Assembly (NCBI GenBank): GCA_022360905.1
Contig: JAKSBX010000147.1
Coordinates: forward strand, 1 to 39,766
Direction of reading: 5' to 3'
Source: Chromatiales bacterium
GTDB taxonomy: Bacteria; Pseudomonadota; Gammaproteobacteria; Chromatiales; Chromatiaceae
DNA length: 39,766 nucleotides
The position numbers were made by a program, and so were the translations under genes. Below the pieces are notes generated by a model. The model did no database searches and was not told where the DNA came from. It worked only from the letters and a program-made list of their open reading frames with translations. Below, one piece after another: positions 1 to 39,766 of this stretch; positions within the stretch are counted from its first letter, which is position 1, and each line of letters starts with the position of its first letter.

Positions 1-3000
1 ACCAGATAACGGGGTTTCAGGCCAGTCTCATCGGTATAGCGGCTGAGTCCCTGCTGACAGGCGGGGCAACTGGTAAGCAGTTTGATCTCCGCTGGCTGTT
101 CAACTCTGCTGTTGATTGTCTCGATGCCTTTGTTCAGCTCTTCGGCCTTGCGGTAGCGTAACTGGTTGGCGATATCCGGACGGCTGGTGCCCAGGGTGCC
201 CGCTTCGCCGCAGCAACGGTCGCTGAGTTCCACCCGCTTGCCGGTTAAACCGGAAGCCACCTGCAACGGGTTGTACTGCTTGATCGGGGTATGGCAGGGA
301 TCATGATAGAGATACTCGGTCGGCTGATTACCGTCGAGGCTGACCCCTTTCTCCATCATGTACTCATGGATGTCGAGCAACCGGCAGCCGGGAAAGATCT
401 TTTCAAACTGATAAGCCTGCAGCTGATCCATGCAGGTGCCGCAGGAGACCAGTACAGTCTTGATGTCCATGTAGTTGAGGGTGTTGGCAATGCGGTGGAA
501 CAGCACCCGGTTCTCGGTGGTGATCTGCCGGCCTCTGGCATGCAGGCCGGCCGCAGTCTGCGGGTAGCCACAGCAAAGATAGCCGGGCGGCAATATGGTT
601 TCCGCACCCAGCTCGTTGAGCATCGCCAGGGTGGCCAGGCCAATCTCGCTGAACAGGCGTTCGGATCCGCAACCTGGAAAATAGAACACCGCGTCGCTCT
701 CCTCGCTGACTCGATCCGGGTTGCGCAGGATCGGTACAGAGCGGGTATCCTCCAGCTTCAGGGCATCCCGCAGGGTCTGCTTCGGTGGTTCGACACGGAT
801 CGGTTTCTGCAGCATCTCCACAGCCAGGGTCTGCGGCTTGGGGTTGCCGGTCGTCGCATGGGGAGGCTGATCCTGCTGCTTCAGCAGCCCGGTTCTGGCA
901 GCCAGCGTATGGCCCAGGTTGAGGCCTTTGAAGCCCCACTCCGCCAGACCCCGGCGCATCCAGCGAATCGCCGTCGGGTGGGTCATGTTGAGAAAGCTCA
1001 TGGCGGCCTTGGCGCCCAGGCTGAAACGTTTTTTACCCCGGTCGATGAGGATCTTGCGCATCAGCGTGGTGACATCGCCGAAATCGATATTCACCGGACA
1101 GGGGTTCTCGCACTTGTGGCAGATGGTGCAGTGGTCGGCAACATCGTTCATTTCGGTGAAATGCTGCAGGGAGATACCTCGTCGGGTCTGCTCTTCATAG
1201 AGGAAGGCCTCGATGATCAGGCCGGTGGCGAGAATTTTATTGCGTGGCGAATAGAGCAGGTTGGCCCTGGGGATATGGGTCATACAGACCGGCTTGCACT
1301 TACCGCAGCGCAGGCAGTGCTTGATCTCATCATTGAGGGTGCCCAGCTCGCTCTCCTCGAGAATGATCGCCTCCTGTTCCAGCAGTCGCAGCGAGGGCGT
1401 GTAAGCCATCTCCAGGTCGGCTCCGGCGATCAGTTTACCCCGGTTGAAGCGGCTTTGCGGATCGACCTGCTGTTTATACTCGGCAAAGGCTTGGAGTTTC
1501 TCCTCCTCCATATACTGCAGCTTGGTCAGACCGATGCCGTGCTCCCCGGAGATGGCGCCATCCAGGCCGAGGGCCAGATCCATGATCCGATCGACGATCC
1601 GGTCGGCCTGTTGCAGCATCGCGTAGTTGTCCGAGTGAACCGGGATGTTGGTATGTACATTGCCATCCCCCGCATGCATGTGCAGGGCCACGAAGAGGCG
1701 TGAATCGCGCAACCGGGTATGGATTTCACGCATCGCGAGACGCAGATTCTTGACCTCTTGGCCGGAGAAGATCTCATCCAGGCGGGTGGCGATCTCTTCC
1801 CGGTAGGAGACCACCAGATCCCGTCTCAGCAACAGGTCCAGCAGTCGATCATCTTTGCGGATCAGGGATCTGTCGAGGCCGTTGACCAGATCGATATTCT
1901 CCTCGGCCGAGGCTTCGATACGGCTCAACAGGGTGTGCCAGCGGGTTCTGGCCTGTTCTACCGCCTGCTGGGCCAGGTCGAGCTTGGCCTGCAGAATGGA
2001 GCGGTTCTCATCACTCGCTTCAAAGTCGTCATCCGGTTTGCGAAGTGAGTGATCACCAACCAGATAAGCGAGGACTTCATCAGCGATTTCTATCTTGTTG
2101 CGGATCGATTCCTCGATATTGATCCGTTCGATGCCGCGACTGTAGTCGGCCAGTTTGTCCAGTGGAATGACCACGTCTTCGTTGATTTTGAAGGCGTTGG
2201 TATGGGCCGAGATGGCGGCGGTGCGGGATCGGTCGAGCCAGAAGTTGCGTCGCGCCTCGGGACTGCTGGCGATAAACGCCTCCCCTTCCCGGGCTTGGGT
2301 CATGCGCACCACCTCATCGGCGGCAGACTCCAGTTTCGACAGGTCATCGCTGACCAGGTCGGCGAGCAGCACCATCTTCGGGCGCTCGTGTCTGGCCGCC
2401 TTGGTAGAGTATTTGACCGCTTTCAGATAGCGTTCATCCAGGTGCTCCAGACCGGCGAGCAGAACTTCCTCATGCTTGTTCAGATAATCCGTCAGCTCGA
2501 CGATTGCCGGGACCGCTTTGCCGATATCGGCACCAAAGAACTCCAGACAGAGGGTGCGAACCTGCTTGGGCATGCGGTGTAGCACAAACCGAGCCGAGGT
2601 AATCAGGCCGTCGCAGCCCTCTTTCTGCACCCCGGGCAGGCCGGAGAGAAATTTATCGGTGACATCCTTACCCAGACCAACTTTACGGAACGCCTGACCG
2701 GGCATCCGCAAGGTTTCCACTTCACCCAGCTGCTTCTTGCCGCTGCTGTCGTAGCGGGTGAGTCTGAAGCTGACTTCCGGCTGGTCGTGTATCTTGCCCA
2801 GGTTGTGGTTGAGCCGTTCGATCTCCAGCCACTCCCCCTGGGGGGTGACCATCCGCCAGCTGGCCAGGTTGTCGAGGGTAGTACCCCATAAAACCGCCTT
2901 TTTGCCGCCGGCGTTCATGGCGATGTTACCGCCGATGGTCGAGGCATCCTGAGAGGTGGGATCGACGGCAAAGGCGAGACCTTGGGCATCCGCCTTTTCC

Positions 3001-3761
3001 GAGACGCGGCGGGTCACCACCCCTGAGCCGACCTGGATGGTGGGCACTGCATGGTCGACACCCGGGAGATTGCGTGGCTCGATCTCCGCGATTGCATCGA
3101 GCTTTTCCGTGTTGATCACCGCACTGTGTGGATCCAGGGGTACGGCACTACCGGTGTAGCCGGTGCCGCCGCCCCGGGGGATCAGGGTCAGGCCGGATTC
3201 GATACAGGCCTTGACGATTGGCGCCACCTCCTCTTCCCGATCCGGGGTGATCACCACAAATGGGATCTCCACACGCCAGTCGGTGGCATCCGTCGCATGG
3301 GATACCCGGGCCAGACCACTGAAGTCGATGTTGTCCGCGCGGGTCAGTCCGATCAGGTTACGCTTGGTGCGGCGACGCAGATCGAGCAGGTCGTCGAAAC
3401 GTTGGGCAAACTGATCGACGGCGCTGCGGGTGGCGGCATGTAATTCCAGTGCCTGCTGGTTGTTGTTGGCTCTGGCTTCAAACTGTACCAAGCGATGATT
3501 CAAGGCATCGATGAGTGCCTTTCTGCGCTGCTCATTATCCAGCAGGTCGTCCTGCAGGTAGGGGTTGCGGCTGACCACCCACATATCACCGAGGATCTCA
3601 AACAGCATTCTTGCCGAGCGGCCGGTACGTCGGGTGCCCCTCAGCTCCTCGATCAGGGACCACATGGGTTTGCCGAGGAACCGGATAACGATCTCCCGGT
3701 CAGAGAAGGAGGTATAGTTATATGGGATTTCTCGAATCCGCGCAGTAGGCTGCTTGTTCAT
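1..3761 (-). CDS. DUF3683 FAD-linked dehydrogenase with 4Fe-4S and CCG domains (3' end outside window)
   Basis: A 1253-residue open frame starts at ATG 3761 and runs off the left edge without a stop. The first residues (about 8-30, containing [19 protein letters not shown]) match the DUF3683 N-terminal domain. A PCMH-type FAD-binding domain follows, with the RGGGTGYTG loop near residue 197, then a glycolate oxidase/D-lactate dehydrogenase-like C-terminal domain containing [12 protein letters not shown] and GEHGIG. Two ferredoxin-like clusters come next, C816-C819-C822-C826 and C878-C881-C884-C888. CCG-type motifs follow (FPGCGS near 1025, LCCGYPQTA near 1062, RCCGEAG near 1182). The order flavin, 4Fe-4S, CCG resembles a GlcD/GlcF or D-lactate dehydrogenase fusion, so oxidation of a 2-hydroxy acid with electron transfer to quinone or another Fe-S acceptor is likely. 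The substrate cannot be read from sequence. There is no signal peptide, so it is probably cytoplasmic. No strong ribosome binding site precedes the start, but the DUF3683 alignment supports it. Confidence 0.92.
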
Positions 3762-3884
3762 CGAATGAAGGATAATTCCAGAAGCGAAACAGCCTATTGT
3801 AGCCCAAAAAACAATGGGTCTTCAGTTTATAACTATAGAATTTATCAATAATACTGATCTTCAATCTATCTATGGGGTGGACGA

Positions 3885-4352
3885 ATGCAAAGTAAACGTA
3901 ACCTGATTGCTAAAACATTAGGATTATCAGCAACTTTCCTGATGCTACATAACACTGTTCCAGCGCTTGCTGGCGAGGTAGAGAAGGCGGTGGAGTATCG
4001 ACAGGGTGTGATGAATGTCTTCAATTGGAACATGAAGGCGATGGGCGACATGATGAAAGGCAAGACCGAGTTTGATCAGGCGCGCTTTGCCGCGCACGCT
4101 CAGGAGTTGTCCAGCGCCTCAACATTCAAGCTGATGAATGGTTTTCCGGAGGATTCGGAGTCTGATGAAAGCGATGCGCTGGCCGAGATCTGGATGGACT
4201 TCGAAGACTTTGAGAGCAAATACCAGGATTTTGGCAGCGCCGCTCAGGCCCTCGCGAAAGCGGCTCAGGGTGGAGACAAAGGCAGCATGGGTGCCGCACT
4301 CAAAGAGACCGGCAAGAGCTGTAAGGCCTGTCACAAAAAATATAAGAACTGA
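3885..4352 (+). CDS. Cytochrome c' (periplasmic, class II c-type cytochrome)
   Basis: 155 residues with a Sec signal peptide cleaved about after residue 29 (PALA|GE). The mature four-helix protein ends with the haem motif C146-K-A-C149-H150 followed by KKYKN. A CxxCH at the extreme C-terminus is the hallmark of cytochrome c', as is the N-terminal helix with YRQGVMNVFNWNMKAM. Proteins of this family bind NO or CO at a five-coordinate haem and are linked to NO tolerance in denitrifying and phototrophic bacteria. A GGGGTGG sequence lies four bases before the ATG. The gene is divergent from the DUF3683 dehydrogenase with 123 bases between them, and it is monocistronic because the next gene faces it. 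Confidence 0.93.
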   Translation: MQSKRNLIAKTLGLSATFLMLHNTVPALAGEVEKAVEYRQGVMNVFNWNMKAMGDMMKGKTEFDQARFAAHAQELSSASTFKLMNGFPEDSESDESDALAEIWMDFEDFESKYQDFGSAAQALAKAAQGGDKGSMGAALKETGKSCKACHKKYKN

Positions 4353-4360
4353 TCAGACCT

Positions 4361-4388
4361 GGGCGCCCGTGGCCTGGCGTGTTTTTTT
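4361..4388 (+). terminator. Possible intrinsic terminator after cytochrome c'
   Basis: A short GC-rich stem (GCGCC 4363-4367 with GGCGT 4376-4380, one wobble pair) is followed by seven T at 4382-4388. It lies between two converging genes and would stop the cytochrome c' transcript. The stem is short and alternative pairings exist, so the fold is uncertain. Confidence 0.4.
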
Positions 4389-4395
4389 ACTGAGT

Positions 4396-4719
4396 TCAGG
4401 AGAAACCGGGGCCGGCCTCATCATCCGCCAGCAGTTTGATGATACGACAGGCGATGCGGTTTCCAACCGCGGCATCCGGCTCATTTCGCACCACCTCCAC
4501 TTGTGCCGTCAAAGGTGGGGTGATTGCCTGGGTTGGGGTAATCTGAACCGTCATGCTGCTGTTCACCGGCACCTCCTGTTCAGAGGCGATCAGCAGGCCG
4601 CTGCTACTTAGATTGAGGACGCTGCCGGTGGAGACCGTGCTGTCGCCGTTGACACGAAATTTGACTGGTCCGTTCACAGCCATACGGTAGAAGCTGCGCT
4701 TTTCTGAAAAGTCGTTCAT
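4396..4719 (-). CDS. PilZ-domain protein (probable c-di-GMP receptor)
   Basis: 107 residues forming a single PilZ domain. The c-di-GMP binding signature is complete: RxxxR at R8-SFY-R12 near the N-terminus and the NxSxxG turn in NLSSSGLLI near residue 38. It has no signal peptide or membrane segment, so it is a cytoplasmic stand-alone receptor that would act through a partner. The gene is alone and converges on cytochrome c', with no motility or polysaccharide genes beside it. The only c-di-GMP turnover enzyme in the window is the GGDEF-EAL protein at 23919-26603. The partner cannot be inferred. Confidence 0.88.
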   Translation of the reverse strand: MNDFSEKRSFYRMAVNGPVKFRVNGDSTVSTGSVLNLSSSGLLIASEQEVPVNSSMTVQITPTQAITPPLTAQVEVVRNEPDAAVGNRIACRIIKLLADDEAGPGFS

Positions 4720-5142
4720 GCTTTGGTCTCCCCATAAGTGACGGCAAGAGAATCTCGATCACAACCTGACGCTACCGAGTCAGCGGGCAAATGATGTCGC
4801 TTAACCTAGCTGGTGCCGGCGTGATTTTCGCTGGCCGGGCAGTTGCCCGATTGCCTGCATCATAATCTATCAGGCTTGGGCCGGATAAGTGGCAAAATAG
4901 CTCAAATTCAGGCTTTTTTTTCCTGGGTTTCCGACTTTGCAAAGGGTACCGAGGCTGTCGTCTAGAACGGGCGGGTCAATGCAGGTCAATTCAACACCAA
5001 AAAAACGCCATGAGTTCGGTGAATCACCCGTTAGCCCAATGATAAACAGGTGATGCTTGAACGATTGTTGTGCGAAAATAGCCTTTTCTCGATGTCTAAG
5101 CTGTTGGGGCCTGGATAGATGCCGCTGAATAAAGGAAGCTTT
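4720..5142. other. Intergenic region without a recognisable gene
   Basis: About 420 bases between the divergent PilZ and DUF4124 genes. A perfect hairpin CGGGCA-GT-TGCCCG lies at 4836-4849, and a run of eight T at about 4914-4921 follows further on. No tRNA-like or known riboswitch structure was recognised. It presumably carries the two outward promoters. Confidence 0.6.
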
Positions 5143-5610
5143 ATGGTTAAAAAACTCTACCCGCTGATTACCTTAGTGTTGGTTCTGCCATTGACCTTAA
5201 CGGCGGAGGTTTATCGTACTGTCGATGAGCAGGGCAATGTTACCTATACGGATTCGCCTCAGGCAGATCCACAGAAGATAGAAAAAGTCGAAATCCAGCC
5301 TGGTCCATCGGACGAATCGATTAGCGATACCATGGAGCGCAACAGGGCGATCCGCAAGGCGATGGAAGAGGCTCAGGAGAAGCGGCTGGAGAAAAGCACA
5401 GCACGCAAGGATCGCCTGGCCAAAGCCGAGCAGGAAGTTGAGGAGGCAGAAAAGCAGCTGGCTGCCATGGAGGAGATGGGTGAAGATGATCGCCAATATC
5501 TGCAGGGCGGCAAGAGTTATATCCGGCCGGAGTACTTCGAACGGGTTAAAAAGGCGCAACGGGAGCTGGATGAGGCTAAAAAGCGCTTGAAGAAGCTACG
5601 TGGTTATTGA
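5143..5610 (+). CDS. DUF4124 domain exported protein
   Basis: 155 residues from ATG 5143, which is preferred over an in-frame ATG at 5119 because AAAGGAAG (5131-5138) sits just before it and the protein then starts directly with the signal peptide (VKKLYPLITLVLVLPLTLTA). The DUF4124 domain follows (VYRTVDEQGNVTYTDSP), a short beta-rich module common in periplasmic proteins of gamma- and betaproteobacteria. The rest (residues about 60-155) is a strongly charged helix rich in E, K, A and R, likely a coiled coil. The gene overlaps the CCA gene by one base (TGATG), so the two are translated together. The function is unknown; it is probably a periplasmic or envelope-associated structural protein. 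Confidence 0.85.
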   Translation: MVKKLYPLITLVLVLPLTLTAEVYRTVDEQGNVTYTDSPQADPQKIEKVEIQPGPSDESISDTMERNRAIRKAMEEAQEKRLEKSTARKDRLAKAEQEVEEAEKQLAAMEEMGEDDRQYLQGGKSYIRPEYFERVKKAQRELDEAKKRLKKLRGY

Positions 5611-6851
5611 TGCAGATCTATCTGGTTGGTGGAGCCGTCCGAGACCGGTTGCTGAGTAGACCTGTCACAGAAAAAGATTATGTGGTTGTCGGGGCCACTC
5701 CGGCGGAGATGCTTGCCATGGGTTATCGCCAGGTGGGCCAAAGTTTTCCTGTCTTTCTCCATCCGCAAACCAACGAAGAGTATGCATTGGCACGAACACT
5801 ACGGCATGAAAAGCATCAGCCTGGTGTTGTGGTCGCTGAGCCAGGGGTAACCCTGGAGGAAGATCTTGAACGCCGTGATTTGACCATCAACGCCATAGCT
5901 GAAGATGACGCCGGTAAGCTGATCGATCCTTTCAATGGCGTTGAAGATCTCAACAGACGCGTGTTGCGTCATGTCTCCAGTGCCTTTTCGGACGACCCGG
6001 TTCGGGTGTTGCGTCTGGCCAGATTTATGGCCCGCTATAGCGATCCACCCTTCACCATTGCGGCCGAAACATCGGAATTGATCCGGGGTATGGTTGAAGC
6101 CGGTAAGCTGGACAATCTGGTCGCCGAGCGGGTCTGGCAGGAGGTGAGCCGCGCACTCGGCGAGGCGGATCCGGTACGTTTCTTTGAGTGCCTACGGGAG
6201 CTGGGTGTGCTAGCCCGGCTGTTACCTGAAATCGACGATCTATGGGGTGTGCCCCAACCTCCCAAATGGCATCCGGAAGTGGATTGTGGTGTTCACACCA
6301 TGATGGCGCTTAAAATGGCCTGCCGATTGAGCCGTGCATTGGAGGTGCGTTTTGCCACCCTGACGCACGATCTCGGTAAGGCGACCACGCCAGAAAGATT
6401 GCTACCCAGCCATCATGGACATGAGGCCAGAGGGGCTGAATTGATCAAGGTCTTAAGCCAACGTTTAAAGATCCCTACCCGCTTTAGCGACCTGGCGCGG
6501 CGGGCGGCGACTTATCATACCCAGCTGCACCATCTTTATGAGTTAAGGCCGAAAACCATTCTGAAACTGCTCGAGGGGCTGGATGCATTTCGAAAACGTC
6601 AGAATCTGGAGTGGTTTCTGTTGGTCTGTCAGGCCGACTTTCAGGGGCGCGAAGGATTTGCAGATCAGGACTACCCGCAAGCAGGTGATCTTTTGAGTGC
6701 CTATGAAGCCGCCAGCAGCGTGGATTCGAAACAGCTGCCGAGAGGAGTCGTCGGACCGATGGTGGGTGTTGCCATGAAACAGGCCAGAACCGCGAAAATC
6801 GCCGCTGTAATGAATACCATTAAACAACAACAGGAGTGTCACCAGCTGTGA
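5610..6851 (+). CDS. cca: Multifunctional CCA protein (tRNA nucleotidyltransferase with HD domain)
   Basis: 413 residues, close to the E. coli enzyme. It adds or repairs the CCA end of tRNA. The class II nucleotidyltransferase motifs are clear: YLVGGAVRD at the N-terminus, EKDYVVVGA, and LERRDLTINAIAED near residue 95. The C-terminal half has the HD phosphohydrolase signature (LTHDLGKATTPERLLPSHHGH), which marks the bacterial multifunctional form with 2'-phosphatase and phosphodiesterase activity. ATG 5610 overlaps the preceding stop by one base. A TTG one codon upstream is not needed. The end overlaps the next gene by four bases (GTGA), giving a three-gene unit DUF4124-cca-GNAT. Confidence 0.96.
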   Translation: MQIYLVGGAVRDRLLSRPVTEKDYVVVGATPAEMLAMGYRQVGQSFPVFLHPQTNEEYALARTLRHEKHQPGVVVAEPGVTLEEDLERRDLTINAIAEDDAGKLIDPFNGVEDLNRRVLRHVSSAFSDDPVRVLRLARFMARYSDPPFTIAAETSELIRGMVEAGKLDNLVAERVWQEVSRALGEADPVRFFECLRELGVLARLLPEIDDLWGVPQPPKWHPEVDCGVHTMMALKMACRLSRALEVRFATLTHDLGKATTPERLLPSHHGHEARGAELIKVLSQRLKIPTRFSDLARRAATYHTQLHHLYELRPKTILKLLEGLDAFRKRQNLEWFLLVCQADFQGREGFADQDYPQAGDLLSAYEAASSVDSKQLPRGVVGPMVGVAMKQARTAKIAAVMNTIKQQQECHQL

Positions 6852-7279
6852 ATATCAGGCTCGCAGAGACAGATCAGGAGATTAGACTCTGTTTTCCGGT
6901 TATGGCGGAATTACGCCCCCACATTGAGGAATCCGAGTTTGTCAGCCGGGTTCGTGATCAACAGCAGTCGGGTTACCGGCTTGTCATGTTGCTCAGAGAC
7001 GCGCAGCCGGTTTGTCTGGCTGGCTATCGGGTTTCTGAGAACCTCGCCTGGGGGCGATTTCTCTATATCGACGATTTTATAACCCGAGCAGAGAGACGCT
7101 CCCGGGGAGATGGTGCTGCGTTACTGGCGTGGCTCAAAAAAGAGGCGCAACAACAGGGTTGCCGGCAAATTCACTGCGACTCCGGTCTGCAAAGAGAGCT
7201 GGCCCACCGTTTTTACGAGCGAGAGCGTATGCCAAAGACCGGTTATCACTTTGCCGCATGCCTGGACGCTAGCGACTGA
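6848..7279 (+). CDS. GNAT-family N-acetyltransferase
   Basis: 143 residues from GTG 6848, chosen because it gives the classic GTGA overlap with the cca stop and has AGGAG at 6832-6836. A GTG at 6836 is also in frame. The fold is read from the order of elements: IRLAETDQEIRLCFPVM at the start, a central sheet (GRFLYIDDFIT), and the acetyl-CoA loop RRSRGDGAALL, which fits the R/QxxGxG/A pattern, then a helix and a C-terminal HRFYERERMPKTGYHF segment typical of GNAT enzymes. The acceptor is unknown. Tight coupling to cca may mean only shared transcription. Confidence 0.85.
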   Translation: MNIRLAETDQEIRLCFPVMAELRPHIEESEFVSRVRDQQQSGYRLVMLLRDAQPVCLAGYRVSENLAWGRFLYIDDFITRAERRSRGDGAALLAWLKKEAQQQGCRQIHCDSGLQRELAHRFYERERMPKTGYHFAACLDASD

Positions 7280-7299
7280 GTGGCCGGGTCGAAAAGTTG

Positions 7300-8499
7300 T
7301 TAGCCGACCAGACGGTCAAAAATCCTGAAACCGGCAATATAGGTACCCGCTGCTGAGCCGATGGTGCTGAAGAGAAACACCAGCAGGGTGCGGGAGACTC
7401 GATTGCGCCACCAGCCTTTGGCTGTAGTGGTGTCGTCCCGAAGTTGACTGAAGTCCGCCACCGTGGGTTTGCGCAGAAACACCTCGGCCAGCGAGGTCAC
7501 CATGCCGGCACCCACCGCCGGATTGAGCGAGGTCAGGGGGGCTGCGAGAAAGGCGGTCAGGATGGTCAGCGGATGGGCTGCGGCGAGCAGTGCGCCCAGG
7601 GCGGAGAGACCGCCATTGATCAGCACCCAGTCCATAATCAGTTCCAGACCCAGCTCCGGGCTGCGGTTGAAGCCGATGATAAAGCCACTCACCACCAGCA
7701 GTGCAATTGCCCAGGGAATGATTTTTGGCCAGCGACTGGGCTTGGGTTCCTCTTCAAGCTGTTCGATGATGCTGGTTGGCGTCTGTTGCTCGGAGGCTTC
7801 CAGATAGCGGGCGATGCCGTTCATGTGGCCAGCCCCGATCACCACCAGCAGATTCTCATGACCGGCCTTCTCAATCTCCTGTTTGATTCTCGCCGCCATG
7901 TATCGATCCCGTTCATCGATCAGAGGCAGATAGAGATCCTGTCGGTCTTCTGCAAATTCTGCAAAGGTGGTCTCCAGGATGTCACCCTCTTTCAGGTGCT
8001 CGATCTCCTCTTCGGTGACCTGCTCTTTGGAGAGGATGCTGGTCAGCAGGCCGGTAAACAGGGTCAGTCGTTTCCACCAGGAGAGATTGCCGGCAACCCG
8101 TTTCAGGGTGGTACTGATCTCCCGATCGATGAGCAGCAGAGGCTTTTCGGATTCCTGGGCGATCCTGATCGCCTCTCTCTGTTCGGCACCCGGTGCAATG
8201 CCGAACTGGTTGGCCAGTCGCTGTTGATAGGCGCCCAATGCCAGGTTCGCCATCACCATCATCACCCGGCCCTGCCTGACCACCTTGAACAGATCCATTT
8301 TCGCCAGGTCGTCTGGATTGATCAGCGCATTGAAGCGGCTGGGGCAGAGCTCCACAGCAACCGCATCGTAGCGGCCGGAATGGAGTAGTTCCTCTACCTT
8401 TTCAGCACTGTTCCGGGAGACATGGGCGGTTCCCAGCAGGGTAATTTGACTCTCTCCCAGAAGGAGTTCCTTCTGAGGTTCCCGGTTGTTTTCTGGCAT
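7300..8499 (-). CDS. TraB/PrgY-family membrane protein
   Basis: 399 residues from ATG 8499. A longer frame to 8616 is open but adds a basic tail atypical of the family. The N-terminal TraB/TIKI-like domain contains ITLLGTAHVSRNSAEKV at about residues 19-35, a conserved VAVELCPSRF strand and, near residue 240, VVIGAGHMNGI. These are the paired GTAHVS and GxGHxxG motifs of the TraB/PrgY superfamily, members of which are proposed metal-dependent peptidases. The C-terminal third is hydrophobic, with several membrane segments (ALLVVSGFIIGF, LGALLAAAHPLTILTAFLAA, LLVFLFSTIGSAAGTYIAGF). It faces the cca operon and is divergent from cysC. The PrgY relative inhibits a peptide pheromone; a role here is not known. 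Confidence 0.9.
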   Translation of the reverse strand: MPENNREPQKELLLGESQITLLGTAHVSRNSAEKVEELLHSGRYDAVAVELCPSRFNALINPDDLAKMDLFKVVRQGRVMMVMANLALGAYQQRLANQFGIAPGAEQREAIRIAQESEKPLLLIDREISTTLKRVAGNLSWWKRLTLFTGLLTSILSKEQVTEEEIEHLKEGDILETTFAEFAEDRQDLYLPLIDERDRYMAARIKQEIEKAGHENLLVVIGAGHMNGIARYLEASEQQTPTSIIEQLEEEPKPSRWPKIIPWAIALLVVSGFIIGFNRSPELGLELIMDWVLINGGLSALGALLAAAHPLTILTAFLAAPLTSLNPAVGAGMVTSLAEVFLRKPTVADFSQLRDDTTTAKGWWRNRVSRTLLVFLFSTIGSAAGTYIAGFRIFDRLVG

Positions 8500-8770
8500 G
8501 TTGATGAATTGGGTCGTTTCAAAAGCCCGCCATTGTAACAGCCTTGACCGACGAACGGACGTATATTTGTAGAGGTTTTGGCTCACTTTATGAGCTTCGA
8601 TCGCGGCGCGCCTCAAAGGGTATGTTCGCTTTTACCGCTGCCAAATTGGTGAAATCTTTGATAACTTACTGACTCTGAAAGCAGGATGGTAGAGAATCTA
8701 CGACGAAGTATTAGAGAGATCCGTGCCAGCTGACTGAAAGGTTTTATCCAATCTGAAATCATGGAATCCG

Positions 8771-9379
8771 ATGCAGAATAATATCGTTTGGCATCAAGCC
8801 ACGGTGACCCGCGAGCGGCGGGAACAGATGAATAAGCACCGTGCGAAACTACTTTGGTTCACCGGCCTTTCCGGCTCCGGCAAATCCACCTTGGCTCATG
8901 CCCTGGAAGAAGAGCTCTATCAACGCGGTTGTCGTACCTATGTGTTTGATGGCGACAATGTTCGGCATGGCCTGTGTGGGGATCTGGGATTCAGTGACAC
9001 AGACCGTACCGAGAATATCCGGCGTATCGCTGAGATGGCAAAGCTGTTTGTGGATGCCGGCGTTATCTCGTTGACAGCGTTTATCTCCCCCTTCCGGGAA
9101 GACCGGGATAGAGCACGAGGCCTTTTTCCCCACGGGGATTTCATTGAGGTCTATGTGGATTGTCCGCTGGATGTTTGTGAGTCCCGGGATGTGAAAGGGC
9201 TCTATAAAAAGGCTCGGGCTGGAGAGATCAAGGATTTCACCGGTATCTCATCGCCCTACGAACCCCCATCCAAACCGGAGATTACGATTCAGACCGCGGA
9301 TAGAGACGTGGCTGATTGTGTCAATGAGATCATCGGTTCTCTGGAATTGCGGGGCGTAATACCCAACCGGGTGGTTTAG
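8771..9379 (+). CDS. cysC: Adenylylsulfate kinase (APS kinase)
   Basis: 202 residues, the usual length. It phosphorylates adenylylsulfate to PAPS with ATP in sulfate activation. The Walker A motif GLSGSGKS is at residues 32-39. Family motifs follow: [39 protein letters not shown] and the [12 protein letters not shown] lid. The N-terminal [15 protein letters not shown] is typical of stand-alone CysC. No cysDN, cysH or sulfite reductase genes lie in the window, so it is an orphan here. PAPS could feed assimilation or a sulfotransferase. It is followed 24 bases later by a small lipoprotein gene. Confidence 0.96.
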
Positions 9380-9403
9380 ACACTCTAAAAAGGGAGCTGC
9401 ATT

Positions 9404-9802
9404 GTGAGCAGATGGCACTATTTTCTATTTCCATTTCTTATCCAGCTGGCGGCCTGCCAGACGCTGGGAGAGCATACTCGGGCTGAAGCGCTGGAAACGG
9501 TGCTACGAAGTTATGAAGCGTCGATCCGCTGGACCTCTGGGCAGCAGGCTTACAACTTCCTACCGCCGGACCACAAAGACAAAGAGTATAAGCGGACATC
9601 GAAAAATATCCGCGTAACCCACTATGAGGTGGTTCAGGGTCCAACCATGCTTGGCGAAGATAAGGCGATCCAGACGGCGGTGATTCAGTATGTGCTGCAG
9701 GACTCGCAGATCCTCAGAGAGCTGCTCGACAAACAGGAGTGGCGCTACGATGAGGAGGAGGAGGTCTGGCATCTCTACAGTCCGGTGCCGGTATTTAAAT
9801 AG
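9404..9802 (+). CDS. Small hypothetical lipoprotein
   Basis: 132 residues from GTG 9404, with AGGGAG at 9391-9396 supporting this start. The N-terminus is a lipoprotein signal with lipobox L15-A-A-C18. The mature protein starts CQTLGEHTRAEALETVLRSYE and is about 115 residues, mixed alpha/beta with an acidic end (EWRYDEEEEVWHLYSPVPVF). No catalytic motif is seen. It lies between cysC and the AI-2E permease with gaps of 24 and 14 bases, so it is probably co-transcribed with both. I do not recognise the family with certainty. Confidence 0.8.
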   Translation: MSRWHYFLFPFLIQLAACQTLGEHTRAEALETVLRSYEASIRWTSGQQAYNFLPPDHKDKEYKRTSKNIRVTHYEVVQGPTMLGEDKAIQTAVIQYVLQDSQILRELLDKQEWRYDEEEEVWHLYSPVPVFK

Positions 9803-9816
9803 GGATTGTCGCAGCC

Positions 9817-10839
9817 ATGATTGAAGACTATCGTCCCCTCTCGCCTACCTCCAGATTTCTGCTCTCTGCCGCTGCGTTTGTGGTCGTTGTCGCGGGCATG
9901 AAAGCGGCGGTCACCCTACTGATCCCTTTTCTGCTCTCACTCTTTATCGCAGTCATTGCCGCACCACCACTCTTCTATCTCAAAGATAAGGGGGTGCCCA
10001 GTGGATTGGCCATGGTCTCGGTCGTCGGCATGATCATTATCATCGGGTTGATGCTGGCCTGGCTGGTGGGGGGCTCGTTGAATGATTTCACCAGCAATCT
10101 GCCGAGCTACCAGGAGATACTCAAACAGCAGAGCCAGAGGCTGGTCGGCTGGTTGGGGGAGCAGGGTGTGGAACTGGAGTTGAAGGCCCTGACAACCTAT
10201 TTCGATCCGTCCAAGGCGATGGCCCTGGCCGGCAGTCTGATGAGCAGCCTGGGTAATGTTCTGACCCAGGCCTTTCTAATTCTGATTACCGTGATCTTCA
10301 TGCTGTTTGAAGCCAACGCCTTTCAGACGAAATTGAAGGATCATGCCGAGAGCCCTGAGCGCTCTTTGGCGAGAGTGGATGCGATCACCTCGAGCATAAA
10401 ACGCTATATGGTGATCAAAACCTCTACCAGTCTTTTGACCGGTATTCTGGTCGCGATACTGCTGGCCTTGCTGGGAGTGGATTACCCCCTGCTCTGGGGA
10501 ACTCTGGCCTTTCTATTCAACTATGTGCCGAACATCGGTTCCATTATTGCGGCGGTTCCAGCGGTGTTATTGGCATTGATTCAGCTCGGGCCGCAAATGG
10601 CAGCATGGACGGCTGTGGGTTATCTGATCATCAACAGTGTGGTTGGCAATGGCATTGAGCCGCGTTTTATGGGCAAAGGGCTCGGTTTATCGCCACTGAT
10701 CGTGTTCATCTCTCTGGTCTTCTGGGGTTGGATTCTGGGTCCGGTGGGGATGTTTCTCTCGGTTCCCCTCACCATGACCATGAAAATTGTTCTCGACAGC
10801 AATCCAGACACCCGTGGATATGCTGCGATGCTGGGGTAG
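9817..10839 (+). CDS. AI-2E family transporter (PerM/YdiK-type permease)
   Basis: 340 residues with the membrane layout of the UPF0118/AI-2E exporter family: two hydrophobic stretches at the N-terminus (about residues 12-60), one at about 62-82, a soluble amphipathic section (about 85-140), then further transmembrane segments. Family signatures are present: the LWGTLAFLFNYVPNIGSIIA motif near 228-248, GNGIEPRFMGKGLGLSPLIV near 280, and FWGWILGPVGMFLSVPLT near 305. Members are variously described as AI-2 exporters or ion-coupled antiporters, so the name should not be taken as proof of substrate. A clear terminator follows. Confidence 0.9.
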   Translation: MIEDYRPLSPTSRFLLSAAAFVVVVAGMKAAVTLLIPFLLSLFIAVIAAPPLFYLKDKGVPSGLAMVSVVGMIIIIGLMLAWLVGGSLNDFTSNLPSYQEILKQQSQRLVGWLGEQGVELELKALTTYFDPSKAMALAGSLMSSLGNVLTQAFLILITVIFMLFEANAFQTKLKDHAESPERSLARVDAITSSIKRYMVIKTSTSLLTGILVAILLALLGVDYPLLWGTLAFLFNYVPNIGSIIAAVPAVLLALIQLGPQMAAWTAVGYLIINSVVGNGIEPRFMGKGLGLSPLIVFISLVFWGWILGPVGMFLSVPLTMTMKIVLDSNPDTRGYAAMLG

Positions 10840-10885
10840 TTGTCCGTTTCAGACAGAAGATATACAGGCAAACGGCACAGGTTTG

Positions 10886-10910
10886 ACCGACACGGTGTGT
10901 CGGTTTTCTT
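10886..10910 (+). terminator. Intrinsic terminator after the AI-2E permease
   Basis: A perfect 8-base stem ACCGACAC (10886-10893) / GTGTCGGT (10897-10904) with a three-base loop is followed by TTTCTT. It separates the cysC-lipoprotein-permease unit from the PEP-CTERM gene. Confidence 0.8.
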
Positions 10911-10976
10911 AACACTTGCTTAAGGTTTTATCGGGAAATAAAGTATTATTCCCACAGCTTCAACTGGTTATGATCT

Positions 10977-10993
10977 TTGGCATGGGACATGCA
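10977..10993 (+). promoter_or_regulatory. Sigma-54 (RpoN)-type promoter of the PEP-CTERM gene
   Basis: TTGGCATG-GGAC-ATGCA matches the -24/-12 consensus TGGCACG-N4-TTGCA with one mismatch in each half. The invariant GG (10979-10980) and GC (10991-10992) are exactly 12 bases apart. Transcription would begin near 11004, just before the gene. Sigma-54 control of PEP-CTERM genes through the PrsK/PrsR system is known in other bacteria. The call here rests on sequence match only. Confidence 0.65.
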
Positions 10994-11017
10994 TTCCTAT
11001 GAATCGCTGATCTCCAT

Positions 11018-11269
11018 ATGCCAAAGGCCATGAAAAAAGTCGTCTCCACAGTTTTCGTGATCGGTGCGCTTTGCTTCAGCATGATGAGCCAGGCGTTGCC
11101 TATCTATAGGGGTCAGGAATTCAATACTCCTGCAGTGGAGGCCACTGAGCGAGGCCAGAAGATCGAACAGTCATTTCGCGTCAGTGTACCTGAGCCGAGC
11201 ACTCTGGCACTGCTTGGGTTGGGCCTGATCTGGGTTGGTGCCAGAAGACTAATTAGTAGAAAAAAATAA
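11018..11269 (+). CDS. Short PEP-CTERM sorting-domain protein
   Basis: 83 residues. It has an N-terminal signal peptide (KKVVSTVFVIGALCFSMMSQA), about 30 residues of hydrophilic linker, then the tripartite PEP-CTERM tail: VPEPSTLALLG, a hydrophobic span (LGLGLIWVGA) and a basic end (RRLISRKK). Such tails direct export and processing by exosortase EpsH/XrtA. The mature product would be only about 35 residues, too short for a folded domain, so it may be a small matrix or regulatory peptide. ATG 11018 and the in-frame ATG 11030 are both possible starts and neither has a well-placed ribosome site. No exosortase or PrsK/R genes are in the window. Confidence 0.88.
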   Translation: MPKAMKKVVSTVFVIGALCFSMMSQALPIYRGQEFNTPAVEATERGQKIEQSFRVSVPEPSTLALLGLGLIWVGARRLISRKK

Positions 11270-11320
11270 CCTGAAACAGTTTCATGCTGATGGTTCTCCT
11301 CCTTTAGAACTCCATCATTA

Positions 11321-11346
11321 GCCGCCTTCCAAGGCGGCTTTTTTTT
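11321..11346 (+). terminator. Strong intrinsic terminator after the PEP-CTERM gene
   Basis: A perfect 8-base stem GCCGCCTT (11321-11328) / AAGGCGGC (11331-11338) with a CC loop is followed by eight T (11339-11346). It points only in the plus direction. Confidence 0.93.
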
Positions 11347-11370
11347 CACAGATGGTTGGTATCGGCTGCT

Positions 11371-12204
11371 TCAATCGCGAATCACGATCTCCACACGGCG
11401 GTTTTTCAGGCGGCCGGCAGCCGTCATGTTATCGGTAATCGGGGTAGACTCACCCAGTCCGAGGGTATCGATTCTGGAAGCGTCTACGCCAACCTGAACC
11501 AGCGCTTCTTTGACTGAAAGTGCCCTTCGTTCCGATAGATCGAGATTGTACGTTTCCGTACCCACATTGTCGGTATGACCCTCGACCAGTACGGTCTTTT
11601 CAGGATACTCAGCGAGAAACGAGGCCAGTTTGTCGATGGTACTCATGGCACCGGGAAGCAGCTCGGTTTTACCCGATGAGAAGAGCACGTCACCCAAGGT
11701 CATCACCATGCCCCTTTCCGTCTTCAGCGCCTGTAACTCTTCAAGCTCACGACGTAACGCCTCGGCCTTGGCCAGTGCCTGCTCCCGTTCCATGAGTGCC
11801 GCTTCTTTGTCACGCAGCGCTTTGGCTTTGGCTTGCTGTTCGAGCTGTATTTCAATCTCTCTGGCTTTCAGGCGCTCCTTGTTTTTCACTTCACCCAGCT
11901 CCTGCAGCCTGTTGGTCGCCGATTTGCGGGCCGCTATGGCTCGGGCTGTCTCAATTCGGGTCGTGCCGACATAGGTCAGTGAGGCCATATCTTCCTCGTT
12001 ATCGGCGACTGCGGCACGGGCCAATGCTTTTTCTGCTCTCTCCAGCTCAGCCGGGGCATAGCGTAGAATCTGTTCATTCTGTTTCGCTTCGGCATAGGCT
12101 TGCTCTGCATCTAACAGAGCTTGGCTTTTCTGTGTAGAACTGCAGGCAATGAGTAACAGCGCAAGGGTAGTGAAGATCGTCAAACGGTTAGCTATGCGGG
12201 ACAT
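11371..12204 (-). CDS. OmpA-family lipoprotein with DUF4398 N-terminal domain
   Basis: 277 residues. The lipobox IAC21 ends the signal peptide, so the protein is anchored by lipid. Residues about 22-90 form the DUF4398 helical region (LLDAEQAYAEAKQNEQILRY, then APAELERAEKALARA). Residues about 95-165 are a long charged coiled coil, and about 170-277 are an OmpA C-terminal peptidoglycan-binding domain (LFSSGKTELLPGA, VEGHTDNVG, NLDLSERRALSVKEALV, ENDN-like RLKNRRVEIVI). It would tether outer membrane and peptidoglycan. It is the second gene of a two-gene unit with a shorter DUF4398 lipoprotein 39 bases upstream. The pairing and shared N-domain suggest gene duplication. Confidence 0.92.
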   Translation of the reverse strand: MSRIANRLTIFTTLALLLIACSSTQKSQALLDAEQAYAEAKQNEQILRYAPAELERAEKALARAAVADNEEDMASLTYVGTTRIETARAIAARKSATNRLQELGEVKNKERLKAREIEIQLEQQAKAKALRDKEAALMEREQALAKAEALRRELEELQALKTERGMVMTLGDVLFSSGKTELLPGAMSTIDKLASFLAEYPEKTVLVEGHTDNVGTETYNLDLSERRALSVKEALVQVGVDASRIDTLGLGESTPITDNMTAAGRLKNRRVEIVIRD

Positions 12205-12243
12205 GGTGTGTTCTCCATCTGAATCTGATTATATGAGGGGCTG

Positions 12244-12639
12244 TCACTGCCTTTTTCTGGCACGCATGATCTCTTCTCGCAGCACTTTGATGCTGTTTTC
12301 AAGCTCGTTCACTGCTCTGTCCGCCTCGGCTTTGGCGGTGATGGCCTTGGCCAGTTCCGCGTCTGCCTGGGCCTCTTCTGCAAGCCTTTTTGCTGATTCG
12401 TAGTTCTCTTTGGCCAATTCGAGCTTAGCCTGTTTTATTTTCTGCCTGGCCCGATCCATGCGTACAGGAGCGTATTTGGTGGATTCTTCATTCTCCGCCG
12501 CATTCAGTGCTGTTTCCGCTGCAGACATCTCTGCAACAGGTTTTGGCGCTGAGCTGCAACCAGGTAATGCGATGAACATCATAGTAAGGATCGCGGGTAG
12601 ACTGAGTGCCCGCCAGTGAGGGTTTACAGAGTTCAGCAT
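12244..12639 (-). CDS. DUF4398 lipoprotein
   Basis: 131 residues from ATG 12639. An upstream extension to 12780 is open but has no signal logic, and AAGGAAAAA precedes the chosen start. A lipobox LPGC28 ends the signal peptide. The mature part is a single DUF4398 helical hairpin: AEMSAAETALNAAENEESTK, YAPVRMDRARQKIKQAKLEL, then ESAKRLAEEAQADAELAKA, with a coiled-coil tail ending in RKRQ. It is probably an envelope lipoprotein working with the OmpA-domain partner encoded immediately downstream. Confidence 0.88.
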   Translation of the reverse strand: MLNSVNPHWRALSLPAILTMMFIALPGCSSAPKPVAEMSAAETALNAAENEESTKYAPVRMDRARQKIKQAKLELAKENYESAKRLAEEAQADAELAKAITAKAEADRAVNELENSIKVLREEIMRARKRQ

Positions 12640-13003
12640 GATGTTTTTCCTTCTGTTTGAACCGGCAACTGTGGATTTTATGGTGCGAATGGTGCAGTGT
12701 CCCGTAAAGTAATATCCGATCTCCGTAAGACAAAACACATAGCGTCGATTATTCGAGGCTTTGTTTGATCCGTCAACCAAGCGTTGGCAGCGGTGATGCT
12801 TAAAGCCCAGAATGTAGACTTTTTAGAGGCGGTTTGACAGATCTCAACGAACCTTCTTTGAAGATTGAGGATAACCCAGAACTGCAGATTAGTTGAGGTA
12901 TAAGGCTGCCGAGTTGACGATTTATAACGATTCAGTAGAGGGGCTATGCGGTCTGTTTGAAAGAACGGCCCATCAATATGCTCAGTATCGATGGGCCAAT
13001 CAA
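12640..13003. other. Intergenic region upstream of the DUF4398 pair
   Basis: About 360 bases without a convincing gene. A 109-codon minus-strand frame crosses it but has no ribosome site, overlaps the DUF3501 end and has unconvincing composition. The region holds a hairpin at 12967-12997 and presumably the promoter of the DUF4398 pair. Confidence 0.6.
12967..12997 (-). terminator. Hairpin closing the rubrerythrin-DUF3501 operon
   Basis: GGCCCATCAATA (12967-12978) pairs with TATCGATGGGCC (12986-12997), 11 of 12 Watson-Crick pairs plus one wobble, loop seven bases. On the minus strand it follows the DUF3501 stop by a few bases and is trailed by GTTCTTTC, a weak T tract. It is a likely but not strong intrinsic terminator. 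Confidence 0.6.
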
Positions 13004-13588
13004 TCAACTCAGGTCACTGATCAGTGAATTTTTAACTGGGGAAGCCAGCCCATCAATCGTGTAGTTATATTCTGCATGATCGATTCCGGCTGACAGCTTG
13101 GCACCGTTTTTAAGACTCTCGATCATCCCGTCGGTCAATTCGAAACGGATAAAATGGACGGCTGAAGTTTTTTCATCAGTTGTGCGTTCAAGGTCCTCAT
13201 TGGCGATCGGGCGTATCTTTTCATGGCCTTCAACGGCAAACCAGATGGCGTTTTCAATACCAATCAGTTTTGCCAGTGCCTGTTTACGCTCTTCCACATC
13301 GTCATATTCCATCATGAATGTGGCCTTCCAGTTGGTGCCGTCAGGTATGAGGGGATTGTAGACATCCAATTCATCTTGAATGCCCTGGTGTTCAAAGATA
13401 CGTTCGATCCGCAGCATCTCCTGAATCTGATACTGCATCGTCAACTCATCCTCGAAGTAGAGTGCGGCATGCGGACCGATCGCCAGACGACGGCTTTTTT
13501 TGTGGTCGATGACGCGAGTCCTGAACTCCTGGCGAATACGGGAATACTCTTCGAGGCTGTAGAGGTCTTCATGGGAAAGCTGGGTCAT
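13004..13588 (-). CDS. DUF3501 family protein
   Basis: 194 residues with the DUF3501 opening (LSHEDLYSLEEYSRIRQEFR, KKSRRLAIGPHAALYFED) and FATMxYDDVEERK-like centre (ATFMMEYDDVEERKQALAKL). There is no signal peptide, no membrane segment and no obvious metal cluster. AGGAG lies six bases before the ATG. The family is known mostly from its constant company with rubrerythrin and a CCG-domain Fe-S protein, the arrangement seen here, so it is probably an accessory of that electron path. It is the last gene of the operon, 15 bases after the ferritin-like gene. The biochemical role is unknown. Confidence 0.88.
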   Translation of the reverse strand: MTQLSHEDLYSLEEYSRIRQEFRTRVIDHKKSRRLAIGPHAALYFEDELTMQYQIQEMLRIERIFEHQGIQDELDVYNPLIPDGTNWKATFMMEYDDVEERKQALAKLIGIENAIWFAVEGHEKIRPIANEDLERTTDEKTSAVHFIRFELTDGMIESLKNGAKLSAGIDHAEYNYTIDGLASPVKNSLISDLS

Positions 13589-13603
13589 GAGGCGCTCCTG
13601 AAA

Positions 13604-13891
13604 TCAATCGTGTGCAATGGTTTTATCCGTAAACAGGTAGTCTTTCAGCTCTCTATCAAAGCTCGGATCCTGCCGTCTTATCCACTCCATAACCATCGCC
13701 GCATGCTCTTTCTCCTCATCCCGGTTGTGGGCGAGAATGGCGCGCAGTTCAGGATTGCTGCAGGCATCAACCCGCTGATTGTACCAATCCACCGCTTCAA
13801 GCTCTTCCATCAGCGAGACAATTGCCCGATGCATGTCTCTGGTTTCATTGCTGAGTTGTTCTAGCGGCTCGTGATAGCCTTCATTTGCCAT
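13604..13891 (-). CDS. EncFtn-like ferritin (encapsulated-ferritin family) without targeting tail
   Basis: 95 residues that closely resemble the encapsulin-associated ferritin of Rhodospirillum rubrum from memory (HEPLEQLSNET, HRAIVSLMEELEAVDWYNQR, LAHNRDEEKEHAAMVMEW). The ferroxidase residues of that family align with E30, E60 and H63. The flanking E29, E32, W36 and Y37 are also kept. Such proteins are two-helix subunits that assemble into a ring and form the di-iron centre between subunits. The protein stops straight after the helical domain (ending FTDKTIAHD), so the C-terminal extension with the encapsulin-docking peptide is missing. No encapsulin shell gene is present nearby. It lies between the Fe-S oxidoreductase and DUF3501 genes. 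It may be a free iron oxidase rather than encapsulin cargo. Confidence 0.88.
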   Translation of the reverse strand: MANEGYHEPLEQLSNETRDMHRAIVSLMEELEAVDWYNQRVDACSNPELRAILAHNRDEEKEHAAMVMEWIRRQDPSFDRELKDYLFTDKTIAHD

Positions 13892-13915
13892 GAGTTGCTC
13901 TCCGTTGTTTTCGTT

Positions 13916-15259
13916 CTAAATACCATAGGCCTGGCGCATCAGGCTGATCGGATGTTGTGGTTGTCGGCCATCTTTCAGGCCATTTTCGATGTGGTGACCC
14001 GCCATTGGGCAGTCACTGCCATAACAGTCGGCTTCCGCCTGTTTTACCCGGTTGACCACCGGTTTACCGATTTTCATGGCATGTTTGTGAAATTCGCTCT
14101 TTACAGCATAGGTGCCATCATGGCCGGAGCAGCGTTCGATGGCTGTGACCTGGGTGTCCGGTATGAGGCTTAAAACCTCTTTTGTCTTTGCCCCCACATT
14201 CTGCACCCGCTGATGGCAGGCGGCATGGTAGGCAACTTTGCCCAGGCCCTGTTTGAAGTCTGTTTTCAACAGCTCCGATTTGTGTCTGATCATCAGATAT
14301 TCGAAGATGTCGAAAACCGCATCGGCGACTTTTCTGACTTCAGGGTCATCGGGAAACAGCAGCGGCAGCTCCTGTTTGAACATCAATGCACAGGAAGGCA
14401 CCGGCGCGACGATATCCCAACCCTGATCCACCAGTTTGGCCAGTACTGGGATATTGGCGTCCTTGGCCGCTTCCACCGCGTCCAGATTGCCCAATTCAAG
14501 CTTGGGCATGCCGCAACACTGCTCTTTTTCCGCCAGGGTTACCGGGATGCCGTTGTGTTCGAATACCGCCACCAGGTCCTCACCCACATGGGGTTCGTTG
14601 TAGTTGCCGTAACAGGTGCCGAACAGGGCCACTTTGCCTTTGGTGGTACCTGCAGGGGTACCCTGTGCATCGATGGCCACTTTCTCGGCCAGACGCTTGC
14701 GCAGGGGCTTGCTGTGAAATTCAGGTAGCTTCGCCTCGGGGTGGACGCCCAGTGCATGATCCAGGATTTCACGGAAATTCTTAGCTTTGTTGAATTGATT
14801 GACCACACCGGAGACAACCGGAATACCGGCCAGTTTACCCAGGTTGTCAGTGCTGGTGAGTAGCCGATCGCGTAATTTGACATCGCCTTTTTTGTACTTC
14901 ACCGCTTTTGCCCGCAGCATCAGATGAGGAAAATCGATATTCCACTCGTGAGGCGGCACATAGGGGCATTTGGTCATATAGCAGAGGTCACACAGGTAGC
15001 AGTGATCCACCACCTGCCAGTAATCCTCTTTGGCAACTCCGTCCACCTCCATAGTTTCCGACTCGTCCACCAGATCGAACAGGCTGGGAAAGCTATGACA
15101 GAGACTGACGCAGCGTCGGCATCCATGGCACAGATCAAAGACCCGTTCCAACTCCTCCATTAAGCTCTGTTCGTTGTAATAATCGGGATCTTTCCAGTCG
15201 ATGGGATGCCGGGTCGGGGCTTCCAGGTTACCTTCTCGTTGACCGGTAGGTGCTGCCAT
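13916..15259 (-). CDS. (Fe-S)-binding CCG-domain oxidoreductase associated with rubrerythrin
   Basis: 447 residues. Two ferredoxin-type clusters lie near the N-terminus: C44-C47-C50-C54 and C87-C90-C93-C98. Two CCG-type halves follow: GTCYGNY near 214 with EQCCGMPKLE near 247, and AACHQRVQ near 344 with ERCSGHDGTY near 379. A final DCYGSDCPMAG lies near 411. This resembles GlpC or heterodisulfide reductase HdrD-type electron carriers. The second CCG is altered to CSG, which appears to be a trait of this subgroup. There is no membrane segment. Position between rubrerythrin and the EncFtn-like gene suggests it passes electrons to or from the di-iron proteins. AGGAG precedes the ATG by nine bases. 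Confidence 0.9.
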   Translation of the reverse strand: MAAPTGQREGNLEAPTRHPIDWKDPDYYNEQSLMEELERVFDLCHGCRRCVSLCHSFPSLFDLVDESETMEVDGVAKEDYWQVVDHCYLCDLCYMTKCPYVPPHEWNIDFPHLMLRAKAVKYKKGDVKLRDRLLTSTDNLGKLAGIPVVSGVVNQFNKAKNFREILDHALGVHPEAKLPEFHSKPLRKRLAEKVAIDAQGTPAGTTKGKVALFGTCYGNYNEPHVGEDLVAVFEHNGIPVTLAEKEQCCGMPKLELGNLDAVEAAKDANIPVLAKLVDQGWDIVAPVPSCALMFKQELPLLFPDDPEVRKVADAVFDIFEYLMIRHKSELLKTDFKQGLGKVAYHAACHQRVQNVGAKTKEVLSLIPDTQVTAIERCSGHDGTYAVKSEFHKHAMKIGKPVVNRVKQAEADCYGSDCPMAGHHIENGLKDGRQPQHPISLMRQAYGI

Positions 15260-15285
15260 GGGTATCTACTCCTGCATTGAGGCTG

Positions 15286-15325
15286 GGCGGCCCCTTGCGG
15301 AGGCCGCCGAATCGGGCGTGGCCCG
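15286..15325 (-). other. Twin GC-rich hairpins between rubrerythrin and the Fe-S gene
   Basis: Two inverted repeats lie in the 81-base gap: GGCGGCC (15286-15292) with GGCCGCC (15302-15308), and CGGGC (15313-15317) with GCCCG (15321-15325). Neither is followed by a T run on the minus strand, so they are more likely to slow or protect the transcript, raising rubrerythrin yield relative to downstream genes, than to terminate fully. Confidence 0.55.
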
Positions 15326-15340
15326 TGCCTAATCTCGTGC

Positions 15341-15757
15341 TCAGTCCATCTCGTCCAGTGCTTTCTGGTAACGGTTGGCATGAGAACGTTCGGCCTTAGC
15401 CAGGGTTTCGAACCAGTCAGCGACTTCATCGAAACCCTCATCACGGGCGGTTTTAGCCATGCCTGGATACATGTCAGTGTATTCATGGGTTTCACCGGCA
15501 ACTGCGGCCTTCAGGTTGTCGCCCGTAGGGCCGATGGGCAGGCCGGTAGCTGGATCGCCACACTGCTCCAGATACTCAAGATGACCATGGGCATGACCGG
15601 TTTCACCTTCTGCGGTGGAACGAAACAGGGCTGCGACATCGTTGTAACCTTCTACATCGGCTTTGGCGGCGAAGTAGAGGTAGCGACGATTGGCTTGGGA
15701 TTCTCCGGCAAAAGCGTCTTTCAGGTTTTGCTCTGTATTACTACCTTTGAGTTCCAT
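15341..15757 (-). CDS. Rubrerythrin-family di-iron protein (no rubredoxin domain)
   Basis: 138 residues from ATG 15757, preceded by GGAGAACCAGAT. A longer frame from 15796 adds a His-rich leader with no support. The ferritin-like domain shows the paired metal ligands: GESQANRRY near residue 19, [11 protein letters not shown] (ExxH) near 50, AGETHEY near 85 and AERSHANRY (ExxH) near 122. The usual C-terminal rubredoxin domain is absent, so an external electron donor is needed, for which the Fe-S oxidoreductase downstream is the obvious candidate. Rubrerythrins reduce hydrogen peroxide. It is the first gene of a four-gene minus-strand operon with a regulatory palindrome just upstream. Confidence 0.93.
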
Positions 15758-15824
15758 ATCTGGTTCTCCGAAATGATGGTTATTGTGGAAATGCACGTTG
15801 AGCCCGACGGCTCTTCGCTGATGC

Positions 15825-15839
15825 TTAGAATAGTTCTAA
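15825..15839. promoter_or_regulatory. ICE/PerR-like operator at the rubrerythrin promoter
   Basis: A perfect interrupted palindrome TTAGAA-TAG-TTCTAA. It lies just downstream of the predicted rubrerythrin -10 element, in the divergent region between rubrerythrin and the Fur-family regulator. It matches, as I recall it, the iron control element bound by Irr (TTAGAA-N3-TTCTAA) and is similar to the 7-1-7 PerR box. It is the expected site for the adjacent regulator. Confidence 0.7.
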
Positions 15840-15868
15840 AAATAATTGGAAGCGAATGGTCTTTTCAA
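15840..15868 (-). promoter_or_regulatory. Candidate sigma-70 promoter of the rubrerythrin operon
   Basis: On the minus strand TTGAAA (15868-15863) and TTATTT (15845-15840) are separated by 17 bases. The operator at 15825-15839 begins directly after the -10, consistent with repression by blocking initiation. The -10 match is modest. Confidence 0.4.
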
Positions 15869-16014
15869 TGGCAACGATAGTTTTTACCTAATAATTGATC
15901 ATCCCGAGCCGGATTGCGCCGAACGACATCCGGAGCCAGGCTTCGCTCTGAATATAACCCCATGTAAAATATGTTAATAATATCGAGGCTGTAGAATTCT
16001 TAGTCGATTGAATT

Positions 16015-16020
16015 TATACT
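16015..16020 (+). promoter_or_regulatory. -10 element of the Fur-family gene, implying a leaderless transcript
   Basis: TATACT ends only six bases before ATG 16027, and no Shine-Dalgarno sequence lies between. Transcription from this -10 would start at or beside the A of the start codon. No good -35 is visible 17 bases upstream (TAGAAT), so an activator or an alternative upstream promoter is also possible. Confidence 0.4.
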
Positions 16021-16026
16021 GATCTA

Positions 16027-16461
16027 ATGGAATTGAACGAGCAACAACAGCATTCGCAAAAGCGGAATGTCGCGCAAATGATGATCGCTCATGGGGTCAA
16101 TCTGACCAAACAGCGACGCATCATTGCGGATGTATTGTTCGAGCGTAATCAGCACGTCACCGCAGACCAGCTCTTCGATTTGGTCAGGCAGACTGGTAGC
16201 CGGGTATCGAAAGCGACGGTCTACAATACCCTTGGGTTGTTCGCCAAGAAAGGATTGGTGAGGGAGATTTTTATCGACGCCTCCCGTACCTTCTACGATT
16301 CAAACAACAGCCACCATCACCATTTCTACAATGTGGATACGGGTGACCTGATCGATATCAAAGCCCGTTTGGCGCCCCATTTCATTGAACAGGATCTACC
16401 GGAGGGCACATCCATGGATGTTGTCGATCTAGTGGTGCGGGTAAAAAACATAAAGCCCTGA
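16027..16461 (+). CDS. Irr/PerR-like Fur-family regulator lacking cysteines
   Basis: 144 residues of the Fur superfamily. The winged-helix domain covers about residues 15-85 (LTKQRRIIADVLF, HVTADQLFDLV, SKATVYNTLGLFAKKGLV). The dimerisation domain contains FYDSNNSHHHHFYNVDTGDL and IDIKARL. There is no cysteine at all, so the structural zinc site CxxC of Fur, Zur and most PerR proteins is missing. The four-histidine run is like the haem-binding histidine motif of Irr in rhizobia. It is divergent from the rubrerythrin operon and upstream of the peroxidase, both with a matching palindrome. Response to haem, iron or peroxide is plausible; which one cannot be decided here. There is no ribosome site before the ATG. 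Confidence 0.88.
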   Translation: MELNEQQQHSQKRNVAQMMIAHGVNLTKQRRIIADVLFERNQHVTADQLFDLVRQTGSRVSKATVYNTLGLFAKKGLVREIFIDASRTFYDSNNSHHHHFYNVDTGDLIDIKARLAPHFIEQDLPEGTSMDVVDLVVRVKNIKP

Positions 16462-16541
16462 GCGATTACCCTTCTTATTTAAGCCCCTCTTCCCCCTGCT
16501 GACTGATCAGTAGAACTCTGAGAATTACACATTTATAAATG

Positions 16542-16570
16542 TTGACATAAGTCATTGTTTTAAATTTAGA
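16542..16570 (+). promoter_or_regulatory. Candidate promoter of the cytochrome c peroxidase gene
   Basis: A perfect -35 TTGACA (16542-16547) is followed 17 bases later by TTTAGA (16565-16570), a weak -10. The -10 overlaps the palindrome at 16566-16580. The resulting leader would be about 200 bases and contains a small inverted repeat (GGTTCCAG 16743-16750 / CTAGAACC 16755-16762). Confidence 0.5.
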
Positions 16571-16580
16571 CTAATTCTAA
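16566..16580. promoter_or_regulatory. Second ICE/PerR-like operator, at the peroxidase promoter
   Basis: TTAGAC-TAA-TTCTAA, one base from the perfect palindrome upstream of rubrerythrin. It overlaps the predicted -10 of the peroxidase gene, a good place for repression by the Irr-like regulator encoded just upstream. Confidence 0.6.
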
Positions 16581-16777
16581 TATTTACCTGCACACTGTAT
16601 GGTTTTTTGTGGTTGGCCGGAATCGGTCCCCCCAGAAGCCTGTACAAGTCGATAAATAACTACAGTAAATGTGCTCCTACACGGGTCTGCAGGTAGCCAA
16701 GTTGAGCTGCAGGCAGATTAAGTCAGTAATTCCAATGAGGATGGTTCCAGTCTTCTAGAACCTTACAGGTAAAGGAA

Positions 16778-17767
16778 ATGAACTTTAAAATTTCTATGAT
16801 CGCAACAGTGCTGCTAGGTATTTCAAGCCAGGCTATGGCAGCGGAAGAGCCCATCAAACCGATTAAACCTGTTCAGAATATCAATCTGGGGCAGGTTGAG
16901 TTAGGCAAGAAACTCTATTTTGATCCCCGTCTTTCCAAGTCCGGTTTCATTTCGTGTAACTCTTGCCACAACCTGAGCATGGGGGGTACCGATAACCTCA
17001 AGACCTCGATCGGCCATAATTGGCAGCAGGGCCCGATCAATGCACCGACGGTTCTCAATTCAAGTCTCAACCTGGCCCAGTTCTGGGACGGCCGGGCAGC
17101 GGACCTGAAGGCTCAAGCCGGTGGTCCGATCGCCAATCCGGGCGAGATGGCGGCGACTCACACCTTGGCGGTTGAGGTACTGGAATCGATCCCCCAATAT
17201 GTCATGGAGTTCAAGAAGGTCTTTGGTGTGGATAAAATCACCATCGATGAGGTGACCCAGGCGATCGCTGAGTTTGAGAAGACTCTGGTGACCCCCAACT
17301 CGGATTTTGATAAGTGGTTACTGGGTGACAAAGCGGCCCTGAACGAGGAGGAGCTGAAGGGTTATAAGCTGTTCAAAGAGAGTGGCTGTACGGCCTGTCA
17401 TAACGGTGAAGCGGTCGGTGGTAACTCCTTTCAGAAGATGGGTCTGGTCGAGGCCTATAAGACCGACAGCAAGGCTGAGGGCCTGAGCGCGGTGACCGGT
17501 AAGGATGCGGATCGCTTCAAGTTCAAAGTGCCTACCCTGAGAAATGTGGAGATGACCTATCCCTACTTCCATGACGGTGAAGCTCAAACCCTGACTGAGG
17601 CTGTCGATGTGATGGGCAGGCTGCAGCTGGGACGTAAATTTACGGATGCCGAAAATGGCCAGATTGTGGCCTTTCTGAAGACCCTGACCGGGGATCAGCC
17701 ATCCTTCCTGATGCCGATTCTGCCGCCATCAACCGACAACACACCGGCACCGAAGCCTTTTGAATAA
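16778..17767 (+). CDS. Di-haem cytochrome c peroxidase
   Basis: 329 residues with a Sec signal peptide cleaved after about residue 21 (SQAMA|AE). Two haem c motifs are present: C60-NS-C63-H64 and C204-TA-C207-H208, spaced as in bacterial CCP. The conserved NAPTVLN, FWDGRA, GGPIANPGEM and VPTLRNVEMTYPYFHDG segments are there. It reduces periplasmic hydrogen peroxide using a c-type cytochrome. Length is typical for the short CCP/MauG-like class without an extra haem domain. The start has AGG eight bases upstream. It is downstream of the Irr-like regulator on its own promoter. The C-terminus has a proline-rich tail. Confidence 0.95.
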   Translation: MNFKISMIATVLLGISSQAMAAEEPIKPIKPVQNINLGQVELGKKLYFDPRLSKSGFISCNSCHNLSMGGTDNLKTSIGHNWQQGPINAPTVLNSSLNLAQFWDGRAADLKAQAGGPIANPGEMAATHTLAVEVLESIPQYVMEFKKVFGVDKITIDEVTQAIAEFEKTLVTPNSDFDKWLLGDKAALNEEELKGYKLFKESGCTACHNGEAVGGNSFQKMGLVEAYKTDSKAEGLSAVTGKDADRFKFKVPTLRNVEMTYPYFHDGEAQTLTEAVDVMGRLQLGRKFTDAENGQIVAFLKTLTGDQPSFLMPILPPSTDNTPAPKPFE

Positions 17768-17792
17768 GCGACAGTCGCCGTATAGCTAGATA

Positions 17793-17816
17793 CCACGCAC
17801 CCGGAAGGGTGCGTGG
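17793..17816 (+). terminator. Hairpin after cytochrome c peroxidase
   Basis: A perfect 10-base stem CCACGCACCC (17793-17802) / GGGTGCGTGG (17807-17816) with a GGAA loop, 26 bases after the stop and just before the converging glk gene. No long T run follows (CTCATTTCC), so termination may be partial. Confidence 0.7.
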
Positions 17817-17832
17817 CTCATTTCCGGGGTGG

Positions 17833-18819
17833 TTAATCCTGCAGTGCTGCAAAGTGGGCCGCACCCATCAGGGCCGTTTTATCATTCAGAATGACGCTGA
17901 CCGGCATTGCCGTGACGATGTGCTGCATGCGGCCTTTGGCTAGAAAAGCCTGCATGAACCGACCATCTTCCAGCAGCGGCAGTATCTGTGGTGCGATACC
18001 ACCTCCCAGATAGACGCCCCCGGTAGCCATGATCTTCAATGCATGATTGCTTGCTTCACGGCCATAGAGTTCGACAAATAACGCCATGGTTTCTGCAGCG
18101 ATCGGATCTGTTTTGTCGATGGCGGCCCGGGATACCGCAGGTGCGATACCGATTTGGTTGATCTGCTGTTGCAGCCAATCCGGTGTGGTGGCCGACCGAT
18201 ATTGACCCAGAAAGGCGTAGATGTTCTCTATACCGGGCCCTGAGACGAGGCGCTCCCAGCTGACATGACCAAACTGCTCTGCGAGGCTTTCATAGAGCGC
18301 GTATTCCAGTGAGGAGTTGGCACTGAAGTCCGAATGCCCGCCTTCAGAAGGGAAGGGTTGGTATTGATTGCCATCCCAATAGAGTCCGGCTTCTCCAAGC
18401 CCGGTGCCGGCAGAGATGATCGAGCGGTTGCCTATGGCGCGCCCGGCCCCAGGGTTTAGGCTGTGTATATCAGCCTCGTGGAGGGTGTCGATGCCCCAGG
18501 CATTGGCCTCAAGATCATTGAGTAACCAGACCTGGTCGAAGCCAAACTGTTGTTTTACGGATTGTGCAGAGACTATCCAAGGCAAGTTGGTTGTCTCGCA
18601 GACCTGATCGATGACCGGCCCGGCGAGTCCGAAGCAGGCACGATCGATACGATTCAGCCTGTGCTGATCGATAAACTGCTCGAGAATCGATTCGATGGTC
18701 GGATGGGCCGGGCTCGGATAGCTGGCTTCGATGATCGCCTGCCCCGGCTCCGCACCTGTGGTGTCGAACAGGGCCAGTCGGGTATTGGTCCCACCGATAT
18801 CGCCTGCCAATATCTGCAT
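17833..18819 (-). CDS. glk: Glucokinase
   Basis: 328 residues of the bacterial Glk family (E. coli enzyme 321). It phosphorylates glucose to glucose 6-phosphate with ATP. The phosphate-binding loop GDIGGTNTRLALFD is at residues 6-19. Other family motifs are FGLAGPVID, LNDLEANAWGI, ISAGTGLGEAGL and the glucose-binding PSEGGHSDFSA stretch. GGVYLGGGIAPQILP near residue 272 is the adenosine loop. The start sits 28 bases from the repeat element that fills the glk-uvrD gap, so its promoter must lie within that element. Confidence 0.95.
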   Translation of the reverse strand: MQILAGDIGGTNTRLALFDTTGAEPGQAIIEASYPSPAHPTIESILEQFIDQHRLNRIDRACFGLAGPVIDQVCETTNLPWIVSAQSVKQQFGFDQVWLLNDLEANAWGIDTLHEADIHSLNPGAGRAIGNRSIISAGTGLGEAGLYWDGNQYQPFPSEGGHSDFSANSSLEYALYESLAEQFGHVSWERLVSGPGIENIYAFLGQYRSATTPDWLQQQINQIGIAPAVSRAAIDKTDPIAAETMALFVELYGREASNHALKIMATGGVYLGGGIAPQILPLLEDGRFMQAFLAKGRMQHIVTAMPVSVILNDKTALMGAAHFAALQD

Positions 18820-18847
18820 CTATAACCTCACTGGTAAATAAGCTACT

Positions 18848-18977
18848 TAGGGCCTGTTTTTGCGCCCAGCGGCGTTATCATTCGCTCAAGTAGAATAACT
18901 ACACCACGCTCATTCTGCCTTGCGGGGCACAAAAACAGTCCCAGCAGGGCATATTGGATTAGTGTTAACAGGCCCTA
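18848..18977. mobile_element. 130-base MITE-like element with 11-base inverted ends
   Basis: The ends are TAGGGCCTGTT (18848-18858) and AACAGGCCCTA (18967-18977), perfect inverted repeats. Inside is a second, imperfect inverted pair: TGTTTTTGCGCCC at the left and GGGGCACAAAAACAG at about 18923-18937. There is no open frame. It occupies nearly all of the divergent glk-uvrD region. The same ends recur at 26621, 30972 and 36260, so this is a dispersed family. No clear target duplication was seen. Confidence 0.75.
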
Positions 18978-18995
18978 GGTGCGTATCATACCCGG

Positions 18996-21152
18996 ATGGA
19001 TGTCTCACCCATACTCGATCCTCTGAATGATGCACAACGGGAAGCGGTAACCGCCCCGGTTGGCAGTCTGTTGGTACTGGCTGGCGCCGGCAGCGGCAAA
19101 ACCCGTGTGCTGGTCCACCGGATTGCCTGGCTGCTGAGCGTCGAACAGGTCACCCCCTGGTCGATCATGGCGGTAACCTTTACCAACAAGGCGGCCAAGG
19201 AGATGCGTCATCGTATCGAAGAGCTGCTCGGTCAGCCGATCGGTGGCATGTGGGTCGGCACATTTCACGGCCTTGCCCATCGACTGCTGCGCGGTCACTG
19301 GAAGGAGGCCGGGTTGCCACAGAATTTCCAGATTCTCGATGCGGACGATCAGTTTCGGCTGATCAAGCGTCTGCTGAAGAGTCTCGATCTGGATGAGGCG
19401 CGTTGGCCGCCGCGGCAGGTGCAGTGGTTTATCAACGGACGAAAGGATGAAGGCCTGCGAGCCCAGCATCTGGATGATGGCGGAGATCCCTATCAGCGAC
19501 AGATGATTCGTATCTACAGTGAGTATCAGGCCGCCTGCGAGCGGGGAGGCCAGGTGGATTTTGCGGAGCTGCTGCTGCGTGCCCATGAGCTGATGCGGGA
19601 TCGGGCCGATCTGCTGCAACACTACCAGAACCGCTTTCAACATCTGCTGGTGGATGAGTTTCAGGACACCAACACTATCCAGTATGCCTGGTTGAGGTTA
19701 CTTGCCGGCAAGCAGAGTCATCTGTTTATCGTGGGGGACGACGATCAATCGATCTATGGCTGGCGTGGCGCCCGGGTGGAGAACATCCAGAGTTTCCAGA
19801 ACCACTATCAGTCGGCAAAAATGGTGCGCCTGGAGCAGAACTACCGCTCCACCGGTAATATCCTGAATGCGGCCAATGCATTGATCAACAACAATCCCTC
19901 GCGGCTCGGCAAGCAGCTCTGGACGGAGGATTGCGAAGGTGAGCCGATCAATCTCTACGGTGCATTCAACGAGATCGATGAGGCCCGATTTGTGGTGGAG
20001 CGTATCCGTCAGTACATCGAAGAGGGCCACGCCCGCACCGAGGTGGCGATTCTCTATCGGACCACGGCCCAATCCCGGCTGTTTGAAGAGGCGCTGATCC
20101 AGTCAGGCATTCCCTATCGGGTCTATGGGGGGTTGCGCTTTTTCGAACGGGCGGAGATCAAAGACGCCCTGGCCTATCTGCGTTTGCTGAGTAACTTCCA
20201 TGATGACGCCGGTTTCGAGCGGGCGGTCAATATGCCCCCGAGAGGCATCGGGGCGAAGACCCTGGAGGCGCTACGCAGTCACGCCCAAATGTTTGATTGT
20301 TCCCTCTGGCAGGCAACGACGGAACTGCTGAAGGGTGGTGGTATGCCGAAGCGTGCCGCCGGTGCGTTGCAGCGCTTTGTCGATCTGCTGGAGGAGTTGA
20401 AGGTCGAAACAAGAGACCTGACCCTCGCCGAGAAGGTGGATCAGGTGTTGAACGCCAGCGGTCTGCCGGAGCACTTTGCCAAGAGCCGGGACGGCAAAGG
20501 CATTGACCGCAAAGAGAACCTGGAAGAGCTGGTCAATGCCACCCGCCAGTTTGAGTGGGGCGAGGATGACGAGCTGGACGAGTTGGACGCTTTTCTCTCC
20601 CACGCCGCGCTGGAGGCCGGCGAGGCTCAAGGGGATCCTTATGAGGATTGTGTGCAACTGATGACGCTCCATTCCGCCAAGGGGTTGGAGTTTCCACTGG
20701 TTTTTCTGGTTGGTATGGAAGAGGGATTGTTTCCACACAGCATGTCGGCGGACGATCCCACGCGCCTCGAAGAGGAGCGCCGACTCTGTTATGTGGGGAT
20801 CACCCGAGCGATGAAGGTGCTCTATTTGAGTCATGCGGAGAGTCGACGGCTGCATGGCAGTGACAGTTACCCCCTGCCCTCCAGATTCATCCGGGAGATC
20901 CCCGCTGAGCTGATGCGGGAGGTACGGGCGGGTCCCGCAACCAGCCAGCCGATCTATGGTGACTCTCCCTACCTTGAAACGACCCAACAGTGTGGATTTA
21001 ATCTGGGACAACGGGTATGCCATGCTAAATTTGGTGAAGGCGTGGTGCTGAACGCGGAGGGTCAGGGGCAGAGTGCCCGAGTGCAGGTTAACTTTGAACA
21101 GGTCGGTACCAAGTGGCTGGTCGTGGCCTACGCTAACCTCTCACCCTGTTAG
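18996..21152 (+). CDS. uvrD: DNA helicase II (UvrD)
   Basis: 718 residues, the usual UvrD length. It is a superfamily 1A 3'-5' helicase used in nucleotide excision and mismatch repair. Walker A AGAGSGKT is at 29-36, followed by motif Ia (VTFTNKAAKEM), the GTFHGLAHRLLR segment, motif II (LLVDEFQDTN), motif III (IVGDDDQSIYGWRGA), motif IV (LEQNYRS), motif V (LMTLHSAKGLEFPLVFLVG) and motif VI (RRLCYVGITRAM). The UvrD-type C-terminus (AKFGEGVVLNAEGQG, WLVVAYANLSP) separates it from Rep. The start codon is 18 bases after the repeat element, so the promoter must lie in or beyond it. Confidence 0.97.
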   Translation: MDVSPILDPLNDAQREAVTAPVGSLLVLAGAGSGKTRVLVHRIAWLLSVEQVTPWSIMAVTFTNKAAKEMRHRIEELLGQPIGGMWVGTFHGLAHRLLRGHWKEAGLPQNFQILDADDQFRLIKRLLKSLDLDEARWPPRQVQWFINGRKDEGLRAQHLDDGGDPYQRQMIRIYSEYQAACERGGQVDFAELLLRAHELMRDRADLLQHYQNRFQHLLVDEFQDTNTIQYAWLRLLAGKQSHLFIVGDDDQSIYGWRGARVENIQSFQNHYQSAKMVRLEQNYRSTGNILNAANALINNNPSRLGKQLWTEDCEGEPINLYGAFNEIDEARFVVERIRQYIEEGHARTEVAILYRTTAQSRLFEEALIQSGIPYRVYGGLRFFERAEIKDALAYLRLLSNFHDDAGFERAVNMPPRGIGAKTLEALRSHAQMFDCSLWQATTELLKGGGMPKRAAGALQRFVDLLEELKVETRDLTLAEKVDQVLNASGLPEHFAKSRDGKGIDRKENLEELVNATRQFEWGEDDELDELDAFLSHAALEAGEAQGDPYEDCVQLMTLHSAKGLEFPLVFLVGMEEGLFPHSMSADDPTRLEEERRLCYVGITRAMKVLYLSHAESRRLHGSDSYPLPSRFIREIPAELMREVRAGPATSQPIYGDSPYLETTQQCGFNLGQRVCHAKFGEGVVLNAEGQGQSARVQVNFEQVGTKWLVVAYANLSPC

Positions 21153-21219
21153 CGCTTTAAAGCCGAAGCGTTTCAGATGGTTAGATCAAATAGCAAAAAC
21201 AGACAGAGCGGAGGGTTAC

Positions 21220-22305
21220 ATGAAACGTCGTGAATTTATTACAAAGGTTGGTGCCGGCGCACTGGCGACCGGTGTCGGTCTTTCCACCGCCAGCGTTGCC
21301 GAGGCGAAGGCCAAGATCAAATGGAAAATGGTGACCACCTGGCCGAAAAACTTTCCCGGCCTGGGAACCGGCGCCAACAAGCTGGCCGAGGTCATCAATG
21401 AGATGAGCGGCGGGCGGATGCATGTCAAAGTGTATGGCGCCAAAGAGCTGGTACCCGCATTCGAAGTGTTTGATGCGGTAGCCAGCGGAACCGCTGAGAT
21501 GGGCCACGGTGCAGCCTACTACTGGAAAGGCAAGAGTGAGACGGCGCAGTTCTTCTCCACCGTGCCCTTCGGCCTGACAGCTCAGGAGATGAACGGCTGG
21601 CTCTATTTCGGCGGTGGTCTGGAGATGTGGCGGGAGCTCTATAAACCGTTTGGCCTGATCCCGGCGCCTGGCGGTAATACCGGTATGCAGATGGGGGGTT
21701 GGTTCAATAAAGAGATCAACAGTGTCGCCGACCTGAAGGGATTGAAGATGCGTATTCCGGGGCTGGGCGGAGAGGTACTCAAACGGGCCGGCGGGACACC
21801 GGTCAACCTGCCGGGAGGCGAGCTGTTCACCTCGCTGCAATCCGGTGCGATCGATGCCACGGAGTGGGTGAATCCCTACAATGACCTGGCCTTCGGTCTC
21901 TTCAAGGCGGCCAAATACTACTACTATCCGGGTTTTCATGAACCGGGCACCACCCTTGAGGCGATCATCAACGAGAAGGCGTTCAACGCTCTGCCCAAGG
22001 ATCTACAGGCGATCGTGCTGAATGCCTGCAAGGTAGCCAATCAGGAGATGCTGGCCGAGTATACCGCGCGCAACCCGGCGGCGCTGAAGACCCTGGTTGA
22101 GAAACATAAGGTCGATATCCGTATCTACCCGGATGACGTCTTGGCTACCCTGCGTAAGTTCTCCAGTGAAGTGGTTGAGGAGCTGGCGGCCAAGGATGCC
22201 TTCGCCAAGAAGGTCTACAACTCCTATATGAGCTTTCTGCAGGGCTCAAGAGAGTGGGGATCGATATCCGACTTCGCCTACCTGAAGGCCAGAGACAAAG
22301 GCTGA
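21220..22305 (+). CDS. TRAP transporter substrate-binding protein (DctP/TakP type), Tat-exported
   Basis: 361 residues from ATG 21220, preceded by GGAGG. The frame is open further upstream, but the twin-arginine signal starts here (MKRREFITKVGAGALATGVG). The mature DctP fold begins KWKMVTTWPKNFPG, with the central GGWFNKEINSVADLKGLKMR, GTPVNLPGGELFTSL and DATEWVNPYNDLAFGL segments. These are closest to the alpha-keto acid binder TakP. The conserved arginine in LKMRIPG should bind the substrate carboxylate. No DctQ or DctM membrane genes follow; the next gene is hemW. It is therefore an orphan binding protein. It sits 67 bases after uvrD. Confidence 0.93.
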   Translation: MKRREFITKVGAGALATGVGLSTASVAEAKAKIKWKMVTTWPKNFPGLGTGANKLAEVINEMSGGRMHVKVYGAKELVPAFEVFDAVASGTAEMGHGAAYYWKGKSETAQFFSTVPFGLTAQEMNGWLYFGGGLEMWRELYKPFGLIPAPGGNTGMQMGGWFNKEINSVADLKGLKMRIPGLGGEVLKRAGGTPVNLPGGELFTSLQSGAIDATEWVNPYNDLAFGLFKAAKYYYYPGFHEPGTTLEAIINEKAFNALPKDLQAIVLNACKVANQEMLAEYTARNPAALKTLVEKHKVDIRIYPDDVLATLRKFSSEVVEELAAKDAFAKKVYNSYMSFLQGSREWGSISDFAYLKARDKG

Positions 22306-22337
22306 TTCGGTGCACAGCTTTGTCATCAATCAGTAGC

Positions 22338-22450
22338 CGCGAATAAACGCGAATCACCGCAAATTAACGCAAATGTCTCTATGTTGAACGAGGCCAGACA
22401 AGTCTCAATCCATTTGCGGCGATTTGCGGTGGTTAGCGTCCATTGGCGGC
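22338..22450. repeat. Inverted repeat made of 10-base tandem units
   Basis: Four 10-base units start with CGCGAAT or CGCAAAT at 22338, 22348, 22358 and 22368. About 35 bases later (22410-22450) an imperfect inverted copy reads as TTTGCGG and TTAGCGT units in the other direction. The 10-base period matches one turn of DNA. It fills most of the 194-base gap between the TRAP gene and hemW. Similar CGCGAATNAA arrays are common between genes in gammaproteobacteria; their role is unknown. Confidence 0.75.
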
Positions 22451-22499
22451 AAATACGAAAACTGCATAACGACCTGTCAGCACAGTCGGCAAGCCGAAA

Positions 22500-23642
22500 G
22501 TGATCTCCCCTCCCCTGTCACTCTATATCCATATCCCCTGGTGTGTGCGCAAATGTCCCTATTGCGACTTCAACTCCCATGCGGTTAAGCAAAGTGTTCC
22601 TGAAGCGGCCTATGTGGATGCGTTGCTGCACGACCTGAGCATAGACAGTGAGCTCATCGACGACAGGCAACTCTCGTCAATTTTCATCGGTGGAGGCACT
22701 CCGAGCCTGTTTTCATCTGCAGCGATCGAGCGATTGCTGCAAGGGATTGCTCAGCGGGTTGCCTTTGCCGAGTCGATAGAGATCACCCTGGAAGCCAATC
22801 CGGGGGCTGTGGAAGCCGGATCTTTTGCCGGTTACCGGCAGGCCGGGGTCAACCGGCTCTCGTTGGGATTTCAGAGTTTGCAGGCTTCGATGCTACAGGC
22901 GCTGGGTAGAATCCACACCCCCCGGGAGGCGAAGGATGCTTTTGCACAGGCGAGAAAGGCGGGCTTTGACAATATCAATGTCGACCTGATGTTCGGCCTG
23001 CCTGAGCAGAGCCTGGCGATGGCGGAAGATGACCTGGCTGCAGCGATCGCGCTCAACAGTGAGCATCTCTCCTACTATCAACTGACCCTGGAACCCAATA
23101 CCCCATTTCATCATGCTCCACCGGCCGTGCCGGATGAAGAGCAGCTGTGGCTGATGCAGCAACAGGGGATAGAAATGCTTACCAGCGCCGGATTCAGGCA
23201 CTATGAAGTCTCAGCATATTCCCATCCGGGGAGCGAGTGCCGGCATAACATGAATTATTGGCGGTTTGGGGACTATCTGGGTATCGGGGCCGGGGCTCAC
23301 GCCAAGTTGACCCTGGCTGATGGCCGGGTGAAACGCTTCTGGAAGCAGCGTCATCCAGAGGCCTATCTCGCCGCGGATAGCGCGTCGGTCTTCATCCGCG
23401 GAGAGCGGCAGCTTGCTGACGAGGACCTGGTGGTGGAGTTCATGATGAATGCACTGCGTCTGTTTGACGGGGTGGAGCTGGATCTGTTTGAGCACCACAC
23501 AGGAGTTGATTTACAAACGATTGAGGGGCCATTGCGGCAGGCCGTGGAGCAAGGGCTGATGCAACCCATTGAGCAGCGACTTTGTCCCACCCCATTGGGG
23601 CAGAGATTCTTAAATGACTTGATATCACTTTTCTCAAGTTAA
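22500..23642 (+). CDS. hemW: Radical SAM haem chaperone HemW
   Basis: 380 residues (E. coli 378). The radical SAM cluster motif is C15-VRK-C19-PY-C22 followed by DFNSH, the HemW/HemN variant. Other motifs are IFIGGGTPSLF, ITLEANPGAV, VNRLSLGFQSL, NVDLMFGLPEQ and the haem-handling C-terminal HemN domain with HNMNYWRFGDYLGIGAGAHAK. It inserts haem into respiratory enzymes. The lack of the second N-terminal region and the CPYC spacing fit HemW rather than the oxidase HemN. GTG 22500 is the start; no strong ribosome site is seen. It lacks its common rdgB neighbour here. Confidence 0.93.
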   Translation: MISPPLSLYIHIPWCVRKCPYCDFNSHAVKQSVPEAAYVDALLHDLSIDSELIDDRQLSSIFIGGGTPSLFSSAAIERLLQGIAQRVAFAESIEITLEANPGAVEAGSFAGYRQAGVNRLSLGFQSLQASMLQALGRIHTPREAKDAFAQARKAGFDNINVDLMFGLPEQSLAMAEDDLAAAIALNSEHLSYYQLTLEPNTPFHHAPPAVPDEEQLWLMQQQGIEMLTSAGFRHYEVSAYSHPGSECRHNMNYWRFGDYLGIGAGAHAKLTLADGRVKRFWKQRHPEAYLAADSASVFIRGERQLADEDLVVEFMMNALRLFDGVELDLFEHHTGVDLQTIEGPLRQAVEQGLMQPIEQRLCPTPLGQRFLNDLISLFSS

Positions 23643-23918
23643 AGTGACTTCTTAATAAGAATTTGACCAAAGTAAGCTAACATATTAAATTTATAGGCCT
23701 ATCCCGTAAACATCGGGGTGGGTGGCAACACCAGGAGTCAGTTAATACCTCTCGTCTAATCTGGATACGCGAGCTGTTATGCAGGGAGCAGTGTGGAACC
23801 CTTGCATGGATAGGTTCCAGTGAATGGTCGATTGCTGTCTGTGCTACTTAAGGCGATCACCGGATTCCAGCCAATGGTTTTGGGAGGGGCCTGAGCGTCT
23901 GTGCGCTGCGGCTGAATA
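23643..23918. other. Leader region of the GGDEF-EAL gene with an inverted repeat
   Basis: 276 bases without a gene. TGGAACC (23794-23800) and GGTTCCA (23813-23819) form a perfect 7-base stem with a 12-base loop, and TTCTTAATAAGAA lies near 23650. I looked for a c-di-GMP riboswitch because of the downstream gene but saw none of its conserved elements. Confidence 0.5.
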
Positions 23919-26603
23919 ATGCAACTGATTCTCAAAGTTGTTGTTTCGATTTCAGCACTTCTGGCTGTCATGCTGCTGATGCCTGATGTTCAACAGGTTC
24001 AGGCTGACACACCGCGCTATGCGAGCGCCTCGACTCACCAACCCACAGCTCAGCTCCAGTCGGGTACTCTATCCCCCAAGGTAAGCTATCTTCCTGAATC
24101 TCTGAGTAGACTGCAGTTCGGCCTTATGGTTATAGGCGGGGTGCTGGTGGTTGGCTTACTGCTTCTGTTTCGCTTGATCAAAGAGAGCTGGGAATCCTCA
24201 TTTGAGAAGTACGAGGAGATCGCGCGCTCCTTGTCGGAAGGGAACTATCTGGCCGTTACCCGTCTGCCGGTGGAGGGCAAGCTGGCCCCGATCAGTCGGG
24301 TATTGCGGCAATTGGTCAGTGAGAACTTTCTCTATCAGCAGACCATCAACCAGCAAAAACGTGTCTATGCCGCGCTCTCTGAAACCAGCAAGATGGTACT
24401 ACGGAGTCCACCGCCCCTGGTGATGTTCGAGCATGCCTGTGAGATCGCCGTGAACTTCGGTGGATTTACGGCAGCCTGGGTCGGTGAGGTGGATATAGAA
24501 GCAAAGCTGCTGCATCCAGTAGCCTGTGCCGGTATCCCAAAAGAGCGGCTGAAGGTCTGTAAATTCGATCTTGACCTGACCGACCCTGAGGGTGACAGCC
24601 CATTGGCAACCGCGGTGTACGGAAAGTGTGCTTCAGTGATTGACAGAATCGACCCGCAAGCGGGGAAAACCACCTGGCATCGTTTGGCACAAACCAGTGG
24701 TGGCCAGTCGGTTGCAGTGTTCCCGATCGTGGTGAACCAGGAAGTGATGGCCGCCTTCACACTCTATGCGGAGGGGCCTGAATATTTTACCCAAACCATC
24801 CATGATCTGCTCGATGAGATGGTCAGCAACTTTGCCTTCGCCATTGAGAACCATGAGCGGAGTGAGGCCCATCAAGCGGCCCATAGCTCACTGGAGGAGT
24901 CGTCGAAGCAGCTCTCTGAGGCCAATAAACAGCTCTCGATGCTGCTGGAATCGACCGGTGAGGGTATTTTTGGTGTGGATGAAAATGACCAATGTACTTT
25001 CATCAACAAGGCCGGGGCCGAGATGCTTGGCTATACCCAGCAGGAGTTGATCGGCAAACCGATTCATAAACGCGTGCGGATGTTCGATGAGTCGGGCCTG
25101 TCATTCAACAGCAGGGTGGTTGAGCAGGGTGATCCTGTCAGGGTTAAGGATGAGTCTTTCCAGCGGCAGAATGAGACCCTGTTTCCCGTTGAATATTCAA
25201 CCTACCCGATCATGGAGCATCGGCAATTCAAAGGCTCGGTAACCGTATTTCGCGATGTCACATCCAGTCGCTCCATGATGCGCGAGATGCGATTTCTGGC
25301 AACCCATGATTCACTCACTCATCTGCTGAACAGACATGCCTTCGATCAACGCTTAAGGCAGGCCTTTTCCGATTCACAGGAACATGATGCAGAGCATGTG
25401 TTGCTGTATATGGATCTTGATCAATTCAAGCTGGTCAATGATACCTGTGGCCATGTGGCGGGAGACATGATGCTGCGTCAACTCTCTCATCGACTGCAGC
25501 GGACCATAGGGGAGAACGATGTGTTGGCCCGTTTAGGTGGTGATGAGTTCGGTTTGTTGATGGAGAACAGTAGCCTGCCGCACGCCACGCAAATGGCCAA
25601 TCTGATCAGCAGTGCGGTGAAGGCATTCAGGTTCTCATGGGAAGGCCGCAGTTTCACCACCGGGGTGAGCATCGGTATTGTTGCCATCGGACCTAAGACC
25701 GAGAGCCCGCACAATGCACTCAGTGCGGCTGATGCGGCCTGCTATGTGGCGAAAGACATGGGGCGTAATCGAATCCATGTTTACCAGCCCTATGATGAAG
25801 AGATCAATCGCCAGCAAGGCGAAATGCGCTTGGTAACGAAGATTGAAAGTGCCATCGATCAACGTCGCTTCTCGCTGCTACAGCAGCCGATTATGTCGTT
25901 AAGCAGCAGTGCAATCGGTGATGAGCATATCGAGCTGTTAGTGCGGATGCAGGATGAAGAGGGAACGATGATCATGCCTGGGGCTTTCATACCGGCGGCT
26001 GAGCGTTACAACATCATGCATAGTGTCGACCGGTGGGTGATCGGTGAGGCCTTCCGATGGCTGTCGGAGAACAGAGAGCGTCTTGAAGAGTTGAGTCTTT
26101 GTGCCATCAACCTGTCAGGACAATCCTTGGGTGAATCCACATTGCATGAATACATCCTGGAGCAGTTGCGTCACTACGGCCTACCGGCAGAGAAGATCTC
26201 CTTTGAGATCACAGAGACTGCTGTGGTCAGTCGACTCGATCAGGCAGCTCGCTTTATGAGTTTGTTAAAACGTAGGGGTTTCCGTTTTGCGCTGGACGAT
26301 TTTGGTACCGGGATGTCCTCGTTCGCCTACCTGAAACATCTGCCGGTCGACTATCTGAAGATCGACGGCAGTTTCGTGCGCAATATGCTGAACGATCCGG
26401 TGGATCGGGCGATGGTCGAATCGATTAACCACATCGGTCACCTGATGGGGCTGCAGACCATTGCCGAATATGTGGAGGATGACCAGACCTTGGAGCAGCT
26501 GATCGATATCGGGGTGGATTATGCTCAGGGATACGGGGTGGTTCAACCTATGCCATTGAGTGATACCGACAGGCAGAACCTATCACCCGGAACCATCCAC
26601 TGA
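23919..26603 (+). CDS. Membrane GAF-PAS-GGDEF-EAL c-di-GMP enzyme
   Basis: 894 residues. Two membrane segments (about 4-21 and 67-87) enclose a short periplasmic loop. A HAMP-like stretch, a GAF domain (about 165-325), a coiled linker and a PAS domain (about 340-450) follow. The GGDEF domain has an intact GGDEF at 540-544. The inhibitory I-site RxxD is GEND, so product inhibition there is unlikely. The EAL domain starts with ELL at 672-674, an accepted variant, and keeps NLSGQS, FEITE, D793-D794 in LDDFGTG, LKIDGSFV, AEYVED and YAQGYG, so the phosphodiesterase looks complete. Both activities are possible, with the GAF and PAS domains as switches. The PilZ protein at 4396-4719 is the only visible receptor. 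Confidence 0.95.
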   Translation: MQLILKVVVSISALLAVMLLMPDVQQVQADTPRYASASTHQPTAQLQSGTLSPKVSYLPESLSRLQFGLMVIGGVLVVGLLLLFRLIKESWESSFEKYEEIARSLSEGNYLAVTRLPVEGKLAPISRVLRQLVSENFLYQQTINQQKRVYAALSETSKMVLRSPPPLVMFEHACEIAVNFGGFTAAWVGEVDIEAKLLHPVACAGIPKERLKVCKFDLDLTDPEGDSPLATAVYGKCASVIDRIDPQAGKTTWHRLAQTSGGQSVAVFPIVVNQEVMAAFTLYAEGPEYFTQTIHDLLDEMVSNFAFAIENHERSEAHQAAHSSLEESSKQLSEANKQLSMLLESTGEGIFGVDENDQCTFINKAGAEMLGYTQQELIGKPIHKRVRMFDESGLSFNSRVVEQGDPVRVKDESFQRQNETLFPVEYSTYPIMEHRQFKGSVTVFRDVTSSRSMMREMRFLATHDSLTHLLNRHAFDQRLRQAFSDSQEHDAEHVLLYMDLDQFKLVNDTCGHVAGDMMLRQLSHRLQRTIGENDVLARLGGDEFGLLMENSSLPHATQMANLISSAVKAFRFSWEGRSFTTGVSIGIVAIGPKTESPHNALSAADAACYVAKDMGRNRIHVYQPYDEEINRQQGEMRLVTKIESAIDQRRFSLLQQPIMSLSSSAIGDEHIELLVRMQDEEGTMIMPGAFIPAAERYNIMHSVDRWVIGEAFRWLSENRERLEELSLCAINLSGQSLGESTLHEYILEQLRHYGLPAEKISFEITETAVVSRLDQAARFMSLLKRRGFRFALDDFGTGMSSFAYLKHLPVDYLKIDGSFVRNMLNDPVDRAMVESINHIGHLMGLQTIAEYVEDDQTLEQLIDIGVDYAQGYGVVQPMPLSDTDRQNLSPGTIH

Positions 26604-26620
26604 TTTCAATGATTAGCCCC

Positions 26621-26642
26621 TAGGGCCTGTTAACAGGCCCTA
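26621..26642. repeat. Bare-ends copy of the dispersed element
   Basis: TAGGGCCTGTT (26621-26631) is followed directly by AACAGGCCCTA (26632-26642): the two 11-base ends of the 130-base element joined without interior. With one flanking base each side the palindrome is 24 bases and perfect. It lies between converging genes, and its right end supplies the stop codon of the H-NS-like gene. It could act as a bidirectional terminator. Confidence 0.85.
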
Positions 26643-27095
26643 GTTCATGCGGCACTGATCCAGAAAGGTTTCCAGCCCTACCTCTTCTGCATAAGCCTTC
26701 AAAGCTTTAGGGCGAGGACCCTTCTCTTTAACCTCAAATACCATTTCCGGTTGGTTTGGTAGTTTGCCGTATCGGCCGGCCGGTATTTTTACCGTGATGG
26801 TCGGTTTACTGGTTTTACGGGGTTTTTTGGCGCTACGGGCTTTGCTGGTTTTTTTCGCCGGAGCCGCGGTCTTGGTGCCGCTCTTTAGCTCGAGTTTCTC
26901 GACGATTCGGCTAACCCTTTTTATGTGGTGAGTGATATAGGATTCGAAACTGATACCGCTCTCTTTGAGGATTGCAGCGATCTTTGTGCTGACCTCTTTG
27001 AGAGCCTGCTCCTCCTGTTCAGCCTTCTGTTGCTCCTTCTCAAGACGGGTGATTTCTGCCTTCAGGCTCTCGATCTGTTTCTGTATATTGGGCAT
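26640..27095 (-). CDS. H-NS-like nucleoid protein (putative)
   Basis: 151 residues in three parts: an N-terminal coiled coil (1-75) suited to oligomerisation, a flexible linker rich in A, K, S and P (76-100, including KKTSKARSAKKPRKTSKP), and a C-terminal segment with KEKGPRPKALKAYAEEVG and LETFLDQC. This last part resembles the H-NS family core (GRGRKPKW, then LEDFL), with the DNA-contacting loop changed to GPRP. The layout coiled coil, basic linker, small DNA-binding domain is that of H-NS. Without the normal tryptophan and QGR-type hook the assignment is tentative. The stop codon lies inside the repeat at 26621-26642, so insertion of that element may have set the present C-terminus. Confidence 0.55.
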   Translation of the reverse strand: MPNIQKQIESLKAEITRLEKEQQKAEQEEQALKEVSTKIAAILKESGISFESYITHHIKRVSRIVEKLELKSGTKTAAPAKKTSKARSAKKPRKTSKPTITVKIPAGRYGKLPNQPEMVFEVKEKGPRPKALKAYAEEVGLETFLDQCRMN

Positions 27096-27354
27096 GTTCC
27101 TGTGCTCTAATCCTGATAAATCCCTCGAATTCTACCTGAATCCTTGGGTTCATGGCGAGTGTAGAGTGCAAGATATTGGTTTCCCGCTGGTATCGAAAAA
27201 TCTCAGCTTCAGCCACGGGTTAAGCGGGTGTTTTTTTGAGTCGCTGGGGAAGTGATAGCCTGCGTTATGCAGCGTCATGGAGCCTCTTCAGGCGCTAATA
27301 TATAGTTTTAGAGTATCGCGGCAAATTTCAACCGTTTCTATGTGAGTAGAGTCA

Positions 27355-27618
27355 ATGCGTGACAACCCCTATCGGCCGATCGCCTGTGGTCTCCATGAAT
27401 CCTATCAGTATGCGGTTATGACCCGCGCCCGGCTCGATCTCAACTGGCGGGATGATGCGGGTACCGTTCATCGGGCCAGGGTTCTGCCGATCGATGTGGT
27501 GACCCGGGATAACGCTGAATTTTTGATCGTTCGTGACAGTTCAGAAGAGGTGGTGGCGGTACGGTTGGATAGAATCGTGCAAGCGATCGATCTGACCTCA
27601 GGAAAAAACCTGGAATGA
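27355..27618 (+). CDS. rof: Rho-binding antiterminator (Rof/YaeO family)
   Basis: 87 residues with the Rof fold signatures: YRPIACGLHESYQYAVMTRA at the start, where E. coli Rof has YQPINC, then RARVLPIDVVTRDNAEFLIV and VAVRLDRIVQAIDL. Rof binds the Rho hexamer at its primary RNA site and inhibits termination. The gene is transcribed alone, divergent from the H-NS-like gene with about 260 bases between them. There is no strong ribosome site before ATG 27355. Confidence 0.88.
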   Translation: MRDNPYRPIACGLHESYQYAVMTRARLDLNWRDDAGTVHRARVLPIDVVTRDNAEFLIVRDSSEEVVAVRLDRIVQAIDLTSGKNLE

Positions 27619-27788
27619 TCAATGGTCAAAATGTTGGCGTTTCTAGATTAATCTTCTTAACAGATTGATATTTATGAAATTAATGATTTATATCCGGATG
27701 CAACAGAGGCTATTTTGGGAATTATCATCTGAGACACTGTTCGGGGAGTGTGATAGTTTTAAGAGTGTAGACGCCAGAGTAAAGTCTT

Positions 27789-28130
27789 ATGTGCCACACT
27801 GATCTAGATTTCGACCATTTGCTCAAATTGGCCGAGAGGGACCCGGTGAAATTCGAAGCACTGCGTCAGAAAACAATCGATACCTACATTGCAACCCTGC
27901 CCAGTGAGCGCCAGCTACAGATGCGTCGTTTACAGTGGCGTATCGACCAGGAGCGGAGAAACCGCTCACCCCTCAGTGCCTGCATGCGAATCTCAGGTTT
28001 GATGTGGGAAAATATGGTCGGTCCCAAGGGTATGCTGGGCTATCTGCACAGCATCAAATCAGAGCCTGGTGTGAGGCAGAACGGTGCCGGCAGCTGCGAA
28101 ATCGTGGATTTTCCGATCGGCTCGAGCTGA
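27789..28130 (+). CDS. DUF3135 family protein
   Basis: 113 residues. The N-terminal 60 residues match DUF3135 (DFDHLLKLAERDPVKFEALR, then QLQMRRLQWRIDQERR), a small helical family of gammaproteobacteria. There is no signal peptide and no catalytic motif. The conserved C-terminal half of the domain holds SPLSACMRISGLMW. It is flanked by AT-rich intergenic DNA (27619-27788) and rpmE. The function is unknown. Confidence 0.8.
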   Translation: MCHTDLDFDHLLKLAERDPVKFEALRQKTIDTYIATLPSERQLQMRRLQWRIDQERRNRSPLSACMRISGLMWENMVGPKGMLGYLHSIKSEPGVRQNGAGSCEIVDFPIGSS

Positions 28131-28168
28131 AATCAAACCGATTTAGACGGGATTCAGGGTGCGGGTAC

Positions 28169-28197
28169 TTGCCTTACGGCTCGTCTTAGCCTATTAT
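28169..28197 (+). promoter_or_regulatory. Sigma-70 promoter and leader hairpin of rpmE
   Basis: TTGCCT (28169-28174) and TATTAT (28192-28197) are 17 bases apart. Downstream, within the leader, TCTGCC (28209-28214) and GGCAGA (28221-28226) form a hairpin that may serve ribosomal-protein feedback or mRNA stability. Confidence 0.6.
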
Positions 28198-28258
28198 TCC
28201 GCGCCTTGTCTGCCAATTTGGGCAGAATCATTGCTAATTTCTCACGAGTGAGTCAGTC

Positions 28259-28462
28259 ATGAAACCGGACATTCATCCTCGATACGAGGAAATCAAAGTC
28301 GTATGCAGTTGCGGCAACGAAATTGTCACCCGATCCACATTGGGCCAGGAAGAGATGCACATCGAGGTATGCTCCTCTTGTCATCCTTTCTATACCGGTA
28401 AGCAGAAGATGGTAGATACCGCCGGTCGAGTGGACAAGTTCCGCAAAAAATACAGCCGCTAA
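28259..28462 (+). CDS. rpmE: Ribosomal protein L31 (zinc-binding type)
   Basis: 67 residues. The start [20 protein letters not shown] and the end [20 protein letters not shown] identify bacterial L31. Cysteines C16, C18, C37 and C40 make this the zinc-containing C+ form, the version made when zinc is ample. It is a component of the 50S subunit, at the bridge to the 30S head. A strong terminator follows. Confidence 0.97.
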
Positions 28463-28502
28463 GTCATTGGGCAACTGCTGCGTCGTTGCGACGCGACAGC
28501 CA

Positions 28503-29291
28503 ATGGCCGTGCAAACAGACGAAAAGGCTCCGCAGTGCGGGGCCTTTTTGTTTGTCCTGCTGTTCTGCTTGCTGATTCTGCCAGTCTCCTTAAAGGCGTC
28601 AGGGTGTCAGCCGTGTAACGCCGATCTGCAGCCTGTTGCTCGGGTAATCGATGGCGATACCCTGTTGATGAGATCTGGTGACAAGCTTCGTCTGATCGGC
28701 ATTAACACACCGGAATTGGGTCATTGGGGAAAGCCGGGAGAGCCCGGTGCTCAGGCAGCGAAAGCCCTGCTGCAGAGACTCGTCAGGGAGAGTGGCGGGC
28801 GGCTGGCACTCTGCCCCGGGGTTGAGAAGCAGGACAGATACGGTCGGCAGCTGGTGCATCTATCCGATAACAATAGACAAAGCATTGCGGCCCAATTGTT
28901 GCGCCAGGGTGTGGGCTGGGCGATCGCCGTACCGCCCAACCTGGTCAACAACGGGTGCTATTTTGCAGCAGAATCCCGGGCCAGGCGTGAGCAGCTCGGG
29001 ATTTGGAAAAACCCGCCGGCCTTAGCCAGTGGTCTCAGGGGTGATGAAACCGGATTTCACCATCTTCGAGGGAGAATTGTCCGTGTAGGAGAGAGTCGAA
29101 GTGCTGTGTGGGTGAACCTCGAGGGTGGTCTGGCGCTGCGCATCACCTGGAAGGACTGGGATGCCTTCCGGATCGATGATCCACAAGCGTTGGTTGGACG
29201 TGATGTGGAAGCTAGAGGCTGGCTCTACAAACGCAAGGGTGAACAACGCCTGAGGATTCGGCATCCAAGCTCGTTACGCCTGCTGGATTAG
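28503..29291 (+). CDS. Secreted thermonuclease-like (SNase) protein
   Basis: 262 residues from ATG 28503; a TTG at 28467 is also in frame. A hydrophobic signal segment (FLFVLLFCLLILPVSLKASG) implies export. The SNase domain follows: VARVIDGDTLLM, KLRLIGINTPELG, the catalytic-type EKQDRYGRQLVHL and a C-terminal EQLGIWKNPP. The nuclease Arg, Glu/Asp ligands and DRYGR loop are in place. A further 80-residue beta-rich domain (LRGRIVRVGESRSAVWVNLE) is like an OB-fold, also seen in related proteins. The rpmE terminator lies within the first 16 codons, so the true start and promoter are uncertain. Confidence 0.85.
   Translation: MAVQTDEKAPQCGAFLFVLLFCLLILPVSLKASGCQPCNADLQPVARVIDGDTLLMRSGDKLRLIGINTPELGHWGKPGEPGAQAAKALLQRLVRESGGRLALCPGVEKQDRYGRQLVHLSDNNRQSIAAQLLRQGVGWAIAVPPNLVNNGCYFAAESRARREQLGIWKNPPALASGLRGDETGFHHLRGRIVRVGESRSAVWVNLEGGLALRITWKDWDAFRIDDPQALVGRDVEARGWLYKRKGEQRLRIRHPSSLRLLD
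28522..28550 (+). terminator. rpmE terminator embedded in the nuclease reading frame
   Basis: AAAAGGCTCCGC (28522-28533) pairs with GCGGGGCCTTTTT (starting 28537) around a short loop, and the T-rich tail TTTTTGTTTG follows. A second hairpin upstream (GCGTCG-TTG-CGACGC near 28480-28495, flanked by CATTGG and CCAATG) strengthens the structure. It is a good intrinsic terminator, although the DNA also reads as the nuclease N-terminus. Confidence 0.8.
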
Positions 29292-29374
29292 TACGAGCTC
29301 CCCTTCATTTGACCCTTTCATGATCCTGCCCAGCATGTACACTACGCTAAATCAATCGAATCGCAGGAACCTTC

Positions 29375-30499
29375 ATGACCAAACATATCGGTATTCTGAC
29401 CTCTGGCGGCGATAGTCCGGGTTTGAACGCGGCCATCCGCGGAGTGGGTAAGGCGGCACAGGGTGCCTACGATATGGAGGTTATCGGTATCCGGGACGGT
29501 TTCCGCGGCTTGGTGGAAAATCGCACCATGCAGCTGGACCGGGGAGGGCTATCGGGTATCCTGACCCGGGGCGGCACCATCCTCGGTACCAGCCGGGAAA
29601 AGCCCCACCGGATGTATTTCAACGGCAAGCGCCAGGATATGACTGATGTGATCGTTGAAAACTATCAGGCTCACCATCTGGATGCCCTGGTCTGCATCGG
29701 TGGCGGCGGCACCCAGAAGAATGCCCTGCAGTTGCTGGAAAAGGGCCTGAATGTCATCACCCTGCCTAAGACGATCGATAACGATGTAGCCCACACCGAT
29801 ACCACCTTCGGTTTTGATACCGCGCTTGGCATCGCCACCGATGCCATCGATCGTCTGCACAGTACCGCGCACAGCCACCACCGAATCATCGTGGTGGAGA
29901 TCATGGGTCATCGGGCCGGTTGGCTGGCGCTGGGCTCAGGCGTGGCCGGTGGAGCAGACGTCATTCTGCTACCGGAAATACCCTATGACATCGAATCGGT
30001 TGCAGAGGCGATCAGGGGCCGTGCCGCCGGTGGTAAGCCGTTCAGTATTGTCGCTGTAGCAGAGGGTGCCCTGCCTAAGGGTGTGGCTGAAGAGGTCCAG
30101 GAGCTGAGGGATAGAAAACAGAAGGCCACAGACAAGAAGCTGCGTAAACAGCTGAAGACTGAGTTGAATGAATTGGAATCTCAATATGCCAACCATACTG
30201 TAACCCTCTCCCGCCAGCTGGAAGAACTGACCGGTCTGGAATCACGCGTGACCATTCTCGGCTATCTGCAGCGAGGGGGGACACCCTCTGCCGCGGACCG
30301 GTTGCTGGCGACCCGGCTGGGGACCGCCTGTGTCGATCTGATCGCCGAAGAGCGGTTTGGAGTGATGGTTGCATCCAGAGGTGACCAGGCCGTTCCCGTA
30401 CCCCTGGTCGATGTGGCGGGGTATAAAAAACTGGTGCCCGCGGATCACTCCTGGGTGATCAGTGCCAAAAGGGTGGGTACCAGTTTTGGTGATGACTAG
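29375..30499 (+). CDS. 6-phosphofructokinase (ATP- or pyrophosphate-dependent uncertain)
   Basis: 374 residues of the PfkA superfamily. The N-terminus has [17 protein letters not shown], then [30 protein letters not shown] at 131-138, [33 protein letters not shown] and [17 protein letters not shown]. The phosphate-donor loop, GGDGS in the E. coli ATP enzyme, is GGGG at 109-112, so the usual aspartate is replaced. K132 stands where pyrophosphate enzymes carry Lys and ATP enzymes Gly. The insertion at about 245-275 is charged and helical. The mix of residues leaves the donor open. It is monocistronic with a terminator. Confidence 0.93.
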
Positions 30500-30508
30500 C
30501 TTGCCGCT

Positions 30509-30940
30509 TCAGCGGATTGTTAACCGCTTTTTATAGAAGACCCGGTTAAACCCGGGTATGAATTCACCGATTTCACCGATGGCCTTGTATCCATGCCGTT
30601 CATAGAAGGGCATGGATTTGGGATTCATGGTGTCCAGGGTGACGCTTTCACAGCCGAATTCACCGGCCGCCTGTTCGACATTTTGCAGGATCCGACTGCC
30701 ATACCCCTGGCCGCGCGACGTTGCATCGATCCAGAGCTGTTGCAGGTAGAAGTGGCTTAATATGGCCTGCCCGGTAGCACCCCCGATCATCCTGCCTTGG
30801 TTTGATTTCATCACTACAGCCAGTGTCTTTGGTGGTATGCCGCCGATGGCATCGATACCGAATTGAGTCAGTCCATGGCGGATTGCTTCTGTCTCTTCCT
30901 GGCTTGGTTCCCAGATTACAGCGAGTCGATGTTCCTTCAT
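30509..30940 (-). CDS. GNAT-family N-acetyltransferase
   Basis: 143 residues. The acetyl-CoA binding loop is SRGQGYGSRILQNVEQAA near residue 75, preceded by the beta-strand YLQQLWIDATSRG and followed by CESVTLDTMNPKSMPFYERH and GYKAIGEIGEFIPG. This is the compact GNAT layout of small-molecule or antibiotic-type acetyltransferases. It converges on the phosphofructokinase gene; its stop overlaps the terminator there. The substrate is unknown. Confidence 0.88.
   Translation of the reverse strand: MKEHRLAVIWEPSQEETEAIRHGLTQFGIDAIGGIPPKTLAVVMKSNQGRMIGGATGQAILSHFYLQQLWIDATSRGQGYGSRILQNVEQAAGEFGCESVTLDTMNPKSMPFYERHGYKAIGEIGEFIPGFNRVFYKKRLTIR
30511..30533 (+). terminator. Terminator of the phosphofructokinase gene
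   Basis: AGCGG (30511-30515) pairs with CCGCT (30524-30528), extended by inner TT/AA pairs, followed by TTTTTA. It overlaps the end of the converging GNAT gene. Confidence 0.6.
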
Positions 30941-30971
30941 CAGCCAGATCTCCTGATCGTATTTACTGTTT

Positions 30972-31008
30972 TAGGGCCAGTTGGGTTCGTGTTAACAGGC
31001 CAGCCCTA
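30972..31008. repeat. Degenerate short copy of the dispersed element
   Basis: TAGGGCCAGTT (one mismatch) at 30972-30982 and AACAGGCC plus a four-base insert plus CCCTA ending at 31008. The GTGTTAACAGGC stretch matches the right end of the 130-base copy. It lies between two minus-strand genes, ten bases before the stop of the upstream one. Confidence 0.65.
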
Positions 31009-31017
31009 GAGCGACCG

Positions 31018-31770
31018 CTAAAAAGGCATGAAATTCCGCATTCCGTTCATCACGGGGCTGACGGTATGTGACATGTTACCCACGTCGTGTGTCATCACAC
31101 CAACATTGCGGTTCAGATGTCCCATGTTGTTGTTCATGCCTTTGACCTGACTGGTCATAGACGACATGTTGCCGTTCAGCTCGGTGATGTTCTTGTTCAT
31201 GTCATTCACACCACTCGACATGCTGGCGGTGTCTTGGCCGATGGAGGCGATATGCCCCTGAATCCGATGCATATCCGCTGACATGCTGGTCATCGAGCTC
31301 TCCATCACATGGACCACGTAGAACAGATAGATCAGCGCGGCGATAGCAATCACCGTACCTGGCAGAGAGAAGAGCTTGATCCTTTGGATCTTGTAGGTCT
31401 GCTCCTTTTCGATCGCTTCGAGTCGCTCCTGCAGCAGCTTCTCACGCTCCTCAGCTTCCGCATGGGTCTGCTGGAATGCGGTGGTCAGGCGATCACTGAA
31501 CTCCTCGATGATCTTCTCATGGTGATCTTCGCGAATCTGATTGTCTTTGTGGATCTTGTCGAAAACCGACTGCAGACCCTGCATCAAGCCCGGCAGAACA
31601 CGGTTGTCGGTGGCCGATTTGGTGCTCTTTTCCTGATTCGCAGCCTTACTCTGCTGGGTAGCGGCGGTTTTTTTAGCCGTGCTCTTTTTTTTGCTGCTGG
31701 CGGCGGATTTGGCTTTCGGGGTTGTCGCCTTTTTCTTGGTCGTGCTCGTTGCCATGGGTCTACTGCTCAT
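31018..31770 (-). CDS. Single-pass membrane protein with 13-heptad periplasmic coiled coil
   Basis: 250 residues. Residues 1-55 are rich in K, A, T and S, like a histone H1 tail. Residues 60-130 are a charged helix (EKIIEEFSDRLTTAFQQTHA). Residues 132-155 form one membrane segment. The remaining 95 residues are methionine-, asparagine- and histidine-rich with an unbroken heptad: hydrophobic residues at 156+7n (M, M, I, I, M, M, L, M, M, L, M, M, V) and almost all at 160+7n. The basic end would be cytoplasmic and the coiled coil outside, or the reverse. No family was recognised. A DNA- or envelope-tethering role is possible but unproven. Confidence 0.8.
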   Translation of the reverse strand: MSSRPMATSTTKKKATTPKAKSAASSKKKSTAKKTAATQQSKAANQEKSTKSATDNRVLPGLMQGLQSVFDKIHKDNQIREDHHEKIIEEFSDRLTTAFQQTHAEAEEREKLLQERLEAIEKEQTYKIQRIKLFSLPGTVIAIAALIYLFYVVHVMESSMTSMSADMHRIQGHIASIGQDTASMSSGVNDMNKNITELNGNMSSMTSQVKGMNNNMGHLNRNVGVMTHDVGNMSHTVSPVMNGMRNFMPF

Positions 31771-31915
31771 TTGAGTATCTGGGGAGGGAGGGTAGTTAAG
31801 TTTATAATAAAAAGCTGATCAACTTATATGATTTTGATCACGCTTCTGAACATTGTAGAGATCAGTGCCGGTGGCCAGGACTTTTTGGCCGGAGGGTAAA
31901 GCGGGCCCGATCCGG

Positions 31916-33163
31916 TTAGGGTGATTCAGCGAGCAGTTGGTTCAGCGTGTCGATCACCTCTTGGCTGTCCCAATTGATGGCCCGATTGGCCGAGTAGCGT
32001 ATGCGGCCTGCCCGATCGATGATGAATGAGCTGGGGAAGCTGAAAACCTGCCAGTTCAACGAGGTCTGTCCGTCCTGATCCATCAGCACCGGAAAATCGA
32101 CCGGGATGCGCTGCAAAAAATCGGCCATCTCCTCCGGGGTTTCGCGAAAATCGATGGAGATGATGTGTATCTCCCGATCTTTGAAGATCTGTTGCAGTCG
32201 ATTCAGCGAGGGAATCTCCTCAACGCAGGGGGGACACCAGGTTGCCCAGAAATTGATCAATCCCACCTGGCCTTGCAGTAGGCTGCTATCGAGTCGGTTT
32301 CCCTGAATGTCCGCCAGATTGAAGCTGGGTGCGGTTGCCGGTTTATCGAGTTGTACCAGCGAACGGATAACCCTGGTCTCTGGTTCAGCGGCGTGTAGCG
32401 GCAGTGGGCCTGCAGGTTTCGGGTGATACTCCATGAGTGTGGCGAACTGCTTGATCTGTTGAGGGATACGCTGTGTGGCCTCGATATCGTTCTGGCTCGG
32501 TTTGTGTTCCTCGTCATCCATAATGAACCAGTCTCTTACCTCCGGTACCAGATAGAGATAGCTGGGAGAGCCGGCTTGCCAGAGAGCCGACAACACCTCG
32601 TTCATCCGCAAGCGATGGCTGCCCAGTGCCGGTTGATAGATCATCAGGGGTGTGTTGGTGGCATACAGAATCGGATCGACTGTCGGCGCCTCACCGGCAA
32701 TCGGCGGCGGGCCGAACAGGTTGGGGTAGAAGAGGACAGCCCCGCTCAAACGAGATTGGTCCGCTTCAGACTGCCACTGACGCACACCCCGCAATAGGGG
32801 CAGCGGCATCCGATCGTAGGCGGCCAGTAGGATTCGCTTGTTACTCTGCTGATGGGCGGCATCGAGTATTGCCGCCACGCCTGTGCCGCTCATGGTGCGG
32901 ATCTGTTCACTGGATCGGGGTAGGAAATAGGCTTCCAGCAGATCGACTCGCCATACCTCGATACCGGCCTTGGCAATATTGGTTAGCAAACTCTCAAACA
33001 GTGGGCGATGTTCATCGTGATCGACCAGCCAGATCATCAGCAGCTCCCCATCGGCAGGCGTAACCTGGATGGGAATGTCGTTGCCCTCAGAGTCCGTCAG
33101 GTTGATTTCATTCCCGTAGGCGTTATAACTGAATAGCGTGAGTAGGAGTAATAGCAGTCTCAT
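31916..33163 (-). CDS. TlpA-like thioredoxin fused to an alpha/beta hydrolase-like domain
   Basis: 415 residues from ATG 33163, which begins a signal peptide (MRLLLLLLTLFSYNAYG). The first 250 or so residues look like a degenerate alpha/beta hydrolase: LLMIWLVDHDEHRPLFESLL, then RILLAAYDRMPLPLLRG where a GxSxG nucleophile would be expected, then a strand plus LSGAVLFYPNLFG. The C-terminal domain (about 275-415) is a TlpA/ResA-type thioredoxin with W-C310-P-P-C313 in INFWATWCPPCVEEIPSL and the cis-proline in FSFPSSFIIDR. It probably reduces or oxidises periplasmic disulfides, perhaps in cytochrome c maturation. The front domain may bind a partner or peptide. Confidence 0.85.
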   Translation of the reverse strand: MRLLLLLLTLFSYNAYGNEINLTDSEGNDIPIQVTPADGELLMIWLVDHDEHRPLFESLLTNIAKAGIEVWRVDLLEAYFLPRSSEQIRTMSGTGVAAILDAAHQQSNKRILLAAYDRMPLPLLRGVRQWQSEADQSRLSGAVLFYPNLFGPPPIAGEAPTVDPILYATNTPLMIYQPALGSHRLRMNEVLSALWQAGSPSYLYLVPEVRDWFIMDDEEHKPSQNDIEATQRIPQQIKQFATLMEYHPKPAGPLPLHAAEPETRVIRSLVQLDKPATAPSFNLADIQGNRLDSSLLQGQVGLINFWATWCPPCVEEIPSLNRLQQIFKDREIHIISIDFRETPEEMADFLQRIPVDFPVLMDQDGQTSLNWQVFSFPSSFIIDRAGRIRYSANRAINWDSQEVIDTLNQLLAESP

Positions 33164-33354
33164 GTCGCGGATGGTACCGGTTTTGTAGCGGCCAGTGCCA
33201 CCCTGGCGACGACTGACTGTGGCCAATAACAGGCCGTAAACAATAAAACACCTCTGTCTGGGTTATGGATCGATCTGTTTTTCACGACTGACCGGTTGTT
33301 CCGAGCTTATTCAGATATCACCTGCAAAGTGAATAAATTAAAGAGGATGGAGTG

Positions 33355-34143
33355 ATGAAACTAAGCCTAATCGGAATCTTTCTATACGCTTTTTCACTGG
33401 CTGCTTGTGCCGCCGTGGTGGGTGAGCCGGTGGAGTATCGCTATGGCGGCACCCTGATGAAAGGCTATCTGGCCTACGACGATGCCGTTATGGAGAAACG
33501 TCCGGGTATTCTGGTGGTCCATGAGTGGTGGGGACACAACGAGTATGCTCGAAACCGGGCGAAACAGCTGGCCGGCATGGGTTATACCGCACTGGCGGTG
33601 GATATGTATGGCGAGGGTAAACTGGCCAGTCACCCAAAGGATGCGGGTAAATTTGCCGGTGAAGTGAAAAAGAATATGTCTGTGGCCACCGAAAGATTCA
33701 AGGCGGCTATGTCCCTGTTGCAAAGCCATAAAAGTGTCGCCTCTGAAGATATCTCAGCGATCGGCTACTGCTTCGGTGGCGGCATTGTCCTGGAGATGGC
33801 TCGCCGAGGGCTGGATCTCGATCTGGTAGGGAGTTTTCATGGCAGTTTGCCGGCGATCCAACCGGCCGAGAAGGGTGTTGTTAAAGCTGAGGTGCTGGTT
33901 TTCAACGGGGCGGATGACCCCTTTGTAAAGCAGGAACATATCGATGCCTTCATGGCGGAAATGGCCCATGCCAATGTGAAACACAGCTTTACCAACTATC
34001 CGGGTGCCAAACACTCCTTTACCAACCCTGATGCGGATAAGTTCGGTAAACAGTTTGAGCTGCCACTGGCTTATGACCAGCAGGCGGACCAAAAATCCTG
34101 GGCGGCTCTGAGTGAGGCGCTGAAAGCTATCTACGGACGATAA
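33355..34143 (+). CDS. Dienelactone hydrolase-family lipoprotein
   Basis: 262 residues from ATG 33355, with GAGG eight bases upstream (a GTG one codon earlier is also possible). A lipobox L15-A-A-C18 marks it as a lipoprotein. The alpha/beta hydrolase contains ILVVHEWWGHN, the nucleophile elbow GYC139FGG (Cys nucleophile as in dienelactone hydrolase), the acid in FNGADDPF and the histidine in GAKHSF. The catalytic triad is thus Cys-Asp-His. It would act in the periplasm, on an unknown ester or lactone. It is divergent from the TlpA fusion with about 190 bases between. Confidence 0.92.
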   Translation: MKLSLIGIFLYAFSLAACAAVVGEPVEYRYGGTLMKGYLAYDDAVMEKRPGILVVHEWWGHNEYARNRAKQLAGMGYTALAVDMYGEGKLASHPKDAGKFAGEVKKNMSVATERFKAAMSLLQSHKSVASEDISAIGYCFGGGIVLEMARRGLDLDLVGSFHGSLPAIQPAEKGVVKAEVLVFNGADDPFVKQEHIDAFMAEMAHANVKHSFTNYPGAKHSFTNPDADKFGKQFELPLAYDQQADQKSWAALSEALKAIYGR

Positions 34144-34160
34144 TCGTCGCTTTTTGAATC

Positions 34161-34185
34161 AGCCCTCTAGCTGGAGCAGAGGGCT
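34161..34185. other. Hairpin between converging genes
   Basis: AGCCCTCT (34161-34168) and AGAGGGCT (34178-34185) form a perfect 8-base stem with a 9-base loop. No T run follows on either strand, so it is only a weak terminator candidate for either the hydrolase or the CPXCG gene. Confidence 0.5.
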
Positions 34186-34223
34186 GCTCTGGGAGTCGGC
34201 AACTGTTGGTAGGCCGGGCCTGT

Positions 34224-34409
34224 TTACTCGTCATCCCGTTTTGCATCGAGTCTGATCTGTGGATCACAGGAGATCTGCAGTGTGATGGGTCGACAACAGA
34301 CAGTACAGTCCTCGATGTAGCACTGCTCCGTCAGGCTGCGGTCGATCAAAGCCTCATTCTCCTCCCCGCAGTAGGGGCACCGGTAGGTTCTGCTTTCGAG
34401 CAGGTTCAA
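34224..34409 (-). CDS. CPXCG motif cysteine-rich protein
   Basis: 61 residues with the pattern YRCPYCGEENEALID, then CYIEDCTVCCRPI. The paired CPYCGE and CTVCC motifs suggest a zinc ribbon. Members of this family are small, cytoplasmic and uncharacterised. It lies 11 bases after the preceding gene (34421-35191), so the two are likely co-transcribed. Confidence 0.88.
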   Translation of the reverse strand: MNLLESRTYRCPYCGEENEALIDRSLTEQCYIEDCTVCCRPITLQISCDPQIRLDAKRDDE

Positions 34410-34420
34410 GGCAACCGCGC

Positions 34421-35191
34421 CTAATCGCTACAGAGCATCCGGCGGCAAACGCTTTTCGCCCGATTCCTGGCATGCGCTTCGATGTACTTTGCATAGCGGA
34501 TTTTGGAAGCATCGAAGCCGCTCCCCTGCTGCAGTTTATCGAGCAGTGAGGCCGGTAGGTCGCGCAGCCAGTTGGTGATATATCGCTCTCTGCCTCCCTG
34601 GATCTCACAGCGTTCCGCATGAGCCACCTGAATCAGCAGATTGGTAGAGATCTGTTTGGCATCCGGCTGGATCCAGGCATTGATCGGTTCTTCAGCTGAA
34701 CAGTAGATTTTCTGGCAATCGTTGAAGCAGCCTTTACTGATGGCCTGACTGCGATGGATGGTGATCTTTTCCAGGCTGATCTGAGAGAAAAAGGTGGAGA
34801 GTTTGTTTAGGGTGGATTCCGGTAGGCTGATGGTAGCCCCGACCTGAGAGTCAACGGCACGCTCAACCAGCTGATCAAACTGCTGTAACAGTCGCTGCCG
34901 TTTGTCAGTGACCCCACGCTTCTGTTGCATGGTGGCCGGCCGCTCATGGCGTAAGTCGCGACAGGCCAAATACTCAGTACCCGGGGCCTGGTTGAAACGC
35001 TCGAGGACCTCGAATCCCAGTGGGCATCTGTTGCGTGAGACAAAACAGGGTAAGCGGTTTTTGACCCGGTAGTCATTGCATACCGTTACGGCCTTTTGTC
35101 GGTTACTTCTTGACTCTTTGTGGTGGTCGGCAGCGGCGGGCAGTGAGAGGGCCAGGCCGATGACGACCAAAATGAGTATCCTTCGGTACAT
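34421..35191 (-). CDS. Hypothetical exported cysteine-containing protein
   Basis: 256 residues. A Sec signal peptide (RILILVVIGLALSLPAAA) is followed by a mature part with cysteines spaced in CNDYRVKNRLPC, RNRCPLGF, YLACRDL, GCFNDCQKIYCS, ERCEI and a final KSVCRRMLC. The even number suggests disulfide bonds. A central helical region (QLVERAVDSQVGATISLPES) lacks known catalytic motifs. It is followed by the CPXCG gene. I do not recognise the family. Confidence 0.8.
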   Translation of the reverse strand: MYRRILILVVIGLALSLPAAADHHKESRSNRQKAVTVCNDYRVKNRLPCFVSRNRCPLGFEVLERFNQAPGTEYLACRDLRHERPATMQQKRGVTDKRQRLLQQFDQLVERAVDSQVGATISLPESTLNKLSTFFSQISLEKITIHRSQAISKGCFNDCQKIYCSAEEPINAWIQPDAKQISTNLLIQVAHAERCEIQGGRERYITNWLRDLPASLLDKLQQGSGFDASKIRYAKYIEAHARNRAKSVCRRMLCSD

Positions 35192-35354
35192 GGTTATGTC
35201 AGCGCCATTGATCAGCTCTGTTGTTATGTGGCGTGGAAAATATGATTGTTAAAACCTATTATGACTCTACAAATCGATATCCGCCATAGCCGATGTGTCC
35301 AATTCCAGTCCTGAGCTGATTGGATTCGTGTGCACAAACCCCCAGGCAGATTCT

Positions 35355-36239
35355 TCAGTTTGATGAGTCCTCGTGCTCAAGCAGGTGACGCATCTGGTTG
35401 AACTGCTTTAACTCGTCCTTATCAACCTGAGGATATTGAGGGGCCATGGATTGCAATGTTTTACGGATGATTTTTGCTACCTGCCAACGCATATAGGGTT
35501 TGTTGTCCGCCGGTATGGCATACCAGGGTGCCCAGGGTTTGGAGGTGGCGGCCAGGGTCTCATGATAGGCCTGCATGTAGTCGTCCCAATAGCCTCTCTC
35601 TTCAACATCCTTGATGGAAAACTTCCAATGTTTATGGGCTTCGTTAAGGCGCGAAAGAAAACGCATCCGCTGCTCTTCCTTGCTGACATTGAGCCAAAAC
35701 TTGAGGATTACCGTACCATTGAGTGCCAGGTGTTGTTCGAATTGGCGGATCGAGGCGAAGCGTTGCTGCCACAGATCGTTCAGATCGGCTGGAACGTTGA
35801 TGCGCTGGGATTCCAGGTATTCGGGGTGGACCCGAACCACCAGGGTCTCTTCATAATAGCTTCGGTTGAAAATGCCGATGCGTCCCCGTTCCGGCAGTGC
35901 GCGAGTGGTGCGCCAGAGAAAATCGTGGTCCAGTTCGAGTTTCGAGGGTTGTTTGAATGAGAATACCTGACAACCACTGGGATCGATGCCGGTCATCACC
36001 GCGCGGATTGTACTGTCCTTACCGGCCGCATCCATGGCCTGAAAAATAATCAAAAGAGCCCGGCGGTCCTCCGCATAGAGTCGTCGCTGTAGCTCATCCA
36101 GAAAATCGATCTCTTCGGCGAGGTTTTTTTTGCAACGCTTTTTACCTGGTACGTCATCCGGTGGCTGGGTCGTCAGCTCTTTGATTTTCAAACCACCATC
36201 CAGTGGCACCAAATAAGGACTGTCGATTGGCTTGCTCAA
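35355..36239 (-). CDS. ppk2: Polyphosphate kinase 2 family (PPK2) phosphotransferase
   Basis: 294 residues of the PPK2 family. The Walker A motif is D70-AAGKDS (70-76), in FQAMDAAGKDSTIRAVMTGI. The Walker B-like IGIFNRSYYEE lies near 121-131, and the lid arginines in the RMRFLSRLNEAHKHWKFS section follow. PPK2 enzymes use polyphosphate to make nucleoside di- or triphosphates. The sequence is most like the single-domain class that phosphorylates nucleotides, though AMP versus ADP preference cannot be called. It sits between the short-repeat copy near sucD and the hypothetical exported gene. Confidence 0.92.
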   Translation of the reverse strand: MSKPIDSPYLVPLDGGLKIKELTTQPPDDVPGKKRCKKNLAEEIDFLDELQRRLYAEDRRALLIIFQAMDAAGKDSTIRAVMTGIDPSGCQVFSFKQPSKLELDHDFLWRTTRALPERGRIGIFNRSYYEETLVVRVHPEYLESQRINVPADLNDLWQQRFASIRQFEQHLALNGTVILKFWLNVSKEEQRMRFLSRLNEAHKHWKFSIKDVEERGYWDDYMQAYHETLAATSKPWAPWYAIPADNKPYMRWQVAKIIRKTLQSMAPQYPQVDKDELKQFNQMRHLLEHEDSSN

Positions 36240-36259
36240 TGGGCTCTCCCGTGGCGTGT

Positions 36260-36281
36260 CAGGGCCTATTTACAGGCCCTG
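36260..36281. repeat. Degenerate bare-ends copy of the dispersed element
   Basis: CAGGGCCT (36260-36267) and AGGCCCTG (36274-36281) with ATTTAC between: the same 22-base length as the perfect joined copy, with four differences from it. It lies between ppk2 and sucD on the same strand, just downstream of the sucD stop, where it may act as a terminator. Confidence 0.7.
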
Positions 36282-36288
36282 AGTCTCA

Positions 36289-37158
36289 TCAGTCAAGAAG
36301 TTGTGCCATTCGTTTTCCCATCTCCGCCGGAGAGCGAACAACCTGGGCACCGGCAGACTCCAGGGCCTGGAATTTAGCTTCTGCCGTGCCTTTGCCGCCA
36401 CTGATGATGGCGCCCGCATGCCCCATGCGTTTTCCCGGGGGGGCGGTAACACCGGCAATATAGGCGACAACGGGTTTGCTGACATGCTGTTTAATATAGT
36501 CTGCAGCCTCCTCTTCCGCAGAACCGCCGATCTCACCAACCATGATGATGCCCTCGGTCTGCGCATCCTCTTCGAACAGCTTCAGGCAGTCGATGAAACT
36601 GGTGCCATTGATCGGATCGCCACCAAGACCCACACAGGTACTCTGCCCAAGTCCTGCCTGAGTGGTCTGGTGGACCGCCTCGTAGGTCAGGGTGCCGGAG
36701 CGGGACATGACACCGACTCTGCCGGGCTGATGAATCACGCCCGGCATGATGCCGATTTTACAGGCGCCCGGGGTGATGATACCTGGGCAGTTGGGGCCAA
36801 TCAGCCGGGCGGGATAGCTCTTGAGTGCCTCTTTGACCTTAAGCATATCGAGAATCGGAATGCCTTCGGTGATACAGGCGATGACTTTGATGCCGGCGTC
36901 GGCCGCTTCGATGATGGCATCGGCGGCAAATGGTGGTGGCACATAGATCATGCTGGCATCAGCGCCGGTTTCGGCAACGGCATCGTGGACGGTATCGAAA
37001 ACCGGACGATCCAAGTGGCTCTGCCCCCCCTTACCTGGGGTTACGCCTCCAACCAGATTGGTGCCGTAGGCGATTGCCTGTTCTGAGTGAAAAGTACCCT
37101 GCTTGCCGGTAAAACCCTGGCAGATGACTTTGGTGTTGTTGTCTACGAGAATGCTCAT
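36289..37158 (-). CDS. sucD: Succinyl-CoA synthetase (ADP-forming) subunit alpha
   Basis: 289 residues. The CoA-binding domain has [15 protein letters not shown] and GGVTPGKGG, then [10 protein letters not shown] and [17 protein letters not shown]. The phosphohistidine is H247 in [17 protein letters not shown]-cycle enzyme, substrate-level phosphorylation coupled to succinyl-CoA. It is 26 bases after sucC in the standard order sucC-sucD. Confidence 0.97.
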
Positions 37159-37184
37159 CTTAATCTGATCCTGTCTGGAATGTT

Positions 37185-38345
37185 TCAGGCGGCCGCCGCG
37201 ACGGCCTGCTTGGCGGCCTCGGTGAAGTCATTGGCGGTGATGAAGTCGAGTCCGCTCGAGGCGAGCATTTCCAGACCCTGGCTGGCGTTGGTGCCTTCCA
37301 GTCTGACCACCACAGGAACCTCAACACCGATGCTGCGTGCGGCCGTGATAATCCCTTCCGCAATCAGGTCGCAGCGGACGATGCCACCGAAAATATTCAC
37401 TAATACGGTTTTCACCTTTTCATCGGAGAGGATCAGCTTAAAGGCCTCGGTGACCCGCTCTGCTGTGGTACCGCCTCCCACATCCAGAAAATTGGCGGGT
37501 TCGCCGCCATGCAGTTTGACCATGTCCATGGTCGCCATGGCCAGACCCGCGCCATTGACCATGCAGCCGATGGTGCCATCCAGGGTGATGTAGTTGAGGT
37601 CGTGCTGGGCCGCCGCGGCCTCTTTTTCGTCCTCCTGTGAGAGATCCCGCAGTGCCACCAGCTCCTGGTGTCGATAGAGCGCATTACTGTCCAGGTTGAT
37701 CTTCGCGTCCAGTGCCATGAGGTTACCGTCGGCGGTGATGATCAGCGGGTTGATCTCGATCAGGCTGATGTCCTTCTCGGTATAGAGGCGGTAGAGCGCC
37801 ATCATGATCTTGGAGAATTGCTTGATCTGGTCTCCAACAAGGCCCAGGCCGAAGGCCAGTTTGCGGCACTGGTAGGGCAGCATGCCTGTGGAGGGGTTGA
37901 TTACGGTGGTGAGAATCTTCTCCGGGGTGGCGGCGGCCACCTCTTCGATATTCATACCACCCGCTTCAGAGGCCATGAAGGCGATACGCGAGCGTGAGCG
38001 ATCGAGCAGGGCGCCAAGATAGAGTTCTTTGTCGATATCGCTGCCCTGCTCCACAAGAACCGAGTTGACTGGCAGACCCTGCGGGCCGGTCTGGTTTGTA
38101 ACCAGTGTCATGCCGAGGATCTCTCCCGCCATCTGCTCGACTTCATCCAGATTGCGGGCCAGTTTTACGCCGCCGGCCTTGCCGCGCCCGCCGGTATGGG
38201 CCTGGGCTTTGATAACCCACAGGTTGCCGCCGAGTTCCTGGGCGGCGGCTCGGGCTTCGCTCGGGCTGGAGACGGCCTGTCCCTGGGGTACGGGAATGCC
38301 ATAACTGGCAAACAGTGATTTGGCTTGGTATTCGTGTAGATTCAT
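37185..38345 (-). CDS. sucC: Succinyl-CoA synthetase (ADP-forming) subunit beta
   Basis: 386 residues, typical for SucC. The ATP-grasp domain starts [20 protein letters not shown] and has [17 protein letters not shown]. The C-terminal flavodoxin-like ligase domain contains [36 protein letters not shown] and [22 protein letters not shown] precedes the ATG. It pairs with SucD directly downstream. The gene is divergent from the KamA-like gene, with about 800 bases between. Confidence 0.97.
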
Positions 38346-38430
38346 AGATTCGCCTTAGTGGATGGTCTAGTGGCTCGCATTTTTCTATCACCGGCACCTG
38401 AACATGGCCCTATAAAGGTACCGGGTTAAT

Positions 38431-38448
38431 ACTTATGGGCTCATAAGT
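38431..38448. promoter_or_regulatory. Inverted repeat upstream of sucC
   Basis: Perfect 7-base arms ACTTATG and CATAAGT with a GGCT centre. Placed upstream of sucC, it is a candidate operator for a dimeric regulator. The binder is unknown. Confidence 0.4.
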
Positions 38449-38655
38449 TTAATTATGGCTTGTGGCAATAAAAATTTATAGTGCTTTGCACAATAACGGT
38501 GGTTTTTGAGTAATGAGTTGGCCTTTAGTAAACAGACTGACTATTGCTCAGTTAGGGTGCTTAAGTCTTATTTTATAGTTTTTAATGCTTGATTTATCAA
38601 ATATTAGATATATCTATCCATGCTTATATTGTGGCTATATGCTTTAAAATCAGGC

Positions 38656-38701
38656 AAAAATCGACAAAATTCTGTGAAATTGATGACTTTGTCGAATTTT
38701 C
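38656..38701. repeat. Bulged inverted repeat in the sucC-kamA gap
   Basis: TCGACAAA (38661-38668) pairs with TTTGTCGA (38688-38695), extended by AAAA and TTTT past a one-base bulge, then TTTTCCTCC. The fold looks like a terminator but no gene on the plus strand precedes it, so a small RNA ending here is possible. Confidence 0.5.
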
Positions 38702-39145
38702 CTCCTTCCCTAGTTTTGCTCCGCTGTTGATAGTTTGTTAGGGTATCCGGCCCCCAAGGTTCACAACGGTGGATTATCGAGGGCTGCTAAACCTGTTCTC
38801 TGCGGCGGGCTGTGTGATGACTGGAATCACGCAGTGCCAGGTTATCGGAGAGCTCGGGTTGGGTGGATGAGTTGAGGCCATGAAGTAGATGCTGCCGTCA
38901 TGATGTTTGATTACTGTTCGGAGTTGCGGATCTATTCTGGTGTGGAGTGATGGTTTTACTTCCACCGGCGGGTTCCTTCTGCTGATCTTCGGCTTTAAAA
39001 GTTTAAGTTAGTCTATAAGCAAAAATGTTTCCGCCCCCGATAGATGAAGCTGAGAGGCGTTGGCCACTTCAGCATGGGGCTTGATACGACCAAGACAATC
39101 TCTAGCGAGACCCAGGTTAAACAAGCGACAGATCTGGAGCTGAAT

Positions 39146-39766
39146 ATGCCGCAACAGTCACCATTGACTCGAATACCTCTTCACACCGTCGATTTTGACG
39201 AAGTCCCCAAGCAACAATTCCGGGTTTATACCGCCAGAGATCTGGACAAGATTAAAGAGTTACAGTCGCTGCCTGAGTCGTTGCGCTTCGAAATGAAGGT
39301 GGTCTCGGCGGTATTGCCGTTTCGGGTCAATGCTTATGTGATTGAAGAGCTCATCGATTGGCAGCAAGTACCGAATGATCCGATCTTTCAGCTGACCTTT
39401 CCGCAAAAAGGTATGCTTTCGGATGTTCATTACAATCGCATGGCTATGGCGATGCGTTCTGACATGGATAAACAGGCGCTTAAGCTTGTGGCGAATGAGA
39501 TTCGTCAGGAGTTGAATCCTCACCCGGCCGGTCAGCTCGAGCATAATGTGCCCTGCGATTCGGAAGGTGAACCGATCCTGGGGCTACAGCACAAGTATCG
39601 TGAAACCGTGCTGTTTTTCCCCAGCCAGGGGCAAACCTGCCATAGTTACTGCAGTTTCTGTTTTCGCTGGGCCCAATTCGTCGGCGATAAAAATCTGCGC
39701 ATGGCGACCACCGAAGCCGATAAGCTCTACTGCTATCTTGAAGAGCACCCTGAAGTCACGGATTTA
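39146..39766 (+). CDS. KamA-family radical SAM protein (lysine 2,3-aminomutase-like), 3' end outside window
   Basis: 207 residues in the window, then cut. ATG 39146 is chosen because GGAG lies six bases upstream; in-frame ATGs at 39044 and 39074 add a poorly supported leader. Lysine aminomutase-family features are visible: LPFRVNAYVIEELIDW, ANEIRQELNPHPAGQLEHNV, KYRETVLFFPSQGQTC, and the radical SAM motif C-HSY-C-SF-C just after (CHSYCSFCFRW). The CxxxCxxC cluster binds the 4Fe-4S used with SAM. The PLP lysine would be beyond the edge. The substrate may not be lysine; this subfamily is poorly characterised. Confidence 0.88.
   Translation, partial: MPQQSPLTRIPLHTVDFDEVPKQQFRVYTARDLDKIKELQSLPESLRFEMKVVSAVLPFRVNAYVIEELIDWQQVPNDPIFQLTFPQKGMLSDVHYNRMAMAMRSDMDKQALKLVANEIRQELNPHPAGQLEHNVPCDSEGEPILGLQHKYRETVLFFPSQGQTCHSYCSFCFRWAQFVGDKNLRMATTEADKLYCYLEEHPEVTDL

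Follow-up and report, generated by a model that had tools for sequence, protein, structure and literature searches.

An EncFtn-like ferritin gene without a detected encapsulin partner in a probable rubrerythrin operon of a Chromatiales bacterium

What does an EncFtn-like ferritin do when its gene lies among rubrerythrin genes, and is an encapsulin shell involved? This question is raised by a short protein encoded in a stretch of 39,766 nucleotides from a Chromatiales bacterium (contig JAKSBX010000147.1), hereafter called the window, whose relevant features are collected in Table 1. Profile searches assigned the protein to the EncFtn-like family, with Pfam PF22277 (EncFtn-like) matching at E 4e-45 over positions 2-85 of 85 and NCBIfam TIGR04535 scoring 138.2 bits for a cut-off of 125.

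We aligned the protein with the encapsulated EncFtn of Rhodospirillum rubrum (Rru_A0973). Its E30, E60, H63 and Y37 correspond to the R. rubrum ferroxidase residues E32, E62, H65 and Y39, and its W36 to W38 (a number taken from the alignment), in agreement with the initial annotation of the locus, which had reported this set of residues. The proposed entry-site (E29, E32) and exit-site (H55, E59, E62) residues are retained as well, and the ferroxidase, entry and exit residues are all common to the two proteins. The window protein is likely to have ferroxidase activity. An AlphaFold model (pLDDT 85.9, with 52 for the last block) predicts helices at positions 15-43, 47-74 and 78-87, and its top match in the PDB is 3k6c, with a TM score of 0.73 and ~78% identity. 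The related structures 3k6c and 5n5f contain 10 chains each, and by analogy the window protein probably forms a decameric ring. The fold is also common to the encapsulated EncFtn proteins of R. rubrum and Haliangium ochraceum. Targeting peptide and shell, which these proteins have (PMC11202242), are both lacking in the window protein.

Proteins of this kind have been described before. He et al. (2016; PMC5012862) set a 'Non-EncFtn' group without an encapsulin sequence beside EncFtn, and in a 2024 review (PMC11202242) the tailless forms go by the name s-FLP, 3K6C is given as their structure, and the tail LFTD(E/N)KPIAHE appears as a putative targeting peptide that is uncharacterised. The window protein corresponds to the s-FLP short form without a recognised targeting peptide, its C-terminal end, LFTDKTIAHD, fits the LFTD(E/N)KPIAHE type, and it belongs to this known class. 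The premise of the initial annotation that known EncFtn proteins carry a docking peptide thus holds for the encapsulated forms but is incomplete, because a tailless class with a solved structure was already in print. The protein in that structure, NE0167 of Nitrosomonas europaea, has in common with the window protein a length of 95 residues, the lack of a targeting peptide, the type of tail and the fold. It differs in having L at the position of W36, and it is likened to the window protein at the protein level only, whereas the window gene lies between those of RFO (an Fe-S oxidoreductase) and DUF3501. No docking peptide follows the third helix of the window protein. Nonetheless, the protein goes on past the helical domain, at which it had been stated to end, with an eight-residue tail that is conserved in close relatives.

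Table 1. Positions in the window of the EncFtn-like gene and of the surrounding features.
Feature	Coordinates	Strand	Basis or remark
EncFtn-like gene (s-FLP class), 95 residues, without docking peptide	13604..13891	-	Open reading frame, ATG start, profile matches
Codons of the C-terminal tail TDKTIAHD and stop	13604..13630	-	Where encapsulated forms have a linker and docking peptide
Rubrerythrin, aerobic type, without detected rubredoxin domain, first gene of the operon	15341..15796	-	PF02915
CCG-domain Fe-S oxidoreductase (RFO), GlpC-like	13916..15259	-	Profile matches
DUF3501 protein (solved relative 3fjv), encoded at the end of the operon	13004..13588	-	Profile match
Terminator-like hairpin of 13 pairs directly after DUF3501	12966..12998	-	Hairpin scan
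TTAGAATAGTTCTAA, a perfect palindrome before the rubrerythrin operon	15825..15839		Motif scan
Second copy of the palindrome, TTAGACTAATTCTAA, with one mismatch, before the cytochrome c peroxidase gene	16566..16580		Motif scan
Fur-superfamily regulator, divergent from the operon; best NCBIfam matches are Irr	16027..16461	+	Matches under cut-offs
Di-haem cytochrome c peroxidase/MauG family protein, beside the second palindrome	16778..17767	+	Profile matches

The genes on the minus strand follow one another in the order rubrerythrin, RFO, EncFtn and DUF3501, with gaps of 81, 24 and 15 bases, and we consider it very probable that they form an operon. The rubrerythrin probably starts at the internal ATG of MELKGS. 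The hairpin after DUF3501 is one of four terminator-like sites in the whole region, for 4.5 in shuffled sequences. Elsewhere in the window, a small protein encoded at 11018-11269 on the plus strand has a C-terminal end with what we take to be a PEP-CTERM-like sorting-signal motif. Rubrerythrin, RFO and DUF3501 make up a published aerobic-type cluster (Cardenas 2016; PMC5114695), in which all three genes lie on one strand with tight spacing, as they do here. The window differs in that its cluster includes an EncFtn-like gene: passages of PMC5114695 on RBR-RFO-DUF3501 mention none, and its main text yields no hit for 'encapsul'; one of its figures marks some genes as hypothetical. Similarly, a literature search covering listings and running-text passages of PMC5114695, PMC11202242 and PMC5012862 returned no statement linking EncFtn to the rubrerythrin cluster.

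We next consider the shell. No classical shell gene (PF04454) was found in the organism's own genome (92.95% complete), and the same search matched in 3 of 14 control genomes. The SrpI-like family PF19307 gave no match there either; this negative is weak, because no control genome matched that family. We also scanned genome contigs for relatives of the window protein and retained the best 80 of at least 529 stretches encoding one. These 80 proteins are 94-101 residues long with similar tails, and PF04454 is absent from 76 of their genomes. Each of the other four genomes has a separate EncFtn-like gene beside the shell gene; three of these are tailed, and one (L310) has an internal stop. A classical shell that had escaped detection was therefore rejected after the PF04454 searches of the own and the relatives' genomes, and an SrpI-type shell was rejected weakly, from the own genome and with no control match. 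Thus, the genome-wide search left the initial claim of neither docking peptide nor shell gene standing, the C-terminal end had not been misread in this respect, and the window protein is almost certainly shell-free.

The class surveys point in the same direction. They covered evenly drawn genomes, 321 from the window's own class (gamma) and 337 from that of genome G139, which we take to be alpha from the likeness of its protein to the R. rubrum form. EncFtn-like matches at E 0.001 occurred in 90/321 gamma and 62/337 alpha genomes, and 86 and 55 of these genomes, respectively, had matches above the Pfam cut-off; PF04454 matched in 17/321 and 11/337. We retained 141 proteins (88 gamma, 53 alpha) with a match across most of the domain and called shell-linked those whose gene lies no more than 170 bases from a shell gene or is in the same frame with one. 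This applies to 29 proteins, 28 of which have a docking-type peptide, the other (L251) being a fusion with part of a shell; the list of docking motifs was drawn up after inspection of the tails, and one protein (L247) was counted on a weak 'VGK'. None of the 112 unlinked proteins has a docking peptide, including one of 122 residues with a longer tail (L218). The genomes of 108 of them lack PF04454, and four have a shell gene elsewhere; these four (G260, G436, G475 and G486) contain a second, shell-linked EncFtn-like copy. E29, E30, Y37, H55, E59, E60, E62 and H63 are present in all 112 shell-free proteins, and E32 in 111 of them.

An earlier draw of 200 genomes across the phylum gave EncFtn-like matches above the cut-off in 14 and shells above the cut-off in three. 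In two of these three shell genomes (G051 and G071), a divergent EncFtn-like protein is encoded on another contig or ~2 Mb from the shell gene. A divergent EncFtn-like protein of 104 residues, ~41% identical and without a docking peptide, was observed at three loci (L012, L013 and L014), and two of the three genomes have a non-adjacent shell gene. The L251 protein (G436:C227), which belongs to the window's class, has its EncFtn domain in frame with the later part of a shell protein (profile positions 116-252). A published survey places all EncFtn-shell fusions in Archaea, and the L251 fusion could reflect a deletion or a fault in the assembly. Finally, a 3.5-kb contig titled as a cyanobacterial MAG (L094) codes for an EncFtn protein 82% identical to that of the window and is possibly a contamination.

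The tail is well kept among the best 80 of the at least 529 relatives, with K90 in 74, I92 in 75, A93 in 72 and H94 in 78 of the 80. Both histidine codons are used for H94 (CAC 54, CAT 24), and therefore the protein letters of the tail are conserved beyond the DNA. Across the 141 proteins, the tail is more variable, and H94 is found in 60/112 shell-free proteins. A histidine occurs within the first nine tail residues in 86/112 shell-free as opposed to 1/29 shell-linked proteins, and among the last six residues in 97/112 as opposed to 0/29, both counts coming from related rows. The tree yields too few independent contrasts for a test, with two independent pairs on the well-supported branches and six on all branches; the sign test was not significant, and the idea that a histidine in the tail correlates independently with loss of the shell was rejected. 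C44 is present in 107/112 shell-free and 9/29 shell-linked proteins; this is suggestive of a sequence mark of the shell-free class, albeit not an exclusive one. According to He et al. (PMC5012862), the C-terminal region of EncFtn exits the ring at its outer circumference, and for this reason the tail could reach a partner.

A tree of 143 rows and 87 columns places the window protein with EncFtn, and a placement outside that family was not obtained. On this unrooted tree, the shell label changes six times, for a mean of 27.5 when labels are shuffled, but the tree is poorly supported, and its well-supported branches force only two changes; it speaks neither for nor against the ancestral form suggested in the initial annotation. 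One set of 71 rows, which are shell-free without exception, includes both the window protein and 3K6C (SH-aLRT 82, from few columns). Membership of the rubrerythrin operon changes 17 times among the 70 gamma shell-free rows, for a shuffled mean of 18.1. Operon membership is thus scattered on a weak tree, which shows neither one origin nor many.

The initial annotation had placed the gene in a rubrerythrin operon, and this linkage extends beyond the window's genome and recurs in other families. RFO, DUF3501 or rubrerythrin was matched in the neighbourhood of 21 of the 70 shell-free genes from gamma and of none of the 18 shell-linked ones from this class (Fisher p 0.005, uncorrected for kinship). 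The flanks comprised 1.5 kb or ~0.6 kb, and these counts are therefore lower bounds. No rubrerythrin cluster was detected near the 53 alpha EncFtn-like genes within the available flanks. The phylum draw gave one further operon-linked case (L006). With the wider class sample, we rejected the idea that the operon is a local oddity.

Longer flanks of the 20 clusters other than that of the window showed, on the same strand, rubrerythrin in 18, RFO in 17, DUF3501 in 19 and all three in 16, that is 17/21 with the window counted. Two incomplete clusters (L133/L318 and L232/L330) are cut by the contig start; L198/L321 has only a rubrerythrin (52% identical), and L210/L323 has no RFO in view. The order RFO-EncFtn-DUF3501 is found in 16/21 clusters. 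Elsewhere, the EncFtn gene follows DUF3501 (L131 and L133, and at a distance of ~0.9 kb in L110) or rubrerythrin (L198), or it lies between rubrerythrin and DUF3501 (L210). In three of the four genomes that have both forms (G260, G436 and G486), the tailless copy is in the cluster and the shell-linked copy elsewhere. An AhpC-type peroxiredoxin is encoded near the shell-free EncFtn gene in three related genomes that share one family code (L110, L112 and L120), and L216 falls in the same reading-frame cluster as these neighbours.

Among the best 80 of the at least 529 relatives, the operon is present at only four loci (L020, L028, L032 and L061), and this closer sample therefore under-represents it. 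No general conserved neighbour was found at these 80 loci, small groups of which share neighbours. Conversely, we searched the relatives' genomes for DUF3501, which was present in 42 of 56, and viewed 30 loci. In the window's own genus (22 genomes, 20 viewed loci), a full-length EncFtn gene lies between RFO and DUF3501 in 13/20. At the other seven loci, it is lost or broken while RFO and DUF3501 are retained: remnants are visible in L279, L282, L295 and L303, the gene is broken near its start in L287, and L292 and L297 have just a 53-base gap in its place. A search of six of these seven genomes gave no EncFtn-like match above the cut-off. Outside the genus, EncFtn is present at six and absent from four of the 10 viewed loci. 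The losses show that EncFtn is not essential to the operon in its own genus, and the gene is an accessory of the rubrerythrin operon.

The region upstream of the operon contains a palindrome of the type TTAGAANNNTTCTAA, of which the window has two copies with no more than one mismatch, for 0.02 sites expected. The regulator encoded between the two sites scores 110.6 bits (cut-off 150) and 109.7 bits (cut-off 170) with the NCBIfam Irr models. At the two operon loci L020 and L028, sites with one or two mismatches are present at both places, with one more elsewhere in L020; none with up to two mismatches was found in the operon loci L032 and L061. The 20 other clusters (117,341 bases, without a shuffled control) contain five sites with at most one mismatch (L312, L317, L322, L327 and L329), all of them no more than ~85 bases upstream of rubrerythrin, and no such site was found in the other 15. 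An association of the palindrome with EncFtn genes as such was rejected: upstream of these genes, the best 80 of the at least 529 relatives' loci have two sites with up to two mismatches, for a shuffled mean of 1.05, and one of the two (L067) is spurious, arising from a gene located at the end of a contig.

In Rhodobacter, a gel-shift-confirmed Irr site reads TTAGAAATATTCTAGA (PMC6956336), and Irr binds the promoters of mbfA and ccpA (PMC3413700). The window resembles this alphaproteobacterial regulon in its near-identical palindrome, its Irr-like regulator and the kinds of genes concerned, i.e. rubrerythrin-like and cytochrome c peroxidase genes; it differs from it in that the regulator scores under the Irr cut-offs. 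By analogy, this resemblance supports a shared response to iron and peroxide.

Taken as a whole, we slightly favour the explanation that the window protein is a shell-free EncFtn ferroxidase ring that works together with rubrerythrin to counter iron and peroxide. A decameric ring would oxidise Fe(II) at its di-iron sites in the open cytoplasm and thereby take it away, using O2 or peroxide, and rubrerythrin would take away peroxide with electrons from RFO, so that the two would jointly limit Fenton chemistry. The EncFtn gene is probably co-transcribed with those of the aerobic-type rubrerythrin, RFO and DUF3501, and the operon may be controlled by the Irr/PerR-like regulator, which also faces the cytochrome c peroxidase gene. 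The ferric iron would go to a soluble acceptor rather than to a classical shell, perhaps via the short conserved tail on the outer rim. The suggestion of the initial annotation that the protein passes iron to another partner is a possible one. A functional coupling of EncFtn to rubrerythrin, taken by itself, is plausible but falls just short of probable in our estimate.

Other roles in the operon can be envisaged. Instead of detoxifying iron as a ferroxidase, the ring might serve as a donor or chaperone by which iron is loaded into the di-iron site of rubrerythrin or into the Fe-S oxidoreductase. We deem this unlikely: the gene is located with those of two iron enzymes, its place differing among genomes (behind rubrerythrin or DUF3501, or between RFO and DUF3501), and the distribution of histidine in the first nine tail residues also speaks for such a role, but 76 of the best 80 of the at least 529 relatives have the gene outside a rubrerythrin operon, and rubrerythrin-type operons without it exist. 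Slightly less likely still is a protein whose di-iron site serves to sense peroxide, NO or O2 or to react with them, with iron turnover as a secondary matter. It would suit the peroxide-type neighbourhood, the Irr/PerR-like regulator and the AhpC-type neighbour of a few other loci; it accounts less well for the proposed iron entry and exit residues, which are kept as in the encapsulated ferroxidases.

The remaining two explanations retain a link to the shell, and we regard both as very improbable. The tail LFTD(E/N)KPIAHE could be an unrecognised targeting peptide, the protein still being encapsulated in a classical or another HK97-type shell. The 2024 review does list it as a putative, uncharacterised targeting peptide (PMC11202242), it is conserved in the best 80 of the at least 529 relatives, and shell families other than PF04454 were searched in the own genome only, with no control matched. 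Against this, PF04454 is missing from the own genome, from the genomes of 108 of the 112 shell-free cases and from 76 of those of the best 80 of the at least 529 relatives, and the shells that these genomes do encode adjoin an EncFtn-like gene of their own, tailed or fused except for the one with an internal stop. Marginally less credible is a decaying, truncated relic of an encapsulated cargo that has lost shell and tag. The broken or deleted copies in 7/20 same-genus operons are what one would cite for it; however, conservation is strong, with 31 invariant columns across 11 EncFtn-like proteins of several families and E30, Y37, E60 and H63 in all of the best 80 of the at least 529 relatives, both synonymous codons being used, and shell-free proteins make up most of the sample.

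The shell-free class has consequences for how the family is viewed. Because 112/141 proteins of the two classes have neither a linked shell nor a tag, the usual encapsulated account fits a minority of the sample, and the family name 'encapsulin-associated' (TIGR04535) is misleading for the window protein. The rubrerythrin cluster names candidate partners, and the iron destination of an uncaged relative thereby becomes testable. More tentatively, and with a good deal of doubt, one may propose that shell-free EncFtn prevails in Pseudomonadota as a separate iron system, in which a short, often histidine-bearing tail would replace the docking peptide and pass on ferric iron, or the whole ring, to a partner; in the operon, this partner would be RFO, DUF3501 or rubrerythrin. 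If this is true, it would amount to a ferroxidase-peroxidase assembly without a cage.
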